Positions 1 to 64,000 of a stretch of 64,000 nt of DNA are shown in pieces. The number at the start of each line of letters is the position of its first letter. The stretch's first letter is position 1. The position numbers and the translations under genes are program-made. The notes under the pieces are model-generated. The model was not told the origin of the DNA. It searched no databases and saw only the letters and a program-made list of their open reading frames with translations. This DNA comes from Arthrobacter sp. 31Y (GTDB lineage: Bacteria > Actinomycetota > Actinomycetes > Actinomycetales > Micrococcaceae): NCBI RefSeq assembly GCF_000526335.1, contig NZ_JAFW01000001.1:248001-312000 (forward strand), written 5' to 3'.

Positions 1-177
1 GTCCTGCTCGGTCACGACGACGGGAGCCTGCATGTATCCCAGTGCCTTGAGACGCTCGAGGGCCTCGGCATCCTGGGAGATATCGACACTCTGGTAGGCA
101 ATGCCCTTCTTGTCGAGTGCCCGGTAAGTTGCGTTGCACTGAACACAGGCCGGCTTCGTGTAAACCGTTACGGTCAT
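1..177 (-). CDS. nrdH: NrdH-type redoxin, C-terminus cut by window edge
   Basis: Small glutaredoxin-like electron donor for class Ib ribonucleotide reductase in the cytoplasm. The 59 visible codons begin MTVTVYTKPACVQC, with the redox pair as CVQC (residues ~11-14), and continue with the thioredoxin-fold pattern including the cis-Pro segment APVVV near residue 54. The ATG at 177 is the only sensible start. The gene runs off the left edge, so nrdI/nrdE/nrdF probably follow outside the window. A pair of NrdR-like boxes lies about 160-200 bp upstream. Identification as NrdH rather than a general glutaredoxin rests on the CVQC motif, short length and these boxes. Confidence 0.9.
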   Translation of the reverse strand, partial: MTVTVYTKPACVQCNATYRALDKKGIAYQSVDISQDAEALERLKALGYMQAPVVVTEQD

Positions 178-335
178 GATCCCTGTCCCCTAAGTTGAAG
201 TCTGATTCTCTTCGTATCTGGCGGGCTCAACCGGAACTAATTACTGAATCCGATACCGGCCCGCGGGCTGCCGTGACAGCCAACACGCTCTGATTTTGTC
301 TTGTGCTGGTTTCCCGCTCAATCCGTAAATCGATA

Positions 336-376
336 CTACATGTAGTGCAAGCGCCGAACTGGAACCCCAAGATGAT
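336..376 (-). promoter_or_regulatory. Candidate tandem NrdR boxes upstream of nrdH
   Basis: Box 1 core CTACATGTAG (336-345) lies in a perfect 12-bp palindrome at 335-346 and matches the conserved bases of the NrdR box CwAtATaTwG except at the variable positions. A second, weaker core CAAGATGATG (367-376) starts exactly 31 bp later, the roughly three-turn spacing known for NrdR box pairs. They sit in the 396-bp gap between nrdH and the LysR gene, in which I see nothing else. Box 2 is degenerate, so the pair is an inference. Confidence 0.6.
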
Positions 377-573
377 GTATTACAAGTATGTCATTCAATC
401 CACTGCTCGTCCACAGGCAAGGGTCGTCAAAATGTCCGTGATTCCGCCAAATTGAGAGATGTCATCCACACCCTGTGGACTACTTAGCCACATTTAATCT
501 TCAGCGTGTCGCCGGGATACGGCGTGTCGTGACACTTTGAAAATGTGGCGCGGCGAACAGCTAAAATCGCCTG

Positions 574-1539
574 ATGGTCAACCTTCTCCATCTCCGCACC
601 CTGATGGAGGTCACGCGGCTGGGTTCCTTCGCAGCCGCTGCCGCCCAACTCGGCTACACAGCTTCGGCAGTCTCCCAACAGATGGCCGCGCTGGAACGCG
701 ATACCGGCGTCGAGCTCTTCCAGCGGTCGGCCCGCAGTGTTGTGCCAACAGAGGCCGCGGTGACCATGACCCGGCACGCGTCCAAGGTACTAACCGACGT
801 CGAGGCCCTCATGGCAGCCGCCTCGAGGACCAACGACTCCCCCGCCCAGGAACTGAGGCTAGGTATTTTCCCTAGCCTGGCTACCTACGTCCTGCCTGAC
901 ATCATCCGGAATGAACGATGGAATGGCCTGGGTATTGAGCTGAAAGTGTCCGTAGCCGAACCAGCCCAAACCATTCAGGGCCTGCGCAGCGGCGGCGAAC
1001 TGGATGTGGCGCTGGTCTATCAGGTGGGTCAGTCGGGCTTGGCGTGGCCGCATTCGCTGGAGCGCCAGTGGATTGGCGACGACGACTTCCGGGTGGTGCT
1101 TCCTGCCTCATGGAAAATCCGGGAGGACGCCGAGATCGAGGCCGCGCATCTCTCCGACATGCCATGGATCATCCACCACCCCGGCACCAGCGACGCCTTG
1201 GTGATAGAACGCCTCTTCGCCAGCTGCAACCTCCACCCCCGCGTGGTGGCTTACAGCGACGACTTCCATGCGAGCCTGGAGATGACCGCCGCCGGACTCG
1301 GGGCCTCGCTGGTACCGGAGCTGGCGCTGCGGAACCGGCCACCCGGCGTCGTGGTCCTCGACGTTCCGGACATCCGGCTGGCGCGGAACGTGTTCGCCCT
1401 GCTGATCAACGAAAAGCGGACAGCCCAAGTGCAGTTGTTCACACAGCTGCTTGCAGACACCCTCAGGGAGACGTCGGGAAAGAGCGGCCTTCACCCCCTG
1501 AAATCCGCTCCTGTCAAGGGCCGCAATCCCCACAGGTGA
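574..1539 (+). CDS. LysR-family transcriptional regulator
   Basis: 321-aa DNA-binding regulator of usual LysR length. The N-terminal winged helix-turn-helix covers roughly residues 3-62 (MVNLLHLRTLMEVTRLGSF, then a VSQQMAALE recognition helix region and a FQR.aRsv wing). The remainder (~88-300) is the periplasmic-binding-protein-like effector domain. It is transcribed rightwards, away from nrdH, and the target is not evident: LysR genes often face their target gene, but here the divergent neighbour is nrdH with its own NrdR sites. The co-oriented gene 50 bp downstream could be co-transcribed. Effector unknown. Confidence 0.88.
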   Translation: MVNLLHLRTLMEVTRLGSFAAAAAQLGYTASAVSQQMAALERDTGVELFQRSARSVVPTEAAVTMTRHASKVLTDVEALMAAASRTNDSPAQELRLGIFPSLATYVLPDIIRNERWNGLGIELKVSVAEPAQTIQGLRSGGELDVALVYQVGQSGLAWPHSLERQWIGDDDFRVVLPASWKIREDAEIEAAHLSDMPWIIHHPGTSDALVIERLFASCNLHPRVVAYSDDFHASLEMTAAGLGASLVPELALRNRPPGVVVLDVPDIRLARNVFALLINEKRTAQVQLFTQLLADTLRETSGKSGLHPLKSAPVKGRNPHR

Positions 1540-1589
1540 ATTGGTGCGAAGTGCTGGAACCCGCCGGTTGATGGGGTTAGATTGATCAC

Positions 1590-2096
1590 ATGGGCAAGGT
1601 AGCGAGCAAACATTTTGGGGAGATCGAGCTCAACCACGGGCGTGAACATTGCTTCGTCGCGAGACACGAACTTGGCGGCAACCAGCTTGAGCTGGACCTC
1701 AATGTCACCGCGCACGACCACTTCGATGAGGCGGCCATGCGCAAGGTGGACTACAGGTTGCGCTTCCTCCCCGAGCTCGTGGACCAGGTCAGGGAAATGA
1801 TCGCCGACGAACTGGACCAGGACGGCACCAACCCTCAACAGTTCCTGCACTTCCACAGCTCGCAACTCAAGGAAGAGCAGCTCGAATCCGTCTTCGGTGT
1901 CAGCGACAAAGGCCAGCTCACCAACGACGTTTTCCTGAAGGCCCTCAAACTCGGCCACGTGGCCATCTACCCCGGCCAGCCGGAACGGTACTTCGTCCTG
2001 GACTTCACCCTCGGCTCACACTTCACCGACGAGCTGCTGGTGGCTGCAGCTGACGAGGACGGCGTGGTGGACGACGAGATTCTGTGGGAGTCGTAG
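1590..2096 (+). CDS. DUF2004-type conserved protein
   Basis: 168-aa soluble acidic protein, no signal peptide or membrane segment. It begins MGKVASKHFGEIELNHG and is rich in His/Asp/Glu, with a mostly alpha/beta pattern and a conserved-looking segment LGHVAIYPG followed by a beta strand with FVLDFTLG. I recall this architecture as the DUF2004 family found in actinobacteria and Bacillus; no function is established. It starts 50 bp after the LysR gene on the same strand and converges with the VWA/MoxR operon. Confidence 0.7.
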   Translation: MGKVASKHFGEIELNHGREHCFVARHELGGNQLELDLNVTAHDHFDEAAMRKVDYRLRFLPELVDQVREMIADELDQDGTNPQQFLHFHSSQLKEEQLESVFGVSDKGQLTNDVFLKALKLGHVAIYPGQPERYFVLDFTLGSHFTDELLVAAADEDGVVDDEILWES

Positions 2097-2113
2097 CAGC
2101 TTCACTAAACGAC

Positions 2114-2821
2114 TCACCATGGACGGTTCACCCCCGGGTCTATATCCGGGCCCCGCAGGTACTCTCCCCGTTCCTGCCCCTCAGAACGCTCAAGCTGCGC
2201 CTGCCGCCCGCTCTCTTCAAGCTGCTGAAGTTGCTCTTGGTTCGGGGGTGGCTGCGTGGCCTGCCCGGACGTGGATGGATCCTTGCCAGGCGACTCACCA
2301 GCGGAAAGCTTGCCTTTAAGGCGCTCTTGGGCGGCATCCAGGCTCTCACCCTCTCCTGCTGAATTTGCAGGACCCGCAGCATGGCATTGCGGCGGCGCAC
2401 TTTCTACGGTGGCCTTGGCTTCAGTGAACAGGAGGGCCGCTGCGTCCGGATCCCCGGCCGTATCCCCCAGCTTCTCGATGCTCAACACAAGATTGACACG
2501 AACCCTGCACTCGTCAACGCCGGCACCCATCTCCAAGGCCGATGCAAAGTCCTTCCGCGCAGCGGCAAAGTCGCCCGCCAGGACATGGGCATCCCCGGAG
2601 ACGAAGAGACCTTTGTGCGGCTCCAGGATGTTCGCCACCTGCAACCACGACGCCGCAGTGGCCACTCCCTCCTGCTTTCCTGCGTCGAAGGACTGCCCGG
2701 CGGAGGCGCCCAGCACGCCAACGCTCACGAGCTTTGCGGCCACTGCGAGCGCCAGCAGCGCAGGTGGTGCTGACCAGAGTGCCAGCCGGCGTCGCCGCCG
2801 TCGCGCGTTGTTCTGGTTCAT
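2114..2821 (-). CDS. TPR-like single-pass membrane protein of the MoxR/VWA operon
   Basis: 235 aa. A basic N-terminus (NNARRRRRRLALW) precedes one membrane segment (~residues 14-38), so the rest is probably outside the membrane. Residues ~50-130 resemble one or two tetratricopeptide units (AGDFAAARKDFASALEMGAG). The C-terminal ~60 residues are low-complexity, rich in Gln/Glu/Pro/Ser (PPPNQEQLQQLEESGRQ). Last gene of the leftward operon; its ATG overlaps the stop of the preceding VWA gene by 4 bp. VWA plus TPR proteins are a recurrent theme in MoxR clusters, where they are thought to help assemble or mature a protein complex. Exact role unknown. Confidence 0.75.
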   Translation of the reverse strand: MNQNNARRRRRRLALWSAPPALLALAVAAKLVSVGVLGASAGQSFDAGKQEGVATAASWLQVANILEPHKGLFVSGDAHVLAGDFAAARKDFASALEMGAGVDECRVRVNLVLSIEKLGDTAGDPDAAALLFTEAKATVESAPPQCHAAGPANSAGEGESLDAAQERLKGKLSAGESPGKDPSTSGQATQPPPNQEQLQQLEESGRQAQLERSEGQERGEYLRGPDIDPGVNRPW

Positions 2822-3819
2822 GGGGAGAGCTCCTTCCTGACGGCGGGCCGAAGCGTTCGGAGGGCGGTGAAGTGCCTCAGGGGTTCGTGAATCGCCAAGA
2901 GGAAAGCGGCCATGGCGAGCAGCCAGTAGAGTTCCACGCGGCCCGGGCCGTTGTGGGTCACTTCAGTGATGGCTCCGGGGCGGGCTTGGCTCAACATGTC
3001 CGAGGTTGGCTCGGCGCCCGTCCTATGGGCGTAGGGGACGTGAAGTTGATCTGCGATGGCGTGTAACTGGCCTTCGTCGATTCGTGAGACGGCGTCCTGC
3101 GGGGTGTCGGAGGTTTTGTCCCTCACATATCCGGCCTCGGCGTTGGAGGTTTCCTTCATTCGGCCACCCTGCCCGGTTCCGTACCCGAGCACCGCTCCCC
3201 CAGCCACGTTACCGGCGTCCATGGGAGATGGCGCTTCCGTGCTGGTGTTCTCACCGTCGCCAGCGTAAAAGACCAGCGCGGGGCGTCCTGGATGTTGCTG
3301 ATTAGCCGTCTGGAGCCTTTCTTTCAGGAGTTGAGCCGCGCCGGTCACGCTGCTCCCCCTGGCGTACCTGCTGTTTTGGGGTTGCATGGTGGCCATGGCC
3401 GTTTGCAGGGCAGTTGCATCCTGGGTAAGGGGCACGCGTACGGTGGCTTTGTTGTCGAAGGTGATGAGCGAAAACTTGGCACCGGCCAGTTCCTTGGCGA
3501 TGGCCATGACGTCTTGTCGAACTCCTGAAAGCCGGGTGCTGCTTCCGTTGTAATCTTCTGCGGCCATGCTGGTGCTGGTGTCCACCACGAAGAACACGTC
3601 CAGGTCTGCGGTGCCGGTTTGGGCTTGGCCTCCTGCCCAACCGGGACGCAAAGCTGCGAGGAGCAGGAGGAGGACGGCGGCACTGCGCAGGGCTGCGGGT
3701 TTCCAGGTTCGTTGCCGCTCGCTTCGCTTGCGACGCACCAAGGTCCAGGTAGTGAAGCCCAGCAAGGCCACGCAGGCCAGGGCCAGGAGGGGCCACGGGA
3801 TAAGGGGGGCGAAGGTCAT
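2818..3819 (-). CDS. Membrane-anchored von Willebrand factor A domain protein (VWA 1)
   Basis: 333 aa from the ATG at 3819 (MTFAPLIPWPLLALAC). I chose this start because it overlaps the upstream stop as ATGA; an upstream in-frame ATG at 3885 would overlap the neighbour far more. Two N-terminal membrane segments (~5-25 and ~45-65) are followed by a VWA domain whose metal-ion-dependent adhesion site reads DTSTSM (DxSxS), and by a C-terminal membrane segment (YWLLAMAAFLLAI). Domain order TM-TM-VWA-TM is the BatA/BatB-like arrangement. It probably acts with the adjacent MoxR ATPase and second VWA protein; substrate unknown. Confidence 0.85.
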   Translation of the reverse strand: MTFAPLIPWPLLALACVALLGFTTWTLVRRKRSERQRTWKPAALRSAAVLLLLLAALRPGWAGGQAQTGTADLDVFFVVDTSTSMAAEDYNGSSTRLSGVRQDVMAIAKELAGAKFSLITFDNKATVRVPLTQDATALQTAMATMQPQNSRYARGSSVTGAAQLLKERLQTANQQHPGRPALVFYAGDGENTSTEAPSPMDAGNVAGGAVLGYGTGQGGRMKETSNAEAGYVRDKTSDTPQDAVSRIDEGQLHAIADQLHVPYAHRTGAEPTSDMLSQARPGAITEVTHNGPGRVELYWLLAMAAFLLAIHEPLRHFTALRTLRPAVRKELSP

Positions 3820-4787
3820 GGTTCCAACCGCCATCCGAGCATCAGCATCCCCGTACCGGAGAGCAAGGCAATTCCCAGTGGCCATGCTGGAGCGTCGTCG
3901 AGCACTACGCGGGGCGCTGCGAGGTAATTTGTGGCTTCGGTTTCCTGCACTTTCTGGACGATGCCCTGAACGGCGTCCGGGCCATCCAAAGTGAAGTACG
4001 TGCCGCCGGTTCGTTGGGCCGCTGCCTCCAGCTGGGCACCGGGCTGGTCGGGTTCACCGCCGTAGTCCATATCGCCGGGGTTGAGCGCGTGGACCTTCAC
4101 CTTTTTGTCAGCTGCCAGCGCCGAGGCTTCTTCCAAGGTGAAGATCGGTTCTCCGGAAAGGAAGTTATCCGTGGCCAGCACCACGGACCGCGAGCGCTCC
4201 CCTGCCTCCGTGCCGGGGAAGCTCTGCACACAGGTTGCCAGCCCGTCTCCTATGAGCGAGGACCCTTCCCCGTTCCACGTGCCGTCAAAGAAGGACCCTG
4301 CGCCGCTGTCCAAGGCCTCCTTGGCCTGGGTGAGTTGTTCGGTGGCGAACTGGTAATCATCGGTGAGCGGGAAGAGTTGCACGCTGCTGCTGTCGAAGAT
4401 GACCATGCCGATTCTCTCGCCGTCGAATTCCTTGGCCAGGTCTTCGAATACTGCTGCGATGGCGGCATCTGTACTGGTCATGGACCCGGACACGTCCAGG
4501 CAGAGGACAATGTCCCTGTTCCTGATTTCCGGTTGCTCCGTTGAGCGGTGGATGGGTCTTGCGGCCGCGGTGGCGGTGGCGGCGAGGAACACGGCGCCCA
4601 ACACTACGGCGAGCGCCAAGCGTGTGCGGTGCCGGCGTAGGGCGTGTTGGTATTCGGGGAGGTCGGTGAGCCGCTCACCGTGGGCAATGGGTCGGCTCTT
4701 GGGGGGACGACGACGGCGGTGCAGCCAGGCGGTGATGGTTACCGCTGCTGCGGCCAGGGGAAGTATCCACCAGTAGGTCAGTTCCAT
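3816..4787 (-). CDS. Membrane-anchored von Willebrand factor A domain protein (VWA 2)
   Basis: 323 aa from the ATG at 4787 (MELTYWWILPLAAAAVTI), which overlaps the previous gene by 10 bp. The frame stays open further upstream, but that part has no coding character and lies wholly inside the neighbour. N-terminal membrane segments (~5-22 and ~55-75), a VWA domain with an intact DVSGSM (DxSxS) site near residue 95, and a C-terminal hydrophobic segment (WPLGIALLSGTGMLMLGW). It is BatA-like and paired with the next VWA gene. Two VWA proteins side by side suggest a heteromeric membrane complex driven by the MoxR ATPase; this is inferred from family context. Confidence 0.87.
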   Translation of the reverse strand: MELTYWWILPLAAAAVTITAWLHRRRRPPKSRPIAHGERLTDLPEYQHALRRHRTRLALAVVLGAVFLAATATAAARPIHRSTEQPEIRNRDIVLCLDVSGSMTSTDAAIAAVFEDLAKEFDGERIGMVIFDSSSVQLFPLTDDYQFATEQLTQAKEALDSGAGSFFDGTWNGEGSSLIGDGLATCVQSFPGTEAGERSRSVVLATDNFLSGEPIFTLEEASALAADKKVKVHALNPGDMDYGGEPDQPGAQLEAAAQRTGGTYFTLDGPDAVQGIVQKVQETEATNYLAAPRVVLDDAPAWPLGIALLSGTGMLMLGWRLEP

Positions 4788-5257
4788 GCGAGCACCACCT
4801 GACGTGCGGCCTCTGCGGATTGCCTGACGGAATGGACCGGTTGAAGTGCGAATTCGTTGGGGTAGATGCCGGCTATTCCTGCCGCCAGTTCCTTGAGGCC
4901 GTGTCGGTGGAGGTCCTCGAGGGTCATGGAGGTCAAGGGCAGGCCCGTGGCCGCTCCGGCGAACTCCCGCACGAGGAAACTCAGTTTCTGGTGAGCGTCG
5001 CGCTCGGGAAGACGTCCGGCGTCGGCGTCCGCTGCTGTGGCATCGATTGCCGTCAGGCAATTTACTCGAAGCGTCTCCAGATTGGGACCCGCTGTGACGG
5101 GCCGCGCCGGGGACGTCTGGTGGATGGGCACCCTCTTGCGGGTCGACAGGAGAATCCAGGCGTACCAGGACCCTATGAGGAGCACGAGCAAGACTCCGAG
5201 CCACAGCCATTGCGGTTGATACTGCAGGGGCGAATAGAAGCCCGCTTCATCCTGCAC
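4778..5257 (-). CDS. Small membrane protein of the MoxR/VWA operon
   Basis: 159 aa. One N-terminal transmembrane segment (~residues 18-38, WLGVLLVLLIGSWYAWILL) with a soluble C-terminal helical part. Position between the DUF58 and VWA genes matches where DUF4381-like proteins occur in MoxR clusters, but I cannot confirm the family. It overlaps DUF58 by 11 bp and the VWA gene by 10 bp, so translation is coupled. Function unknown; it probably forms part of the same membrane assembly. Confidence 0.75.
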   Translation of the reverse strand: MQDEAGFYSPLQYQPQWLWLGVLLVLLIGSWYAWILLSTRKRVPIHQTSPARPVTAGPNLETLRVNCLTAIDATAADADAGRLPERDAHQKLSFLVREFAGAATGLPLTSMTLEDLHRHGLKELAAGIAGIYPNEFALQPVHSVRQSAEAARQVVLAWN

Positions 5258-6176
5258 GGTTGCCGCCCTGGGGAGAGGTCCTGGAAGTGAAGGCTCGGGA
5301 GCGGTGCTTTTCCAGGAGAGCGAAGACTGAAGTCAGGACGTCTTCGCTGCCGGTTGTTTGTTCCTCGGCAATTCCGAGACCGTGGAACACGTCCCGCCGC
5401 CGCTGTTCGCGTTCCAGCGTTGCCGCGGCGTAGGCGGCACGCACCTTGGCGTCCACGGTCAAGGGCGCGGGAATTCCTTGCCCGGTGCCCACATCAGTGC
5501 TTTCCTGCATAGGGTTCCCTGCCACGGCAGCGAGTTCGGCGTCGCGGACGGTCAGCCACAGCACCTCGTGCCGGCCGCGCAGCCTCCGCAAGAGGCTCTG
5601 GGTATGGGCGTCCGGCAGGAATTCATCCGCGACGGCGACGATGAGCAAGCGCCCCTTCAGGTACCGCAACACGTAATCCAGCTGTTCGGCGATCCCACTG
5701 GCTGGACCGTCCAAGGAAGCGCTCGCATCCACTTCGCGGAGCAGACGTTCCAGATGCTCTTCACCACTGCGAGGCGGGAGGTACTTGGACGCCGTGGCAT
5801 TCCCGTGCAGGAGGCCTACATCGTCACCGTGGCGGGATGCCAGGTAACCCAGCACTCCGGCCGCATGGACGGCGATGTCTTTCTTGGACTCCCCGGACAA
5901 TGCTTGTGCGGCCATGTTCCTGCCGGTGTCCACTAGTAAAAGGACTGCGTGTCGGCGAACCGCCACATAACGTTTAATCAGGGGCGAGCCGTGCCGTGCC
6001 GTGGCTTTCCAATCGATATCACGGACTTCGTCGCCAGGGACGTATGCCCGGAGTTCGTCGAAGTCCAGGCTGCGGCCTTTGAATACTGAACCATACTCGC
6101 CGTCAAGAAGGGTCAGTGTCCTGCGGTGGGCGAAGATGAACATCTTCGACTTAACGCGTCGGAGGAGGCTGGGCAC
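5247..6176 (-). CDS. DUF58 domain protein (MoxR partner)
   Basis: 309 aa. Contains the DUF58 hallmark around residues 38-60: RSLDFDELRAYVPGDEVRDI followed by DWKATAR, and downstream VAVRRHAVLLLVDTGRNM, which begins a VWA-like half domain. No membrane segment at the N-terminus, unlike many DUF58 proteins. It starts 12 bp after the MoxR stop and overlaps the next gene. DUF58 and MoxR are nearly always adjacent; the pair is proposed to act as a chaperone module for the VWA proteins. Confidence 0.88.
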   Translation of the reverse strand: MPSLLRRVKSKMFIFAHRRTLTLLDGEYGSVFKGRSLDFDELRAYVPGDEVRDIDWKATARHGSPLIKRYVAVRRHAVLLLVDTGRNMAAQALSGESKKDIAVHAAGVLGYLASRHGDDVGLLHGNATASKYLPPRSGEEHLERLLREVDASASLDGPASGIAEQLDYVLRYLKGRLLIVAVADEFLPDAHTQSLLRRLRGRHEVLWLTVRDAELAAVAGNPMQESTDVGTGQGIPAPLTVDAKVRAAYAAATLEREQRRRDVFHGLGIAEEQTTGSEDVLTSVFALLEKHRSRAFTSRTSPQGGNRAG

Positions 6177-6188
6177 GCGCTGGCCCCG

Positions 6189-7217
6189 CTACGGCGTCTG
6201 CACGGATGCCAACACGGCATCGATCACGGTCTCCACGGAAATTTCCTCAACAACGGCATCGAAGCCGAGAATGATCCGGTGACGCAGGATCCGATGTGCG
6301 AGGTTCTTGACGTCCTCAGGAATGACGTGGTCACGCCCCTTGAGCAAAGCCATGGCGCGAGCCGCCTGACTGAAGGCGATGCTCGCCCGCGGGCTGGCCC
6401 CGAATTCCACAACGTTTGCCAGCCGGGGCTCCAAATACTGTGAAGCGTTGCGGGTCACGTAGGCGAGCCCCACGATGTAACGGACGATTGCCGGATCAAT
6501 ATAGACCCGCCGCACCAGTTCCTGGACTTGGACCACAGCGTCAAGGGACGCCGCGGCCGGAGGCTTCTGCTCTGCACTGAACACGCCGGCGTCAATCCGC
6601 CGGATAACTTCCGCTTCCTCCGCAGGGCTCGGATAGTCCAGGACGTCCTTAAGCATGAACCGGTCCATCTGGGCTTCGGGAAGACGGTACGTCCCTTCCT
6701 GCTCGATGGGGTTTTGAGTAGCGAGCACCAGGAAGGGCTGCGGCAAGGGATAGGACTCGCCCCCTATGGACGTCTGCCGCTCCTGCATCGCCTCGAGCAT
6801 GGCACTCTGCGTCTTGGCACTGGATCGGTTGATCTCATCCAACAGCACAATGTTGGCGTGAACCGGTCCCAGCTGCGTGACAAACGTGCCCTTGGCGGCA
6901 TCAAAAATCTGCGTGCCGGCAATGTCGCTGGGCAGCAGGTCCGGCGTGCACTGAATCCGGCGGAACTCCGCACTCACAGACTCGGCAATCGCTTGAGCCG
7001 CTGTGGTCTTGGCCAGGCCGGGCACACTTTCCAGCAGGACATGGCCGCCGGTCAGCAGACCGATAACCAACGTCTCACGCAGCCTGTCCTGACCCACCAC
7101 TTTGTTTTCGAAGCTGCGGACGATGCTGCCAACGAGTTGCTGGGCACGGGCCATGTCCGGTGCATCAATTCCCGCCATGGCTGTGATCTGTTGCACTCGT
7201 GGTCCCCTCGCTGGCAT
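6189..7217 (-). CDS. MoxR-family AAA+ ATPase
   Basis: 342 aa, cytoplasmic AAA+ ATPase proposed to remodel or activate the VWA proteins encoded downstream. Walker A is ESVPGLAKTT (~residue 63), Walker B IVLLDEINR (~123), followed by the family signature ATQNPIEQEGTYRLPEAQMD with sensor-1 Asn and a downstream sensor-2 region (GASPRASIAF). The ATG at 7217 gives a slightly long N-terminus; ATG at 7178 (MAGIDAPD) or 7154 would also work. First gene of the leftward six-gene operon; about 95 bp separate it from the divergent small gene at 7313. Confidence 0.92.
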   Translation of the reverse strand: MPARGPRVQQITAMAGIDAPDMARAQQLVGSIVRSFENKVVGQDRLRETLVIGLLTGGHVLLESVPGLAKTTAAQAIAESVSAEFRRIQCTPDLLPSDIAGTQIFDAAKGTFVTQLGPVHANIVLLDEINRSSAKTQSAMLEAMQERQTSIGGESYPLPQPFLVLATQNPIEQEGTYRLPEAQMDRFMLKDVLDYPSPAEEAEVIRRIDAGVFSAEQKPPAAASLDAVVQVQELVRRVYIDPAIVRYIVGLAYVTRNASQYLEPRLANVVEFGASPRASIAFSQAARAMALLKGRDHVIPEDVKNLAHRILRHRIILGFDAVVEEISVETVIDAVLASVQTP

Positions 7218-7312
7218 TGATGTGAAACGGCCACTCTATCCAAGCCTTCCTTGGAGCGGCACCGCAATGGGGACCCCTCCCCATGTGGACTTCATAGGTC
7301 TATCCTTTTGCC

Positions 7313-7516
7313 ATGCATCAGCTACCAGCCGCCTATGAGAAGTACCTCGCCTCCCAGGACCAGCACGTCATCGACGCCGTACGGCCGGTCCTGCTCCAAT
7401 CCGCAGCAGACCAACGGCACGGCGTACGCATCACCTTCAACAGGGGCCCTACCGGACACCAGGCCCACCTGGACGAGGCCGTGCCCTACGGCGAGATCAT
7501 CGAGGACATCGATTGA
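7313..7516 (+). CDS. Small conserved-looking protein, function unknown
   Basis: 67 aa (MHQLPAAYEKYLASQDQHV ...), soluble, ending in an acidic EIIEDID tail. No motif recognised. Balanced composition, good codon usage and its fit between the divergent moxR and convergent ABC operon suggest a real gene, but there is no clear Shine-Dalgarno before the ATG. Could be a chance frame. Confidence 0.5.
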   Translation: MHQLPAAYEKYLASQDQHVIDAVRPVLLQSAADQRHGVRITFNRGPTGHQAHLDEAVPYGEIIEDID

Positions 7517-7523
7517 CGAACAG

Positions 7524-8402
7524 CTAGCCCTTCATAGCACCGGAGAGGGCGAATGAATTTCCCATGCCACGGGATACCAGCGCGTAAAGCACCAAGACGG
7601 GAACCGAATACAGGATGGAGAACGCGGCCAGCTGGCCGTATGCAATCGCCCCGTGCTGGCCGAAGAAGCTGAAGATGGACACTGCAGCCGGCTGCTTTCC
7701 GGTGGACAGCAACAGGATGAAAGGGACGAAGAAGTTCCCCCATGCCTGGATGAAAACGAAGATGAACACCACTCCCAGCCCCTGCCGCATCAGCGGCAAG
7801 ACGATGCTCCGGAGCGTAGCCATCGTCGATGCCCCGTCCACCCATGCCGCTTCCTCCAACTCCAGCGGGACCGAATCCATGAAGTTCTTGGTCATCCAAA
7901 TCGCCATGGGCAAAGTTGTGGTGGCCATGAAAAAGATAGTTGCCGCCATGGAATCCAGAAATTGCAGCTGAACAAACAAGCCGTAGACAGGCACCATGAT
8001 GGCCGTCACGGGCAACGAAGTCCCAAAAAGGACCGTGTACATGAAGGGTTTGTTGAACCGGGACTGATACCTGGACAACGGGTACGCTGCGAGCACGGCA
8101 GCAAGCACATTGACCACGGCAGTGCCCGCAGACAACAGGAAACTGTTGGCCAGAGGTTGGAACAACAGCTCTGGGGTCATCACTGCACGGAAGTTCTCTG
8201 TGGACGGCGCCACCGGAACCTTGGTCTGGTAACCGGCTTGGGGATCAATGGAGGCCAGCAGCAACCACACCAGGGGCGCAACAAAGCACACCCCGATCAC
8301 CGCTAGGGCGATGTCCGCACCCAGCTTCGCCGTGGACCTGGAGCTGCCACCCGTCGTCGTGCTTTCAGTCCTGAACCGCGCTCGCAGTCCACTGCCCATC
8401 AC
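7524..8402 (-). CDS. Carbohydrate ABC transporter permease, MalG-like
   Basis: 292-aa inner-membrane permease of the CUT1 class with about six transmembrane segments. The EAA loop that contacts the ATPase is visible around residues 195-215 (LEEAAWVDGASTMATLRSI, then LPLMRQGL). It overlaps the upstream permease by 4 bp and is last in the operon. Substrate is probably a sugar or oligosaccharide, inferred from the CUT1 class. No ATPase gene accompanies it. Confidence 0.92.
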   Translation of the reverse strand: MMGSGLRARFRTESTTTGGSSRSTAKLGADIALAVIGVCFVAPLVWLLLASIDPQAGYQTKVPVAPSTENFRAVMTPELLFQPLANSFLLSAGTAVVNVLAAVLAAYPLSRYQSRFNKPFMYTVLFGTSLPVTAIMVPVYGLFVQLQFLDSMAATIFFMATTTLPMAIWMTKNFMDSVPLELEEAAWVDGASTMATLRSIVLPLMRQGLGVVFIFVFIQAWGNFFVPFILLLSTGKQPAAVSIFSFFGQHGAIAYGQLAAFSILYSVPVLVLYALVSRGMGNSFALSGAMKG

Positions 8403-9268
8403 GACTTTTGCTCCCGTAACAGCCGCACGTACACAGCACCAAAAACCATTCCCAGCAGAATCAGTACTGACGCCACAGCTGTGCCGTAGCCGATGTCACC
8501 GAACTTGAAGGCCTCCTGGTAGGCCAACACGGGCAACGTGGTGCTGGCGTTAGCGGGACCGCCTGCAGTCATCACCCAGATCAGGGTGAACACCGCCAAC
8601 GTCTGAAGCGTGATCAACATCAGGTTGGTGGCTATGCTGCTCCGGATCAGCGGCAGCGTGATAAAGGCGAGCCGTTGCCAGCCGCGCGCTCCATCCATGA
8701 GGGCCGCCTCTGTGACATCCCGGGGAACATCAGCCAACGCCGCCCGGTAGACCAACATGGAAAAGGCAGTTCCGCGCCACGTGTTCGCCAGGACGATTGC
8801 CACCAAAGGAAACGAGTACAACCAATCCGGCCCCGCGCTACCAAAGGCACCCAGGACTTGGTTGAGTGTCCCGTCCCGGTTGAAGTAGGCGTAGGCGGCA
8901 AATGCCGCCACAATCTCCGGCAGCACCCAGGCCGCCACCACCGCGGTCCCTACCCACGATGCCACCGCCCGGCGCGAACGCGTCATCAGCAGGGCAATGA
9001 GCAAACCCAACACATTCTGGCCCAACACGGCGGACGCAGCGACGAACACCACCGTGAGCCACGCGGCCAAAGGGAAAGAATCGTCGCTGAACATCCGGAC
9101 ATAATTGTCCGCACCCACCCACTGCGGATCCCTCGCCGCCTTCCCCGACAACGCGGCGTCCGTGAACGAGGCGTAAAAAGACCACGCCACAGGAGCCAGG
9201 AGGAACACCAGGAGCAGAAGAACGGACGGAACTACCGGGAGCAGCCGCAGGAAGCGGCGAATTCTCAT
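8399..9268 (-). CDS. Carbohydrate ABC transporter permease, MalF/UgpA-like
   Basis: 289-aa permease with about six membrane segments; the first lies at residues ~12-32. The EAA loop appears as VTEAALMDGARGWQRL near residue 190, the usual place. It pairs with the MalG-like permease and the lipoprotein; start and stop overlap both neighbours by 4 bp, so the three are one transcript. Confidence 0.92.
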   Translation of the reverse strand: MRIRRFLRLLPVVPSVLLLLVFLLAPVAWSFYASFTDAALSGKAARDPQWVGADNYVRMFSDDSFPLAAWLTVVFVAASAVLGQNVLGLLIALLMTRSRRAVASWVGTAVVAAWVLPEIVAAFAAYAYFNRDGTLNQVLGAFGSAGPDWLYSFPLVAIVLANTWRGTAFSMLVYRAALADVPRDVTEAALMDGARGWQRLAFITLPLIRSSIATNLMLITLQTLAVFTLIWVMTAGGPANASTTLPVLAYQEAFKFGDIGYGTAVASVLILLGMVFGAVYVRLLREQKS

Positions 9269-10683
9269 TTCTCCAGGACCTTGTCCTCACCTACCAGCTT
9301 GCGGACGGTGGCATCGTATTCAGCCGCTGCGTCCTCAGGACTCTGCTTGCCGGTGATGACGGACTCAGTAGCTACCTGGACAGCCGTGGAAATCCTGGGG
9401 TAATCGGCGGTCGCGGGCCGGTAATGCGTCACTTTCACCAAGTCTGAAACGTCCTTCACAAACGGGTTGGCCGCCAGGTACTCAGGCTCCGAGGTCACAT
9501 CGGTCCGCACGGCGATCTGGGAATTGTTGATGTCGTACGCAAGCGCATTCTTTTTGTTCAGTGCCGTGGTGAGGAAACTGAAGGCGAGCTCAGGATTCTT
9601 GCTCTTCGCCCCCACAGCCAGCGTCCAGCCGCCGGACATGCTCACGCCACCGGGATCCTGTCCCTTCTGCGTGGGGAACATCGCAACGCCCATGACCTGC
9701 TCATAGCCGGCCCACTCGTAAGCGCCGCCTTTCTGCCAGAACGACGGCGTATAGGAACCCTCCACGGTTGCCCCAAGTTTGCCTTGCGGGAACCACTCGC
9801 CAAAAACCTTTTTCCAGACGTTGGCGTCCAGGGCTTCGGCAGGACTCACGGCGAGCTTCTCGTCATAGAGGGTTTTCAGAAACGTCAAAGAGTCGGTGAA
9901 ACCTTGGGAACCCACCACCCACTTCTTTGCGTCCACGTCATACAAGCTGCTGTCAGTGCCGTAAAGCAACTCATAAAAGCCCTGCATGACAGTACCCTCG
10001 CCGGTCCCCTTGCCTGCATACATATTGAAGGGGATGACGTCGGGATCCGCTGCCTTCATGGCGCGGGCAGCCGTCAGGATCTCGTCCCAGGATTTCGGCT
10101 GCCACGGTACCGGAATTCCAGCTTTCTGCAGGACAGTCTTGTTGTACCAAATGGCCCGGGTATCGGTACCCAGCGGAACTGCATAAATACCGCCGTCGTC
10201 CGCGCGGCCGGCTTCCTTGGCCGCTTCGCTGAACGCCGCCCAGTCATCCCACTTCTCCAGGTAACCGTCCAATTTTAGGAGGTAACCGGCGTCGACGTCG
10301 GAACGAACCTTGAAGGTGTCCTCATAGAAGACGTCCGGTGCCGTGTCACCTGACCGCTGGGCCAGAGCCAGCTTGGTCCCGTAGTCGTCGTCGTTGGCCT
10401 GTATGGGTTGGAGGTCCACTGTCACGCCGGTGTTGGACGCCTCGAACTCTTTTTTGGCGTCCTGCATGACCGTATCCAAAGCCGTGAACGAATCGGTCTT
10501 CTGATAAACGATCTTCAGGCTCTTGCTCTCCGCGGCCTCAGGCGTAGGCGAACAGGACGTCGCTGCCGCAAGGACGGCAGCGACGGATACGAGGGTGGCG
10601 GCAATCTTTACCGGTGAATACTTCAGCGGCATTTGCATCACTGGCGTTTTAGTCACTGGCACTTTAATCACTGGGCGGCGCAT
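9265..10683 (-). CDS. Extracellular solute-binding lipoprotein, CUT1 sugar importer
   Basis: 472 aa. Secreted, lipid-anchored receptor that delivers substrate to the two permeases downstream. Signal peptide with hydrophobic core (KIAATLVSVAAVLAAA) and lipobox AATSC near residue 44. The body has the family-1 SBP pattern (LKIVYQ; NTGVTVDLQPI; PDVFYED; YAVPLGTDTRAIWYNKT). The ATG at 10683 has a good GGAG five bases upstream; ATGs at 10638 and 10632 are alternatives that would give a more typical signal length. The extra N-terminus is encoded by three 15-bp tandem repeats. No ATPase or glycosidase is in the operon. Confidence 0.93.
   Translation of the reverse strand: MRRPVIKVPVTKTPVMQMPLKYSPVKIAATLVSVAAVLAAATSCSPTPEAAESKSLKIVYQKTDSFTALDTVMQDAKKEFEASNTGVTVDLQPIQANDDDYGTKLALAQRSGDTAPDVFYEDTFKVRSDVDAGYLLKLDGYLEKWDDWAAFSEAAKEAGRADDGGIYAVPLGTDTRAIWYNKTVLQKAGIPVPWQPKSWDEILTAARAMKAADPDVIPFNMYAGKGTGEGTVMQGFYELLYGTDSSLYDVDAKKWVVGSQGFTDSLTFLKTLYDEKLAVSPAEALDANVWKKVFGEWFPQGKLGATVEGSYTPSFWQKGGAYEWAGYEQVMGVAMFPTQKGQDPGGVSMSGGWTLAVGAKSKNPELAFSFLTTALNKKNALAYDINNSQIAVRTDVTSEPEYLAANPFVKDVSDLVKVTHYRPATADYPRISTAVQVATESVITGKQSPEDAAAEYDATVRKLVGEDKVLEK
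10630..10674. repeat. Three 15-bp tandem repeats at the 5' end of the binding-protein gene
   Basis: Units 10630-10644, 10645-10659 and 10660-10674 all end TCACTGG on the + strand and share a T/A-rich first half. Read in the gene they encode VIKVP, VTKTP and VMQMP, a pentapeptide repeat VxxxP immediately before the signal peptide core. If the real start is the internal ATG at 10638 or 10632, the repeats lie largely in the leader and could be regulator sites instead. Confidence 0.8.
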
Positions 10684-10784
10684 GTTGCTCCATTCAGTCG
10701 AACGTGGCTTCAGCCCCCATGCTTCACCGCGACACGCCTGCGACGTGGCCGAGCCTTGTGGATATTCAGTTGTCCTGCTTGGAG

Positions 10785-12035
10785 CTACCCTTCCAGCAGG
10801 AGCCTTTGCGCCCTGGGTGCCAGCATGTGCTCCAAAACCAAGCAGGCGGCACCAATGGCTCCAACGTCTTCACCTACGCCGGAACCCACAACTTCGAGAT
10901 CGTGGATCATGCGGGCTGCGTTGTTTTTGTCCAGCAATTGAGGAACGCGTTCCATGAAGTACGGCGACATCCGCCCCCAGAACGGACCCCCGAAGACGAC
11001 GCGCTCCACGTCCAGGGTGTTGGTCACTATGGAAACAGCACGTGCCACCAAGGTTGCGGACTTGTCCAGAATTGCAATGGCCTTGACGTCACCAGCATCT
11101 GCTGCGTCACACAACTGGGCATACCGTTCCTGGACTTCGGGTCCGTCCGACCCTGCCCGATGACCGTCGAGCACCCCAGCGGCTTCGGCCTCGGCCACCA
11201 GCACCTGCGGGATGCAGGAAGACTTCACGCAGCCACGCAATCCACAATCACACTGCGGACCGCTGGGGTCCACCACGATGTGGCCGATTTCGCCGGCGTT
11301 GCCCGACGTCCCGCGCACTACCTCGTCATTGAGGACAATGCCGCAGCCGATGCCGGTTCCCATGTACATGAACACGAAGCTGCCGGCGCCGCTGGCGCCG
11401 CCAGCCCACGTTTCCGCCACAGCGGCACTCGTCACGTCCTTGTCCACCAACGTTTCCATACCTGTGGCCTCAGCCAGGGCCTCCCTGATGCGCACACGGT
11501 TCCAGCGCGTCAGAAGCGGCGGCTCCACCACGGAACCTTCGTCGAGGTCGATCGGGCCAGGGACCGCAACGCCCAGTCCAGCGATCTTGGAGGCATCGAT
11601 GCCGGATTCCTCGATGAGGACATTGATCTGTTCAGCGATGCTGGTGATCACGCCGGCCGGGTCACCGCCGGGAGTGGCCATCCGAGAATGCTTGACGACG
11701 TCACCCAGCAAGTCCAGAACCACAAAAGTGATGACAGCAGGGTCCAGATGAACGCCCACAGCGTACATGCCTGCCGGGTTCAGCCGCAGGATAGTCCTTG
11801 GCTTGCCCGGCCCTGAACCTTCTTTGCCGGCCTCCACGATCAACTCCTGGTCCAGGAGACGCCTGGAAATATTTGAAATCGTCTGCGGGGAAAGTCCCAC
11901 GATCTGAGCCAACTCAACGCGGCTGAGTCCACCAGATGAGCGGCGGATCGCCTCCAGAATGACGGTCAAATTGAAGTCCCCCATGCGGGGAAGGTTGGTT
12001 CCGCGCCTCGGTGTCGGCTGCCGGATCTCAGTCAC
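10785..12035 (-). CDS. ROK-family transcriptional repressor
   Basis: 416 aa. N-terminal winged HTH (~residues 20-80; SRVELAQIVGLSPQTISNIS) fused to a ROK sugar-kinase-like domain. The ROK signature zinc segment reads CDCGLRGCVKSSC (~residue 265) and the GxGIGCGIV glycine-rich loop is present. The typical ExGH appears as GEIGHIVVD. It lies about 100 bp upstream of, and co-oriented with, the sugar ABC operon, so it most likely senses a sugar and represses that operon. Effector unknown. Confidence 0.92.
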   Translation of the reverse strand: MTEIRQPTPRRGTNLPRMGDFNLTVILEAIRRSSGGLSRVELAQIVGLSPQTISNISRRLLDQELIVEAGKEGSGPGKPRTILRLNPAGMYAVGVHLDPAVITFVVLDLLGDVVKHSRMATPGGDPAGVITSIAEQINVLIEESGIDASKIAGLGVAVPGPIDLDEGSVVEPPLLTRWNRVRIREALAEATGMETLVDKDVTSAAVAETWAGGASGAGSFVFMYMGTGIGCGIVLNDEVVRGTSGNAGEIGHIVVDPSGPQCDCGLRGCVKSSCIPQVLVAEAEAAGVLDGHRAGSDGPEVQERYAQLCDAADAGDVKAIAILDKSATLVARAVSIVTNTLDVERVVFGGPFWGRMSPYFMERVPQLLDKNNAARMIHDLEVVGSGVGEDVGAIGAACLVLEHMLAPRAQRLLLEG

Positions 12036-12086
12036 TGATGCCCCTCGTCATTGGGATGAACTTCGTCGAAGTTGGTCGTTGTCTGA

Positions 12087-12096
12087 ATCGTACGAT
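12087..12096. promoter_or_regulatory. Perfect 10-bp palindrome ahead of the ROK gene
   Basis: ATCGTACGAT lies about 52 bp upstream of the ROK start, within the 170-bp gap that must hold its promoter. It could be an operator for autoregulation. Short palindromes are common, so support is weak. Confidence 0.3.
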
Positions 12097-12205
12097 ACCG
12101 CCGCCGTTACGGGTATGAGCACACGCTGAGACCGGCATCAGGGGTTGGTAACGATGCCACTGAATTCCAGGCGACCGCAATGTTCGGGCTCCTTATTGGC
12201 GCGGC

Positions 12206-13327
12206 TCAGGACTTCTGGCTGCGCGTTACCGTGAATTTTGGATTGCGGCCTTCCTCCACCGTCGGCCCGATGTGCCGTTCAAGGGCGGCCCGGTACTGCA
12301 AGTGGCTGTTGTAGACAGTCCACAGCTCCCCACCGGGGGCCAGAACCCGGGCGGCTGCCTGAAACATCTTCAGCGCAGCGCCGGCGTGAACGCTGGCGCC
12401 CAGGTGGAACGGCGGGTTCAGAAGGATGAGGTCGACGCTGCCGGATTCAAGGGTGGACATGGCGTCATCGTGGACCACTACCAGCCGCTCCCCCAGCCCG
12501 TTTGCAGCTGCCGTGGCTTTGGCAGAAGCCACTGCCGCCGCTGATTGGTCGGTGGCGAGGACTCGGGCATCCGGGTGGCGAAGTGCGTACATCGTGGCGA
12601 GAATGCCGGTTCCGCAACCCAGGTCCACAGCCTGCCGGGCGGCAGGCATACGGTCCATGAACGTCAGCAAATACCGCGTTCCAATATCCAGGCGGGCGCC
12701 GGAAAAAGCAGCACCGTGGGCACACACTGTGATCCCCAGTTCCGGCAGGGCCTCCACCACCGGAAAGGGGCGCTCACCCGGGGTTGTTTTGGGATCCCGC
12801 GCCACCAGGATCCGGGACTTACGGCGGGCAAGTTGCGGTTGGACGGATGAGAAGTACCGTTCCAGGACCGCATTCATGCCGAGGGACATGTGCTTGACGC
12901 GACCTCCGGCGAGCAGGACCGCATGCGGGGCGGCAAATCTGGCAACGGCGTCGGCGATTTCCTCCAACTCAGCCAGCGACTTAGGCAACTGCAAAAGCAC
13001 AACGCTGGCGTCGTGCAGCAACTCCCGGTCCAGTTCGTGCTCACTGAAGCGACCCTCCACACCGGCTGCTGCCGCATTGCGTTTCAGCGCAAGCCTTCCA
13101 GTGAAAAGGTCCTGATTTACGCGTACATGCTCGACGCCGAGCCCAGCCAATGCGCCCAAGGTCAGGGCGCCGTAGCGGTCGCCAAGGACAACCACCTTGG
13201 AATCAGGGCCCAGCAGATCTGCAGCCGCCTCCAGCAGAAGACTGTCTGTGGCATCAAAAGCCTGCAGATTGTCCGCCTCGATGTCAGGAAGCCTGCTCAA
13301 CCCCTTCAAGAGCGCTTCAACATCCAT
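12206..13327 (-). CDS. Class I SAM-dependent methyltransferase, RsmC/RlmG-like
   Basis: About 373 aa from the ATG at 13327 (MDVEALLKGLSRLPDIEADN). Two halves: an N-terminal degenerate methyltransferase-like domain (~1-170) and a C-terminal catalytic domain with SAM motif I VDLGCGTGILATMYAL (~230) and the N2-guanine motif NPPFH (~305). The duplicated fold and NPPF motif are those of the 16S/23S rRNA m2G methyltransferases RsmC/RlmG. Start is uncertain: a GTG at 13336 or the far upstream frame opening at 13459 are possible. It stands alone, transcribed leftwards. Confidence 0.8.
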   Translation of the reverse strand: MDVEALLKGLSRLPDIEADNLQAFDATDSLLLEAAADLLGPDSKVVVLGDRYGALTLGALAGLGVEHVRVNQDLFTGRLALKRNAAAAGVEGRFSEHELDRELLHDASVVLLQLPKSLAELEEIADAVARFAAPHAVLLAGGRVKHMSLGMNAVLERYFSSVQPQLARRKSRILVARDPKTTPGERPFPVVEALPELGITVCAHGAAFSGARLDIGTRYLLTFMDRMPAARQAVDLGCGTGILATMYALRHPDARVLATDQSAAAVASAKATAAANGLGERLVVVHDDAMSTLESGSVDLILLNPPFHLGASVHAGAALKMFQAAARVLAPGGELWTVYNSHLQYRAALERHIGPTVEEGRNPKFTVTRSQKS

Positions 13328-13525
13328 TGCCGTCACGGTGCGGTTCTCGCTTTCATGCTTAACTGTCTCGACTTTAGGCTGGCTTGGGAGGAACCTAGTG
13401 CTTGCACGACGAAACACCTGCCATGCCCTCGGACTCCGACGGCGGCAGGCATAGGTCACGGCGGCCCTTGGAGCCAGGCACCGGGATCCACCTGTTTTTG
13501 GGCTCCCATCCCCCTATGAGAAGCC

Positions 13526-13903
13526 ATGAGTGTCAATGTTGTCACGAACCTGGAAGTAAAGTCCCACAACTCTCCCGACGAAACGAGGCGCCCCGAAAAG
13601 ACGGTGCTGGACCTCGTCACCGTGGGGGAATACACAATCGGCCGAATGACCTTTGAACCAGGCTGGACTTGGGCCGACTGCATCAAACCTGTAGTTGGCA
13701 CCGACTCCTGCGAATTGAGCCACGTCGGATTCTGCGTTTCCGGCAACTTGGAAGTGGAAACCAACGACGGCGGCAAGATCAACATTTCAGCCGGTGATTC
13801 CTACAGCATTCCGCCGGGGCACAACGCCCACGTGGTGGGTGACCAACCGTTCCAAGGCGTCGAGTTTGTCAGCGGAGCTGAATTCGCCCGCCCCACCGAA
13901 TAG
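13526..13903 (+). CDS. Cupin-domain protein
   Basis: 125-aa single-domain cupin. The two conserved cupin stretches are visible as HVGFCVSGNLEVETNDG (~residues 65-82) and the GDSYSIPPGHNAHVVGD strand pair (~91-107). His residues suited to metal binding are present, but the complete GX5HXH motif is not, so it may be a non-enzymatic or binding cupin. It is divergent from the methyltransferase and followed by a strong terminator. Confidence 0.8.
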   Translation: MSVNVVTNLEVKSHNSPDETRRPEKTVLDLVTVGEYTIGRMTFEPGWTWADCIKPVVGTDSCELSHVGFCVSGNLEVETNDGGKINISAGDSYSIPPGHNAHVVGDQPFQGVEFVSGAEFARPTE

Positions 13904-13929
13904 TCCCGGTTGCTCAAGAAAGACATGAA

Positions 13930-13958
13930 AAAGACCCCGCTCAATGAGCGGGGTCTTT
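13930..13958. terminator. Bidirectional rho-independent terminator
   Basis: Perfect stem AAAGACCCCGCTC / GAGCGGGGTCTTT around an AAT loop, with A-rich and T-rich flanks on both sides. It ends the cupin transcript and, on the other strand, the tRNA-Ala transcript. Confidence 0.9.
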
Positions 13959-13967
13959 CAACCGAAG

Positions 13968-14040
13968 TGGAGCTGAGGGGACTCGAACCCCTGACCCCCT
14001 GCATGCCATGCAGGTGCGCTACCAGCTGCGCCACAGCCCC
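13968..14040 (-). tRNA. tRNA-Ala (anticodon TGC), copy 1
   Basis: 73-nt cloverleaf on the minus strand: acceptor GGGGCTG pairs with CAGCTCC, D-arm GCGCAGCTGGTAGCGC, anticodon loop TTTGCAT-like region with TGC in CCTGCATGGCATGCAGG, T-arm GGTTCGAGTCC. CCA is not encoded. Identical in all 73 nt to the copy at 15101-15173. Confidence 0.95.
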
Positions 14041-14304
14041 GGATGTTACTGGAAACCATTGCCTGCAAGCGGTTCGATTTCTCTTCCCGTCGAAGCAACT
14101 CGTCAATACTAACCACAATCATGTGAGAAGCGAAATCGTCGGAACATGAGCTGCGTCACCCCGTCCGGCTGCCCTGCTGGCGACAGACGCAGCCGAGGTG
14201 CGACGGATTCCTCCACCGCACCTCCCCCCAAACCAGCTGCGCCGGGGTCGCCACTAATGCGCCGCGACTCCCCCTGAAGTCTAGAATCTCTTTGAATCAA
14301 AACC

Positions 14305-14322
14305 AAACCGTTCAGTCGGTTT
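14305..14322. promoter_or_regulatory. Candidate ARE-type operator upstream of the TetR gene
   Basis: Inverted repeat AAACCG-TTCAGT-CGGTTT about 104 bp before the TetR start, in the 385-bp gap between tRNA-Ala copy 1 and this gene. The AACCG/CGGTT half sites resemble the autoregulatory elements bound by gamma-butyrolactone receptors. The rest of the gap shows only a CT/CG-rich leader and the upstream region of the tRNA. Confidence 0.55.
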
Positions 14323-14425
14323 ATCGCACTGCACCCTCCATGGCCACCGATGATAGCGTTGTGGAGTCTCGACGGCGGCCCTCCCCCTCCGTCTCCTGAC
14401 CCATCTGAGAGGCCACCCACACCCG

Positions 14426-15016
14426 ATGCAACAACGTGCGAAGGACACCCGGCTTTCTGTCATCGAAGGAGCTGCCCGGGTATTCGCCGAAATCGGTTAC
14501 GGGAATGCCAGCCTGACCGACATCACCAAACGTGCAGGGGTGACGAAGGGCGCGCTCTACTTCCACTTCACCTCAAAGCGGGAGCTGGCGTTAGCAGTCA
14601 TCGAGGAGCAGCACGCAATCGTCCTGGCATCGGGGTCTGCCATAGTAGCTTCAGACGCTCCGGCCCTGGACAGGCTCATAGGACTTTGCAGGATGTTCGG
14701 CCAACAGCTCCTGGACGAGCCGGTGGTCCAAGGAGGCATACGGCTCACTTTTGAAGCCTCCGCCTTCGACGCCGACGTCTCAGGCCCCTACCAGGACTGG
14801 ATCGATACGGCAGAGCAATTGCTGCGGCAGGCAGCCGCGGACGGCTTCGTCCGTGCCGATTTGGATGCGCCTGCCTTCGCGAGATACCTGGTTGCGGCCT
14901 TCACCGGAGTTCAGATGGTTTCCGAAGTCCTTACATCACGTGAAGACGTTCTGCTAAGGATCGAACAGATGTGGGACTTCATGCTGCCTGCGCTGCGCCC
15001 CACAACGAGCAGCTAG
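14426..15016 (+). CDS. TetR-family regulator, gamma-butyrolactone receptor (ScbR/ArpA) type
   Basis: 196 aa. N-terminal HTH at ~residues 8-55: VIEGAARVFAEIGYGNASLT, then DITKRAGVTKGALYFHFTSK with the ALYFHF recognition helix typical of the ScbR/ArpA group. The C-terminal part is a helical ligand pocket. Members bind small signalling butyrolactones in Streptomyces; whether this one does is unknown, and no butyrolactone synthase is nearby. A palindromic operator candidate upstream suggests autoregulation. The gene is alone between two identical tRNA-Ala genes. Confidence 0.85.
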   Translation: MQQRAKDTRLSVIEGAARVFAEIGYGNASLTDITKRAGVTKGALYFHFTSKRELALAVIEEQHAIVLASGSAIVASDAPALDRLIGLCRMFGQQLLDEPVVQGGIRLTFEASAFDADVSGPYQDWIDTAEQLLRQAAADGFVRADLDAPAFARYLVAAFTGVQMVSEVLTSREDVLLRIEQMWDFMLPALRPTTSS

Positions 15017-15100
15017 CCGGAGTTCCGCGGAGAGACTCTCCGGCACGAAAAAGGCCCTGCCCTCTCCATGCGATTGATGAAGAAGACAGGACCTCGTTGG

Positions 15101-15173
15101 TGGAGCTGAGGGGACTCGAACCCCTGACCCCCTGCATGCCATGCAGGTGCGCTACCAGCTGCGCCACAGCCCC
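15101..15173 (-). tRNA. tRNA-Ala (anticodon TGC), copy 2
   Basis: Same 73-nt sequence as the copy at 13968-14040, with identical acceptor, D, anticodon and T arms; CCA not encoded. The 15017-15100 gap downstream contains an imperfect hairpin (AGGCCCTGCC against GACAGGACCT) that may end this tRNA and the convergent TetR gene. Confidence 0.95.
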
Positions 15174-15289
15174 ATATTCTTGCTGCTTCGCGTTCAGCTT
15201 TTCGGCTACCCGCGCCGAAGCAACTCAAATATCTTAGAACAGCATTTCCGAAAATTCCAAATCGGACATACTTCTGCTGGATGCTGTTC

Positions 15290-15694
15290 CTAGTGCTCGG
15301 AATCCTCCACGGAAACAGCCTTGGCAGAAGCGTCATCGCCCAGCTCGAGGTCCACTACGGGGCAATCCTTCCAGAGCCGCTCAAGGGCGTAGAACACGCG
15401 ATCCTCCGAGTGCTGGACATGGATCACGATGTCCGCGTAGTCCAAAAGGACCCAGCGGCCTTCCGAGCGGCCCTCGCGGCGCACAGGACGAAGGTCCTGC
15501 TTCATCAGTTCTTCCTCAATACCATCAACAATGGCGTTGACCTGACGTTCGGTGGGAGCCGATGCAATCAGGAAAACGTCAGTGAGCGCCAAACGCTCGC
15601 TCACGTCCAAGGCGACAATGTCTTCGGCAAGCTTCTCTGCCGCGGCACGCGCGGCGTGACGAGCGAGGGTAATGGATTGTTCATGTGCAGACAC
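15290..15694 (-). CDS. rsfS: Ribosome silencing factor RsfS
   Basis: 134 aa. RsfS binds ribosomal protein L14 and blocks subunit joining when nutrients are scarce. Family features: DIVALDVSERLALTDVFLI (~25-43), the NAIVDGIEEEL helix, and GRWVLLDYADIVIHVQH (~82-98), which is the core of the fold. It lies downstream of nadD and a membrane protein gene, the usual actinobacterial order nadD-(hyp)-rsfS. Confidence 0.93.
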   Translation of the reverse strand: MSAHEQSITLARHAARAAAEKLAEDIVALDVSERLALTDVFLIASAPTERQVNAIVDGIEEELMKQDLRPVRREGRSEGRWVLLDYADIVIHVQHSEDRVFYALERLWKDCPVVDLELGDDASAKAVSVEDSEH

Positions 15695-15771
15695 GGGGTA
15701 CTCCTTGTTGTGGCCAGTGGCCTATGTTTGGCGTGAGCCATTTGTACAGCGATATTTAGTGTTCAGCGCAA

Positions 15772-17046
15772 TTAGCCGCTGGTGATCATAATGATGCCGA
15801 CGACGAGGGCCACGATGCCCAACGCCAGGACGCCGAACTGCAGCAACCTATTACGTTGCGCGCGGGCCAGGCCCGCAGTGTTGGCGTCCAAGGGGTCAAG
15901 GCCGTACGCTGCGCTGGCCGAAACCGGTGGGCGCTGCGCTTCTCCGGACACCTCCGCCGCAGGCTCGGGACGTTTCCGGGCAGACTTCGCCACCGCTTCT
16001 GCACGGGCAAGAACGCCCGCCCTGCCACGTGGCCCCGACTTTTTCGCCTGAGCTTGCCCGGCATCGACTTTAGGCCCGGCCGACGTGACCAGCGGGACAA
16101 ACGTCGTGCTGGGGCGCTTCATGACGGGACGTTCAATCCCCGGCATCTTGACGAACTCCAACGGAGTCACCATCGCGAGGTTGTTAGCGGTGGACGGACC
16201 GGCATCCGCCGCCGGCGACTTTCCGTTCCCTCCCGAAGCCGGAGCGTTTTTACCGGAATCCGATGTGCTCTTTCCAGAATCTGCCTGGGTCTTCTCAGCA
16301 AGCTTCTGTTTGGCAGCAGCGCGTTTGTTCAGGACTGCAGCACGTTCCGCAAGGGCAATCTGCTGAGCCAGAACTTCAGGATCCACAGCCAGGGGATCCT
16401 GCTCGGCTATATGTTCCAGCTTGGCCGTCTGATTTTCCACTTGGGCGGCGATCAATTGCCGAACTGCAAGAGCCTGCTCCACAGACATCTCGGACTCCGC
16501 TGGGGCATTACTGCTGCCCGCGCGATCCGTGGCGGGCAATGAAGCACCGGGAGACTTCTCAGTGGAGGGCTTTTTGGCAGCCTCCGACTGAGCTGTGTCC
16601 TTTGCAATCGCGTCCTTTGCAGACGTGTCCATTGCAGGCGCGTCCTCTACAGAGGTGGGCGCGGGACCTGTAGCCACGGGCCCAGGAACAATGGGGTTCA
16701 TGGAGGTAGCGACTTCGGCCTGAAGTTGCTGGAGCCGCAGCTGGCGACGCGTGGGGGGTCCCCCGCCGGAGAGCTGCTCCTCCTTGTCGGCCAGTTCCTT
16801 GATGGTGCGCAGAGCTGCACGATCCCGGGCTCGGATTTGGGAGGACCGTTCCTGAGCTGCCGGTCCCAGGGCGTCCACCGGAACATCGGCCGCACGGCGA
16901 TTGCGGCCGTTGGGACGCTCGGCGTGAGGAGGGTTCTCTGTTTCCGCAGCCGCGGGGGTGTCAACGGGCTGTGCCTCGGGGTGCTCTTCCCGGGCACGCC
17001 GAAGCTCACGCCTGCTGCGGATGGGTCGCTGGTCCTGGCTGCTCAT
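15772..17046 (-). CDS. Disordered C-tail-anchored membrane protein, function unknown
   Basis: 424 aa. The N-terminus is basic (RRELRRAREEHPE), followed by ~330 residues of low complexity rich in Ala, Pro, Ser, Lys with helical stretches (~190-250, VRQLIAAQVENQTAKLEHI). The only membrane segment is at the extreme C-terminus (LQFGVLALGIVALVVGIIMI), so the bulk probably faces the cytoplasm. It starts 7 bp after nadD and is probably co-transcribed with nadD and rsfS. I recognise no family; its place between nadD and rsfS is the main clue. Confidence 0.75.
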   Translation of the reverse strand: MSSQDQRPIRSRRELRRAREEHPEAQPVDTPAAAETENPPHAERPNGRNRRAADVPVDALGPAAQERSSQIRARDRAALRTIKELADKEEQLSGGGPPTRRQLRLQQLQAEVATSMNPIVPGPVATGPAPTSVEDAPAMDTSAKDAIAKDTAQSEAAKKPSTEKSPGASLPATDRAGSSNAPAESEMSVEQALAVRQLIAAQVENQTAKLEHIAEQDPLAVDPEVLAQQIALAERAAVLNKRAAAKQKLAEKTQADSGKSTSDSGKNAPASGGNGKSPAADAGPSTANNLAMVTPLEFVKMPGIERPVMKRPSTTFVPLVTSAGPKVDAGQAQAKKSGPRGRAGVLARAEAVAKSARKRPEPAAEVSGEAQRPPVSASAAYGLDPLDANTAGLARAQRNRLLQFGVLALGIVALVVGIIMITSG

Positions 17047-17053
17047 TCAAAAC

Positions 17054-17674
17054 TCATTCAGTACGTGCTTGGTCGTCTGATCCGGACAGTGCGGGTGTCA
17101 GATCCGCTGTATGGTCGGGCGCCGCGTACAGTCCATACTTTGCGATGTACTGCACCACTCCGTCAGGTACCAGGTACCAGACGGGATTTCCCGCGCCCAC
17201 GCGGGTCCTGCAATCCGTGGAGGAGATCGCCATGGCAGGAACTTCCAACAGGCTGACGTCATCCCGGCCCATATCGTGCAATTCATGCCCGGGACGGGTG
17301 ACGCCGACGAAGTGGGCCAATGACCACAACTCGTCAACGTCTTTCCACGAAAGGATCTGAGCCAAAGCATCTGCGCCCGTGATGAAGAAAAGGTCGGCGT
17401 CTGGACGCTCGGCACGGAGATCGCGAAGGGTGTCAATGGTAAAGGTGGGACCCGGACGATCAACATCCACCCGGCTTACTGTGAACCTCGGGTTTGAAGC
17501 TGTGGCGATGACCGTCATCAGGTAGCGGTGCTCAGGCCTGCTGACAAGCTTGTGTGACTTCTGCCATGGCTGGCCCGTGGGAACGAAGACCACTTCATCC
17601 AGGCCGAACTTTGCTGCCACTTCACTGGCAGCAACAAGGTGGCCGTGATGGATGGGATCAAACGTTCCACCCAT
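17054..17674 (-). CDS. nadD: Nicotinate-nucleotide adenylyltransferase
   Basis: About 206 aa. Converts nicotinate mononucleotide and ATP to deamido-NAD in NAD biosynthesis. Nucleotidyltransferase motif [12 protein letters not shown] at the very N-terminus and the ISSTDCRTR motif (variant of SSTxxR) near residue 165. I set the start at the ATG at 17674 just before GGTF; a GGGGAGG Shine-Dalgarno-like stretch about 25-30 nt upstream hints that a non-ATG start a few codons earlier may be used. The frame stays open to 17815 but would then overlap the upstream gene heavily. Confidence 0.9.
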
Positions 17675-17729
17675 CACGCCCAGCCGGAGCCTGCGCCCCG
17701 CCTCCCCACGCGGTGTTGCGGCGATAATG

Positions 17730-17969
17730 TTAGTGGCCTTGGCCGTGCGTGTGCTTGTTCGGGTGCTGGCGGTGCGGATCGGAGTGCTCTTCCACAGCCT
17801 CATGGCGGTTGCCAAGGTTGGTGTAGGAAAGGGTAACGAACAAGAGAACCAGCATAAGGGCGAACATCACGACGCCGAAGACCCACGGCTCGGCCCACAG
17901 CGGAGCGAGTTCCTCGTGGCCGCCTTCAGTTTGGGCGGCAATGGACGTGGCGATCTGCTGAAACAGCAT
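17730..17969 (-). CDS. Small single-pass membrane protein, His-rich tail
   Basis: 79 aa. One transmembrane helix (~residues 31-50, [17 protein letters not shown]), preceded by a Gln/Thr/Glu-rich N-terminus and followed by a tail with many His ([18 protein letters not shown]), which could bind a metal. It lies between proA and nadD, 83 bp after proA. I know of no assigned function. Confidence 0.75.
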
Positions 17970-18052
17970 CTTCTCCCCTAGTTGGTTCTCAAAGGATTTT
18001 CGACGGCGGGACTCCCCACCGTTCCGGACTTCTGTTCTATGTTACCGCGTTG

Positions 18053-19417
18053 CTAGGCGCGGATCTGGCCCTCACCCTGGACGATCCACTTGGTGGTGGT
18101 CAACTCCGTGAGACCCATGGGACCCCGGGCGTGCAACTTTTGGGTGGAAATGCCCACTTCGGCGCCGAGCCCAAGCTCACCGCCATCAGTGAACCGGGTG
18201 GAGGCATTGACGATCACAGCCGCTGAATCTATGTCCGCTATGAACTTCTCGGCGTTGGCCAGGTTGTTCGTCAGGATTGCTTCCGTGTGGCCTGTGGTCC
18301 AGGTGCGGATGTGGTTGACTGCCTCGTCCAGGCTGTCCACCATGGCAACGGCGAGATCGAGGTCCATGTATTCGGTGGCCCAGTCGTCATCGTCAGCGGG
18401 AACAGTCTCAATGTCCCTGCCCAAGGAAGCAGCAATCCGCTCGTCCACGTGAAGCGTGACACCTGCGGAACGCAGTGCCTTGGCAACGGCAGGCAACACC
18501 GTGGAGCGTGAATGCACCAGCAGGGTTTCCACGGTATTGCAGACGCTGGGACGCTGAGTCTTCGCATTGAGGAGGATCTCCACGGCCATTTCTTCGCTCG
18601 CTGACTCATCGATGAAGATATGGACGTTGCCTTCGCCGGTTTCAATGACCGGCACGGCCGAGTTGGTCACCACAGTCTGGATGAGATCACGCCCGCCACG
18701 GGGAATGAGGACATCCACCCGACCACGGGCGCGCATCAGCACATTGGCCCCTTCGCGGCCGTACTGGTCCACTGTCTGCACTGCGTCGGCGGGCAGGCCT
18801 ACGGAATCCAGGGCTTCGCGAAGGATCCGGACCAGTGCCTCGTTGGTGTTGGCCGCGGCGGAACCTCCACGAAGGATTACTGCATTTCCGCTCTTCAGTG
18901 CCAGGCCGGCAATATCCACCGTGACGTTAGGGCGGGCCTCGTAAATGGCGGCTACAACACCCATGGGGACGTTCACCTGGCGCAAGCGCAGTCCGTTGGG
19001 AAGTGTCTGGCCCCGGACCACATTGCCCACAGGATCGGGCAGCCCGGCCAGGTTTTCCAAGGCAGCCACCAAGCCGTCAATACGAGCAGGGGTCAAGGTC
19101 AAACGGTCCAAAAGTGCCGCTGAAGTCCCGTTGGCGCGGCCCAAGGCCACGTCTTTGGAGTTGGCGTCCAGCACATGCTTCCGATTGTCCAACAAGGCAT
19201 TTCCGATCGCACGGAGCGCACGATCTTTCCATGCACGGTTGGCCTGTCCCATGCGTCGGGCGGCCTTACGGGAACGGTCGGCGATGGCGTGGACGGCTGC
19301 TTGGACATCTTCGGGTGACAACGGCACGCCACCTGCCGCAGGGTTCTCCGGCGTCTGGCCGGGAGTACCGGAAACGTCGGAGATCACAGGGGCGTCAGGG
19401 GTCAGAGCTTCAGTCAT
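18053..19417 (-). CDS. proA: Gamma-glutamyl phosphate reductase
   Basis: 454 aa. Second step of proline synthesis: NADPH-dependent reduction of glutamyl-5-phosphate to the semialdehyde. Aldehyde-dehydrogenase fold with catalytic Cys in QRPSVCNTVETLLVH (~residue 295), GVVAAIYEARPNVTVDIAGL near 130, and the C-terminal LHARGPMGLTELTT signature. An N-terminal extension of ~30 residues precedes the usual start. It overlaps proB by 4 bp. Confidence 0.96.
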   Translation of the reverse strand: MTEALTPDAPVISDVSGTPGQTPENPAAGGVPLSPEDVQAAVHAIADRSRKAARRMGQANRAWKDRALRAIGNALLDNRKHVLDANSKDVALGRANGTSAALLDRLTLTPARIDGLVAALENLAGLPDPVGNVVRGQTLPNGLRLRQVNVPMGVVAAIYEARPNVTVDIAGLALKSGNAVILRGGSAAANTNEALVRILREALDSVGLPADAVQTVDQYGREGANVLMRARGRVDVLIPRGGRDLIQTVVTNSAVPVIETGEGNVHIFIDESASEEMAVEILLNAKTQRPSVCNTVETLLVHSRSTVLPAVAKALRSAGVTLHVDERIAASLGRDIETVPADDDDWATEYMDLDLAVAMVDSLDEAVNHIRTWTTGHTEAILTNNLANAEKFIADIDSAAVIVNASTRFTDGGELGLGAEVGISTQKLHARGPMGLTELTTTKWIVQGEGQIRA

Positions 19418-20598
19418 GCTCCAAGTTTAGATGAGCGTGGCGCCCTCAGGAGCACCAGATCATCAACATGAACAACTTCGCGGTCATAGCCACGGCCCAT
19501 GGCTTGGCCGAGTTCTTGGGTTGTACGTCCCAACATGCGCGGGAGTTCTTCCGAAGAGTAGTTCACCAGGCCGCGTGCCAACACCGTCCCGTCATGGGCA
19601 ACCATCTCCACGGGATCCCCGGCTTCAAAGTCACCACTGATCTCTGTTATGCCTGCAGGAAGAAGCGACCTGTGCCTGTCGCGCACGGCTTTCACTGCGC
19701 CGTCGTCGAGCATCAGCCGTCCGTGAACCGTGGCCAAGTGCGCCAGCCACAGGAGGCGGACAGGCTTGCGGTTGCCGTTCACGGCGAACCAGGTTCCCAC
19801 GTCCTCTCCCGCCAAGGCCGATGCAGCATTGGCCGTGGACGTGACAAGCGCATGGATGCCCGAACCGGCAGCAATGGAGGCTGCTTCCACTTTGGTCATC
19901 ATGCCGCCAGTTCCTACGCCGGCCTTACCCGCCTTGCCAATGGTCACGTCCTCGAGGTCCTGCGGGCCACGAACCAGCGGAATCCGTTGGGCGCCCTGGG
20001 CGGGAGGTCCGTCGTACAGGGCGTCGACGTCGGAAAGGAGCACCAGCGCATCAGCGCGAACCAAGTGCGCCACCAAGGCTGCCAGACGATCGTTGTCTCC
20101 GAAGCGGATTTCATGCGTGGCCACGGTGTCGTTCTCATTGACTACTGGCACCACGCCGAGGTTCAACAACCTGTCCAGTGCCCGGAAGGCATTCGTGTGT
20201 TGCGTTCGGCGCATGAGGTCATCGGCCGTCAGCAGAACCTGGCTCACTGTTACACCGTGGGCATTGAAGGCCTGCGTGTACCGTGCCATCAGGAGTCCTT
20301 GCCCAACACTCGCAGCAGCCTGCTGCGTGGCGAGGTCCTTGGGCCGTTTGGCCAGGCCCAGGGGCGCAAGACCGGCGGCGATGGCGCCTGAGGAAACCAG
20401 GATGATCTCAGTACCTGCGTTGCGCTTTTCGGCGAGGGCATTGACCAGCCCGGTGAGGGACTTTTCGGAGATGCCTCCCTTGATGCTGGTCAGCGAGGAT
20501 GACCCCACTTTGACAACAATCCGCTTGGCGGTGGCCAGGGCCTGGCGTTCCAGGCCATCAGCTGTGTCCGGAGCGTCGAAGGTCCTAGTCGTCATCAC
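19414..20598 (-). CDS. proB: Glutamate 5-kinase with PUA domain
   Basis: 394 aa. First step of proline synthesis, ATP-dependent phosphorylation of glutamate; feedback site in the kinase domain. Amino-acid-kinase domain begins at [12 protein letters not shown] (~28) with [14 protein letters not shown] (~65) and [12 protein letters not shown] (~165), followed by a C-terminal PUA domain (~285-375, [18 protein letters not shown]). Overlaps obgE by 14 bp and proA by 4 bp, so obgE-proB-proA are coupled. Confidence 0.96.
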
Positions 20599-22171
20599 CG
20601 GAATCCAGGTGGCTTTCCTTCACTGCCTGGGCGCGGCGGCCGCTGACAGACTCAGTCCAAATACCTGCCTTGCGCTCAGCTTCAAGCTCGGCCCTCGCAG
20701 CAGCCTTGGCATCACGGCGCTCGATCTGCTCATCGCGCTTCTGTGAACGCGTGGGGCGGTCGCCGATGTCCGCAACGCGGATGTCAGTACCGCGGGGCGT
20801 TGCAAGGAGTTCGGCGCCGGCCATCATGGTGGGCTCCCAATCGAACACCACGCCGTCGTCCTCACCGATGACTACGGTGTCGCCGGGCTTGGCACCAACC
20901 TTGAAGAGCTCAGTTTCGACGCCAAGCTTTGCAAGACGGTCGGCAAGGTAGCCAATGGCTTCCTCGTTGGTGAAGTCGGTCTGCTTGACCCAGCGCACGG
21001 GCTTCTCGCCCAGGACGCGGAACAACGGCTCGAGGTTCTTCTCCTCGCGGCGGATCTTAAAGCCGGACTCGTTGACGGCGCGCGGACGCAGAACGGGAGG
21101 AGCCACCTTGGGCGGGGCTGTCTGAACGGCATCACGTGCTGCCTTGACGATTTCAGCCATTGCGAAGCCGAGCTGGCGCAAACCTTCGTGGCTTGTTGCC
21201 GATACTTCGAAAACACGGTAACCGCGGGCTTCTAGGTCCGGGCGGACGAACTCGGCCATGTCTTTGCCGTCCGGAAGGTCCACCTTGTTGAGAACCACCA
21301 GTTTGGGACGCTCGTTAAGGGGCACCACTTCACCGTCAACGCCGGCGTAGCTCATGTCTACCGCGTACTTCTCAAGTTCGGCCTCAATGATGGCGAGGTC
21401 GGAGAGAGGATCGCGGTCTGATTCAAGGGTTCCGCAGTCGAGGACGTGCACCAGTGCGGCACACCGCTCCACGTGGCGCAGGAAGTTATGGCCCAGGCCC
21501 TTACCCTCACTGGCACCTTCAATCAGGCCAGGAACATCAGCAATAGTGAAGCGGACCTCGCCTGCCTGCACCACGCCAAGGTTGGGAATGAGAGTAGTGA
21601 AGGGGTAGTCGGCAATCTTGGGCCGGGCAGCAGACATGGCTGCAATCAGGCTCGACTTACCGGCGGAGGGGAAGCCAACCAGAGCGATATCTGCGATGGA
21701 CTTCAGTTCCAGGACGACGTCACTGGATTCACCTTCGATGCCCAGCAGCGCAAATCCCGGGGCCCGGCGCTTCTGCGATGACAGGGACGCGTTGCCCAGG
21801 CCGCCCTGGCCGCCGGCGGCTGCAATGTACTCAGTGCCCTCGCCAACAAGGTCAGCCAGGACTTCGCCGTCCTTGGTCTTGACCACGGTGCCGTCGGGCA
21901 CAGGAAGAATCAGGGTCTCACCGTTTTTGCCGCCTCGCCAGTCACCCATGCCGGGGCCGCCGTTGGTGGCGTGGCGGTGGGGAGCGTGGTGGTAATCGAG
22001 CAAAGTTGTGGTCTGGGCAGACACGCGAAGGATGACGTCGCCGCCATTGCCGCCGTTGCCACCGTCAGGGCCGCCGAGTGGCTTGAACTTTTCCCGCTTG
22101 ACAGAGACACAGCCGTGGCCGCCGGTTCCGCCGGATACGTGCAGGACTACCCGGTCTACAAAGCTCGCCAC
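20585..22171 (-). CDS. obgE: GTPase ObgE/CgtA
   Basis: 528 aa. Ribosome-associated GTPase in 50S maturation and stress responses. N-terminal glycine-rich Obg fold ([14 protein letters not shown]), G domain with G1 GFPSAGKSS (~165), G3 [12 protein letters not shown] (~212), G4 NKVD (~293), and a C-terminal OCT domain (~345-425) followed by a charged extension usual for actinobacteria. It follows rpmA, separated by a terminator, the common rplU-rpmA-obgE order. Confidence 0.97.
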
Positions 22172-22274
22172 GTGGATCTCCTCAGTTGCTGTCTTACAGC
22201 GTTTGTTGCTGTTGCCAGCTGTTGCAAAAACCAGTGCGCTAAGGCGCCCTAGTCGATTGTAATGCGGTTAAAAG

Positions 22275-22311
22275 AACGGTGGAGCGGGCCGTTTGGCCCG
22301 CTCCACCGGTT
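22275..22311. terminator. Strong hairpin after rpmA
   Basis: Near-perfect stem AACGGTGGAGCGGGCC / GGCCCGCTCCACCGGTT with a GTTT loop, between rpmA and obgE. It would end or attenuate the ribosomal protein transcript; obgE likely has its own promoter or depends on read-through. Confidence 0.85.
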
Positions 22312-22323
22312 CAGAACTTGTTG

Positions 22324-22587
22324 TTACTCTGCAGCTGCAGCAGCAACAATGTTCACTACGCGACGGCCGCGGCGAGTACCAAACTCAACCGAACCGGCCT
22401 GCAGTGCGAACAGGGTGTCGTCGCCACCGCGACCGACGCCTGCACCCGGGTGGAAGTGGGTTCCACGCTGGCGAACGATGATCTCGCCAGCGGAAACTAC
22501 CTGACCACCGAAACGCTTGACGCCCAGGTACTGAGCGTTGGAGTCACGACCGTTGCGAGTGGAACTCGCGCCTTTTTTGTGTGCCAT
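22324..22587 (-). CDS. rpmA: 50S ribosomal protein L27
   Basis: 87 aa. Begins [20 protein letters not shown] and has [20 protein letters not shown], both diagnostic of L27, whose N-terminus reaches the peptidyl-transferase centre. No Staphylococcus-type cleavable leader. It follows rplU by 62 bp. Confidence 0.98.
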
Positions 22588-22649
22588 GTGAAATGCCTGC
22601 CTCTAAATTTCTGGGGAAACTGAAAAACCTGAACAGCGGGTAACGAAAG

Positions 22650-22970
22650 TTACGCGATGCTGGTGATCTTGATCTTGGTCAGTTCCTGACGGTGACCCTG
22701 ACGCTTCCGGTAGCCGGTCTTGTTCTTGAACTTCTGGATGACGATCTTCGGACCACGAAGGTCCTCGAGGATCTCAGCCGTGACCTTGACGTTGGCCAGT
22801 TCCGCTGCTGCGGAGGTGACCTTCTCGCCATCAACCAGGAGCAATGCGGGCAGCTCAAGCGTGCTACCGGCTCCACCGGGGACGCGGTTCAGCGTTACGT
22901 AGTCTCCAACGGAAACTTTTTCTTGGCGGCCGCCTGCGCGGACAATCGCGTACACCACTTGGGTACTCAC
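22650..22970 (-). CDS. rplU: 50S ribosomal protein L21
   Basis: 106 aa. Contains [20 protein letters not shown] at the N-terminus and the C-terminal family signature [17 protein letters not shown]. First gene of the rplU-rpmA operon, with a ~390-bp upstream gap holding the promoter and leader. Confidence 0.98.
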
Positions 22971-23357
22971 TTCTCTCGACGTTTATTACAAAATTTGCGT
23001 GCGGAACCTTGAACCGGAATCGGGCCTGGTTCGCGCTGTGCCTCAACGCCGTGGACTTCTGATCGAAGTCCGCGAGTCATCCCATGAACAATTCCAAGGG
23101 GCATAACCCAAGTGTTGGCGTAAGCACCGAAGATCAAGATTACGCTAGTTTGACCTTCAGCTGCAAATGAGGCCGGGTCCGGAGGCTACCTCGTGACTTG
23201 CGTCACCATTTGTAACGGACTCTCCCGGCACCGTGCCCATACAGCCTACAGGGTTTATGCGAGATTAACGCGATTCGGCCAGCGACGCGCGGACGTGTCC
23301 TTGCAATTTACCTGCATAAGCCTTGGGAAACCTGCTGAAGCGGGGCCTTGGGAAGGC
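22971..23357 (-). promoter_or_regulatory. rplU upstream region with leader hairpin
   Basis: 387-bp gap between rplU and thiD-tenA, no credible gene. A perfect hairpin GGACTTC-TGATC-GAAGTCC lies at 23053-23071, about 80-100 nt before the rplU start on the minus strand. It could be a leader structure for ribosomal-protein autoregulation or an RNase site. The remainder should hold the rplU promoter; I see no element I can name. Confidence 0.4.
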
Positions 23358-24893
23358 TCAGGCAAACAGCCTGGGCGCATCAAAGAACGCGGTCTCGTAG
23401 CGGCAGGACTGGGTGAAGGCCTCCATCATGGCGCCCCTCTCCGCGCCAGAAGCCGCGAGGCCCGCAGCATCAGTGAGATTGATCGCTTTCCGCGTTGCCG
23501 CTGCGAAGTCCTCGTCGGCGTAGGTCTTCAGCCAGGCCGCATATGAATGATCTGCGGGGGCGCCGGCATCCACGTAGGCAGCATGGAGCTGCTGACCCAC
23601 CTCCGCGTACAACCAGTAACAAGGCAGGATCGCCGCAAGGACCACGGCGTAACTGCCGGAAGCAGACGTTGCCAGCAAATGGTCCACGTAGGACTTGGTG
23701 ACCGGCCCGGTTCCCGTGGGCGCCTCGCGGGTGCTGAGCCAGTTCCTGTGCAACTCCGATTCAACCTCCAGGCACTGCTGTGATGCCTTGGCCCAGAACA
23801 GCTGTTCTTCTTCCGTGGGGGCAAGGGCGCCCGCACGTGCCAGGACCCTGGAGTAACCATTAAGGTAGATCGCATCCTGGGCGAGGTAGTAATTGAAATC
23901 ACGTTCGGGAAGTGCGCCGGATTGGAGTTGTTGAATAAACGGAAGCCCGTAGATGGATTCGAGTTCCGGAACGGCCGCCTTCCACATCGTCGCTGCAAAG
24001 GCGCCCGGCGCTGATGCCCGCTGGAGGCTGTGGAAGTGATTCACCGGCCCGTTGCCCTGCCCAACCTGAAGGTCTTCTGAGGTTGTCAACGCCCCCAGCA
24101 GCCATGGTTTTACCTCCCTCAGTGAAGCTTCCCAGTTACCCGTGCGGGCTTGGACGGTGGCCAAGGCGGACGATAAAGAACAACCGGTTCCGTGGCTGTT
24201 GATCGTCGCCACACGGGGACCTGCCACCTCCACCACGTCGTGCGAGAGCAGCCCGGTGGTGTTCACCAAAGCATCCGGGCACTCCGGGCCTGGCAAATGG
24301 CCGCCTTTGACCAGCACCGTGTTTCCGTACTCCGCAGCGAGCCGCTTGCCTTGTTCCAGCGCCGAAGCCCAGTCTGCGGCTTCCGGTTCCCCCAGCAACA
24401 TGGCGAGCTCCGGAATGTTGGGCGTAATGAGGTCAGCCAGCGGCAGTAACGAACGCAGGGCTTTCTCTGCGGACTCCCTCAGCAAGCGGTCACCGCTGGT
24501 GGCCACCATCACCGGGTCAAGGACCACGACGGCGGGGCGCACCTCTTCGAGCCAAGCCCGCACCTGGTCAATGACCGCAGCATCGCCGAGCATTCCGATC
24601 TTCACGGCATCAATGGTGATGTCACCGCTGATAGCCTCCAGTTGCTGACGAAGGAAGTGCGCGGGAGGGACATGGACGGCACTGACTCCCACAGTGTTCT
24701 GAGCGGTGAGAGCCGTAATGGCAGCCATGCCGTACCCGCCCAGCGCTGCGATGCTCTTGAGGTCCGCCTGAATCCCGGCACCGCCTGACGGATCTGAGCC
24801 GGCGATGCTCAGAACACGTGGGATTGACCGTGCTGACGTCTGATCGGCGGACGCGTCCAATGGGTACACAGATGAGTATGTTGATGCAGTCAA
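23358..24893 (-). CDS. thiD: Bifunctional HMP/HMP-P kinase - TenA (thiaminase II) fusion
   Basis: 511 aa. N-terminal ThiD domain (~25-285) phosphorylates hydroxymethylpyrimidine twice for thiamine synthesis: SIAGSDPSGGAGIQADLK, DPVMVATSGDRLL and the HGTGCSLSSALA anion-hole motif. The C-terminal TenA domain (~300-511) salvages thiamine breakdown products; it has LPCYWLYAEVG with the conserved Cys. The start is TTG at 24893: no ATG is available before the ThiD core, and AAGGGA lies 7 nt upstream at the 3' end of a TPP riboswitch. ThiD-TenA fusions are known in actinobacteria and yeast. Confidence 0.94.
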   Translation of the reverse strand: MTASTYSSVYPLDASADQTSARSIPRVLSIAGSDPSGGAGIQADLKSIAALGGYGMAAITALTAQNTVGVSAVHVPPAHFLRQQLEAISGDITIDAVKIGMLGDAAVIDQVRAWLEEVRPAVVVLDPVMVATSGDRLLRESAEKALRSLLPLADLITPNIPELAMLLGEPEAADWASALEQGKRLAAEYGNTVLVKGGHLPGPECPDALVNTTGLLSHDVVEVAGPRVATINSHGTGCSLSSALATVQARTGNWEASLREVKPWLLGALTTSEDLQVGQGNGPVNHFHSLQRASAPGAFAATMWKAAVPELESIYGLPFIQQLQSGALPERDFNYYLAQDAIYLNGYSRVLARAGALAPTEEEQLFWAKASQQCLEVESELHRNWLSTREAPTGTGPVTKSYVDHLLATSASGSYAVVLAAILPCYWLYAEVGQQLHAAYVDAGAPADHSYAAWLKTYADEDFAAATRKAINLTDAAGLAASGAERGAMMEAFTQSCRYETAFFDAPRLFA

Positions 24894-24897
24894 GAGG

Positions 24898-24983
24898 ACA
24901 TCCCTTCGCCGGTGCTAACCGGACAGGTTCAACGGGTCTGGATCTCAGCCTGGCCCAACGCCCGGCACCCCGTGTCAGTCCCC
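24898..24983 (-). promoter_or_regulatory. TPP (THI box) riboswitch
   Basis: Read on the minus strand it shows the THI-box landmarks: GGGGTGC near the 5' side, GGCTGAGA (CTGAGA at 24948-24943), ACCCGTTGAACCTG, and CCGG-TTAGCACCGG-CGAAGGGA at the 3' end. The final AAGGGA is also the Shine-Dalgarno of the TTG start at 24893, so thiamine pyrophosphate binding probably hides the ribosome site; no terminator stem follows. Confidence 0.95.
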
Positions 24984-25081
24984 AAGCCTAGCCGGGAAGC
25001 AAGGAGGGCGGGAACTGGACCACGCCGGAGCCCGGATATGACCCTGAACGCGCCCCAGCCGTGAATTGGAGGGGAAACAAA

Positions 25082-25125
25082 AGGGCCCTGTACCAACCGC
25101 CAAAGGCAGTTGGTACAGGGCCCTC
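25082..25125 (-). terminator. Rho-independent terminator of the RNase E gene
   Basis: Long stem AGGGCCCTGTACCAAC / GTTGGTACAGGGCCCT with a short CTGCC/GGCGG continuation and TTTTGTTT tail on the minus strand, 40 bp after the rne stop. Confidence 0.92.
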
Positions 25126-25165
25126 TCAACCGCTGTTGGCTGTGATTAGAGCGGCTTGTCCTTTA

Positions 25166-28100
25166 TTAGAGCTCCGACGCCGGGACTCCGACGCCAAGAA
25201 TGATGGGCTCGTCCGCCGCTACCCTCTTTACTGGCTTTGCCGGCTCAACGGGTGCCTTGGCCTCATGGGCCGAGCCTCGGGTGGCCGACGCCGCTACCTC
25301 ATGGTGCTCCACGCTGGTTTCATTGGCCGCACCCTGGGCCCTGCTGGCACTCCGGTTCCGACGGCCTCGACGACCCCGCGGAGCCGAAGCGGCCTCGGGA
25401 TCTTCCTCTGCAGCCCGTGCTGGGGCGCTGGCCTGCGAAGATCCCGCAGCTTGCTGGGCGCCGGTACCTTCCTGAGTACCGGCAGTCTTAGGCACAACAG
25501 CCGATACGGCTTCTTCCTCAGGTGCCGGAGCAGCGCCAAGGTGGGAGAACGCTTCTGCCAGGAGATCAAGACTCATGGCCGGCTTAGCCGCCTGCGGTTC
25601 CTCGTGGTGCTCCACGAACGGCAAAGCGACTTCTTCCCCGCCGAAACGCAGGACCGGAGTGGACCTTGCCTCTTGGACAGCCGCTTCATGGGCATTAGCT
25701 GCTGCTTCGCCGGTGACTGCGGTTCCAGATACCGCGCTGGCTGTCTCGTGCTGCCCGGCAGCCCGTGCTTGCTCTTCCGCGCGGTGAACTTCGTCGTCGT
25801 GCAGGTGTGCAGCGTGTGCTGCAGCTGCGATGGTCGCCAGGGCAGCCCTGGTGGCCTCGGCCTTGGCTTGCCGGGCAGGGTCCTGAGGTTCAGCCGGGGC
25901 AGCGGGGGCAACCGGGGCCGAGGGGGTCGTATGAACCTGCTCGGGGGTCTCGGCAAGGGCCTGTCCCCCACCCTTTCCGCGGCGGCGCTTGCGCTCGGTC
26001 CGCGCAGCGGGCTGCTGTACCTCCGTGTGCGGACGGTGATGTTCAGCAGCTACCACATTGGCGCGGCGGTGCTCAACGGGTTCGTCGTGCGTGACGACGC
26101 CTCGGCCAGCACAGTGCTCGCACTGCTCGCCGAAGACCTCAAGAAGTCCCGTGCCCATGCGCTTGCGTGTCATCTGGACCAAGCCCAGGGACGTCACTTC
26201 GGCCACCTGGTGCTTGGTGCGGTCGCGGCCAAGGCACTCAACCATGCGTCGCAGGACGAGGTCACGGTTGGATTCCAGGACCATGTCGATGAAGTCGATG
26301 ACGATGATGCCGCCGATATCGCGCAGGCGGAGCTGGCGAACCACTTCTTCGGCCGCTTCGAGGTTGTTTTTGGTGACAGTTTCTTCAAGGTTTCCACCAC
26401 TGCCGGTGAATTTGCCGGTGTTCACATCCACCACAGTCATGGCCTCGGTGCGGTCAATGACCAACGAACCGCCGGACGGCAGGAATACCTTCCGTTCCAG
26501 GGCCTTGTGGATCTGCTCGTCGATGCGCCACGCAGCAAAGATGTCCTGGTCCTTGGTCCACTTTTCAAGGCGTCCCACCAGATCAGGGGCCACGTAGGTC
26601 ACGTAGGCCTCGATGGTGTCCCAGGCGTCGTCACCGGAGACGATCAGCTTGGAGAAGTCCTCGTTGAAGACATCGCGAACCACCTTGATGGTGAGATCGG
26701 GCTCTCCGTACAGGAGTTCAGGAGCCAGGACCTTGGTGGACGAGGCCTGCCCTTCGATGCCTTCCCATTGTGCGCGCAGACGGTTGATGTCGTGCGTCAG
26801 TTCTTCCTCGGACGCACCCTCAGCGGCTGTGCGGACAATGACACCGGCGTTTTCCGGCAAGCGGTCCTTCAGGATCCGCTTGAGGCGGTTGCGTTCGACG
26901 TCGGGCAGCTTGCGGGAGATGCCGGTCATGGAACCACCGGGAACGTACACCAAGTAGCGGCCCGGCAGGGAGATCTGGCTGGTGAGGCGGGCACCCTTGT
27001 GACCCACGGGGTCTTTGGTGACCTGAACCAGGACGGAGTCTCCGGACTTCAGGGCGTTCTCGATCCGGCGCGGCTGGCCTTCAAGGTTAACTGCATCCCA
27101 GTTGACTTCACCGGCGTACAAAACGGCGTTGCGGCCGCGTCCGATGTCCACGAAAGCAGCTTCCATGGAAGGCAGCACGTTCTGGACTTTGCCCAAGTAC
27201 ACGTTGCCGATCAGGGAGTCCTGCTGGGTCTTGGACACGAAGTGCTCAGCGAGCACGCCGTCTTCCAACACACCGATCTGGATTCTGTCGTCGCGTTGGC
27301 GGACGATCATTTGGCGGTCCACCGACTCGCGGCGGGCAAGGAACTCGGCCTCGGTAATGACCTGGCGGCGTCGTCCGGTTTCCCGGGACTCGCGGCGCCG
27401 CTGCTTCTTGGCCTCCAACCTGGTGGAGCCCTTGACTGCCGTCACGCGGTTGGACGGAGCTGCTTCGGTGATGGGCCGGGGTGCGCGGACGCGGGTGACC
27501 GTGTTGGGCGGATCGTCATCCGAGCCTCCGGTCAGTTCAAGATCCTGATCTCCGCGACGACGGCGACGACGACGACGGGACGTCACGCCTTCCTCAAGAG
27601 CCTCAGCTGCCGGCGCTTCTTCGTCCTCGGATTCGGTGCCGTCTTCAGTCTCATTCTCATCGCGTTCGGTTCCGCGGCGACCGCGGCGGCCTCGGCTCCT
27701 GCGGCGGCGACGGCTACCGGCGTCTTCGAGCTCGCCCTCAGCACCAGCTTCGGCTTCGGCTTCTTCTTCGGGCTCTTCGGCCTTCTCTTCCACCGTGGCC
27801 ACGCGGGGAACGGTGGTGAGGTCCGGGGCCTGGAAGATCATGGAGGTGATGGACACAGGTTCCATGAACAGGGAGGTGGATGCTGCGGGGGCTGCGTCTT
27901 CGGCAGGTGCCTCTTCGGACGCGGGCGCCTCGGACGCAGGCTCTTCGGCAGCTACCTCAGCGGCAGTGGCCTCCGGCTGGGCGGCCTTTTCCGGGGTCGT
28001 GGTTTCCTCGATTGCTGCCGCAGCAGCGGGCGCCTCTGCGGCCTCAGCTTTCGGCTTGGCAGTACGCCGACGGCGGACCGGCTTTTCGAGGGCAGGCTCA

Positions 28101-28378
28101 GCAGCTGATTCGGGCTTGGCTTCCGCGGTGGCTTCCTCACCCAAGCCCGGCAATGGCTCGGCAGGCTCTACCTTCTTACGGGTGCGGGTTCGGCGCGCTG
28201 GCGCAGCGGGGGCCTCGGCGGGTACATCCGGGGTGGACGCCTCTGCAGCTGGTGCCTCTACGTCAGCAGCAACCTTTGGCGCGGCCTTGCGCCGGGTCCT
28301 GGTGGCTTTCTTGGGCGCTTCCGCAGTTTCCGCGGGAGCTGCTTCGTCATTAACGGCTACAACTTGGTCATTATCCAT
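25166..28378 (-). CDS. rne: Ribonuclease E/G
   Basis: 1070 aa from the ATG at 28378 (MDNDQVVAVNDEAAPAETAE); a frame extension to 28498 is less likely. Central endonuclease for mRNA decay and rRNA/tRNA processing. The catalytic core (~370-790) has the S1 domain (GNVYLGKVQNVLPSMEAAFV), the metal-binding DVNTGKFTG and IVIDFIDM Asp residues, and the zinc-link EHCAGRG. Core is flanked by long disordered Ala/Glu/Pro- and Arg-rich arms on both sides, the actinobacterial layout. The arms probably bind RNA and partner enzymes. Confidence 0.95.
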   Translation of the reverse strand: MDNDQVVAVNDEAAPAETAEAPKKATRTRRKAAPKVAADVEAPAAEASTPDVPAEAPAAPARRTRTRKKVEPAEPLPGLGEEATAEAKPESAAEPALEKPVRRRRTAKPKAEAAEAPAAAAAIEETTTPEKAAQPEATAAEVAAEEPASEAPASEEAPAEDAAPAASTSLFMEPVSITSMIFQAPDLTTVPRVATVEEKAEEPEEEAEAEAGAEGELEDAGSRRRRRSRGRRGRRGTERDENETEDGTESEDEEAPAAEALEEGVTSRRRRRRRRGDQDLELTGGSDDDPPNTVTRVRAPRPITEAAPSNRVTAVKGSTRLEAKKQRRRESRETGRRRQVITEAEFLARRESVDRQMIVRQRDDRIQIGVLEDGVLAEHFVSKTQQDSLIGNVYLGKVQNVLPSMEAAFVDIGRGRNAVLYAGEVNWDAVNLEGQPRRIENALKSGDSVLVQVTKDPVGHKGARLTSQISLPGRYLVYVPGGSMTGISRKLPDVERNRLKRILKDRLPENAGVIVRTAAEGASEEELTHDINRLRAQWEGIEGQASSTKVLAPELLYGEPDLTIKVVRDVFNEDFSKLIVSGDDAWDTIEAYVTYVAPDLVGRLEKWTKDQDIFAAWRIDEQIHKALERKVFLPSGGSLVIDRTEAMTVVDVNTGKFTGSGGNLEETVTKNNLEAAEEVVRQLRLRDIGGIIVIDFIDMVLESNRDLVLRRMVECLGRDRTKHQVAEVTSLGLVQMTRKRMGTGLLEVFGEQCEHCAGRGVVTHDEPVEHRRANVVAAEHHRPHTEVQQPAARTERKRRRGKGGGQALAETPEQVHTTPSAPVAPAAPAEPQDPARQAKAEATRAALATIAAAAHAAHLHDDEVHRAEEQARAAGQHETASAVSGTAVTGEAAANAHEAAVQEARSTPVLRFGGEEVALPFVEHHEEPQAAKPAMSLDLLAEAFSHLGAAPAPEEEAVSAVVPKTAGTQEGTGAQQAAGSSQASAPARAAEEDPEAASAPRGRRGRRNRSASRAQGAANETSVEHHEVAASATRGSAHEAKAPVEPAKPVKRVAADEPIILGVGVPASEL

Positions 28379-28849
28379 ATGTGGCAACACTCCTGCCCCA
28401 GCGACACCGCCACATCCGGCGCCCAGTGGGGCAAATATTGTCAAAACCCGCAGGCGTTGACAGAAGTCGGCAGTATGCCTTCCGGTTCGCACCAGCATTG
28501 GGGTGCGGCAGCCCTGGAAGGCCGATGGCTTTATTCTGAAACCCGTTGTTCTGCTGCCACAACCAGGTGCCGTCCATTGACATGGCGGGCCTACCGAGGA
28601 TCACACGATCCGGGCATGCCCAGCTCATACTGGCGGTCTTGGGAACAAAGTCACCTGACCGGATTTCGAATGTGGATCGACTTCCGGCCATGTTCATTCT
28701 CTCACACCGCCGCACATTCCCGGCGAAAGCCGCTGTGTCGCGGAGCTCCGCCCTTAAGCTGGGGCGGACGCCCAGTCTTCGGAGTTACAATCCTCCCAAG
28801 AGCCCTTCCCGGCTTGCCGGGATATTCGTCGAAAAGGATCACATCCGCG
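28379..28849. other. Gap between divergent rne and VKOR genes
   Basis: 471 bp, no credible gene. It must contain the promoters of rne (leftward) and the VKOR gene (rightward). A minus-strand TTGACA at 28444-28439 could be a -35 element, but no convincing -10 follows at normal spacing. No large repeat or hairpin noticed. Confidence 0.4.
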
Positions 28850-29518
28850 ATGCCAAGCACTGCCAGGGAAAACCTGGCCAATCAAGCCACACGCCAGGTG
28901 GAGGACTTGTCCGTCCATCAGGAATCCCTCCCCACGACGGCCCGCGACAAGCCCTTTGCCATATTGCTGTTGATCACCGGAGTCATCGGCTGGTTGGCGT
29001 CCGGCGCCCTGGTACTGGAGAAACTTGAGGTACTCAAGGACCCCAACCATGTGACCGTGTGCGATGTGAACCCCTTTGTCTCCTGCGGTGCCGTGATGCA
29101 GACACCGCAAAGCTCGGTGTTCGGGTTCCCCAACATGTTCATTGGCATAGTCGCTTTTGCTGTGATCATCACTACGGCCATGGGCATTCTGGCCGGAGCC
29201 AAGTATTCACGGGGTTACTGGCTGGGTCTCCAAGCCGGCGTGACCCTTGGCTTTGCCTTCGTTGTGTGGCTTTGGTCGCAGGCCCTTTACGTCATCCACG
29301 TGCTGTGCCCCTTCTGCATGGTGGTGTGGTCCGCCATGATCCCGCTGTTCGTCTGGGTGACTATCCGCAACGTCACCAGCGGGGTCATCAAGGCGCCACC
29401 CGCAGTGGTCAAGCTGTTGTCAGGGTCGGGATGGATCATCGTCGCCCTGCTGTACGTAGCCGTGATCGCCACGATCTTCTTCTCCTTCATCCACCTGTTC
29501 GTAGCGTCGTCAGCGTAA
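28850..29518 (+). CDS. Vitamin K epoxide reductase family membrane protein
   Basis: 222 aa from the ATG at 28850 (MPSTARENLANQATRQVEDL), preceded by AAGGA. About five membrane helices. Cys pairs typical of VKOR: CDVNPFVSC (~residues 64-72) and CPFC (~145-148). In actinobacteria VKOR re-oxidises DsbA-like proteins using quinone, giving disulfide bonds in exported proteins. No DsbA gene is adjacent, unlike in some relatives. The open frame extends upstream to 28364, but that part lacks coding character. Confidence 0.9.
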   Translation: MPSTARENLANQATRQVEDLSVHQESLPTTARDKPFAILLLITGVIGWLASGALVLEKLEVLKDPNHVTVCDVNPFVSCGAVMQTPQSSVFGFPNMFIGIVAFAVIITTAMGILAGAKYSRGYWLGLQAGVTLGFAFVVWLWSQALYVIHVLCPFCMVVWSAMIPLFVWVTIRNVTSGVIKAPPAVVKLLSGSGWIIVALLYVAVIATIFFSFIHLFVASSA

Positions 29519-29541
29519 ACCAAGACCATAGCCGTCGAGAT

Positions 29542-29586
29542 AACAGTTAAGGCCAATGTTCATGGTGAACATTGGCCTTAACTGTT
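29542..29586. terminator. Bidirectional terminator between VKOR and ndk
   Basis: Perfect 21-bp stem from AACAGTTAAGGCCAATG to CATTGGCCTTAACTGTT with a TGG loop, between two converging genes. Confidence 0.92.
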
Positions 29587-29602
29587 GTCTCAGTGGGGTT
29601 GT

Positions 29603-30022
29603 TTAGCCCTGGAACCAGATCTTGATTTCACGTTCCGCGGAGTCAACCGAGTCAGAGCCGTGAACAAGGTTCTGCTGAACTGCCAAACCCCAGTCGCGGC
29701 CGAAGTCGCCGCGGATGGTGCCCGGAGCCGCCGTCGTCGGATCCGTGGTTCCGGCCAGCGAGCGGAAGCCTTCGATCACACGGTGGCCCTCGAAGACCGC
29801 AGCGATGACCGGTCCGCTGAGCATGAACTCAACCAACGGCTCGTAGAACGGCTTGCCCACGTGTTCCTCATAGTGCTGCTCCAGCAGTTCGCGGGTCGCG
29901 TTGACCTTCTTCAGCTCCGCCAGGGTGTAGCCCTTGGCTTCGATCCGGGCGAGGATGGTTCCGCCCAGGTTGCGGGCGACGCCGTCGGGCTTGACCAGGA
30001 CAAGGGTCCGTTCAATGCTCAC
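29603..30022 (-). CDS. ndk: Nucleoside diphosphate kinase
   Basis: 139 aa, the usual length. Transfers the terminal phosphate between NTPs and NDPs. Starts MSIERTLVLVKPDGVARN and carries the active-site His in NLVHGSDSVDSAEREI (~116). Follows folC and a DUF4233 gene in the same direction. Confidence 0.98.
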   Translation of the reverse strand: MSIERTLVLVKPDGVARNLGGTILARIEAKGYTLAELKKVNATRELLEQHYEEHVGKPFYEPLVEFMLSGPVIAAVFEGHRVIEGFRSLAGTTDPTTAAPGTIRGDFGRDWGLAVQQNLVHGSDSVDSAEREIKIWFQG

Positions 30023-30063
30023 AGTTGCTCCAATATGGTTGGTCGGTGGTTTTCCCAGCCAGT

Positions 30064-30516
30064 TTACGGGGTTTGAGGGCCAGCTTCGTCACTGTGTGCC
30101 GCGTTCCATTCAGCCTGCTCGCGGTCCCGCTGTGCCACCTCGCGGTCAATCCTCATGCCCGCCCTGATCCCGTACCACCAGCAGATCGCAAACAGAATCC
30201 CGATGATGAACATGGTGGGCTCGGCGAAGCCCGTCAGGATCAGCACCAGTTGCAGCCCCCAGCCAAGGGCGATGCCCCACGGCTTCGACAGCACGGCACA
30301 GGCTAGAACCAGCACCACCGTCAGCGCGATACCGACCCCCAGGATGATGCCGGGTTCAACTTCCCCGCGCCTCAAGCCGAAGACCGCCAGCGTGCCGAAG
30401 AAAGCAACGAACGCTTCGAGCAGGAGAACGGTGGATGCGAACATCACCTTCGTGGACCGGCGCTTCTTGGGCATGCCCGGCCGCCATTCGCGCTGCGCCT
30501 TGGTCATTTTCGCCAT
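30064..30516 (-). CDS. DUF4233 membrane protein
   Basis: 150 aa with four predicted membrane helices (~25-125), basic N-terminus (KKRRSTKVMF) and an acidic C-terminal tail. The segment order and position directly after folC fit the DUF4233 family of actinobacteria. ATG at 30516 starts one base after the folC stop; a GTG at 30525 is an alternative. Function unknown. Confidence 0.85.
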   Translation of the reverse strand: MAKMTKAQREWRPGMPKKRRSTKVMFASTVLLLEAFVAFFGTLAVFGLRRGEVEPGIILGVGIALTVVLVLACAVLSKPWGIALGWGLQLVLILTGFAEPTMFIIGILFAICWWYGIRAGMRIDREVAQRDREQAEWNAAHSDEAGPQTP

Positions 30517-30517
30517 A

Positions 30518-31879
30518 CTAGGCACTCGCCTTTCCGAGCAGGATACGGGCCTCGGCCACCACGGTAATGGAGCCGGTCACCAGGACGCCTCCTGCGAGGT
30601 CATCGTTGGATTCCGCGCGCTCCACGGCCCATTCAAGGGCGTCATCAAGCTTCTCCGCGATGTGGACGTTGTCCTCGCCAAAGCCGAGGTCGACGGCGAG
30701 TTCAGCCAGTTCCGCTGCCGGAACTGCCCGCGCTGAGTTGGACTGAGTGAAGCAGAATTCCCCGGCGAGGCCGCCCAGCGATTCCTTGAGCGTTTTCAGG
30801 ATTTCCTCAGCATCCTTCTCTCGCAGGACACCAACCACCACCACGAGTTTGCTGAAGCTGAAAGCCTCCTGGATCGCTTCCGCCGATACGCGGATCCCGT
30901 CCGGGTTGTGGGCAGCATCCACCACCACGGTGGGTGCAGTGCGCACAACTTCCAGCCGGCCGGGCGAGGTCACGGTACCGAAGGCTTCCTTCAGCACCTC
31001 GGCGTCGAGTTCCTTCTCTCCCCCGCCGAAGAATGCTTCCAAGGCCGCCACGGCCACGGCGGCATTTTCTGCCTGGTGGGCGCCGTGCAAGGGCAGGAGC
31101 AGGTCTTCGTAGCGTCCGGCGAGTCCCTGGATGGTGAGGACCTGACCACCAACGGCAACACTGCGGGACTCCACACCAAATTCAACGCCCTCGAAACGGA
31201 ACGGCACATCTACTTCGCGGGCCTTCTCCAACAGGACCTGCGCAGCGTCCACCGGCTGGGCAGCGCTCACCAGGAAGCCGCCCGGCTTGATGATGCCGGC
31301 CTTCTCATGGGCGATGTCCTCGGTGGTGTCTCCCAGAAGATCCGTGTGGTCCAGAGAAATCGGCGTGATGACAGAGACCTGACCGTCGCCGACGTTCGTG
31401 GCATCGGTAATGCCGCCCAAGCCAACCTCCATGACAGCAACATCAACAGGCTGGTCGGCGAACACCGCAAAGCCCAGGATGGTCAAGCACTCAAAGTAGG
31501 TCAGGCGGGGTTGGTCTTCGGCAACCAGCTCACTGTCCACGATTTCCAGGTAGGGACGGATCTCGTCCCAAATACGCACAAAGGTGGCGTCGGGAACCGG
31601 TTCGCCGTCAATGCTGATGCGCTCGGTGACCTTGGACAGGTGCGGGCTGGTGTACCGGCCGGTACTGAGTCCGTGGGCGCGCAGCCCTGCTTCGATCATG
31701 CGGGCAGTGGACGTCTTTCCGTTGGTACCCGTGATGTGGATGATCGGATAAGCCTTGTTGGGCTCCCCCAGTACATCCATGGCACGGAACAGCGGAGCAA
31801 GGCGCGGTTCCATCTTGTTCTCCGGAGCGCGCCCCAGGAGTTCCGCGTAGACACTTTCCACAGAGAATTCGTCAGCCAT
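30518..31879 (-). CDS. folC: Bifunctional folylpolyglutamate synthase / dihydrofolate synthase
   Basis: 453 aa. Adds Glu to dihydropteroate and extends folate polyglutamates. Mur-ligase fold: ATP loop HITGTNGKTSTARMIEAGL (~48), FECLTILGFAVFA, the metal-binding HEKAGIIKPGG (~195) and VVVDAAHNPDG (~318). It begins 3 bp after ileS and is followed by DUF4233, so the three are one operon. Confidence 0.96.
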   Translation of the reverse strand: MADEFSVESVYAELLGRAPENKMEPRLAPLFRAMDVLGEPNKAYPIIHITGTNGKTSTARMIEAGLRAHGLSTGRYTSPHLSKVTERISIDGEPVPDATFVRIWDEIRPYLEIVDSELVAEDQPRLTYFECLTILGFAVFADQPVDVAVMEVGLGGITDATNVGDGQVSVITPISLDHTDLLGDTTEDIAHEKAGIIKPGGFLVSAAQPVDAAQVLLEKAREVDVPFRFEGVEFGVESRSVAVGGQVLTIQGLAGRYEDLLLPLHGAHQAENAAVAVAALEAFFGGGEKELDAEVLKEAFGTVTSPGRLEVVRTAPTVVVDAAHNPDGIRVSAEAIQEAFSFSKLVVVVGVLREKDAEEILKTLKESLGGLAGEFCFTQSNSARAVPAAELAELAVDLGFGEDNVHIAEKLDDALEWAVERAESNDDLAGGVLVTGSITVVAEARILLGKASA

Positions 31880-31882
31880 GAT

Positions 31883-34800
31883 TCAGGCTCCTGCCTTCGT
31901 GACGGTGACCTTCGGTTCGTCGACGTCAGCCAATGTGACCTCAAGTTCTAACGTCAGCGTTTCGGTCTTGACGAGCTCAGCGTTGGCTTCCAAGGCGTCG
32001 AGGACGTCCTGTGTGGCCTCCACCGATGTACGGATGCGGTCGCTGACGTTCAGGCCGGCGTCCTTGCGTGCTTGCTGGATGGCGCGCACCATATCGCGGG
32101 CCAAGCCTTCTGCAGCCAGTTCCGGAGTGACCTCGGTGTTGAGGACCACAAAGCCTCCGCCGGGAAGCACGGCAACTGCCTTCTTGGCGGCAGCACCGCC
32201 GTCGGCCGCTTCTGCCACCACTGTCTCCAGCGTGTATTCCTGGGGCTCCAGTTCCAGGCCACCGGCCACCACGAGGCCGGCATCGCTGACGGACCAGTCA
32301 CCGGACTTTGAGCCCTTGATGGCTTGCTGAACGTTCTTGCCAAGGCGCGGGCCAGCGGCACGGGCGTTCACCACGAGCTTCTGCTCGATGCCGAACTCCT
32401 CCGGCGAAGCAGTAGCGGCGTCGAGCAAACGTACCGAACGCAGGTTCAGCTCATCAGCGACGACGGCGGCAAAGCCTTCCAGCGCATCTGCACCGGGTGC
32501 CACCACAGTCAGTTCCTGCAACGGCAGGCGAACACGGAGGTTCGCTGCCTTGCGCAAGCTGGATCCGGTTGAACAGATCTGCTGGACCCGGTCCATCGCC
32601 TCAACCAGTTCAGGGTTGGAGGGGAACAGCGAAGCGTCCGGCCAGTCCGCCAAGTGCACCGAACGGCCACCCGTCAGTCCGCGCCAGATCTCTTCTGATA
32701 CCAGCGGGAGCAAGGAAGCAGAGACACGGCACACCGTTTCAAGAGCCGTGTGCAGGGCGTCGAAAGCGTCAACATTCTCGTCGAAGAAGCGCTGGCGGCT
32801 GCGGCGGACGTACCAGTTGGTGAGCATGTCCAAGTAGCTGCGAAGTTCATCGCAGGCGCCGGAGATGTCGTACGTGTCCAGGCTGGTAGTGACGTTGCGG
32901 ACCAGGTCCCCGGTGTTGGCCAGGAGGTACTGGTCCAGCGTGTCGGCGTAGCCGTCGTAGCGCAGCTTTGCTTCGTACCCGGAGCCACCGTTAGCTGCGT
33001 TCGTGTACAGAGTGAAGAAGCTGTACACGTTCCACAGTGGCAGGATGACCTGACGAACGCCGTCGCGGATACCTTGCTCGGTGACCACCAGGTTGCCACC
33101 GCGCAGGATGGGGCTGGACATGAGGAACCAGCGCATGGCATCGGAACCGTCGCGGTCCAGGACCTCGGACACATCCGGGTAGTTGCGAAGGCTTTTGGAC
33201 ATCTTCTGTCCATCGGAGCCCAGCACGATGCCGTGGCTGATGACATTGCGGAATGCCGGTCGGTCAAAGAGTGCGGTGGAGAGGATGTGGAGCATGTAGA
33301 ACCAGCCACGGGTCTGGCCGATGTACTCCACGATGAAGTCCGCGGGGTTGTGGGTGTCGAACCAGTCCTGGTTCTGGAATGGGTAGTGGACCTGGCCGTA
33401 AGGCATGGATCCGGAGTCGAACCACACGTCCAGCACGTCCTCCACGCGGCGCATGGTGGATTTACCCGTGGGGTCGTCCGGGTTGGGCCGCGTCAGCTCG
33501 TCGATGAACGGGCGGTGCAGGTCCACCTGTCCTTCATTGTTGACGGGCAGGCGGCCGAAGTCGGACTCCATCTCGGCCAAGGAACCGTAGACGTCCGTAC
33601 GCGGGTACTCAGGATCGTCGGACTGCCACACCGGGATGGGCGAGCCCCAGTAGCGGTTACGGCTGATGGACCAGTCGCGGGCGTTGTCCAGCCACTTGCC
33701 GAACTGGCCGTCCTTGACGTTGCCCGGGATCCAGTTGATTTCCTGGTTCAGCTCGGACATACGGTCCTTGAACTTGGTGACCTCCACGTACCAGGAAGAT
33801 ACCGCACGGTAGATCAGAGGGTTCCGGCAGCGCCAGCAGTGCGGGTAGCTGTGCTCGTAGCTGGCCTGGCGGACCAAGCGGCCATCGGCGCGGAGCACCT
33901 GGGTGATGGGCTTGTTGGCGTCGAAGACCTGCAAACCCACGATCGATGCCAATTCACCGTGTGCAAACAAAGGCAGGAACTTGGCGCCCTCGTCCACGGA
34001 GAGGACCACGGGGATGCCGGCGTCTTCACAGACCTTCTGGTCATCCTCACCGTAGGCCGGAGCCTGGTGAACGACGCCGGTGCCGTCGGTGGTGGTGACG
34101 TAATCGGCCACCAGGAATCGCCAGGCGTTTTGGGTGCCGTACTTCTCGGCATCGGCAAAGTCATTCCACAGTGGTTCGTACTCGAGGCCGGCCAGCTCGG
34201 CACCCGTGTGGGTGGAAACAACAGCGGCAGTGGCGGCAGCGGCGTCGTCGTACCCCAAGTCTTTGGCGTAGGACCCCAGCAGGTCAGCTGCGAGCAGGAA
34301 GCTGCCCGTTACCGGCGCCTCAGCGGACGCTGCCTTGACGCCGTTGGGTCCTGCGGGCAGGACGGCATAGGAGATGTCGGGCCCGACGGCGAGCGCCAGG
34401 TTGGTGGGCAACGTCCAAGGCGTGGTGGTCCAGGCGAGCGCCTGAACGCCTGCAAGGTCCTTGGAGAGTGCGGATTCTCCTGCCTTGATGGGGAACGTGA
34501 CCGTGACCGTCTGATCCTGGCGGTTCTTGTAGACGTCGTCGTCCATGCGGAGTTCATGGTTGGACAGCGGCGTCTCGTCCTTCCAGCAGTACGGAAGGAC
34601 ACGGTAACCGTTGTAGGTGAGGCCCTTCTCGTGAAGCTGCTTAAAGGCCCAGAGCACCGATTCCATGTACTCGACGTTGAGGGTCTTGTAGTCGTTCTCG
34701 AAGTCAACCCAACGGGCTTGGCGGGTGACGTAGGCCTTCCACTCGTTGGCGTACTTCATGACAGAGGCACGGCAGGCGTCATTGAACTTATCGATGCCCA

Positions 34801-35179
34801 TGGCTTCGATCTGCGTCTTGTCCGTCATGCCCAACTGCTTCATCGCTTCAAGCTCTGCCGGCAGTCCGTGCGTGTCCCAGCCGAAGCGGCGTTCCACTCG
34901 CTTGCCGCGCTGGGTCTGGTAGCGGCCTACCAGGTCCTTGGCGTAGCCGGTCAGCAGGTGCCCGTAGTGCGGGAGGCCGTTGGCGAAGGGAGGGCCATCG
35001 TAGAAGACGAATTCGTTGCTGCCGTCCTTGCCCGCATCGCGTTGGTCGATGCTGGCCTGGAAGGTGCCGTCTTCATCCCAGTATTTGAGGATGCGCTCTT
35101 CGATTTCCGGGAACTTCACGGAAGCGGACACGCCGTGCGTGCCGGACGAAGACGCTGAGGCCTTGGGGTAGTGGGTCAT
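31883..35179 (-). CDS. ileS: Isoleucine-tRNA ligase, long form
   Basis: 1098 aa from the ATG at 35179 ([16 protein letters not shown]) with AGGA seven bases upstream. The HIGH motif is HYGH (in [16 protein letters not shown], ~70), the editing domain contains [18 protein letters not shown] (~375) and KMSKS is in [11 protein letters not shown] (~650). The length and HYGH variant fit the long, eukaryote-like IleRS class that is often less sensitive to mupirocin; that property is inferred. Expression should be set by the T-box upstream. Confidence 0.96.
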
Positions 35180-35185
35180 CTCATA

Positions 35186-35420
35186 TCCTGTGATAGCTGG
35201 TTGACTGTCAGGATGCGAGGACGGCTTCTGTGCTGCCTGTCGGCTGCGCAGGTACCGCGGTACCACCTCACTTACCGGAATACGGGATCCCGGCCTCTCA
35301 TTACTGCTGTGACGGGCTTACCCGTCCGGTTCTACTGGGCGCCTGCCACCTTGCTGATGGTTGGTGCCGTTCTTCCGGAAGCTCACCGGTGATGGCCGGG
35401 TCAAAGCTAGTCCTTCAAGT
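35186..35420 (-). promoter_or_regulatory. T-box riboswitch of ileS (translational type)
   Basis: On the minus strand the T-box core AGGTGGTACCGCGG lies at 35268-35255. About 120 nt upstream GGCCATCACCGG gives a probable isoleucine specifier ATC at 35393-35391, within a stem I whose apical part is CTTCCGGAAGAACGG. The SD AGGA (35189-35186) before ileS lies close downstream and no terminator stem is seen, consistent with the actinobacterial T-box that controls translation. Confidence 0.9.
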
Positions 35421-35482
35421 CTAGCGGCAGTGGGACGCCTGCTCTACCCGGACGTTCATCCCCTGGTGGGAGCCCAGCGGCC

Positions 35483-36550
35483 ATGGCGGTGAATAGACTC
35501 GAAGCCATGACGCACCCATCCCCCGCCCTTCCAGCAACCAGACCGGCTCGTCGCCGGCCTTCCGTGGCATGGTCCGTGCTGGCTCTGCTGATGGTGCTGC
35601 CGGTGGCGGGGGTATCAATGTTCCGGGCAATCCCTGTGGAATGGCCCCTCATCGTGGTGCAACTGCTGTCCTTCACACCTTGGATGGTGGTGCCCGCTCT
35701 CGTCGCATTGGTCCTGGCCTTGGCAGGACGCCGCCTCTGGGTGGTCATAACGACGGCGGCCCTGCTGGCTGCCCAGCTGTTCTGGCTGTTTCCGCTTGAC
35801 GCCGGAAAGGAGCAAGGCCTTCCTGCAGGGACCGCATCCGTCCCCGTGGAAGTGATGAGCCTGAACTCTGAATACGGGGAAGCGGACGCCGCCAGCATCG
35901 TGAGGCTTGTCCGTGAGAACGGCATTCAACTGCTGACTCTTCAGGAGCACACACAGGGATTTGAGGACCGCCTGCAGTCCGAGGGCTTGGATCAACTGCT
36001 GCCCAACCGGCTCAGTGAACCCAGTGACGACGCGTCCGGTGGCGCCGTGTATTCGGTGTTCCCGCTGGAGGCCGTGGGACTTTTGCCTGACACCCCGTTC
36101 CGGATGGATGTCACCCGGGTACTGATCACAAATGCGGGGGCCGGTACAACGGCCACCTTGAACCTCACCAATGTCCACGCCCTTCCGCCCGTTGATGAGC
36201 GGATCGGTCAGTGGCGCAGCGACTTGGACAAAGTGGCCCGCCAGGCATCCCGCCCAGGAAGTCAGTTGCTGGTGGGTGACTACAACGCCACGTACGATCA
36301 CTCCGAGTTCAGGGCGTTGCTGGATACTGCCATAGCAGGTCAAGACGGCAGGAAGCTGGTGGATGTGGGGACGGCCTTCGGCGGGCGGTTCTCTCCCACG
36401 TGGCCGATGGAGGGTCCGCCGCTGCCCGGGATTGTCATCGACCATATGGTGACGTCACCCCGGATCAGCAGCAGCGACTACTCGGTCCACCAGATTCCCG
36501 GCAGCGATCATGCGGCCATCATGGCCCGGCTGGTCATTCCCGCGGGATAA
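35483..36550 (+). CDS. Membrane-anchored endonuclease/exonuclease/phosphatase family protein
   Basis: 355 aa (347 if the ATG at 35507, MTHPSPALPA, is used). Three N-terminal membrane segments (~33-100) then an extracytoplasmic EEP domain: MSLNSEYGEAD, TLQEH (catalytic Glu), NVHALPPVD, VGDYNATYDH (Asp/Asn) and GSDHAAIMA (His). The fold hydrolyses phosphodiesters or phosphomonoesters; substrate unknown. Divergent from ileS and convergent with the SDR gene. Confidence 0.88.
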   Translation: MAVNRLEAMTHPSPALPATRPARRRPSVAWSVLALLMVLPVAGVSMFRAIPVEWPLIVVQLLSFTPWMVVPALVALVLALAGRRLWVVITTAALLAAQLFWLFPLDAGKEQGLPAGTASVPVEVMSLNSEYGEADAASIVRLVRENGIQLLTLQEHTQGFEDRLQSEGLDQLLPNRLSEPSDDASGGAVYSVFPLEAVGLLPDTPFRMDVTRVLITNAGAGTTATLNLTNVHALPPVDERIGQWRSDLDKVARQASRPGSQLLVGDYNATYDHSEFRALLDTAIAGQDGRKLVDVGTAFGGRFSPTWPMEGPPLPGIVIDHMVTSPRISSSDYSVHQIPGSDHAAIMARLVIPAG

Positions 36551-36562
36551 CACGTTGCCCCG

Positions 36563-36598
36563 CCGCTAAACCGTGGCTGGCCGGCAACGGTCTAGCGG
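36563..36598. terminator. Hairpin between converging genes
   Basis: Stem CCGCTAAACCGT / ACGGTCTAGCGG with one A-C mismatch, between the EEP and SDR gene ends. T-tract is weak. Confidence 0.6.
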
Positions 36599-36611
36599 TG
36601 TGGCAACGGCT

Positions 36612-37403
36612 TTAGCCTTCTTTGCGGACCAGCTTGTGATTGGCAGCCTGCGCCACTGGGCGGACCACGATCTGGTCGAGGTTGACGTGATGGGGCAGTG
36701 ACACGGCGTACTTGACCACATCTGCCACATCCCCGGCGGTCAGGGGCTTCTCAACACCTGCATAGACCTTCGCGGCTGCATCCTTGTCACCCAGGCGGTT
36801 CAGGGCGAATTCCTCGGTATAAACCAGGCCCGGAGCCACCTCGATGACCCGGACGTTGTTGCCCACTTCTTCCAGGCGCAGGGCATTGGTCATGGCGTGC
36901 TGGGCAAACTTTGCTGCGTTGTAGCCAGCGCCTCCCTCATAGGCAGACAGTCCGGCGGTCGAAGTGAGGTTCAGGACGGTTCCTTCGCCATTCTCCCGGA
37001 GCATGGGCAGGAAGGCGCGGGTGATCTTCATGGTGCCCAGGACGTTCACCTGGTACATCCAGTCCCAGTCTTCCGTGTCGGCGTTCGCGATGGTGTCTGC
37101 GCCGCGGGCTCCGCCGGCGATGTTGATGAGGGTGTCAGCACCTCCGGCTTTGGTGACGGCCGCGAGCAAGGCGGCAACGTCGTCGTCGTTGGTGATGTCT
37201 GCCGGGAACGGCACTGCGCCGGTTTCAGCGCCCAGCGCTCCCAGCCTGTCAGCCCTGCGCGCTACGGCGAAGACTTTCCATCCGGTGGAGACCAAAGCCT
37301 TGACGGTAGCCTCGCCGATTCCGGTGCTGGCCCCGGTAACAACGGCCGTCTTGTTCTGTCCTGAATTCTGTCCTAAAGGGGTGCTGTGCGCTGCCAAAGT
37401 CAT
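36612..37403 (-). CDS. Short-chain dehydrogenase/reductase
   Basis: 263 aa, classical SDR: cofactor loop VVTGASTGIGEATVKAL (~20), NIAGGARG (~96), catalytic Ser in LNLTSTAGLSAYEGG (~145) and YNAAK (~160). Arg residues after the second strand (FAVARRADR) favour NADP(H). No operon partners; substrate unknown. It is divergent from valS with about 70 bp between them. Confidence 0.92.
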   Translation of the reverse strand: MTLAAHSTPLGQNSGQNKTAVVTGASTGIGEATVKALVSTGWKVFAVARRADRLGALGAETGAVPFPADITNDDDVAALLAAVTKAGGADTLINIAGGARGADTIANADTEDWDWMYQVNVLGTMKITRAFLPMLRENGEGTVLNLTSTAGLSAYEGGAGYNAAKFAQHAMTNALRLEEVGNNVRVIEVAPGLVYTEEFALNRLGDKDAAAKVYAGVEKPLTAGDVADVVKYAVSLPHHVNLDQIVVRPVAQAANHKLVRKEG

Positions 37404-37475
37404 GCCACCACCATATCCGGGGTGCCTATTCCTACCGCGGCAGGCTGTAATGCCAGGCCATGAAACAATTGATCC

Positions 37476-40097
37476 ATGGCTGAATCAACGCAGGGTACAG
37501 ACACGCCCGCCACCGCCCCCATTAACGTTCCCGACAAGCCGGCCCTTGAAGGCCTTGAGGCTGCCTTGACGCAGCGCTGGCTTGAAGAAGGAACCTACAA
37601 GTTCAACCCGGACACCACCCGGGAGCAGGTCTACTCGATCGACACTCCCCCGCCCACGGCATCCGGCTCGCTCCACGTGGGCCACATGTTCTCCTTCACC
37701 CAGACTGACGTCCAGGCCCGCTACATGCGCATGACCGGCAAGAACGTCTTCTACCCCATGGGTTGGGATGACAACGGTTTGCCTACCGAGCGCCGCGTCC
37801 AGAACTACTACGGCGTCCGTTGCGATCCCGCCATCCCTTACAAGGCTGACTACACGCCCCCGGCACAGCCGGCCAAGAACCAACGCGATTTCGACGTCGT
37901 ATCGCGCCAGAACTTCATCGAACTGTGCGAGGAACTCGCCGTTGAGGACGAGAAAGTCTTCGAGAACCTGTTCCAGACCCTCGGCCTTTCGGTGGACTGG
38001 GATCTGACGTACCGCACCATTGACGACACCTCCCGTGCCGTGTCCCAGCGCGCCTTCCTGTCCAATCTGTCCGCCGGTGACGCCTACATGGCCGAAGCCC
38101 CCACACTGTGGGATGTGACGTTCCGCACCGCGGTGGCACAGGCCGAGCTTGAGGACCGCGAAGTTGCAGGCGCTTACTACCGCTACCCGTTCTTCACCGA
38201 AAACGGCGAAAAGATCTTCATCGAAACCACGCGCCCGGAACTGCTCGCGGCGTGCGCGGCTCTGGTGGCAAACCCCGACGACGAGCGGTACCAGCCGTTG
38301 TTCGGCAAGACCGTGAAGTCCCCGCTGTTCGATGTGGAGCTCGAGGTCAAGGCCCACCCGCTCGCCAAGGCGGACAAGGGCTCGGGCATCGCCATGGTCT
38401 GTACGTTCGGCGACCTGACCGACGTCACCTGGTGGCGCGAACTCCAGCTGCCTACCCGGGCCATCATGGGCCGCGACGGCCGCATCATTGCCGACGCCCC
38501 CGAGTGGATCACTACCGAGGCCGGCAAGGAAGCCTACGCCGCGATCGCCGGCAAGACTGCTTTCTCCGCCAAGGAAGCCGTGGTTGAACTGCTCAAGGCA
38601 GCGGATCTGCTGGACGGCGAACCGAAGAAGATCACCCACCCGGTGAACTTCTTCGAAAAGGGCGACAAGCCCCTTGAGGTTGTCACGTCCCGTCAGTGGT
38701 ACATCCGCAACGGTGGCCGCGACGAGGAACGCCGCGAACGCCTCATCGGCCGTGGCCAGGAAATCACCTTCCACCCGGCGTTCATGCGTTCCCGCTACGA
38801 GAACTGGATCGCAGGCCTTAATGGTGACTGGCTCGTATCCCGCCAGCGCTTCTTCGGTGTGCCGATTCCCGTCTGGTATCCGTTGGATGCCCAGGGGAAT
38901 CCGGACTACGACAACCCGGTTCTTCCCTCGGACGAGATGCTGCCGGTTGATCCTGCTGCAGACGCTGCTCCCGGCTTTGAGGAGTCGCAGCGCGATCAGG
39001 CCAACGGCTTCACTGGTGACGCCGACGTTTTGGACACGTGGGCAACGTCCTCCCTGACCCCGCAGATTGTGGGTGGCTGGAGCCGCGACGAGGACCTGTT
39101 CTCCAAGGTCTACCCCTTCGACCTCCGCCCTCAAGGTCACGACATTATCCGCACCTGGCTGTTCTCCTCGGCCGTCCGCGCGGATGCCCTGCAGAAGAGC
39201 GCCCCGTGGAAGCACGCAGCCATCTCCGGCTGGATCCTTGACCCGGACCGCAAGAAGATGTCCAAATCCAAGGGCAACGTTGTGGTGCCCACTGATGTGC
39301 TCAATGAGTACGGTTCGGATGCCGTCCGCTATTGGGCAGCTTCAGCCAAGCTCGGTGCTGACACGGCCTACGAGATCGCCCAGATGAAGATCGGCCGCCG
39401 CCTGGCCATCAAGCTGCTGAACGCGTCCAAGTTCGTACTGAACCTCGGCGCTACTGAGAACTCTGTGGTGTCCAGCGACCTCTCGGTGCTGACCAACCCG
39501 TTGGACCGTGCGCTGCTTGCGCAACTGTCCGACGTCGTTGCCCAGTCCACCAAGGCTTTCGAGAACTACGACTACGCCCGTGCACTCCAGATCACCGAGT
39601 CGTTCTTCTGGCAGTTCACTGACGACTACGTGGAGCTCATCAAGGACCGTGCCTACGGTGCCGCGGGCAACACCGAGCAGGCATCCGTCCTGGCCGCGTT
39701 GGCGACAACGCTGGACTCGCTGCTCCGCCTCTTCGCACCGTTCCTGCCTTTCGCAACCGAAGAGGTCTGGGGCTGGTGGCGTTCAGGATCAGTTCACCGT
39801 GCAGACTGGCCGGCGGCCCTGGAGATCACTGATGGCGATACCACCATGCTCGGCACTGTGGGTGTAGCACTCAGCGGCATCCGCAAGGCCAAGTCCGAGG
39901 CCAAGGTCAAGCAACGGACCGAGGTTCTCTCAGCAGCCATCACCGCATCTGAGGTATTGGTAGCCCAGTTGAAGGCCGGCCTTGGTGATTTGAAGGCAGC
40001 CGCGAACGCGCAGGAAATCACGCTCCAATCAGGCGAGGGTGAATTGACTGTCAGCGACGTTGTCCTGGCTCCCGCCGAGGAATCGCCTGCGTCCTAG
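37476..40097 (+). CDS. valS: Valine-tRNA ligase
   Basis: 873 aa. HIGH motif HVGH in GSLHVGHMFSFTQTD (~65), FYPMGWDDNGLPTERRVQ (~90), editing domain in the middle (ETTRPELLAACAALVA, ~250), and KMSKS in RKKMSKSKGNVVVPTD (~600). Anticodon-binding and a short C-terminal coiled region end the protein. Stand-alone gene with its own terminator; no T-box seen. Confidence 0.97.
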   Translation: MAESTQGTDTPATAPINVPDKPALEGLEAALTQRWLEEGTYKFNPDTTREQVYSIDTPPPTASGSLHVGHMFSFTQTDVQARYMRMTGKNVFYPMGWDDNGLPTERRVQNYYGVRCDPAIPYKADYTPPAQPAKNQRDFDVVSRQNFIELCEELAVEDEKVFENLFQTLGLSVDWDLTYRTIDDTSRAVSQRAFLSNLSAGDAYMAEAPTLWDVTFRTAVAQAELEDREVAGAYYRYPFFTENGEKIFIETTRPELLAACAALVANPDDERYQPLFGKTVKSPLFDVELEVKAHPLAKADKGSGIAMVCTFGDLTDVTWWRELQLPTRAIMGRDGRIIADAPEWITTEAGKEAYAAIAGKTAFSAKEAVVELLKAADLLDGEPKKITHPVNFFEKGDKPLEVVTSRQWYIRNGGRDEERRERLIGRGQEITFHPAFMRSRYENWIAGLNGDWLVSRQRFFGVPIPVWYPLDAQGNPDYDNPVLPSDEMLPVDPAADAAPGFEESQRDQANGFTGDADVLDTWATSSLTPQIVGGWSRDEDLFSKVYPFDLRPQGHDIIRTWLFSSAVRADALQKSAPWKHAAISGWILDPDRKKMSKSKGNVVVPTDVLNEYGSDAVRYWAASAKLGADTAYEIAQMKIGRRLAIKLLNASKFVLNLGATENSVVSSDLSVLTNPLDRALLAQLSDVVAQSTKAFENYDYARALQITESFFWQFTDDYVELIKDRAYGAAGNTEQASVLAALATTLDSLLRLFAPFLPFATEEVWGWWRSGSVHRADWPAALEITDGDTTMLGTVGVALSGIRKAKSEAKVKQRTEVLSAAITASEVLVAQLKAGLGDLKAAANAQEITLQSGEGELTVSDVVLAPAEESPAS

Positions 40098-40158
40098 CAA
40101 ACAGGCCCGGTAACTATGGGCCGCCCTATTTCGGGACAATCCGATTTTGGGCAAAGGG

Positions 40159-40194
40159 GAAGCCCCATCAGCGTTTTGCCGTTGGTGGGGCTTC
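40159..40194 (+). terminator. Terminator after valS
   Basis: Stem GAAGCCCCATCA / TGGTGGGGCTTC with T-rich loop and GACTTTT tail. It lies in the 367-bp gap 40098-40464; the rest of that gap holds no gene I can support and must contain the promoter of the glycosylase gene. Confidence 0.85.
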
Positions 40195-40464
40195 GACTTT
40201 TCGGCTGTCTGGTGATGTCTTGACAGTCTGGCGGAATCCTTGGAATTTCAGGTCTTCCTACCTCATCACTGGTAGGTTACTTCCAACTTTGCCGAAGGCT
40301 GCGTTGGTTGCAATCACTGAATCTTTGGTTTCCGTGTCCCTCTTCTTTCGAAGTGGGTAAGAACCATTGTTGTCCCGTTGAGGATGATGCACAAGGCCTT
40401 TGGAAGAACTACAAACCTGTAGTTCTCCTGCCGTTGAGCAGCCAGCTGTGGCAGAGTATTGATC

Positions 40465-41340
40465 ATGCCGGAACTCCCCGAAGTGCACGGCCTGTGCATG
40501 TACTTGGACACCCAACTCCAAGGAGCCGTGCTGACCGAGGTCCGCATCAACTCCTTTTCTGCGCTCAAGACGGCGGATCCTCCCTATACGGCTCTTGAAG
40601 GCCGGACGATCCTTGGTGCACAGCGCATCGGTAAGTTCGTTTGCCTCGACGCCGACGGCCTGTTCTTTGTGTTTCACCTGGCAAAGGCCGGCTGGGTCAG
40701 GTACACCGAACACCCGTCCTCTGCCGGATTGCGCATGGGCAAAAGCAACATCTCGGCACGGCTCCTGCTCCACCGGCCTGCCGACGACGCCCACATCGGC
40801 GTGGACCTGACCGAGGCAGGAACCAAGAAGAGCCTCGCCATCTATGTGGTGAAGGATCCTCAGGATGTTCCAGGTATAGCCACACTGGGACCGGAACCCC
40901 TCAGCCCCGATTTTGACGTTGATGCGCTGGCGGGCATTGTTGGGTCAAGCTCACAGCAGATCAAAGGCCTCCTGCGCAGCCAGAGCGTGATTGCTGGAAT
41001 CGGAAACGCCTACAGCGATGAGATTCTCCATGCCGCCAGGATTTCCCCCTTTGCCACCGCAAAATCCCTCGACCAGGCAACGGTGACGCGGCTCTATGAA
41101 GCCATGCAGGAGGTCCTGGTGGGTGCCGTCAACGCAGCAGCAGGCAAACCGTCCAGCGAACTTAAAGACACCAAGCGCAGCAACTTCAGGGTGCATGCCA
41201 GGACCGGTCAGCCCTGCCCGGTGTGTGGGGATACCGTGCGTGAGGTGTCCTTTGCGGACACCTCACTCCAGTATTGCGCCACCTGCCAGACCCACGGGAA
41301 GATCCTCGCAGACAGGCGTACCTCACGGTTCCTGAAGTAG
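40465..41340 (+). CDS. Fpg/Nei-family DNA glycosylase
   Basis: 291 aa. The start at 40465 gives MPELPEVHGL, so that Pro2 (the catalytic imine-forming residue) and Glu3 are at the true N-terminus; the ATG at 40459 would put two residues ahead. H2TH domain around 160-210 (GLLRSQSVIAGIGNAYSDEI) and C-terminal zinc finger with CPVC ... CATC and final RRTSRFLK. It excises oxidised bases. It is shorter in N-domain loops than MutM, so a Nei-like or Fpg-like subgroup specific to actinobacteria is likely. Confidence 0.93.
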   Translation: MPELPEVHGLCMYLDTQLQGAVLTEVRINSFSALKTADPPYTALEGRTILGAQRIGKFVCLDADGLFFVFHLAKAGWVRYTEHPSSAGLRMGKSNISARLLLHRPADDAHIGVDLTEAGTKKSLAIYVVKDPQDVPGIATLGPEPLSPDFDVDALAGIVGSSSQQIKGLLRSQSVIAGIGNAYSDEILHAARISPFATAKSLDQATVTRLYEAMQEVLVGAVNAAAGKPSSELKDTKRSNFRVHARTGQPCPVCGDTVREVSFADTSLQYCATCQTHGKILADRRTSRFLK

Positions 41341-41350
41341 AGGTGAACCT

Positions 41351-42013
41351 CTAGTTGAATTCGGGGCTTTCAGTACGGCTGCGCTTCAGCTCGAAGAAGT
41401 GGGGATAGCCGGCCAAAGTCACCGTGGCGTCCCAGATCTTCCCTGCCTCTTCACCCCGGGGAATACGGGTGAGCACCGGGCCAAAGAACGCCGTGCCGTT
41501 GACGGCTACCACGGGAGTTCCGACGTCCTGCCCTACCAATGAAATACCGGCCTCGTGGCTGGCACGCAATTGGGCATCGTAGTGGTCTGAATCCGCGAAG
41601 CGTGCCAAGTCAGCGGGCAGTCCCGTCTCGGCAAGGGCTTTCTGGATCACCGAGGCGCGGTCCTTGTTGCCCTCATGGTGGATCTGCTCACCCATGGCGT
41701 CGTACAGCGGCTTCACGTAGCTGCTGCCGTGGAGTTCCTGTGCCGCGATAATCACCCGCACGGGTCCCCAGCTGTCATCCATCATGGCCCTGTAGTCCTC
41801 GGGGAGGTCCCTGCCCTCATTGAGCACCGAGAGGCTCATGACGTGCCATGTGGTCTCGATACCCCGAACCTGCTCCACTTCGCCGATCCAGCGCGATGTG
41901 ATCCATGCGAACGGGCAGACGGGGTCGAACCAGAAATCAGCCTTGTTGACGTTTTCTTCGGACACAATCTGTTCGGGCACAGGTAACTCCTCTGAAGGGT
42001 GTGAAAGCGACAT
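41351..42013 (-). CDS. DsbA-family oxidoreductase, Rv2466c-like
   Basis: 220 aa, thioredoxin fold with a helical insertion. N-terminal motif FWFDPVCPFAWITSRW (~27-42) contains a single-Cys CPFA in place of CxxC; cis-Pro in GTPVVAVNG (~172). This matches the actinobacterial group that uses mycothiol (Rv2466c-type nitroreductases/disulfide reductases), as I recall it. Cytosolic, no signal peptide. It follows clpX by about 45 bp on the same strand but is probably independent. Confidence 0.8.
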   Translation of the reverse strand: MSLSHPSEELPVPEQIVSEENVNKADFWFDPVCPFAWITSRWIGEVEQVRGIETTWHVMSLSVLNEGRDLPEDYRAMMDDSWGPVRVIIAAQELHGSSYVKPLYDAMGEQIHHEGNKDRASVIQKALAETGLPADLARFADSDHYDAQLRASHEAGISLVGQDVGTPVVAVNGTAFFGPVLTRIPRGEEAGKIWDATVTLAGYPHFFELKRSRTESPEFN

Positions 42014-42059
42014 GACAGCGGTCCCGGAGGAACCACGTCTCGTTTAGGCCAACAGGAGG

Positions 42060-43349
42060 CTAAGCCGACTTATTCCGGCGCTTGGCGACGACGTCGTGGG
42101 CGATCATGGTGGGCTGTGCCGTTTTGGCCACGACGTCGGCCGTGATCACCACTGTTGCGATGTCGTCCCTGCTGGGGAGATCGAACATGACAGGCAGCAA
42201 CACATCTTCCATGATGGCCCTTAGGCCACGTGCGCCAGTTCCACGCTCGAGGGCCTGGTCCGCTATGGCGTCCAGGGCGTCGTCATCGAACTGCAGCTCC
42301 ACGCCATCGAGCTGGAACATCTTCTGGTATTGCTTCACCAACGCGTTCTTGGGCGTGGAGAGAATCTGGATCAAGGCCGGCCGGTCCAAGCTGGAGACTG
42401 TGGTAATCACTGGGAGCCGTCCAATGAATTCCGGAATGAGGCCAAACTTGAGCAGATCCTCCGGCATGACTTCACCATAGGTATCAACGTTGTCCCGGGC
42501 CTCGTTGAGCGGGGCCCCGAACCCGATACCTTTGCGCCCGGATCGCGAACCAATGATGTCTTCCAGCCCAGCGAAGGCACCGGCCACGATGAACAGAACG
42601 TTGGTGGTGTCGATCTGGATGAATTCCTGATGCGGGTGTTTCCTGCCGCCCTGGGGAGGAACTGAGGCAACGGTGCCTTCAAGGATCTTTAGCAAAGCCT
42701 GCTGAACACCTTCGCCGGAGACGTCGCGGGTGATGGAGGGGTTCTCGCTCTTACGGGAGATTTTGTCGATCTCGTCGATATAGATGATCCCTTGCTCGGC
42801 CTTCTTGACGTCGTAGTCAGCAGCCTGGATGAGCTTGAGGAGGATATTCTCGACGTCCTCGCCAACATAGCCTGCTTCCGTCAGAGCAGTGGCGTCGGCC
42901 ACGGCGAACGGCACGTTAAGTCGGCGGGCCAGTGTCTGGGCGAGGTAAGTTTTTCCGCAGCCTGTAGGGCCGATCAGAAGGATGTTCGACTTGGCGATCT
43001 CCACGTCCTCGTGATGCGATCCCTCGCCGAGGCTGCCGGCCTTGGGAGCGTGACCGGCCTGAATGCGCTTGTAATGGTTATAGACGGCTACAGCAAGAGA
43101 ACGTTTGGCCGGCTCTTGGCCGATCACATATTCCTGCAGGAAGTCGAAGATCTCACGGGGCTTGGGCAGTTCAAAACTACCGAGATCGGAGACTTCAGCG
43201 AGTTCTTCCTCGATGATCTCGTTGCAAAGCTCGATGCACTCATCGCAGATGTAGACACCGGGCCCGGCAATCAGCTTCCGTACCTGCTTTTGGCTCTTTC
43301 CGCAGAAAGAACACTTCAGCAGATCCGTGCTCTCGCCAATCCGAGCCAT
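42060..43349 (-). CDS. clpX: ATP-dependent Clp protease ATP-binding subunit ClpX
   Basis: 429 aa from the ATG at 43349 ([20 protein letters not shown]). Unfolds substrates and feeds ClpP. C4 zinc finger CSFC ... CDEC (~12-40), Walker [12 protein letters not shown] (~125), Walker [11 protein letters not shown] (~190), IGF-type ClpP loop region [14 protein letters not shown], and sensor-2 [11 protein letters not shown]. It follows clpP2. Confidence 0.97.
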
Positions 43350-43477
43350 GTGTGAATCCCTTCGTTGCATGCGGGTGATGCGGTTCCGCGCCGTATTCAA
43401 GTGTGCGGCTGGGCCGCGGATGGCACCACCGTGACAACATCCACTCTAAGTCACAATGGGCTGCTTGGGTGGAAACA

Positions 43478-43520
43478 GAACGCCGGTGCGGTCCATATTT
43501 CGTGAACCGCACCGGCGTTC
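43478..43520 (-). terminator. Hairpin between clpP2 and clpX
   Basis: Stem GAACGCCGGTGCGGT / ACCGCACCGGCGTTC, 12 bp after the clpP2 stop. It probably limits read-through into clpX. Confidence 0.85.
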
Positions 43521-43531
43521 AAATCCGTGCG

Positions 43532-44191
43532 CTACCGGGTGATTGCCTGGGGCTTGATCTTCCGGGAGTCCAGAACCTGGTCGATGAGACCGTAGCTCAG
43601 GGCGTCCGCAGCAGTGAGAATCTTGTCTCGCTCGATGTCGTTGTTGACCTGCTCGGACGTACGGCCCGAGTGGTGCGCCAACGTGTCTTCAAGCCAGGTA
43701 CGCATGCGCATGACTTCCGCCGCCTGAATCTCGAGGTCCGAAGCCTGTCCGCCCTGACCGCCGGAGAGCGCCGGCTGGTGGATCAAAACGCGGGCGTTCG
43801 GCAGGGCCAGCCGCTTACCGGGCGTACCGGCGGCAAGCAGGACTGCAGCCGCACTGGCCGCCTGTCCCAGGCAGACCGTCTGGATCTCCGGACGGATGTA
43901 CTGCATGGTGTCGTAGATGGCCGTCATGGCAGTGAACGAGCCACCCGGCGAGTTGATGTAAAGGGTGATGTCGCGGTCCGGATCAGTCGATTCAAGGACC
44001 AGCAGCTGCGCCATGATGTCGTCAGCTGAAGCGTCGTCCACCTGGACGCCGAGGAAGATGATGCGGTCCTCGAACAGTTTGGTGTACGGGTCCTGGCGCT
44101 TGAAGCCGTAAGGCGTGCGCTCCTCGAACTGGGGCAGGACGTAACGGCTGGACGGGAGATTACCGGCAGACCATCCGAAGTTGTAGTTCAT
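43532..44191 (-). CDS. clpP2: ATP-dependent Clp protease proteolytic subunit 2
   Basis: 219 aa. Serine peptidase: catalytic Ser in [15 protein letters not shown] (~112), His in LIHQP (~137) and Asp in the ERDKILTA helix (~185). Second of the tandem clpP pair; actinobacteria need both, forming a mixed ClpP1P2 tetradecamer. Starts 39 bp after clpP1. Confidence 0.95.
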
Positions 44192-44230
44192 GTTCTTTAC
44201 TCCTGGGGTTTCAGTGGTTCTTTGTGCCGG

Positions 44231-44869
44231 TTAGTTTTCGGAGTTCGACTGGTTGGCCGTTCCGCCGCCACCTGCAACAGAACCGGCGTGCGCCGAGATC
44301 TTGTCGAAGAAGCCGTACTCCAGCGCCTCAGGCGCCGTGAACCATTTGTCGCGGTCGTTGTCCTTGAGAATGGTTTCAACGGACTGCCCGGTCTGTTCGG
44401 CCGTCAGTTCGGCCATGACCTTTTTCATGTGCAAGATCAGTTCGGCTTGGATCTTGATGTCCGAGGCCGTGCCGCCGATGCCGCCCGAGGGCTGGTGCAT
44501 CAGGATGCGGGCGTTGGGCGTTGCGTAACGCTTGCCCTTGGTGCCGGAGGACAGGAGGAACTGTCCCATGGACGCTGCCAGGCCGGTTGCCACGGTGACG
44601 ACGTCGTTCGGGATGAACTGCATGGTGTCGTAGATGGCCATGCCGGCCGTCACCGAACCACCCGGGGAGTTGATGTACAGGTAGATGTCCTTCTCCGGGT
44701 CTTCAGCCGAGAGGAGGAGGAGCTGAGAGCAGATGGCGTTGGCGTTCTCGTCACGGACTTCAGAGCCGAGCCAAATGATGCGCTCTTTCAGCAGGCGGTT
44801 GTAGATGTAGTTGTCCTGGGCTGCGGGATCGACAGTTGCCATCCGGGGAGCCTCTGATTGCTGTGACAT
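44231..44869 (-). CDS. clpP1: ATP-dependent Clp protease proteolytic subunit 1
   Basis: 212 aa. Catalytic Ser in [14 protein letters not shown] (~107), His in LMHQPSGG (~130), Asp in the DNDRDKWFT segment (~180). It leads the clpP1-clpP2 operon; a perfect core ClgR motif lies 100 bp upstream. Confidence 0.95.
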
Positions 44870-44968
44870 AAGTACTTACCTCTCGCTGGTGCCAGTGACC
44901 TCACTGAACTTCACTACTTGGACACTAACCGTTTTCACGGGCGATTTGTTCGCCGAAATCGCGCTGTT

Positions 44969-44979
44969 CGCTGACGGCG
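44969..44979. promoter_or_regulatory. Candidate ClgR operator upstream of clpP1
   Basis: CGCTGACGGCG matches the core CGCYNANRGCG described for the activator ClgR of clpP1P2 in Corynebacterium and Streptomyces. The outer consensus bases are only partly kept. It lies 100 bp upstream of the clpP1 ATG, a suitable place for an activator. Confidence 0.6.
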
Positions 44980-45018
44980 CACGTCTGCGTTCAGCACCAA
45001 TGTTCAGCCTTAAAGCAA

Positions 45019-45050
45019 ACCGGCCCCGGATCATGTGATCCGGGGCCGGT
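45019..45050 (-). terminator. Terminator after tig
   Basis: Perfect stem ACCGGCCCCGGATCA / TGATCCGGGGCCGGT with a 2-nt loop, 13 bp beyond the tig stop. Confidence 0.9.
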
Positions 45051-45062
45051 AGGAGTCGTTGA

Positions 45063-46445
45063 CTAGAACTTCACTGCTGCGGGGTCATCGCTTGAGGCAA
45101 CCTCAGCTTCTTCGGTTGCTTCAACCGCTGCGGCCTCTTCGGCTGCTGCTTCGCCTGCGGGGCGGACGAAGTCGGTGAGGTCAACCTTGTTGCCTTCGGA
45201 ATCCACTACCTCGGCCTGGCCCAGCACAACTGCCAAGGCCTTCCTACGGCGGACCTCAGAAACCATCATGGGAACCTGGCCGCTTTGATCAATGATCTGG
45301 GCGAACTGGTTGGGGTCCATGCCGTACTGGCTTGCTGTGGTGACGATGTAGTCGATCAGCTCGTTCTGGCTGACGTCCACTTCTTCCTTGTCAGCAATGG
45401 CGTCGAGGATGACCTCATTCTGGAAGGCACGTTCGGTGTTGGCCTTGACCTCGGCGCGGTGCTCCTCGGTGTCGTGGTCACCTTCACCGTGTGCGTTCTC
45501 CGGGTTGAAGTGAGCTTCGATCTGCTCCTCAACGACGGAATCCGGAACGGGGACCTCAACAAGCTCAACGAGCTTGTCCAGGACCTTGTCGCGTGCTTCG
45601 ACGCCCTGCTCCACTACCTTGGAGTCGGCAGCCTGCTTGGCGAGATCCTCACGGAGTTCGGCAAGGGTGTCGAACTCGGAGGCGAGCTGAGCGAAGTCGT
45701 CGTTTGCCTCGGGGAGCTCGCGCTCCTTGACGGCCTTGACAACAACCTTCACCTGAGCGGATTCGCCGGCGTGGTCGCCGCCAACCAGCGTGGTCTCGAA
45801 GATTGCTTCTTCGTCGGCGGAGAGGCCGGTAACGGCCTCGTCGAGGCCTTCGAGCATGGTGCCAGCACCAACCTGGTAAGAAAGGCCGGAAGCGGAATCG
45901 ATGTCTTCGCCATCAATTGTGGCGGTGATGTCGATAGTCAGGAAGTCGTCGTTCTTGGCAGGACGCTCAACGGACTTCAACGTGCCGAAGCGGCCGCGCA
46001 GTTCGTCCAGGGCCTTGTCCACGTCAGCTTCGGAGGACTCGGCAGCAGCAACCTCAATCTTGATGCCGGCGTAGTCCGGCAGCTCGATCTCGGGGCGGAC
46101 ATCGATCTCGACCTGGAACTTGAGCTCGCCATCGGTTGCGGACGGGTCCGGAACTTCGGTGATTTCAACTTCGGGACGGCTCAGGGGGCGAACGCCCGTT
46201 TCCTGAACTGCAGCCTGGTACCAGCCGTTGAGGCCATCATTGATGGCGGTCTCCAGAACGTAGCCACGGCCAACGCGCTGGTCGATCAGCTTGGAGGGAA
46301 CTTTGCCCTTGCGGAATCCGGGAACCTGGATCTGCGAAGCAACGGTCTTGTACGCGGCGTCGATGCTCGGCTTCAGTTCCTCAAAGGGAACCTCAACGTT
46401 GAGCTTGACCCGCGTTGCGGTGAGGTTCTCGACAGCGCTCTTCAC
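45063..46445 (-). CDS. tig: Trigger factor
   Basis: 460 aa. Ribosome-bound chaperone with peptidyl-prolyl isomerase activity. Ribosome-binding [13 protein letters not shown] (~residue 44), PPIase domain ~155-235 and helical C-terminal domain, followed by an acidic Ala/Glu tail common in actinobacteria. Starts [20 protein letters not shown]. About 70 bp downstream of tRNA-Pro on the same strand. Confidence 0.97.
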
Positions 46446-46514
46446 AGTCTAAGTACTCCTGATTTCGTGGGTATGGGGTTCTGTCGTGTCCCTGAAGCGG
46501 ACACAAACACAGAG

Positions 46515-46589
46515 TCGGGGTGACAGGATTTGAACCTGCGACTTCCTGCTCCCAAAGCAGGCGCTCTAGCCAAGCTGAGCTACACCCCG
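46515..46589 (-). tRNA. tRNA-Pro (anticodon TGG)
   Basis: 75-nt cloverleaf on the minus strand: acceptor CGGGGTG with CACCCCG, D-arm GCTCAGCTTGGCTAGAGC, anticodon stem-loop CCTGC-TTTGGGA-GCAGG, T-arm GCAGG-TTCAAAT-CCTGT. CCA not encoded. It is intact and not itself the insertion site. Confidence 0.97.
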
Positions 46590-46633
46590 AACGCACAGGA
46601 CAGTCTACGGGCAAGCGAGCCAGGAATGCACAT

Positions 46634-46662
46634 TTGACACTGCCGCCGGAATTAGGTTTAGT
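46634..46662 (+). promoter_or_regulatory. Sigma-70-type promoter facing the disrupted tRNA
   Basis: TTGACA at 46634-46639, 17-bp spacer, TTTAGT at 46657-46662, pointing right. The expected transcript would begin about 50 nt before the tRNA 5' fragment at 46719. No gene of its own lies downstream, so it looks like a tRNA promoter orphaned by insertion. Confidence 0.65.
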
Positions 46663-46718
46663 TGTACCCGGCTTCAACAGCCACCGGGAAGATGTCCAAA
46701 ACGAAGGATATCCGTCCT

Positions 46719-46738
46719 GGGGACGTAGCTTAATGGCA
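46719..46738 (+). pseudogene. 5' fragment of a tRNA gene at the element's left edge
   Basis: GGGGACGTAGCTTAATGGCA has the acceptor 5' strand, the TA junction and D-stem/loop of a tRNA, closest in pattern to tRNA-Gly. After ~20 nt the sequence no longer folds: no anticodon stem, T-arm or CGTCCCC acceptor partner follows. It is preceded by a good promoter and followed within 80 bp by the integrase gene, so it probably marks attL. The missing 3' part should be at the far end, outside the window. Confidence 0.6.
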
Positions 46739-46813
46739 CTCCCCCAAACCCCCTGCATCCCGGTACTGGCGCGGATTTTCCCCAGTCGATCGCAGAAGCA
46801 ATCACATTACACG

Positions 46814-47956
46814 TTAAACCACTCCCCTCATCAGCAGTCCGCCCATGGTCTTAATCGCGGACGATTTCTGCTCCTCTGTTACGTGCTTGTAGATGCCTAG
46901 CGTCACGATGGCCGACGAGTGGCCAAGTATCTGCGACACAACATTCACGTCCTCTTTTGCGTCGATCATCATCGTCGTAAACATGTGCCTGAGAGAGTGA
47001 ATCGTGTACCCACCCTCCCCCGTCGGTAGGCCGGCCTTCTTACAGTCCCGGTACCACCACTTATTGATCGTGCCATGCCCGATCGACCCACCTTTCCTCG
47101 GTGCCGGGAAAACCGGGTCGGACTGCTTAGCCTGGCGTAGCTGCTTGATGCTCAGGAAGTAGGCGGCCACAGATTCCTCCAGCGGCACCTCACGCTCCTG
47201 GTTCATCTTCACCCGCTCCTCCACGACGGCACCCTTCGATTCCGGCGTGGAGATTTTTGTGATGGATACAACGTTCCGGACGAAATCTATGTCGCTCCAA
47301 AGGAGCGCCGTGACCTCGCCCTTCCGAGCGCCGGTGGCTCCAAGCATCAGCCAAAGATGCTGGGACTGCTGCTTCTCGGTTGCGCTCATCAGTTTCGGGA
47401 AGTCGCTTCGCTGCACCGCCCGCCTTGGAGGATTCTTCTTGGGCAGCCTAATCGTGGAATCCCTGAGAGGGTTTTCGTTGATCAGCCTCACTGACGGTGA
47501 TGACGCCCACCGCAGCGTGGCCTTCACCATGTCAGCCACCCGCTTCCCCAGTGACCGCCCGCCGCGCGCGTACTTGGGCAGGTGTTTGGGCAGGTCGCGC
47601 ATGAACGAGTTCATGTCATCGAGGGTCAGCTGCTCGACTCTTATGTTCAGCCGCGGCTCGATGTGCAGCTTGAGTGCGCTCTCGTAGGACGTGAGTGTGG
47701 AGCCGGCCTTGTCCTGATGGGCGTCCATCCACATTCGCACCAGCTCTGGTAACCGCAGCTTCCGCTGCCTGGCCAGCGCCGCCAGGGACTTGGCGCCCTT
47801 GGCTTTGTCTCTCTCACGGATTGCGTCCTTCTCAGACTCCAGTCCGTACTGCGCGTATAGCTCGCCATCTACTGTGATGCGCATGTCCCACACAGTGGTT
47901 CCGTCTGCCAGTTGACGGCTTCCGATCCAGCCATCTCCATGCCTTGCCCGGCCCAT
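46814..47956 (-). CDS. int: Tyrosine site-specific integrase
   Basis: 380 aa from the ATG at ~47956 (MGRARHGDGWIGSRQLADGT); frame extends to 48019. Arm-binding N-domain, SAM-like core-binding domain (~80-170) and catalytic domain (~190-370) with Arg in GATGARKGEVTALLW, HSLRH, the second His/Trp-type position in GHSS and Tyr in LGIYKHV. All catalytic residues present, so it is probably active. It catalyses integration/excision at the att sites. It is divergent from xis. Confidence 0.95.
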   Translation of the reverse strand: MGRARHGDGWIGSRQLADGTTVWDMRITVDGELYAQYGLESEKDAIRERDKAKGAKSLAALARQRKLRLPELVRMWMDAHQDKAGSTLTSYESALKLHIEPRLNIRVEQLTLDDMNSFMRDLPKHLPKYARGGRSLGKRVADMVKATLRWASSPSVRLINENPLRDSTIRLPKKNPPRRAVQRSDFPKLMSATEKQQSQHLWLMLGATGARKGEVTALLWSDIDFVRNVVSITKISTPESKGAVVEERVKMNQEREVPLEESVAAYFLSIKQLRQAKQSDPVFPAPRKGGSIGHGTINKWWYRDCKKAGLPTGEGGYTIHSLRHMFTTMMIDAKEDVNVVSQILGHSSAIVTLGIYKHVTEEQKSSAIKTMGGLLMRGVV

Positions 47957-48022
47957 GCTCCCTCCATTCATTTCGTTTATAGTGCTTGGTTGTGTCGTGT
48001 AAAAACATGTTAGCATCATTGC

Positions 48023-48214
48023 ATGAAGATTCTAAACACTGAACCATGGGTCGGGGTGCCAGCGGTTGCCCGCCATCTTGACCGGTCGAAAGATTGGGTG
48101 CGTAAGTATGCGCGCCACATGCCTCACCACAGGGTTGGCCGGGAATACCGGTTTAGACTGTCGGAGGTCGATAAATGGCTTGAGAGCTGGCGAGGAGGTG
48201 ATCGGGTTGAGTGA
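48023..48214 (+). CDS. xis: Excisionase-type helix-turn-helix protein
   Basis: 63 aa. Winged-helix MerR/AlpA-like DNA-binding domain: VGVPAVARHLDRSKDWVRKY, then HHRVGREYRFRLSEVDKWL, the pattern of Xis/recombination directionality factors. Adjacent to and divergent from the integrase, as expected for a factor that promotes excision or an operator-binding switch. Confidence 0.8.
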   Translation: MKILNTEPWVGVPAVARHLDRSKDWVRKYARHMPHHRVGREYRFRLSEVDKWLESWRGGDRVE

Positions 48215-48446
48215 AGACACGACGTGCCTTCGGTGCGACCGTCCCGGAGTCACAAAGTGGACTATCAACGGGGACGGCGGCTTCTCCATCATGTGGCTGT
48301 GTGCCGAGCATGAGAAGCCGGTCAGGGAACTGGTCGAGCTTGCCAATAAGAAGGGCAAGCCTGGTCGTAGACCCTCTGACCTGCCGCCCGCAGTGGCGTC
48401 CAGGCGTAAAACGGTGAAGCCGCTCGATTGGACTCCACCCAAATAG
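48207..48446 (+). CDS. Small Cys-containing phage protein
   Basis: 79 aa from the TTG at 48207, chosen because AGGAGG lies 8 bp upstream and the frame further up overlaps xis. Two Cys/His clusters, CLRC (~7-10) and CAEH (~31-34), suggest one zinc-binding site; the C-terminus is basic (KKGKPGRRPSD). 8-bp overlap with xis, so they are co-translated. Function unknown. Confidence 0.7.
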   Translation: MSEDTTCLRCDRPGVTKWTINGDGGFSIMWLCAEHEKPVRELVELANKKGKPGRRPSDLPPAVASRRKTVKPLDWTPPK

Positions 48447-48450
48447 GAAT

Positions 48451-48479
48451 AAGGCCCCACCCATTCAGGGTGGGGCCTT
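48451..48479. terminator. Bidirectional terminator
   Basis: Stem AAGGCCCCACCC / GGGTGGGGCCTT with ATTCA loop. It ends the xis transcript and the long leftward early operon. Confidence 0.92.
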
Positions 48480-48484
48480 CCTTG

Positions 48485-49204
48485 TTAGAACAGGTGATCG
48501 GGATTGCCGGGGCCATCGCCCCACTTGCCGCCTTGCATGTACTTGGCGCGGTCAATCACACCAAGAACTCCACGAAAGTTCGGACCTACGGCCACGCCCA
48601 CAATGTCCTTATCCGGGTGCTGGGCCAAGTCCATGACTCCCCAGTCCCCCGGCATGCCAGTGATTTTCAAATCCTTGATCCGATTCAGGACCGTGATGTT
48701 GAACGCTGTCGGAGTCAGCGGGGCAGCGGCTGCGGCCAGCTCATCCACCATGTCCTCGACCAGGTAGAACTTCGACGGCTCTATGTCGGGGTTCAGGTCC
48801 GCCAGCTCACCGACCAGGTCGCTGCCGTAAGTGACAGTGATCCTGTCCCGATGCTCGATGCGGACGGCCACGGTTGCGCTGGATGCGGAGGAAACGGCTC
48901 TGATGCCGGACGCCAGCTTAGTCACGTCGTCCACCACACCACCCTTCACCGGGCTGACAGGTCGCAGCAAGAGTTCCGCGTAGCCGTCTGGCGCGCCGGG
49001 CTCAACCATTGTGCAGTCGAGCCCGGCAGCGAAGCGGGACATGCCCGAGGCCATTAGCTGTCCTCTGCGGCTGTCCGGGTCGTACGTGTAGCGCAGGTAT
49101 AGGTACGGGTGAACGGCGTTAGCTGCTGGCTCCTTGGCCATACAGAGTGCATTGTGCAGCAGGTTGGCGAACGCTTTGTTATTCACCCAGAACTCAACCG
49201 CCAT
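48485..49204 (-). CDS. Phage protein, possible degenerate sliding-clamp-like fold
   Basis: 239 aa from the ATG at 49204 (MAVEFWVNNKAFANLLHNA), which overlaps the preceding small gene by 11 bp. No family recognised with certainty. The alternation of a helix with paired strands (VNNKAFANLLHNALCMAK, then YLYLRYTYD, QLMASGMSRFAAGLDCTMV) recalls a clamp domain, and the C-terminus ends NPDHLF, which resembles a clamp-binding QxxLF-like tail. Both ideas are weak. Last gene of the leftward array. Confidence 0.7.
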   Translation of the reverse strand: MAVEFWVNNKAFANLLHNALCMAKEPAANAVHPYLYLRYTYDPDSRRGQLMASGMSRFAAGLDCTMVEPGAPDGYAELLLRPVSPVKGGVVDDVTKLASGIRAVSSASSATVAVRIEHRDRITVTYGSDLVGELADLNPDIEPSKFYLVEDMVDELAAAAAPLTPTAFNITVLNRIKDLKITGMPGDWGVMDLAQHPDKDIVGVAVGPNFRGVLGVIDRAKYMQGGKWGDGPGNPDHLF

Positions 49205-49373
49205 GAACCACCAGGTCGCGTTCCTCAAGCAAGGTCGCGACTTGAAGCGGCGACAGTGATGACGTCAGTGCGAGTCCGTTGAAGTAGATCTTGCTGCCAA
49301 CACCATCTAATGGCTCCACGGCGGTAACCTGTTCTGGGTTGACGAGAACCTGCTCAATTTCAATGAGCCTCAT
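49194..49373 (-). CDS. Small phage protein (59 aa)
   Basis: Starts MRLIEIEQVLVNPEQVTAVE and ends ERDLVVHGG. The ATG overlaps the preceding stop as ATGA and its end overlaps the next gene by 11 bp. The pattern (short strands, I-Y-F-N-G turn, then a helix SPLQVATLLEE) resembles the small single-domain 'I-x-P-x-x-V' phage proteins, but I cannot name it. Confidence 0.7.
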   Translation of the reverse strand: MRLIEIEQVLVNPEQVTAVEPLDGVGSKIYFNGLALTSSLSPLQVATLLEERDLVVHGG

Positions 49374-49597
49374 GGCTTCACCTCCGGGTTGGGTCGAAAC
49401 TCGACCAGTACTTGGGTGCCCTCAAACGGGGCCGGTTCGAATGCGATCCTGAACTGACCGCTTTCCGGGTCCACGTCTTCGTCAAGCATCCTGACTGAAA
49501 CCTCTTGGAACAGACGGTGCATGACCATCAGCTTCAAAGGCACTACAGAATGGGCTGCGACAACTTTCCGGGCTGAAACTATCTGTCGGCCGCTCAC
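49370..49597 (-). CDS. Small phage protein (75 aa)
   Basis: MSGRQIVSARKVVAAHSVV ... ending FRPNPEVKP. Soluble; the two halves look like beta strands with FRIAFEPAPFEGTQVLVEF. 4-bp overlaps on both sides tie it to the RNA ligase gene upstream. Function unknown. Confidence 0.7.
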   Translation of the reverse strand: MSGRQIVSARKVVAAHSVVPLKLMVMHRLFQEVSVRMLDEDVDPESGQFRIAFEPAPFEGTQVLVEFRPNPEVKP

Positions 49598-50223
49598 GCA
49601 GCGAGGTCCAGTTCTGCCCGAGGGTCGACCGCAGCCTCCGTCTTGGACAGGTGATCGTTCTCGATCAGCACCTTGAACACTTGGCCCGTCTGGGAATGGA
49701 AGACGATGACGCCCTCCGGGACTCCGTCCCAGTCCGGGGCGGCTGCGGAGCCGAAACGAAGCAGGTCGGCCAGGGTCTGCTTGATCACCTCGGTGTCGAA
49801 CGTGTGGCGGGCAAGCACGGGCACAACCCCGAGTCCATCGACATTCTCCAGCGGCAGGTTTTTGTACCGCTCGACGTTGAACAGGGAGAATCGCTTCTCA
49901 CCGTGGGTGAGTCCGTAGCCGCGCTGAATGCCGCTCCCCCACCACTCACCGAAGTGACGCCCAGGGCCAAGTACGTCAGCCAGCTCGCCGGCGTTCTCGT
50001 AGACCCATCGGGCGAACCCGTAGTTGTCAGTATCCTTGCCGGGTGTGACCAGGCGGTTTCGGGACTGGGCGGCGACGCGTCCGTCCTTAGTGATGATGAT
50101 GGCGCCGTTGGTGCCGTCGATCTTCTCCGTGATCACCATGTTGCGGAACAATCGTGGCGTCTTCGGCCACTCCAGGAATTCGATGGGTTCCTGTTCGACG
50201 GCCTCAATCTGAATTTCGGTCAC
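49594..50223 (-). CDS. RNA ligase family protein (covalent nucleotidyltransferase)
   Basis: 209 aa from the GTG at 50223; AAGGAG precedes it and the GTGA overlaps the upstream stop. Ligase motif I is EKIDGTNG (Lys34 the likely AMP-accepting residue), then FGEWWGSGIQRGYG (motif III area), EGVIVFHSQ (motif IV) and VFKVLIEN (motif V). No OB-fold is present, so it is the minimal adenylyltransferase type like T4 Rnl2-family or Rnl5-like enzymes. It should seal RNA (or nicked nucleic acid) with 5'-phosphate and 3'-OH ends. Confidence 0.8.
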   Translation of the reverse strand: MTEIQIEAVEQEPIEFLEWPKTPRLFRNMVITEKIDGTNGAIIITKDGRVAAQSRNRLVTPGKDTDNYGFARWVYENAGELADVLGPGRHFGEWWGSGIQRGYGLTHGEKRFSLFNVERYKNLPLENVDGLGVVPVLARHTFDTEVIKQTLADLLRFGSAAAPDWDGVPEGVIVFHSQTGQVFKVLIENDHLSKTEAAVDPRAELDLAA

Positions 50224-50660
50224 GCAGACTCCTTTGCGAAGCGGTAGGCGGGGATGTTGTGGGGCTCGACCGGCTGGAAAACGTACCAACCAGGAACCTC
50301 TGGGTCTTCAGACCAGTCGTGGGAGTCCCAGTCGTACTGAATCTCGGGCAGCTCGTCAGCAAAGTCGTCGCCGTTCGATTCCCGGAAGGACTCGCCGTAC
50401 TTGCCGCCGGCCTGCCAATAGGACCAGCCAAACATTTGCCCGTCCGACTTCCGACGAATCACCTGCATGAGCGTCGTGCCCTGATACAGGTCGCCATCCG
50501 TGTGGGCATCAGTTGCCACGACTTCGAACCGTGACCGGAAAAGGTCATGCTCGTCAGGACTGGCGTCGCCGTAGCTTTCAAGCTGATCCCAAACGACGTC
50601 GTGACCAAGGTTCCCGCCGAACGCGACGAGGTCTGGTGTTTCAACGATGATTTCTGTCAT
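50220..50660 (-). CDS. Phage protein, function unknown (146 aa)
   Basis: MTEIIVETPDLVAFGGNLGH ... ending RFAKESA. Acidic, soluble, rich in Trp/Tyr toward the C-terminus (SWSEDP-like and PGWYVFQPV). The middle has QGTTLMQVIRRKSDGQMFGW, a strand-turn-strand resembling small single-domain phage proteins. Repeat R1 lies immediately upstream, and AAGGA gives a good ribosome site. Confidence 0.75.
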   Translation of the reverse strand: MTEIIVETPDLVAFGGNLGHDVVWDQLESYGDASPDEHDLFRSRFEVVATDAHTDGDLYQGTTLMQVIRRKSDGQMFGWSYWQAGGKYGESFRESNGDDFADELPEIQYDWDSHDWSEDPEVPGWYVFQPVEPHNIPAYRFAKESA

Positions 50661-50672
50661 TCAAGTCCTTTC

Positions 50673-50704
50673 AAAGTTTCTAAACGTTGGACAATTAGGG
50701 CATG
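50673..50704 (-). repeat. Phage repeat R1 (promoter/operator candidate)
   Basis: One of four ~32-bp copies (also 56800, 57418, 61677). Plus-strand core TAAACGTTGGACAATTAGGG. It ends 13 bp before the start codon of the gene at 50660. Confidence 0.75.
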
Positions 50705-50705
50705 A

Positions 50706-51272
50706 CTATGCCGCGATGAATCCTGCTTTGCGATTCGTACGCCGTAGCTGTTGCTCTGCTGTCGAGAGCCTGTTGGCCAGGTACACGATGAAGTTTTGGT
50801 CGAAGTCAGTGGCCCGCGCCTGCTTGTATGGGGCGGTCACCTTCCACTTCAGCCGGTCCCCGCCGAACAATGCGTCGGGGTGGTATTCGATGAGTCCACA
50901 GCCTGCTGGCAGCTCATCCTTGGTGATCAGACCGGCAGGAGTGACATAGGCGAACCTGTCGGCGTGTGCCATCCAGGCTCGACGCTTGTCCTCTGTGTCA
51001 CGTTTGAAGTCGGCCCTGGTCACCTTGATTTCGAGCGCCATGCGCTCGTTCGGGACTTTCACACCCCTTCGTTTCAGGTTGATCAGCAACATGTCGATCC
51101 GCCGACGCTCCACCTCACGGTTGGCGTCGTACTTGCGCTTCCCCTTGTTCTGCGCAACAGCGTCAGGGTCGAACAAGGATAGTTCCCGCAACACGGCCCA
51201 GTGCGTTTGATGGGCTGTGTACTTGAGCAGGAGAGCCGATTCGATCGCTTTCGTCGTCTCACGTGCGTTCAA
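50706..51272 (-). CDS. PD-(D/E)XK nuclease-like protein, MmcB-like
   Basis: 188 aa from a TTG at 51272, preceded by AAAGGA. RIDMLLIN (Asp) and ALEIKVTRADFKRD (ExK) give the D...ExK nuclease signature, with HADRFAYVTPAGLI as the following strand-helix. This resembles MmcB/restriction-endonuclease-like proteins; a role in DNA repair or replication is likely, a DNA-cutting activity is inferred. No specificity domain visible. Confidence 0.65.
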   Translation of the reverse strand: MNARETTKAIESALLLKYTAHQTHWAVLRELSLFDPDAVAQNKGKRKYDANREVERRRIDMLLINLKRRGVKVPNERMALEIKVTRADFKRDTEDKRRAWMAHADRFAYVTPAGLITKDELPAGCGLIEYHPDALFGGDRLKWKVTAPYKQARATDFDQNFIVYLANRLSTAEQQLRRTNRKAGFIAA

Positions 51273-51284
51273 ACCGCGTCCTTT

Positions 51285-51461
51285 CTAGTCAGTGGATTCC
51301 ACGATCACGGCTGCTTGGTGTCGCAGGAAGCCCATCATCGTGTCGGCCGAGAATTCTTGACATGGCCAGTGGCTGCATTTGATGCCCTTTTCCTCAGGTC
51401 GGGTAACTGGCCGGTGGACAGCAAGCGCCTTTGCAGCCACTTCTACGCTTAGTCCGGCCAC
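51285..51461 (-). CDS. Small phage protein with Cys/His pair (58 aa)
   Basis: GTG start. Ends KGIKCSHWPCQEFSADTMMG FLRH-type region: CSHWPC plus a later His could bind zinc. Overlaps the upstream gene by 13 bp. Position is from hand translation and may be off by one base at the 5' end. Confidence 0.6.
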   Translation of the reverse strand: MAGLSVEVAAKALAVHRPVTRPEEKGIKCSHWPCQEFSADTMMGFLRHQAAVIVESTD

Positions 51462-51625
51462 GTGAACCTCGCACTGGCAGTGGCCATCAAGTCATGAATC
51501 GCTAGCCAGTCTTCCTCTGCGGCATCCTGCAGGTCCCAGTCGTCGTAGACGTTGCTGTACTCAACGTCGCGAACCAGTTCCTGCAGCAACCGTTCGGCAT
51601 GGGCCTTCAACTCTTCGGGCGTCAT
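51449..51625 (-). CDS. Small acidic phage protein (58 aa)
   Basis: MTPEELKAHAERLLQELVRD ... ending SARFTWPD. Highly acidic amphipathic helices (NVYDDWDLQDAAEEDW). Translation is clean and overlaps the next start. Could bind another protein or DNA-mimic; no proof. Start ATG at 51625. Confidence 0.65.
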   Translation of the reverse strand: MTPEELKAHAERLLQELVRDVEYSNVYDDWDLQDAAEEDWLAIHDLMATASARFTWPD

Positions 51626-51672
51626 CGCGTCACCTGCTCAGAAGTGTCGCTTCGGTCTGACATACTGTCCGA

Positions 51673-51861
51673 ATGGGAAATCTTTCTGGCACTTTGACCC
51701 TGATGTTCTCCGAAGAGGGTAGGGGTTTCGACATGACCCTCGGAGAGCTGTCGAAGTTCGTTGAGACCGCCATGGCTCGGGGAGCTGACGTCGAATCGCC
51801 AATTTTCCCCGAGACCGAGCGGGACGAAGTTGTTGGCTTCGGGGTCTACATAAACCCGTAA
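51673..51861 (+). CDS. Small phage protein on the opposite strand (62 aa)
   Basis: MGNLSGTLTLMFSEEGRGFD with a LGELSKFVETAMARGADV helix and a final VVGFGVYINP. Composition and codon use look coding, and its strand is opposite to the flanking array. No Shine-Dalgarno is visible, so it may be leaderless (TACTGT-like -10 about 10 bp upstream). The minus-strand frame over the same bases has poorer composition. Confidence 0.55.
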   Translation: MGNLSGTLTLMFSEEGRGFDMTLGELSKFVETAMARGADVESPIFPETERDEVVGFGVYINP

Positions 51862-51884
51862 GGACTCGCCACCCGCTACGCGGC

Positions 51885-52265
51885 TCACGATGCGGCCTGC
51901 AGGATTTCGACGGGCACGTTGTTCCGGTAACTGACCTCAACGGCCACTTCCTCAAGCGCCACTGATTCGGCCCCGGCGCGTAGCTGAGCAGCGACCTCCA
52001 GCTGATACTGGAGTGCTCGAAGCAGCTCTTGGCAGGACTCGTCAGTGGACGTGTCCCACCCCTGGCCGATCAGATTGCAGGGTCCGCGGACGTCTCGGTC
52101 CCAGTCGATGATCGTGTACTCGTTGACACCAGCCGCCTCGAATGGTGCCTGGCGGGTCAGGATGACGAACCTCTCATCGGCCGCCCGCACAGTCCACCAG
52201 TTCCTGGTCCGGTGACCGTGTTCCAGCTTTACACGCCTGCCTACTGGCAAGTCGACGCGGTTCAT
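51885..52265 (-). CDS. Phage protein, function unknown (126 aa)
   Basis: MNRVDLPVGRRVKLEHGHRT, with an N-terminal strand-rich part (WWTVRAADERFVILTRQAPF ... YTIIDWDRDVRGPCN) and a helical middle (QELLRALQYQLEVAAQL). The N-terminal half looks like a small SH3/beta-barrel fold of the kind common in phage DNA-handling proteins, but that is a guess. It overlaps the oxygenase gene by 4 bp. Confidence 0.75.
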   Translation of the reverse strand: MNRVDLPVGRRVKLEHGHRTRNWWTVRAADERFVILTRQAPFEAAGVNEYTIIDWDRDVRGPCNLIGQGWDTSTDESCQELLRALQYQLEVAAQLRAGAESVALEEVAVEVSYRNNVPVEILQAAS

Positions 52266-52939
52266 TTGGTCACCCCATCGGCTTCGGCTCGGGCCGGATC
52301 GTTGCGGACCTCGTTGCGATCGAACATGTCCCAGTCGTAGTCGAACAAGTAGTTGTGGCTGTTGCCTGCCAAGTTGTACCTGCTGTTCGAGAACGACACC
52401 TTGAGGAACGAACGGACGCCACCCGGCGCCGGAATCTCGGGTGCCCTGTGGATTACGGACGAGTCCAGCCGAAGAAGCTGATTGTCGGGGTAGGTCCAGA
52501 TCGGATCAACACCGTCACACCGCGCGAGGTTGATCTGCTGAGTAAACTGCATGATCGACTCATTGTGGTCGTCGCTGATGTTGTGGAATTCCTGCAACGC
52601 GAAGTAGGTCGGGAAACGGTCAGTCCACACATAGTTGACGTCGTCGGTCCCAAACCCGTCCGAGTGCCAGCCGGGCCGGTTCAGCGGGTTACCCGGCGTC
52701 GCGAAACCACGCCGCATTGTGAGGTAGATGTACTGCCACTTGCCCAACGCGTCGAAGAGATAATCCTCGCGGTCAATGGCGCTCCAAATAACCTTGGAAG
52801 CGAATTGGAGTCGTTCCGGGATTCGAACTTCTGAGGACCCGGGCATGGAGATGGGAAGGTACATGTAGTGCATGAACTCCTTCCACTCAGGGAGCGGAAG
52901 ATTGCCACAGTCGATCGGCTCTTTGCCATACTCAGTCAC
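52262..52939 (-). CDS. Probable 2-oxoglutarate/Fe(II)-dependent oxygenase
   Basis: 225 aa. His92 and Asp94 in PGWHSDGFG, His164 in VIHRAPEIP and Arg176 in GGVRSFLKVSFSN give the spacing HxD ... H ... R expected for the double-stranded beta-helix fold, with R 12 residues after the distal His. No homolog is named. It is near the C5 cytosine methyltransferase gene, so it could oxidise 5-methylcytosine (TET/JBP-like), but a protein or small-molecule substrate is equally possible. Sequence-based, no search made. Confidence 0.6.
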   Translation of the reverse strand: MTEYGKEPIDCGNLPLPEWKEFMHYMYLPISMPGSSEVRIPERLQFASKVIWSAIDREDYLFDALGKWQYIYLTMRRGFATPGNPLNRPGWHSDGFGTDDVNYVWTDRFPTYFALQEFHNISDDHNESIMQFTQQINLARCDGVDPIWTYPDNQLLRLDSSVIHRAPEIPAPGGVRSFLKVSFSNSRYNLAGNSHNYLFDYDWDMFDRNEVRNDPARAEADGVTK

Positions 52940-53144
52940 TAGTCACCAGCACTTCCTGCCATACAGCGTTGGCGCCACTGGCGTGCCATTCATTCAGGCA
53001 GCTCTGGGCCGTGCAGCCGATTCCTTTCACGACGTCGTACTCCACCCAAAACTCGGGCTGCGCGTGGCAGCACGGAGTCAGGAAGTCGCGTGTGACCAAA
53101 TCAATCGGTTGCCGCTCGGTCGTCTCCGTCTTTTTGGCTGTCAA
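52932..53144 (-). CDS. Small zinc-ribbon-like phage protein
   Basis: 70 aa from a TTG at 53144, which overlaps the upstream stop by 4 bp. Contains TPCCHAQPEF and GIGCTAQSCLNEWH, so two Cys pairs about 20 apart suggest a zinc ribbon. A longer frame to 53177 lies over the neighbour. Overlaps the oxygenase gene by 8 bp. Confidence 0.65.
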   Translation of the reverse strand: MTAKKTETTERQPIDLVTRDFLTPCCHAQPEFWVEYDVVKGIGCTAQSCLNEWHASGANAVWQEVLVTSD

Positions 53145-53422
53145 TCGCGGTCCCTCCAGTCCGTCGTGCCGCGCCAAACGACACGGGCCTCATGCCCTGC
53201 GTCAACGAGGTTCGCGGTCATTGCCTCGGCAGTGTCCAAGCTGTCCAACTGGCTGGTGCCGTTTGCTTCGGGCAGACTCCATGCCACGCCCCACTCAGTC
53301 TGGAGCTGCGCTGGAGGGTGTTTGGCGACAAGGTCGGCCAGGTCATCGGAGGGGATCACGACGACCCCGCCTTCCGCGTCCTCCAGAATCTCTGTAAGGA
53401 CGTCGTGCAGTGTTCTCTGCAA
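53141..53422 (-). CDS. Phage protein, function unknown (93 aa)
   Basis: TTG start at 53422 with AGGAG upstream; the long frame opening at 53581 overlaps the methyltransferase gene and is not used. Helical N-terminus (LQRTLHDVLTEILEDAEGGV), then VWRGTTDWRDRD at the end. Starts 17 bp after the methyltransferase stop; co-transcribed. Confidence 0.65.
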   Translation of the reverse strand: MQRTLHDVLTEILEDAEGGVVVIPSDDLADLVAKHPPAQLQTEWGVAWSLPEANGTSQLDSLDTAEAMTANLVDAGHEARVVWRGTTDWRDRD

Positions 53423-53439
53423 ACTCTTCTCCTCTTTCT

Positions 53440-54669
53440 TTAGGCGGCCAGCTCGAATGAGTCGGCCACGATGCCTGCAATGTCGCGGGCTGCAGCTGGT
53501 GTCACAGCGTTGCCCGCCTGCATGGTCCGTTCCTTCTTGGTGCCCAGGATCGTGTAATCCCGGGGGAAGTCCATTCCCCACATCTGCTCGTGGGGTTGGA
53601 TGAGTCGGAACTCGACGTCATCCAGGTCGGCCCGCGTGTACGAGACAAGGCCGTGGTGGTTGCCGCCGGCAGTGATCGTGCTGAACGGGCCAGCATCCAC
53701 CGGCATAACATTGGCGTTCCGCCGGAACGTCACAAGGCCATGCCGGTCTCGTGTTGTGAACGTGGAGAACGGCTCAGTCACAGGTTTCGGATGGGGGGTC
53801 CCGTAGTACTGAGTCAGTCCAGGCTGCTCCCCGAACTTGTTCACGAAATCCACGATCTGCTGCTGGGTCCGGTCGGCCAGTGGCCGCTTACGATCACCCA
53901 GCCGGACCCCTTTCAGGCTCCAATCGATCGCATCCGATGCCGGGCGAACACTGGGCTCCAGCACCCTCGCGCAGTCCGACGCGGGACAGCGGTACACGTA
54001 CTGTGCCCGGTACTTCCCGGCTAGCCGGCCTGGCTTCTTGAACACCTGCAGGCATTGCACTCTGCCGTGACTCGGGCAGTCGGCGTACGGGCGCAGCCGG
54101 TCGAAGTCCGGTGCCCGGTTGCCTCTCAGCCAGAACACGATGTAGACCCGGTCGCGGGATTGCGGTGCACCAGGCCCGTAAGCCTGAGCGTGCATGCTGT
54201 TCAACGACACGATCCGGTGCTCGTAACCAAGGTCCGTCATGGACTGCAGCCAGCCCCTGAACGGTTTCCAAGCAGTCACCTCCACGACGTTCTCGGTCAT
54301 GATGGCGGCGTACCTGTGCACTTCTGCGAACCGCGGCACGTCGTACATGGTCGCCCGGGACCTTTGCGCGGCCTCATCCGGGATCACGTTCTCCCCGTCC
54401 CATGAGTCCCGCTTCACGCCTTTAGCTACCGTGAAGTTTGTGCACTCAGGTGAAGCCCAGAGAAGATCGGTTCTAGGCGTGTACTCGGGCCTGATGTGCG
54501 CAATGTCAGCGCACGCATGCTCGGTGTCCGGGTGGTTGTGCGAGTGGGACTGGATCGCCCGCTCCCAGTGGTTCAGTGCCAGCCTCACCTGGAGGCCAGG
54601 CACTTGGGCGATGCCCGTGGATGACCCGCCGGCTCCGCAGAAGAAGTCCGACACGGTCAGTCCGCTCAA
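53440..54669 (-). CDS. C5-cytosine DNA methyltransferase
   Basis: 409 aa. Motif I SDFFCGAGGSSTGI (~8-21), motif IV WASPECTNFT (~76, catalytic Cys; variant of PPCQ with Glu before Cys), motif VI ENVVEV (~127), motif VIII QSRDRVYIV (~172), motif X GNAVTPAAAR (~388). The target-recognition region contains paired Cys (CPSHGRVQC and CPASDC) that may bind zinc. SPEC-type catalytic loops are familiar from actinobacteriophage methylases. Probably protects phage DNA or makes the base for further modification by the nearby oxygenase. Overlaps both neighbours by 4 bp upstream. Confidence 0.9.
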   Translation of the reverse strand: MSGLTVSDFFCGAGGSSTGIAQVPGLQVRLALNHWERAIQSHSHNHPDTEHACADIAHIRPEYTPRTDLLWASPECTNFTVAKGVKRDSWDGENVIPDEAAQRSRATMYDVPRFAEVHRYAAIMTENVVEVTAWKPFRGWLQSMTDLGYEHRIVSLNSMHAQAYGPGAPQSRDRVYIVFWLRGNRAPDFDRLRPYADCPSHGRVQCLQVFKKPGRLAGKYRAQYVYRCPASDCARVLEPSVRPASDAIDWSLKGVRLGDRKRPLADRTQQQIVDFVNKFGEQPGLTQYYGTPHPKPVTEPFSTFTTRDRHGLVTFRRNANVMPVDAGPFSTITAGGNHHGLVSYTRADLDDVEFRLIQPHEQMWGMDFPRDYTILGTKKERTMQAGNAVTPAAARDIAGIVADSFELAA

Positions 54670-55208
54670 CCCTTGCCTTTCTTCTTCTCGACCGGCGGCA
54701 GTGTCTTTGGCGGGTAGGCTCCGAGCAGGGAATCGGTGATGACCTTGGCTGCTGCCTTCTGGGCCTCCCGCTCGCTCCGTTTCCTGTCGGCCACCACCTT
54801 TTCAGCACGCTCGTTCTCCAGTCGCTTTACCAACTTCTTGGCGTACTTGAGGACCAACTCAGGAGTCAGCTCCTGCTCATAGTCAACGTAGGTGTGGAGA
54901 GTGCTGAATGCCGCGGCGGGCCTGTTTTCGCCGACGACTTCGCGAGCCACGATTTCATCGCGCGTCGTCGCAGGGACCGGAATGTGTTGCGGCCTGAGCC
55001 ACCAACCGCGTTCCCGCACTTCGACGGTTGCGGGAACCTCTACGGTCCGCATGATTCGAACCGCATAGTGTTCGGGGACTGCATCTCCGTAGTGCACTGG
55101 GAACCCACCAGATTCTGCCCAGCCTGAACGAGCTTCGACGCGAACCACCTCCCACCACTGCCCCTCGGGCAGTTCGGGCATGCCGCAGTCGGCCACGGTG
55201 ATACTCAT
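54666..55208 (-). CDS. Phage protein, coiled-coil C-terminus (180 aa)
   Basis: MSITVADCGMPELPEGQWWE. N-terminal part (~1-110) rich in strands and Trp (EVRERGWWLRPQHIPV), C-terminal part helical and strongly charged (KKLVKRLENERAEKVVADRK) ending in KKKGKG, likely coiled coil or nucleic-acid contact. Unknown function. Stop/start overlaps both neighbours by 4 bp. Confidence 0.75.
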   Translation of the reverse strand: MSITVADCGMPELPEGQWWEVVRVEARSGWAESGGFPVHYGDAVPEHYAVRIMRTVEVPATVEVRERGWWLRPQHIPVPATTRDEIVAREVVGENRPAAAFSTLHTYVDYEQELTPELVLKYAKKLVKRLENERAEKVVADRKRSEREAQKAAAKVITDSLLGAYPPKTLPPVEKKKGKG

Positions 55209-55558
55209 TTGGTCACCTCCACCACGTTCGGGAACATGGAGAAGAAGCCGTTGCGCCAGCCCACCGTCTTGAACGTGTAGTCCGTGCCTTCGCGCAGCTT
55301 CCCGTACTCATCGGCAGAGTTGAAGCGGCCCAGCAGCACATCGTCCTGAATCTGCATGACGCCGCACTGCTCAGTGAAAACACGGTAGTCCGTGCCCTGC
55401 TTCGTGCTTGTCGCCGTCTTTGACTGGACGGTGCAGCGGGCCTCGTTCTTGGTCGAGTACCAGGAGGCCGACAAGCCGCCATAACCCACCACTACGCCCA
55501 GGAGTCCGAGCAGAACCGCACCAGCGGTTACCTTCTCACCGAAGCTGTTGCGCGCCAT
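55205..55558 (-). CDS. Small single-pass membrane protein of the phage
   Basis: 117 aa. Hydrophobic helix near the N-terminus (~10-28, TAGAVLLGLLGVVVGYGGL) after a short basic start. Remaining domain has two Cys (RCTVQSK and QCGVMQI) likely outside the membrane and able to form a disulfide. Such proteins can act in superinfection exclusion, but nothing here proves it. Confidence 0.75.
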   Translation of the reverse strand: MARNSFGEKVTAGAVLLGLLGVVVGYGGLSASWYSTKNEARCTVQSKTATSTKQGTDYRVFTEQCGVMQIQDDVLLGRFNSADEYGKLREGTDYTFKTVGWRNGFFSMFPNVVEVTK

Positions 55559-55986
55559 TAGGCCGTCACCTCGCTCTTGGCCCGCAGGCCGAGGTTGTAC
55601 AGCTGCTCAGCGATCGGCTTGGTCAGGGTAAGGTTCGGAGATTCCGGCCCACCGAGCGTAGCCTCCAGGTCGAGGATCGCGATCTTGCGTGCCTTCTCCT
55701 CAGCCGCCGCAGCTACCCGGCGGTCCTTGAGAGTCCGGAGAGCAGCGCGTGCCAGGTCCACAAGGACCTCATCGGAGGTATCCGGCAACATGCTGACCGT
55801 CATCTGCTCGCCGTCCGTCACCTGATCCTCACCGATGATGGCGAGTGCAATGAGCGGCAAGTCGAAGTTGTCCGCGTAGAACGAGGCACTGTCATTGCGA
55901 TCTTCGACAAACAGCGTCGTCGCATCTCCTTCGACGTCGACCTGGAGTGTGCCTTCCAGGTCGTTTCGTTCAGTGAATGTCGTCAT
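55558..55986 (-). CDS. Phage protein, function unknown (142 aa)
   Basis: MTTFTERNDLEGTLQVDVEG ... Soluble. N-terminal beta-rich domain and a long C-terminal helix (AAAAEEKARKIAILDLEATL). Shares one base with its downstream neighbour (TAATG). A small hairpin GCACCG-TTCTAA-CCGGTGC lies ~20-40 bp upstream of its start. Confidence 0.72.
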   Translation of the reverse strand: MTTFTERNDLEGTLQVDVEGDATTLFVEDRNDSASFYADNFDLPLIALAIIGEDQVTDGEQMTVSMLPDTSDEVLVDLARAALRTLKDRRVAAAAEEKARKIAILDLEATLGGPESPNLTLTKPIAEQLYNLGLRAKSEVTA

Positions 55987-56007
55987 GGCTTCCTTTCAGT
56001 GCACCGG

Positions 56008-56427
56008 TTAGAACGGTGCGTCAGAGTTTTCGTTGATCCACGCCTGCTGTAGGTGGTCGAGGATCGCTCCCCACGTCCAGCCCAGGTTGGAGAGGTCGTC
56101 AAGGCATTCCCAGTACAGGAGCGCGTCATAGCTGAACCAGGTGCGGGAGCTGTTGTCGACCGTCCAGTCCAGGTCGTAAACGAGGTCTTTTGTTGCGGCC
56201 AGCTCCGGCCACGTGTACCCGAACTCGCGGGCAACATGTGCTGTCAGGCCGCTGATCTGGTTCGAGTTGTGCCGATCTGGGTTCGCATGGTCGGACGGAT
56301 GCCCGGCGACCACGTCAGCCAGTGCCTCAAGGATCGTTGGCGGCGTGACCCAGATGGGTGCGGTGCCGGCGGCGATGTTTTCTTTGGTGGGCTCAACCGG
56401 TTCCGGGAGCACCAACACAGCGGTCAT
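56008..56427 (-). CDS. Phage protein, function unknown (139 aa)
   Basis: MTAVLVLPEPVEPTKENIAA. Helical soluble protein, Trp-rich (FGYTWPELAATKDLVYDLDW; LGWTWGAILDHLQQAW). No known motif. Its ATG overlaps the preceding stop by 4 bp. Confidence 0.7.
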   Translation of the reverse strand: MTAVLVLPEPVEPTKENIAAGTAPIWVTPPTILEALADVVAGHPSDHANPDRHNSNQISGLTAHVAREFGYTWPELAATKDLVYDLDWTVDNSSRTWFSYDALLYWECLDDLSNLGWTWGAILDHLQQAWINENSDAPF

Positions 56428-56741
56428 GCAGCTACCAGCTGCAGGACGGCGGGAGTTTCAGTTTTGGGGATGAGGGGCAGCGCTTCGGAAAGCATGTCCC
56501 TGATCGACTCCAGGGCGTTCTTGGAGTGCAGAGCGTAGGCGGCTTCGGATGTGAGGATGACGTTGACCTGGTCGGCCGGTTCGAGGAGGAAGGTTTCCTC
56601 GGAGCCTTGCAAGGTGAGTTCGACGGACTCGGCATTCGTTTCCATCAGCTCCAAGATGCCGTGCACCTTCATGCCGTCGTTTCGGAAGGCTACGACGGAG
56701 CCGATGTTGCGGGAGTCGAGCTTGTTGGCGGGGTAGTACAT
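56424..56741 (-). CDS. Phage protein, function unknown (105 aa)
   Basis: MYYPANKLDSRNIGSVVAFR. N-terminal strand cluster (VAFRNDGMKVHGILELME ... VELTLQGSEETFLL), perhaps a small beta barrel; C-terminal helices. R2 is 59 bp upstream, so this gene probably starts a transcription unit. Confidence 0.72.
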   Translation of the reverse strand: MYYPANKLDSRNIGSVVAFRNDGMKVHGILELMETNAESVELTLQGSEETFLLEPADQVNVILTSEAAYALHSKNALESIRDMLSEALPLIPKTETPAVLQLVAA

Positions 56742-56799
56742 GTGTTTTCAGTAATCCTTAGGTAGAAGCGGAACGGCCCATCGCAGGACCGCCCCGCCG

Positions 56800-56831
56800 G
56801 TTGTTTGTAAACGTTAAACCATCAGGGCAAG
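56800..56831 (-). repeat. Phage repeat R2 (promoter/operator candidate)
   Basis: Plus-strand core TAAACGTTAAACCATCAGGG; 59 bp before the gene at 56741 and overlapping nothing else in the 92-bp gap 56742-56833. Confidence 0.75.
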
Positions 56832-56833
56832 TC

Positions 56834-57022
56834 TCAGCCTCTGCTTTGTTCCTCAAGTCGGAACTGCCAGAGGCCGCGGTCGATTTGCTCGGAGACGATG
56901 TTGTGGCCGGCGTTCCGGAGTTCATGGATGCGGGCACCGTATCGATAGCAGACCTTATTGAGCTGCTGATTGGTGGCGGGTCCCGTCTTGAGTAGTTGCA
57001 GGATCTTTTCGCGCTGGCTCAT
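56834..57022 (-). CDS. Small winged-HTH phage protein
   Basis: 62 aa from the ATG at 57022 (MSQREKILQLLKTGPATNQQ), chosen for the 4-bp overlap with the upstream stop; the frame runs on to 57058. Helix-turn-helix QREKILQLLKTGPATNQQLN then a YRYGARIHELRNAGHNI recognition segment, typical of small winged-helix DNA-binding proteins in phages. Could regulate early genes. Confidence 0.75.
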   Translation of the reverse strand: MSQREKILQLLKTGPATNQQLNKVCYRYGARIHELRNAGHNIVSEQIDRGLWQFRLEEQSRG

Positions 57023-57393
57023 GCTGCGGTCCCCGACTCCAGGAGTTCGCGCTCCCATTCGGCCAGCGGTTCTGGCCTGCGGTCGTCAACGACGATTTCT
57101 TCCGGCTCGGGTGCAAGCAGTTCAATCGCGTTGCACAGTGACGCTGCGATCGAATTGGCTTCGCCGTTCATTACCTCACGGATGCGGGTGGTGGCCAGTT
57201 GCGCCAGGGTGGGTGGCACCCAACCCTGTCGGATCAGCGCCTCAAAGAGGCTGGCTTGCCGGTATCGTTCAAGTTCGTCGCGAGACTTGTCGCGGCCATG
57301 CTGAATGAAGTACTCGATTACTTCACGTGAATTGCGGTCCACCGCGTCGGTCAACTCCTGCGAGTCGACGTCCAAGGCGTTCATGAAACCCAT
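57019..57393 (-). CDS. Phage protein, function unknown (124 aa)
   Basis: MGFMNALDVDSQELTDAVDR. All-helical, charged (YFIQHGRDKSRDELERYRQA), ends AEWERELLESGTAA. No motif found. Repeat R3 lies 25 bp upstream of its start and AGGAG gives the ribosome site. Confidence 0.7.
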   Translation of the reverse strand: MGFMNALDVDSQELTDAVDRNSREVIEYFIQHGRDKSRDELERYRQASLFEALIRQGWVPPTLAQLATTRIREVMNGEANSIAASLCNAIELLAPEPEEIVVDDRRPEPLAEWERELLESGTAA

Positions 57394-57417
57394 TGTTGCT
57401 CCTAAATCGTTTGCTTC

Positions 57418-57449
57418 TTCGTTTATATACGTTAGACCATGAGGTCATG
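57418..57449 (-). repeat. Phage repeat R3 (promoter/operator candidate)
   Basis: Plus-strand core TATACGTTAGACCATGAGGT. In the 69-bp gap 57394-57462. Contains a TATAAAC-like stretch when read on the minus strand. Confidence 0.78.
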
Positions 57450-57462
57450 AAAGTAAAGTTGT

Positions 57463-57963
57463 TTAGACGGCGACTGCCTCCTGCACAGCCTTAGGCTCAT
57501 CCTCAAACCAGCCCTCAACCACAGTGGTTTCGATGCCTTCCTCGGCCCAGAGCGCAAGCACATTCGGGTTGTCGTCCCACGCGTGGATGATGTTGTAGTG
57601 CTGGCGCAGACCAGCCAGAATCTCCTGTTTGACCACACGGTCAGGACGCCCGTCGCCGGTTTTGCGGTGCAGCTGCTGATCGAAAGGCACCCCGTTGAGC
57701 AGCATCCACCATTTGGTGAGCTGCCTATATTTCTCCTGCCGGGCTGTCACGATGATGACCTTGTGACCCTGAGCGCGCGCCTCGTTTGCAGCAGCCAGGA
57801 CGTTCAGGTTTGGTGGGCAGTCGACCGAAAGCTCGTGGAAGCGGTCGAAGTTCCTGTGGCCCGGGTTGTCTGGGTGGTTTCTGATCACCAGGTGCCGGAT
57901 TGATCGGACGTCGCAGAGAGTGCCGTCCATGTCGAAGATGATCGCAGTGGGCTTGTCGGTCAC
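57463..57963 (-). CDS. HAD-family Pnkp-type polynucleotide 3'-phosphatase
   Basis: 166 aa. HAD motif I AIIFDMDGTLCDV (~8-20), motif II GHKVIIVTARQEKY (~72-85), Lys motif GRPDRVVKQEI and motif III HAWDDNPNVLALW (~130-142). The order and the sequence GVPF...GDGRPDRVVKQEI closely follow the C-terminal phosphatase domain of T4 polynucleotide kinase; no kinase domain is attached. Expected job: removal of 3'-phosphate or 2',3'-cyclic phosphate from RNA or DNA ends. It lies 2 bp after RtcB, which uses the same ends, so the two may share a repair role. Confidence 0.82.
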   Translation of the reverse strand: MTDKPTAIIFDMDGTLCDVRSIRHLVIRNHPDNPGHRNFDRFHELSVDCPPNLNVLAAANEARAQGHKVIIVTARQEKYRQLTKWWMLLNGVPFDQQLHRKTGDGRPDRVVKQEILAGLRQHYNIIHAWDDNPNVLALWAEEGIETTVVEGWFEDEPKAVQEAVAV

Positions 57964-57965
57964 GG

Positions 57966-59141
57966 CTAGTCTCCCTTCACGTTGATGATTTGGCGGAGCG
58001 TGTACTTGATTTCGACCAGGGTCTCCGCGTCCTCCATCACTTGATCGATCGGCTTGTACGCCGCAGGGTGCTCGTCAATGAACTCTGCCGAGTCCTTGTA
58101 CTCGATACCGGCCATGCGGTCCCGAAGGTCGTCCTGCGTGAACAGCTTGCGGGCCGCGCTGCGTGAGTGTTCGCGGCCCGCGCCGTGAGGTGCCGAGTTG
58201 AGGGACAGCTTGGACCCCTTACCGACCACCACATAGGACTTGTCACCCATCGAGCCGGGGATCAGCCCCCAGACACCCTCGGATGCGTCGATCGCACCCT
58301 TCCTCGACAGCCACACGTCCTTTCCGAAGTGACGTTCCTGCTCCGTGTAGTTGTGATGGCAGGTCACGTAGCGCTTCGATCCGGTTGAGTCGATGCCTGC
58401 CCAATCCTTGAACGCAAGGACAACGCGGGTCATCATTTCGTTGCGATTGAGCCGGGCAAATTCTTGCGCCCACTTGAGGTCATTGATGTAGCGCTGGAAC
58501 TCCTCGGTCCCTTCGACCAGGTAGGCGAGGTCACGGTGTGGGAGGTTGATGAAGTGCTGGGCGCAATAGTCCTGCGCCACTTTGATGTGGTGCTGGGCGA
58601 TCTTGTTGCCCACGCCGCGACTGCCCGAGTGCAGGAACAGCCAGACGTCGTCATTCTGGTCCAGCGACACCTCGATGAAGTGGTTGCCGGACCCAAGCGA
58701 GCCCAGTTGCAGCCGCCAGTTGGCAGCGTAACCATCAGGGTTGACTCCCAGTTCGCGGGCAGTCTCCTCCAGCCGCTCCACTGCGAACTCGGCGGACGGC
58801 GTCATGGTGCGGTTGTACTTGCCCGCCGAGAGCGGGATCGCTTCCTCGATTACCCGGCGGAGCCTCGCGCGGTCCAGCCCCTCCAAATCGGTCGCGTTGA
58901 GCCCAGTGTGCATCGCATCCATGCCGCAGCCAATATCGACACCAACGGCCGCCGGCATGATGGCACCCAGCGTCGGAATCACGGACCCAACCGTTGCTCC
59001 CTTCCCAAGGTGCGCGTCCGGCATGAGCGCCAAGTGCGGGTGAATGAACGGCATGCCCGCCGTCATGATGGCTTGTTCGCGGGTGTTGTCGCCCAGAATG
59101 GTCGCGTAATTTACCAGCTTCGGGGTCAAGTGTTCGGGCAT
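57966..59141 (-). CDS. rtcB: RtcB-type RNA ligase
   Basis: 391 aa, about the length of E. coli RtcB. Joins 2',3'-cyclic or 3'-phosphate to 5'-OH RNA using GTP. Metal and catalytic motifs: VGVDIGCGM (~75), LGSGNHFIEV (~152), LHSGSRGVGNKIAQHH (~172), CHHNYTEQERH (~262) and PHGAGREHSRSAARK (~323, with the guanylylated His). No frameshift or missing key residue. Overlaps the next gene by one base (TAATG). Confidence 0.95.
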   Translation of the reverse strand: MPEHLTPKLVNYATILGDNTREQAIMTAGMPFIHPHLALMPDAHLGKGATVGSVIPTLGAIMPAAVGVDIGCGMDAMHTGLNATDLEGLDRARLRRVIEEAIPLSAGKYNRTMTPSAEFAVERLEETARELGVNPDGYAANWRLQLGSLGSGNHFIEVSLDQNDDVWLFLHSGSRGVGNKIAQHHIKVAQDYCAQHFINLPHRDLAYLVEGTEEFQRYINDLKWAQEFARLNRNEMMTRVVLAFKDWAGIDSTGSKRYVTCHHNYTEQERHFGKDVWLSRKGAIDASEGVWGLIPGSMGDKSYVVVGKGSKLSLNSAPHGAGREHSRSAARKLFTQDDLRDRMAGIEYKDSAEFIDEHPAAYKPIDQVMEDAETLVEIKYTLRQIINVKGD

Positions 59142-59491
59142 TAGTCCTCCTCCTCGTCGCCGATGAAGACGACAGTTACTGACTTGACGCGGGGATAGTC
59201 CGCGCCGTGCAGTGTGGTCATTTCGGTTTCGATGTATACCGGGTAGCTACCGTCGCCGTATCCGCTCGGGATCACGATGCCCGCACCCCGATGGTCGGCG
59301 GCGAAAGGATGGATCACACCTGTCTCATGGACCTCGTTCTTCTTGTCGAAGAGCCGGTCGCAGAACTCGGACCACGTCGGGACGCGACTGCTAGCGTCGT
59401 CACCGATCGTGTAGCAGGGGTCGCCCACCATTATTACCCCGGCATCGACGTCGACGTATCCGACAAGTTCCCGGTCAGTGTTGGTTTTCAT
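59141..59491 (-). CDS. Phage protein, DUF4241-like
   Basis: 116 aa. GYVDVDAGVIMVGDPCYTIG (~10-29) and GAGIVIPSGYGDGSYPVYIE (~70-89) form a recognisable two-block pattern that I associate with DUF4241-type phage/toxin-immunity proteins; the assignment is from memory. Soluble, mostly beta. Unknown function. Confidence 0.7.
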   Translation of the reverse strand: MKTNTDRELVGYVDVDAGVIMVGDPCYTIGDDASSRVPTWSEFCDRLFDKKNEVHETGVIHPFAADHRGAGIVIPSGYGDGSYPVYIETEMTTLHGADYPRVKSVTVVFIGDEEED

Positions 59492-59494
59492 TTC

Positions 59495-59836
59495 TTACAG
59501 CTCCTCTGGGAGTTCGATTTGGTAAAGGTTGGCGATGTTGCACACCGCTTCAAACATGGCGTCATTGCTGCCGTCCGCCAGGGCGGCTTTGATGAAGTCG
59601 GCTACCGACTTCTCCTCAGCTGACTGATCCCAGATGGGGGCATCGTTGACGTTGATGCGAAAGTCCACATCCCCGCCCGTATCCAGCTGGACGACCGGCT
59701 TGCCGTCCGACTCCCCCATGTAGGTGACGACGGTGATCCACTCACCGTCGCGATGCCCCTCGTAGAAAAACTCGCCGTCACCGTCAGAAAGACCGTTTGG
59801 GTTGCAGGCCCAGATGCCCCGTGGTTCAGCAGTCAT
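59495..59836 (-). CDS. Phage protein, function unknown (113 aa)
   Basis: MTAEPRGIWACNPNGLSDGD. N-terminal beta part (GEWITVVTYMGESDGKPVVQ), helical C-terminus (VADFIKAALADGSNDAMF). Acidic. 8 bp after dnaN, 3 bp before the next gene. Confidence 0.7.
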   Translation of the reverse strand: MTAEPRGIWACNPNGLSDGDGEFFYEGHRDGEWITVVTYMGESDGKPVVQLDTGGDVDFRINVNDAPIWDQSAEEKSVADFIKAALADGSNDAMFEAVCNIANLYQIELPEEL

Positions 59837-59844
59837 GGCTCCTC

Positions 59845-61002
59845 CTACTTGTTCTCGCTGGGAAGGCGTACGGGCATGATCATGTGGCGGTAGACCGAGT
59901 CCGATTCAGCCGAGTCGTCACCGGCAGTCCATGTGCCAGGTTTCGGGCCGGCGGGCTGGGACAGGCGGACCGTGTCCGCGGTGATTGCTTTCAGCATGTC
60001 GAGCAGATATCCGGGGTTGTAACCGAACACACGCTCATCACCGTGGTTGAAGCCACGGTCATACTCTGTCGGGACCAGCGGCGACTTAGCTTCGGGGTCC
60101 GCTGCCACCATGACGCCACCCTCCTTGAGGGTGAGGTGGACCGGCTTGTTCCGCTCTGCCAGCTTGGACGCGACTGTCACAGTTTCGAGCAGCTTAGCCC
60201 GGTTCATCACTGCAACCACTTCGCTGGTCTGCCCAAACAGGGAACGAATCTTCGGGTAGTCCCCATCAAGCCCCAGGATCGAGTACACGTTGTCGCCAGA
60301 GCGGACATGCAGTGTACGATCGCCGTCGTACGAGAAGCCAGCGAGCCCCTTGGAAAGCTGCTTCGCAACCTTGGCCCACGTCTTGGCGCCGATAAGGACA
60401 GTGAACTCCTCGGAGAAAGCGCCTCCAACAGCATCGGATGCCAGGCGGTAACGGTCCGTGGCGAGCATGACTACCTCATTCAGATTGAACTCAAGCCGGA
60501 CGCCAGTAAGGATGGGGAGCGTGTCATCTGTCGACGCCGTGACCGCAACACCGGCCATGGCCGTGGAGAACTTCTCAGCATCAAGCAGGGCCGAAGGGTT
60601 GGGCGCAACCGGCAGGTCCGGGTATTCGGCCACGGGAGCGGTATCGACGGGAATCTCGTAGCCGTCACAAAGCAGCTCAACCTTGTCGCCGTTCTGACGG
60701 ATGGTCACCCAGACGGCCTTGTTCTTGCCCAGCACCGGCTTGAGGGTGGTCACAGCCCACTTGTGCGGGATGAGGAACGGCTTCACCTCGTCCGGATGAC
60801 GCGTCACTCGCACATCAGCGGACGTTGCGTAGTCGGTGGCTTGCATGCGGAGCTGCCCACGCTCGGTGAACACCTTCACGAAAGCAAGGATCGGCACAGG
60901 CGGTTTCGTGCTGACAGCCGGGGAAACGTTGGCGAGAGCGTCCAACCACTCCTGGCCGGTTGCCGTGGCAGTGGTGTTCGCGGTGAGTACTGCAGTGGAC
61001 AT
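59845..61002 (-). CDS. dnaN: Phage-encoded DNA polymerase III sliding clamp (beta)
   Basis: 385 aa from the ATG at 61002 (MSTAVLTANTTATATGQEWL), with GAAGGAGA upstream. Three-domain clamp pattern with the hallmark PILTGVRLEFNLNEVVMLATDRYRLA-type stretch (seen as PILTGVRLEF and LATDRYRLA, ~165-190) and a C-terminal MIMPVRL end typical of the peptide-binding pocket. Clamps are mostly chromosomal, so a phage version may recruit host polymerases to phage DNA or displace the host clamp. The frame extends to 61146 but the codons before 61002 do not look coding. Confidence 0.9.
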   Translation of the reverse strand: MSTAVLTANTTATATGQEWLDALANVSPAVSTKPPVPILAFVKVFTERGQLRMQATDYATSADVRVTRHPDEVKPFLIPHKWAVTTLKPVLGKNKAVWVTIRQNGDKVELLCDGYEIPVDTAPVAEYPDLPVAPNPSALLDAEKFSTAMAGVAVTASTDDTLPILTGVRLEFNLNEVVMLATDRYRLASDAVGGAFSEEFTVLIGAKTWAKVAKQLSKGLAGFSYDGDRTLHVRSGDNVYSILGLDGDYPKIRSLFGQTSEVVAVMNRAKLLETVTVASKLAERNKPVHLTLKEGGVMVAADPEAKSPLVPTEYDRGFNHGDERVFGYNPGYLLDMLKAITADTVRLSQPAGPKPGTWTAGDDSAESDSVYRHMIMPVRLPSENK

Positions 61003-61218
61003 TGTTGTCTCCTTCGATAGTGCTTGATTGGCAGGGTGGTCGGTACGGTGGACCCCGGTTCGCAATGTCCGGTTCATTAGTTCCCCACACGGTTTCCAGA
61101 CCGCCACCCAGTACCCATGACGGGAATCGAACCCGCCTCTCAGCAACCAGCTGGGTCGCCAGCGAATGCTGACTCAGTTTTTGTCGCGATGCCTTGACGC
61201 CCCCGTTTCACTGCATCG
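61003..61218. other. Leader of dnaN with an orphan tRNA 3'-half-like segment
   Basis: 216-bp gap. On the minus strand 61136-61112 reads GCGGGTTCGATTCCCGTCAT, a canonical T-arm and start of an acceptor strand (CATGGGT), but I find no matching 5' acceptor (ACCCATG) or D/anticodon arms upstream. No ORF supported. It may be a decayed tRNA or coincidental T-arm. Confidence 0.4.
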
Positions 61219-61296
61219 CTACAACAAAGTGATTCCTTGCGGCAGCGGGTAGATCATCGGACCTTCAACAAGGTTCCTGATCTTGTTCCGTGTCAT
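61219..61296 (-). CDS. Possible very small phage ORF (25 aa)
   Basis: MTRNKIRNLVEGPMIYPLPQ plus five residues. Its ATG overlaps the preceding gene's stop as ATGA, the same coupling used across this array. Too short to judge; kept as a candidate. Confidence 0.3.
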   Translation of the reverse strand: MTRNKIRNLVEGPMIYPLPQGITLL

Positions 61297-61664
61297 CCGA
61301 ACACCACCTCACCAAACGCGGCCACCTGGACGATCTGGTCTGCCGCGTGGGCATCGATGTGGCCGGCGTCAATGTCGCTGTCCTCACCATCCGCGACTGC
61401 CTGGTTTACGTAGGACTGGGTTAGTCGGGACAGGTGCTTCACTTCGGCGTCCGGGTCGCTGATTGTCCAGAACGCCCCGATGATGCCGTCGAACGGGATC
61501 ACGATCGGTTCGGGCGCACGGTCCTCTGTCGGGTGTTCTTCTGGTGTGACCGTGTAGGTGCGGGCGTCCTCGTCAATGACTGCTTCGGCGGCCCAATAAC
61601 TAATGCCGTAGCCCGCAGCGTCCAACATGTCGAGCAGGGATTCCTCAGAAATCTTGGTGGTCAA
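61293..61664 (-). CDS. Phage protein, function unknown (123 aa)
   Basis: TTG start at 61664 with AGAGG upstream and R4 13 bp away; the upstream part of the frame is not used. LTTKISEESLLDMLDAAGYG then a beta-rich acidic domain; C-terminal DIDAGHIDAHAADQIVQ helix. His/Asp-rich. No family recognised. Confidence 0.72.
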   Translation of the reverse strand: MTTKISEESLLDMLDAAGYGISYWAAEAVIDEDARTYTVTPEEHPTEDRAPEPIVIPFDGIIGAFWTISDPDAEVKHLSRLTQSYVNQAVADGEDSDIDAGHIDAHAADQIVQVAAFGEVVFG

Positions 61665-61676
61665 TTGCTTGCCTCT

Positions 61677-61708
61677 TTCGTATATAAACGTTAGACCATC
61701 AACGCATG
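61677..61708 (-). repeat. Phage repeat R4 (promoter/operator candidate)
   Basis: Plus-strand core TAAACGTTAGACCATCAACG with TATATAAACG 5' of it, 13 bp before the TTG at 61664. Most similar to R3. Confidence 0.78.
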
Positions 61709-61725
61709 GATGGTCAAGTTGTGTA

Positions 61726-62016
61726 TTAGATGGACGAACTTTCAAGCGCAGCCATCTTGGCTTGGAACTCTGACACCTTGCCGTTGCCGTCGTAGGTGCC
61801 CCAGGGTGAGGCCGCATAGTCACGTTCGGCGCGGGCTGCTTCGTCCCGACTGCGATAGGTAACGTCACCCGGGCGCTTGTCACAGACAATGCGCCATTTG
61901 CCGTCCGGGTAGTTCCGGCTCACGCAACCGACCGCTCCAGACGGATAGCGCACGTTCGTGACATACCATCCCCCGTGCCGCCAGCGCTCGTATTGCGGGG
62001 TGAAGTCGGCGCTCAC
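61726..62016 (-). CDS. Phage protein, function unknown (96 aa)
   Basis: GTG start at 62016 (VSADFTPQYERWRHGGWYVT) overlapping the upstream stop by 4 bp; a longer frame would overlap more. Basic and aromatic-rich with a Cys pair (CVSRNYPDGKWRIVC), then a charged helix (RDEAARAERDYAA). Could bind nucleic acid. Confidence 0.65.
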   Translation of the reverse strand: MSADFTPQYERWRHGGWYVTNVRYPSGAVGCVSRNYPDGKWRIVCDKRPGDVTYRSRDEAARAERDYAASPWGTYDGNGKVSEFQAKMAALESSSI

Positions 62017-62309
62017 TGTTCGGCCAGGGCGTATGAGAAGTTGGCGCTCAGGGGCGGCTCGTTGTTTGCTTCCTCGTGGCGTTCTTCCATATAGGTCCCA
62101 TAAGCCCACTCGACCTCAAGGGCGAAGTCGTGTCCAGCCTCCTGCTTCACCTCACGATCAAAGAGGTGCCCCAGGTCGCCAATGAGGTCGCGAATAGCAG
62201 TGTCGCTATCGCTGCCAGTGCGCTTCATGTAAACCGTCAGCGCCTCCTCCGCGAAATCCGCGCGGTCGTCGTTGTCAGGCTCCGTGAATCCCTCAGTAGT
62301 CAATGGCAT
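62013..62309 (-). CDS. Phage protein, function unknown (98 aa)
   Basis: MPLTTEGFTEPDNDDRADFA. Acidic helical protein (DTAIRDLIGDLGHLFDREVK), no motif. Overlaps neighbours by 4 and 17 bp. Confidence 0.7.
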   Translation of the reverse strand: MPLTTEGFTEPDNDDRADFAEEALTVYMKRTGSDSDTAIRDLIGDLGHLFDREVKQEAGHDFALEVEWAYGTYMEERHEEANNEPPLSANFSYALAEQ

Positions 62310-62478
62310 TGCTCAGTACTCCTACAGCTTGTCGAATTTGTTGCGCCTGGCATCTCTGCTGTTCAGCGGACTCCGGATCATCGAAGTCTTCAGATGCCGG
62401 GGCAATGTATGTGGTTAGTTCAGCGGCCCAGTTCACCGCAGCGTCGGTGACCACCTCTAGCGCTTCATCCCGCGTCAC
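62293..62478 (-). CDS. Small helical phage protein (61 aa)
   Basis: MTRDEALEVVTDAAVNWAAE ... ends SNAIDY. Amphipathic helices, one Cys. 17-bp overlap with the following gene. Unknown function. Confidence 0.65.
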   Translation of the reverse strand: MTRDEALEVVTDAAVNWAAELTTYIAPASEDFDDPESAEQQRCQAQQIRQAVGVLSNAIDY

Positions 62479-62597
62479 TGAACGTCCTGTTCCGCTGCGG
62501 TGCGAGCCTCGAATGGATCGCAGTCGACCGTGTTTTCGTCTTCTCCAAAACGCAGCATGTAGGCCCAGCAGGAAGCGGTACAGCGGTGCTTACTCAT
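62475..62597 (-). CDS. Very small Cys-rich phage protein (40 aa)
   Basis: MSKHRCTASCWAYMLRFGED ... from the ATG at 62597; longer frame to 62717 overlaps the neighbour. C6, C10 and C26 may bind a metal. Overlaps the adjacent genes by 4 and 8 bp. Confidence 0.55.
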   Translation of the reverse strand: MSKHRCTASCWAYMLRFGEDENTVDCDPFEARTAAEQDVQ

Positions 62598-62976
62598 CGC
62601 CACCACCGAGCGTTTCCAGCATCTCCTCGATTGCGAAGGTTGCAGCGGCCTCTGCATCGACGGCGTCAACCCAAAGAGCCCAAGGCCCTTGTTCACTGAC
62701 ACCATCCCCACCTTCAACAGAGTGCTGGCCCGTGATCACGCCAGTGACTACGGGCTCATCTTCATCCCAGAATCCGATTACGGTGAATGACTCCTCAAAC
62801 TCCTGATCCTCGGGAACCGGCGTCACGGTAATCAGTACCGGTGCGACCGTGTCATATGCGGCCGCAAACACCGCCTCACGCAGGTCATCGTCAAGCAAGG
62901 TGAGGGCTGTAGCCCTGTCCGTCACCTCCACATCGACGGTCACTGCCACTTCCCATTTCAAGGTCGCGCGGCTCAC
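62590..62976 (-). CDS. Phage protein, function unknown (128 aa)
   Basis: MSRATLKWEVAVTVDVEVTD. Beta-rich N-terminal half, then long acidic helix (DAEAAATFAIEEMLETLGGG). Overlaps the next upstream gene by 4 bp. No family recognised. Confidence 0.68.
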   Translation of the reverse strand: MSRATLKWEVAVTVDVEVTDRATALTLLDDDLREAVFAAAYDTVAPVLITVTPVPEDQEFEESFTVIGFWDEDEPVVTGVITGQHSVEGGDGVSEQGPWALWVDAVDAEAAATFAIEEMLETLGGGDE

Positions 62977-63347
62977 CGGTCCGCCACCATCCGCAAACCG
63001 ATGGCCGCAGCATCCGTGACAATTTCAGCGACCCAGGATTCGAGCCCCAGCTCACACAACAAAGCATCAATGTGCTTGAAAGACCTGGCCGCGTAACCGT
63101 GCCGCATCGATGGGGCCGGCACACACACCTCAAACAGGCGGTCACCAGTCGATTCGTCACCCACGGGCCCGTATCCATGGCGCACAAGCTCCGGGTCGGG
63201 TTCTACGATGATTTCGTAGATCCTGATGAACAGCAGCCCGCCGGTGGCACTCAGCTCAACGTCAACGTTGTCTGCGGCGATCCGCGGACGCAAGTCAGGA
63301 TTCAGGTCTGCCCGCAACAATGCGCCAGCCTCAACAACAGCAGTCAT
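62973..63347 (-). CDS. Phage protein, function unknown (124 aa)
   Basis: MTAVVEAGALLRADLNPDLR. Mixed alpha/beta; the middle ATGGLLFIRIYEIIVEPDPE looks like paired strands and the end is a helix. 4-bp coupling with its neighbour. No motif. Confidence 0.68.
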   Translation of the reverse strand: MTAVVEAGALLRADLNPDLRPRIAADNVDVELSATGGLLFIRIYEIIVEPDPELVRHGYGPVGDESTGDRLFEVCVPAPSMRHGYAARSFKHIDALLCELGLESWVAEIVTDAAAIGLRMVADR

Positions 63348-63356
63348 GATTACTCC

Positions 63357-63716
63357 TTAGATGGTTTTGTGAGTTCTTGGATTAGTGGCGTCGTCAAAGT
63401 CCCGATACGCCGCCCACTGGCAGTCTGTCCTCGCGTTCAGATCAGCGACATACTGGGCAGCGCACCACTCGTACGCCTCCGCATAGGTGGCTACCTCGAC
63501 CGTGGCAGGCTTAGTTGGCCCGCAAATGCCGTTGCCCATGGTTCGGCAATCCCAGCAGGGCTCATCCTCTTGGCACACCTGCTCGAAGTCGTAGCTTGTG
63601 CCGACGCGCTGGACGGGCGCCTCAGCGGTGGCCACCGCTACAACACCGAACATTGCTGCCGTCACCAGTAGGGAAGCAATTACACGATTGCGGATCACTC
63701 GACGGCTCACCATCAC
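63357..63716 (-). CDS. Small exported Cys-rich phage protein
   Basis: 119 aa. Signal peptide: basic start and hydrophobic core (VIASLLVTAAMFGVVAVAT) with cleavage near ATAEA. Mature part (~85 aa) holds Cys in VCQEDEPCWDC, GNGICG, EWCAAQ and DCQW, six in all, so disulfides are likely; the VKOR/DsbA system of the host could form them. Secreted phage products can alter the host surface, but nothing shows this here. Overlaps the next gene by 4 bp. Confidence 0.75.
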   Translation of the reverse strand: MMVSRRVIRNRVIASLLVTAAMFGVVAVATAEAPVQRVGTSYDFEQVCQEDEPCWDCRTMGNGICGPTKPATVEVATYAEAYEWCAAQYVADLNARTDCQWAAYRDFDDATNPRTHKTI

Positions 63717-64000
63717 AGCCCCCTCCTAGCTTCGATTTCCTCTTGGACGGCATGGGCCGCCGTATTCATCAGGCACCGCGCCGTGGCCTCTGCCGCCGCG
63801 GTGAGAGGTATCTGATTGAAGGTCTCGCCATCAATCTGCTCTTGGACTCCGTCCTCGGCTGAGTCGACGTCGTATTCCTGGAAGAAGGCTTCCACGTTGC
63901 TGAGCATCGACTCCCTCACTGCCTCCAGACCATCGAAGACCGACGTGACAGCAGCCGTATAGAGCGCAATCTCTTTCTGACGCTTCACGTGCTCCAGCAC
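63713..64000 (-). CDS. Phage protein cut by the right window edge
   Basis: 95 codons visible; the 5' end is outside. Helical protein (FDGLEAVRESMLSNVEAFFQ), acidic in the middle, basic at the end (RRGL). No domain recognised. Confidence 0.6.
   Translation of the reverse strand: MLEHVKRQKEIALYTAAVTSVFDGLEAVRESMLSNVEAFFQEYDVDSAEDGVQEQIDGETFNQIPLTAAAEATARCLMNTAAHAVQEEIEARRGL

Follow-up and report, generated by a model that had tools for sequence, protein, structure and literature searches.

The 225-aa probable oxygenase of an Arthrobacter sp. 31Y prophage lies two small genes away from a C5 cytosine methyltransferase, which raises the question of whether it oxidizes the methylcytosine made by its neighbour or acts upon a different substrate. 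Our study examined the window (the whole 64 000 nucleotide stretch of DNA analysed) together with relatives of the oxygenase in other phages. These relatives often occur beside tRNA, RNA-repair or DUF7352 genes, so the substrate may be RNA or the translation machinery and not the DNA methylated by the neighbouring enzyme. An RNA/tRNA- or translation-directed hydroxylase is accordingly the reading that we favour, tentatively, at a probability of about 0.4.

The prophage locus

The methyltransferase and the oxygenase belong to one co-directional run of prophage genes, in which adjacent minus-strand ORFs overlap or abut (Table 1). Both had been placed on the same transcript by the original prediction; the shared run is evident from the coordinates and suggests a common transcript. 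The two small intervening genes, one of them zinc-ribbon-like, were also found as described. The listed extent of the upstream one overlaps the methyltransferase, which makes a later true start probable, and the stretch 53174-53581 gave no significant match in the Pfam and PHROG scan. The 81-aa zinc-ribbon-like protein had neither a Pfam nor a PHROG match at E≤1 and, among the loci compared, no relative at E≤1 outside copies of these prophages. It is retained in a second contig, L007, where an extra small reading frame separates it from the oxygenase, and it was therefore rejected as an obligate partner. Directly downstream of the oxygenase, the 126-aa ORF overlaps it by 4 bases.

Table 1. Features of the prophage locus, with positions in the window
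Feature	Position	Strand	Basis or remark
Phage-type integrase of the prophage	46814..48019	-	PF00589 E 9.8e-23
RNA ligase, ~2 kb downstream of the oxygenase	49594..50289	-	PF09414 E 1.5e-12, over cut-off
126-aa protein, phrog_14402 (unknown function)	51885..52265	-	E 1.7e-21
225-aa predicted 2OG/Fe(II) oxygenase, phrog_1843 family	52262..52939	-	GTG start; phrog_1843 E 1.7e-32
81-aa protein, CC...C...C pattern, zinc-ribbon-like by eye	52932..53177	-	ORF overlaps oxygenase start
Small protein between the methyltransferase and the zinc-ribbon-like gene, start uncertain	53141..53581	-	ORF list
409-aa C5 cytosine DNA methyltransferase, phrog_116 type	53440..54669	-	TTG start; PF00145 E 7.6e-22, phrog_116 E 1.1e-64
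HAD phosphatase, polynucleotide kinase/phosphatase (PNKP) type	57463..57963	-	PF25109 E 1e-20, over cut-off
RtcB RNA ligase	57966..59141	-	PF01139 E 4.1e-114; phrog_1075 E 9.5e-142

A tRNA-Pro gene (46514-46589) adjoins the integrase and is probably the attachment site of the prophage. Three RNA-repair-type genes are carried (RtcB, the PNKP-type phosphatase and the RNA ligase), and the phosphatase may serve in RNA 3'-end healing; a Glyco_transf_4 line on this HAD protein (E 0.0074) was below cut-off. The same prophage encodes an ArdA homologue. Identical copies of the oxygenase and the methyltransferase were found in contig L006, which may be the same genome, and both genes occur again in L007, where the oxygenase is 80 % and the methyltransferase 99 % identical. 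This recurrence indicates that the pairing is more than chance.

The oxygenase family

The assignment of the 225-aa protein to the 2OG/Fe(II) oxygenases, originally made by eye, was upheld by structure prediction, fold matches and residue conservation. The model had a pLDDT of 92.0 and a pTM of 0.89, and most of the Foldseek matches listed were 2OG oxygenases; in the fold comparison, 39 of the 50 VIA matches listed were prolyl hydroxylases and the remainder mostly other 2OG enzymes. The HxD...H...R pattern is conserved in 98/98 aligned relatives, with H92, D94, H164 and R176 (Met1 numbering) invariant; the first three are probably the Fe(II) ligands and R176 the 2OG arginine. Sequence and structure prediction thus agree in showing a predicted 2OG/Fe(II) oxygenase with a double-stranded beta-helix fold.

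The protein matches phrog_1843, a PHROGs v4 cluster with function unassigned, over its full length (residues 3-214 on profile positions 6-211 of 222), as do distant members from Acj9, Kaldavass, BF and SCTP-2. The family occurs in phages of actinobacteria, alphaproteobacteria and gammaproteobacteria, and in jumbo phages. No match to the window oxygenase was found in Pfam at E≤1 or in NCBIfam, and 24 of its relatives matched no Pfam oxygenase family, only DUF1317 (two members) and Beta_propel (one), with a best E of 0.027. Searching solved structures with the single sequence gave a best E of 0.18, and a 67-row profile gave no match at E≤10.

The HIF prolyl hydroxylase and Pseudomonas prolyl-4-hydroxylase fold resembles the oxygenase at ~10 % identity, but N193, N196 and R212, a C-terminal signature invariant in the 98 rows and specific to phrog_1843 oxygenases, sets the latter apart. 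The third Foldseek match (3rzm, E 6.3e-4), which we take to be the AlkB homologue ABH2, indicates the same fold class as AlkB-type dioxygenases, although identity is 7 % and neither the window protein nor the 24 relatives matched an AlkB profile in Pfam. The name phrog_1843 was not found in the literature searched, and none of the titles listed on phage TET/JBP or hydroxymethylcytosine enzymes concerned the family; the enzyme treated in the available text of PMC8670742 differs from it. The oxygenase looks genuine but unclassified, from an uncharacterised phage family.

Samples compared

Recurrent neighbours were clustered from 74 of 92 loci after dereplication at 85 %, with the copies L001 and L002 omitted. 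A set of 50 records, mostly longer contigs, was drawn from these 74 loci and includes 8 of 25 public phage records. The 25 are part of 48 oxygenase records and contain near relatives and jumbo phages (three Microbacterium, four OLIVR5-like, three Paadamvirus, three jumbo and two DSS3 phages). Neighbour counts were made on 94 oxygenase and 98 control loci, leaving out near-copies, the split locus L115 and the fragment L109; two control contigs related to phage Fork, L124 and L125, were scanned and not counted.

The C5 methyltransferase as a partner

The neighbouring gene was confirmed as a C5 cytosine methyltransferase by a PF00145 match over cut-off and by the predicted SPEC motif IV, which is present together with FCGAGG, ENV, QSRDR and GNAV, all of which we take to be methyltransferase motifs. 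TET/JBP 5mC/thymine dioxygenases are 2OG oxygenases with an HxD...H...R pattern, a likeness that the window oxygenase shares, along with its nearby methyltransferase. If the two enzymes cooperated in DNA hypermodification, the methyltransferase would make 5mC and the oxygenase would convert it to 5hmC or a further product that evades restriction. Retention of both genes of the run in L006 and L007 is in keeping with this. PF00145 was also found in 11/50 oxygenase records versus 3/71 control contigs (p=0.0036), although the control contigs may differ from prophages in lifestyle, and in 6 of the 11 it lay within 5 kb of the oxygenase. With our own seeds, a C5 methyltransferase was within 5 kb of 8/94 oxygenase and 0/98 control loci (p=0.003), a count which, like the tRNA and repair-gene counts below, is biased in favour of the oxygenase loci through seeds partly drawn from them; five of the eight stood beside a DUF7352-oxygenase pair. 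Within-contig proximity of the methyltransferase gave p=0.011, and p=0.061 once the two window-type prophages were removed. The rank of 3rzm, a direct DNA repair protein, among the fold matches points the same way.

However, the C5 methyltransferase does not consistently accompany the oxygenase. It is absent from 23 of the 25 public records (about 15 phage kinds by our own count, some of them near relatives) and lies ~20 kb away in the other two. Eight other close relatives of the methyltransferase (L150-L157) had no oxygenase in the flanks examined. The profile search proposed for TET/JBP went against the prediction, as neither the window oxygenase (Pfam, E≤1) nor the 24 relatives scanned matched Tet_JBP, a profile that was presumably part of the Pfam library searched; TET/JBP chains were likewise absent among the fold-search matches listed, which in itself gives no ground for exclusion. 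No glycosyltransferase exceeded cut-off in the 56 distinct prophage proteins scanned, a set holding part of the small ORFs, in agreement with the earlier observation that none was visible. DUF7352, tRNA genes and RNA-repair genes are instead the neighbours most strongly associated with the family. The predicted partnership thus retains the methyltransferase enrichment and the pairing in L006 and L007, but most evidence speaks against a TET/JBP-like role; the 5mC reading is only partly supported and we consider it improbable.

tRNA and RNA-repair genes near the oxygenase

In 14 of 24 large records the oxygenase occupied the contig quarter nearest to a listed tRNA (median fraction 0.14; Fisher p=0.0086, or 0.026 without three relatives). 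The control genes of the same records, one thymidylate synthase (PF00303) and one RNA ligase per record, did so in 1/14 and 1/12, respectively; the former was labelled ThyX by eye and is a thymidylate synthase in the source record. Positions were taken from ~150 tRNA matches listed, and the set comprises 24 of 27 records, as G010 and W08 had no tRNA match and the four tRNAs of G014 were not among the matches listed. In phages Kaldavass, XbC2 and BF, and in loci L011, L018, L034, L036 and L042, the oxygenase is located within a tRNA array or next to one. Within 5 kb, a tRNA was found at 20/94 oxygenase and 12/98 control loci, which is not significant (p=0.12), and within 2 kb the comparison gave p=0.037. 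Because large phages keep many accessory genes in their tRNA arrays, this position is not by itself proof of what the oxygenase does.

RNA-repair-type genes (RtcB, RNA ligase, polynucleotide kinase, PNKP phosphatase or CCA-adding enzyme) were within 5 kb at 8/20 distinct loci of the window's clade, representing seven phage types, and at 13/94 across the whole oxygenase set, compared to 3/98 controls. Neither a tRNA nor a repair gene was within this distance at 63/94 loci. Microbacterium phage Fork has the order helicase, 110-aa gene, oxygenase, polynucleotide kinase, RNA ligase. In its relative OlinDD, a phage missing from the 48 oxygenase records, the order is helicase, kinase, small gene, ligase. 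On the tree, repair labels required 9 changes for 13 rows, tRNA labels 10 for 12 rows and C5 labels 6, excluding four near-copies without context (L096, L099, L119 and L123). The repair and tRNA figures indicate that juxtaposition with the oxygenase arose repeatedly.

At the scale of whole records the signal is less distinct. RNA ligase is present in 15 of the 25 public records versus two for the C5 methyltransferase, and in most large phages that have both the ligase and the oxygenase, the two genes are separated by tens of kb or more. In the 50-record set its enrichment is weak (14/50 versus 10/71 controls, p=0.068) and RtcB is not enriched (9/50 versus 3/21, p=1.0), and a clear RNA-repair enrichment across whole oxygenase genomes was therefore dropped. 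Within-contig proximity gave p=0.094 for RtcB and p=0.020 for RNA ligase, the latter becoming 0.062 without window-type prophages and being no better than that of the C5 methyltransferase.

Coupling to DUF7352

In many proteobacterial and environmental phages the oxygenase is coupled to DUF7352, in 75 of 76 loci for the one DUF7352 subfamily reached from oxygenase-linked seeds. This set held 78 loci and was not dereplicated; 63 of the 76 oxygenases remain when it is. One locus has a reversed gene order and a 410-base gap, and one of the linked oxygenases is a fragment of 60 aa. In both loci that lack an oxygenase, the contig stops shortly after DUF7352. Four other public phages (L309-L312) carry DUF7352 with no oxygenase at E≤10 within the 5 kb examined. 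DUF7352 was not found at E≤0.1 in the window or in L003-L005, and none of 35 DUF7352-linked loci had an RNA-repair gene within 5 kb.

Candidate substrates

The proposal that the oxygenase is a protein hydroxylase, directed at a translation factor, a ribosomal protein or its DUF7352 partner, draws upon the prolyl hydroxylases of similar fold, and we regard it as unlikely, if a little less so than the 5mC reading. A JBP-like enzyme that oxidizes a DNA base, either thymine or cytosine, without prior methylation would need no methyltransferase, which accounts for the many records lacking one, and several oxygenase loci do lie among DNA-metabolism genes. However, the missing Tet_JBP match counts equally here and no glycosyltransferase-like cluster was seen by eye among the recurrent neighbour clusters listed, making this the most improbable of the substrates considered. 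A hydroxylase of small molecules (an amino acid, nucleotide or metabolite), carried as an accessory metabolic gene whose neighbours are there by chance, fits poorly with the tight pairing to DUF7352 and with the tRNA and RNA-repair genes that recur nearby, and seems to us as improbable as oxidation of 5mC.

Under the favoured reading of an RNA- or translation-directed hydroxylase, the oxygenase would hydroxylate RNA (tRNA being the likeliest target) or some other component of the translation apparatus. It would join RtcB, the PNKP-type phosphatase and RNA ligase among the phage genes that keep tRNAs working under attack by host RNases, and hydroxylation could protect tRNA from re-cleavage or restore a modification. 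In carrying these three genes the window prophage resembles known phage RNA-repair sets, which the available portions of PMC7302621 and PMC7824862 read as answers to host attack on RNA; the oxygenases named in that portion of PMC7824862 are for DNA marks and a capsule or metabolite cluster, not RNA repair. In many proteobacterial and environmental phages the oxygenase and DUF7352 may form a two-protein unit. The C5 methyltransferase of the window prophage would be a separate anti-restriction gene, like its ArdA homologue. A more specific proposal, which we consider doubtful, is that phrog_1843 hydroxylates tRNA (or rRNA) across phages in general and, where DUF7352 is present, works with it as a two-subunit enzyme. 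A hydroxyl group close to or within the anticodon loop, or on a newly repaired end, would then block recutting by host anticodon nucleases, giving phage RNA repair an oxidative step.

If the oxygenase acts on tRNA, phage RNA repair would combine protective modification with sealing, whereas a DNA substrate would make it a new route to modified phage DNA. The DUF7352 pairing offers a handle on the substrate. Curated domain libraries (Pfam and NCBIfam) miss this family despite its wide spread among phages and its constant catalytic residues, and public annotation of the relatives is mostly hypothetical, with one labelled 'DNA endonuclease V' and one UniRef entry named 'Phytanoyl-CoA dioxygenase'.

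Locus, prophage and oxygenase family

The window (G000:C1:248001-312000, genome size 5.08 Mb) holds the left part of a prophage that extends beyond its right edge. Genes of the oxygenase region are on the minus strand and mostly overlap or abut. An ORF check placed the methyltransferase, two small ORFs and 225-aa protein where the original prediction had put them; that observation was real and correctly seen, and the enzyme class that it named, a 2OG/Fe(II) oxygenase, was right. A 62-kb IMG/VR contig (L006) encodes an oxygenase and a methyltransferase identical to those of the window, and a further IMG/VR contig (L007) an oxygenase 80 % identical to the window's; the L007 oxygenase was found too in Arthrobacter sp. 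18067 (L096). The tandem ORFs of L004 have similar starts (MDQET in three, VDQQT within the fourth) and, by eye, an N-terminal hydrophobic stretch; they are likely a paralogous array.

Features of the prophage and of other oxygenase-related loci
Feature	Position	Strand	Remarks
Integrase, left end of prophage	window 46814-48019		adjoins tRNA-Pro
phrog_5429 'DNA repair protein'	window 50706-51272	-	upstream of RNA ligase; L079 and L089 also have relatives close to the oxygenase
DNA polymerase III beta clamp	window 59845-61146	-	prophage-encoded; PF00712, PF02767, PF02768
ArdA antirestriction homologue	L003:4204-4791 (genome C1 312204-312791)	-	same prophage, just right of window; PF07275, E 2.4e-15
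Four tandem ORFs	L004:14229-16571	-	about 180-200 aa each
P-loop kinase	L018:10939-11910		just after oxygenase; C-terminal part 2H phosphoesterase-like by eye
DUF7352 (PF24043)	L068:9721-10029		example of a DUF7352/oxygenase pair

The oxygenase family comprised 742 proteins at E<=0.001 (best 120 of 742 inspected) and 48 phage records, with hosts including Microbacterium, Rhizobium, Agrobacterium, Acinetobacter, Erwinia and marine bacteria. A match to phrog_1843 persisted in four distant members, a pair of which came from the jumbo phages Kaldavass and BF. A literature search found no paper naming phrog_1843, and among the titles listed for phage oxygenases in connection with tRNA or the repair of RNA, none concerned this family. 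In the oxygenase tree (98 rows, 94 with neighbour context), the window's clade contained 26 rows (bootstrap 87, SH-aLRT 85), none of which had a DUF7352 neighbour.

Candidate targets of the oxygenase

The best reading, to which we assign a probability of 0.4, is a phage oxygenase whose gene company points to tRNA/RNA or translation as its candidate target. The window prophage carries genes for RtcB, for a PNKP-type phosphatase and for an RNA ligase, each about 5 kb or less away from the oxygenase gene. The oxygenase gene of the Microbacterium phages is followed directly by polynucleotide kinase and RNA ligase, a kinase adjoins it in XM05, and in DSS3 phages an RNA ligase lies two genes upstream. 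OlinDD, a relative of Microbacterium phage Fork, has helicase, kinase and ligase without the oxygenase, so that the 110-aa gene and the oxygenase likely either entered the Fork branch as a two-gene insertion or were lost in the other branch. RNA-repair-type genes occurred within 5 kb in 8/20 distinct loci of the window's clade (one being a CCA-adding enzyme only) vs 3/98 control loci, a contrast inflated because the search seeds came partly from oxygenase loci. In whole records, RNA ligase was present in 14/50 oxygenase and 10/71 control records (p 0.068), and in 15/25 public oxygenase phage records, while RtcB was not enriched over controls; within contigs, proximity to the oxygenase gave p 0.020 for RNA ligase and p 0.094 for RtcB. 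An excerpt on cluster ED phages proposes that RNA ligase and polynucleotide kinase possibly act against an RNA-cleaving defence (PMC7302621), and another deals with phage RNA repair and with AlkB-like oxygenases as separate topics (PMC7824862).

Rfam tRNA matches, among those listed, were compared in 27 large records, 24 of them usable. The oxygenase fell in the quarter nearest to a listed tRNA in 14/24 (p 0.0086, or p 0.026 without three relatives), compared with 1/14 for thymidylate synthase and 1/12 for RNA ligase in the same records. In Kaldavass, XbC2 and BF, as in five further loci (L011, L018, L034, L036 and L042), the oxygenase gene sits inside a tRNA array or next to one. A tRNA was within 2 kb in 12/94 oxygenase vs 4/98 control loci (p 0.037) and within 5 kb in 20/94 vs 12/98 (p 0.12); some of these tRNA genes, such as that of L097, on a bacterial contig, may belong to the host. 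Large phages show the association, which is not universal. The L018 locus is on a phage contig of 353 kb, for which 65 tRNA matches were listed.

The original prediction suggested that the methyltransferase and oxygenase may act in succession on DNA, from 5mC to 5-hydroxymethylcytosine or derivatives. Whether METHYLTRANSFERASE is the oxygenase's partner was addressed by searching whole records for PF00145, with control contigs picked for carrying thymidylate synthase (ThyX by eye). The domain was found in 11/50 oxygenase records vs 3/71 controls (2/21 and 1/50 in two sets; p 0.0036), and this enrichment keeps the 5mC pathway alive. Of the public oxygenase phage records, 2/25 had it (0/8 and 2/17 in two sets; p 0.60 against controls), about 20 kb from the oxygenase in both. 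Where present, it was often close (<=5 kb in 6/11, combined p 0.011; p 0.061 once two window-type prophages were removed). In the window's clade, it lay within 5 kb in 2/20 distinct loci and within 10 kb in 5/20. Eight other methyltransferase loci (L150-L157), with best segments 74-84 % identical to the window's, had no oxygenase in the fetched flanks of up to 10 kb. The methyltransferase is common in Arthrobacter and Gordonia, and no Arthrobacter or Gordonia phages were among the 48 oxygenase phage records. We read it as an anti-restriction gene and regard the 5mC pathway as possible, yet improbable and not favoured.

Pairing with DUF7352

Clustering of oxygenase neighbours without a prior list (74 loci) gave one strongly recurrent family, DUF7352 of Pfam, in 30/74 loci and directly upstream of the oxygenase in 27. 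It was within 2 kb in 35/94 oxygenase loci vs 1/98 controls. A reverse search from oxygenase-linked DUF7352 seeds recovered the oxygenase in 76/78 DUF7352 loci, and in 75/76 loci holding both it was the next gene on the same strand, at most 3 bases further on, with 31 of the 75 overlapping by 4 bases as called. Dereplication left 63 linked oxygenases, 39 of them <85 % identical to any earlier member. The window prophage had no DUF7352 match, four public phages that were checked had DUF7352 without the oxygenase, and none of the papers searched contained the word DUF7352.

An RNA-repair gene lay within 5 kb in 0/35 oxygenase loci with DUF7352 vs 13/59 without (p 0.0016); DUF7352 and the repair genes appear to be alternative contexts for a single enzyme. 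Across the 94 tree rows with context, the labels required 9 changes for repair (13 rows), 10 for tRNA (12), 6 for C5 methyltransferase (8) and 15 for DUF7352 (35). Such repeated independent juxtaposition would be expected from functional linkage, but also from accessory regions. ORM_20 and OLIVR5 carry DUF7352 as the end portion of a longer protein.
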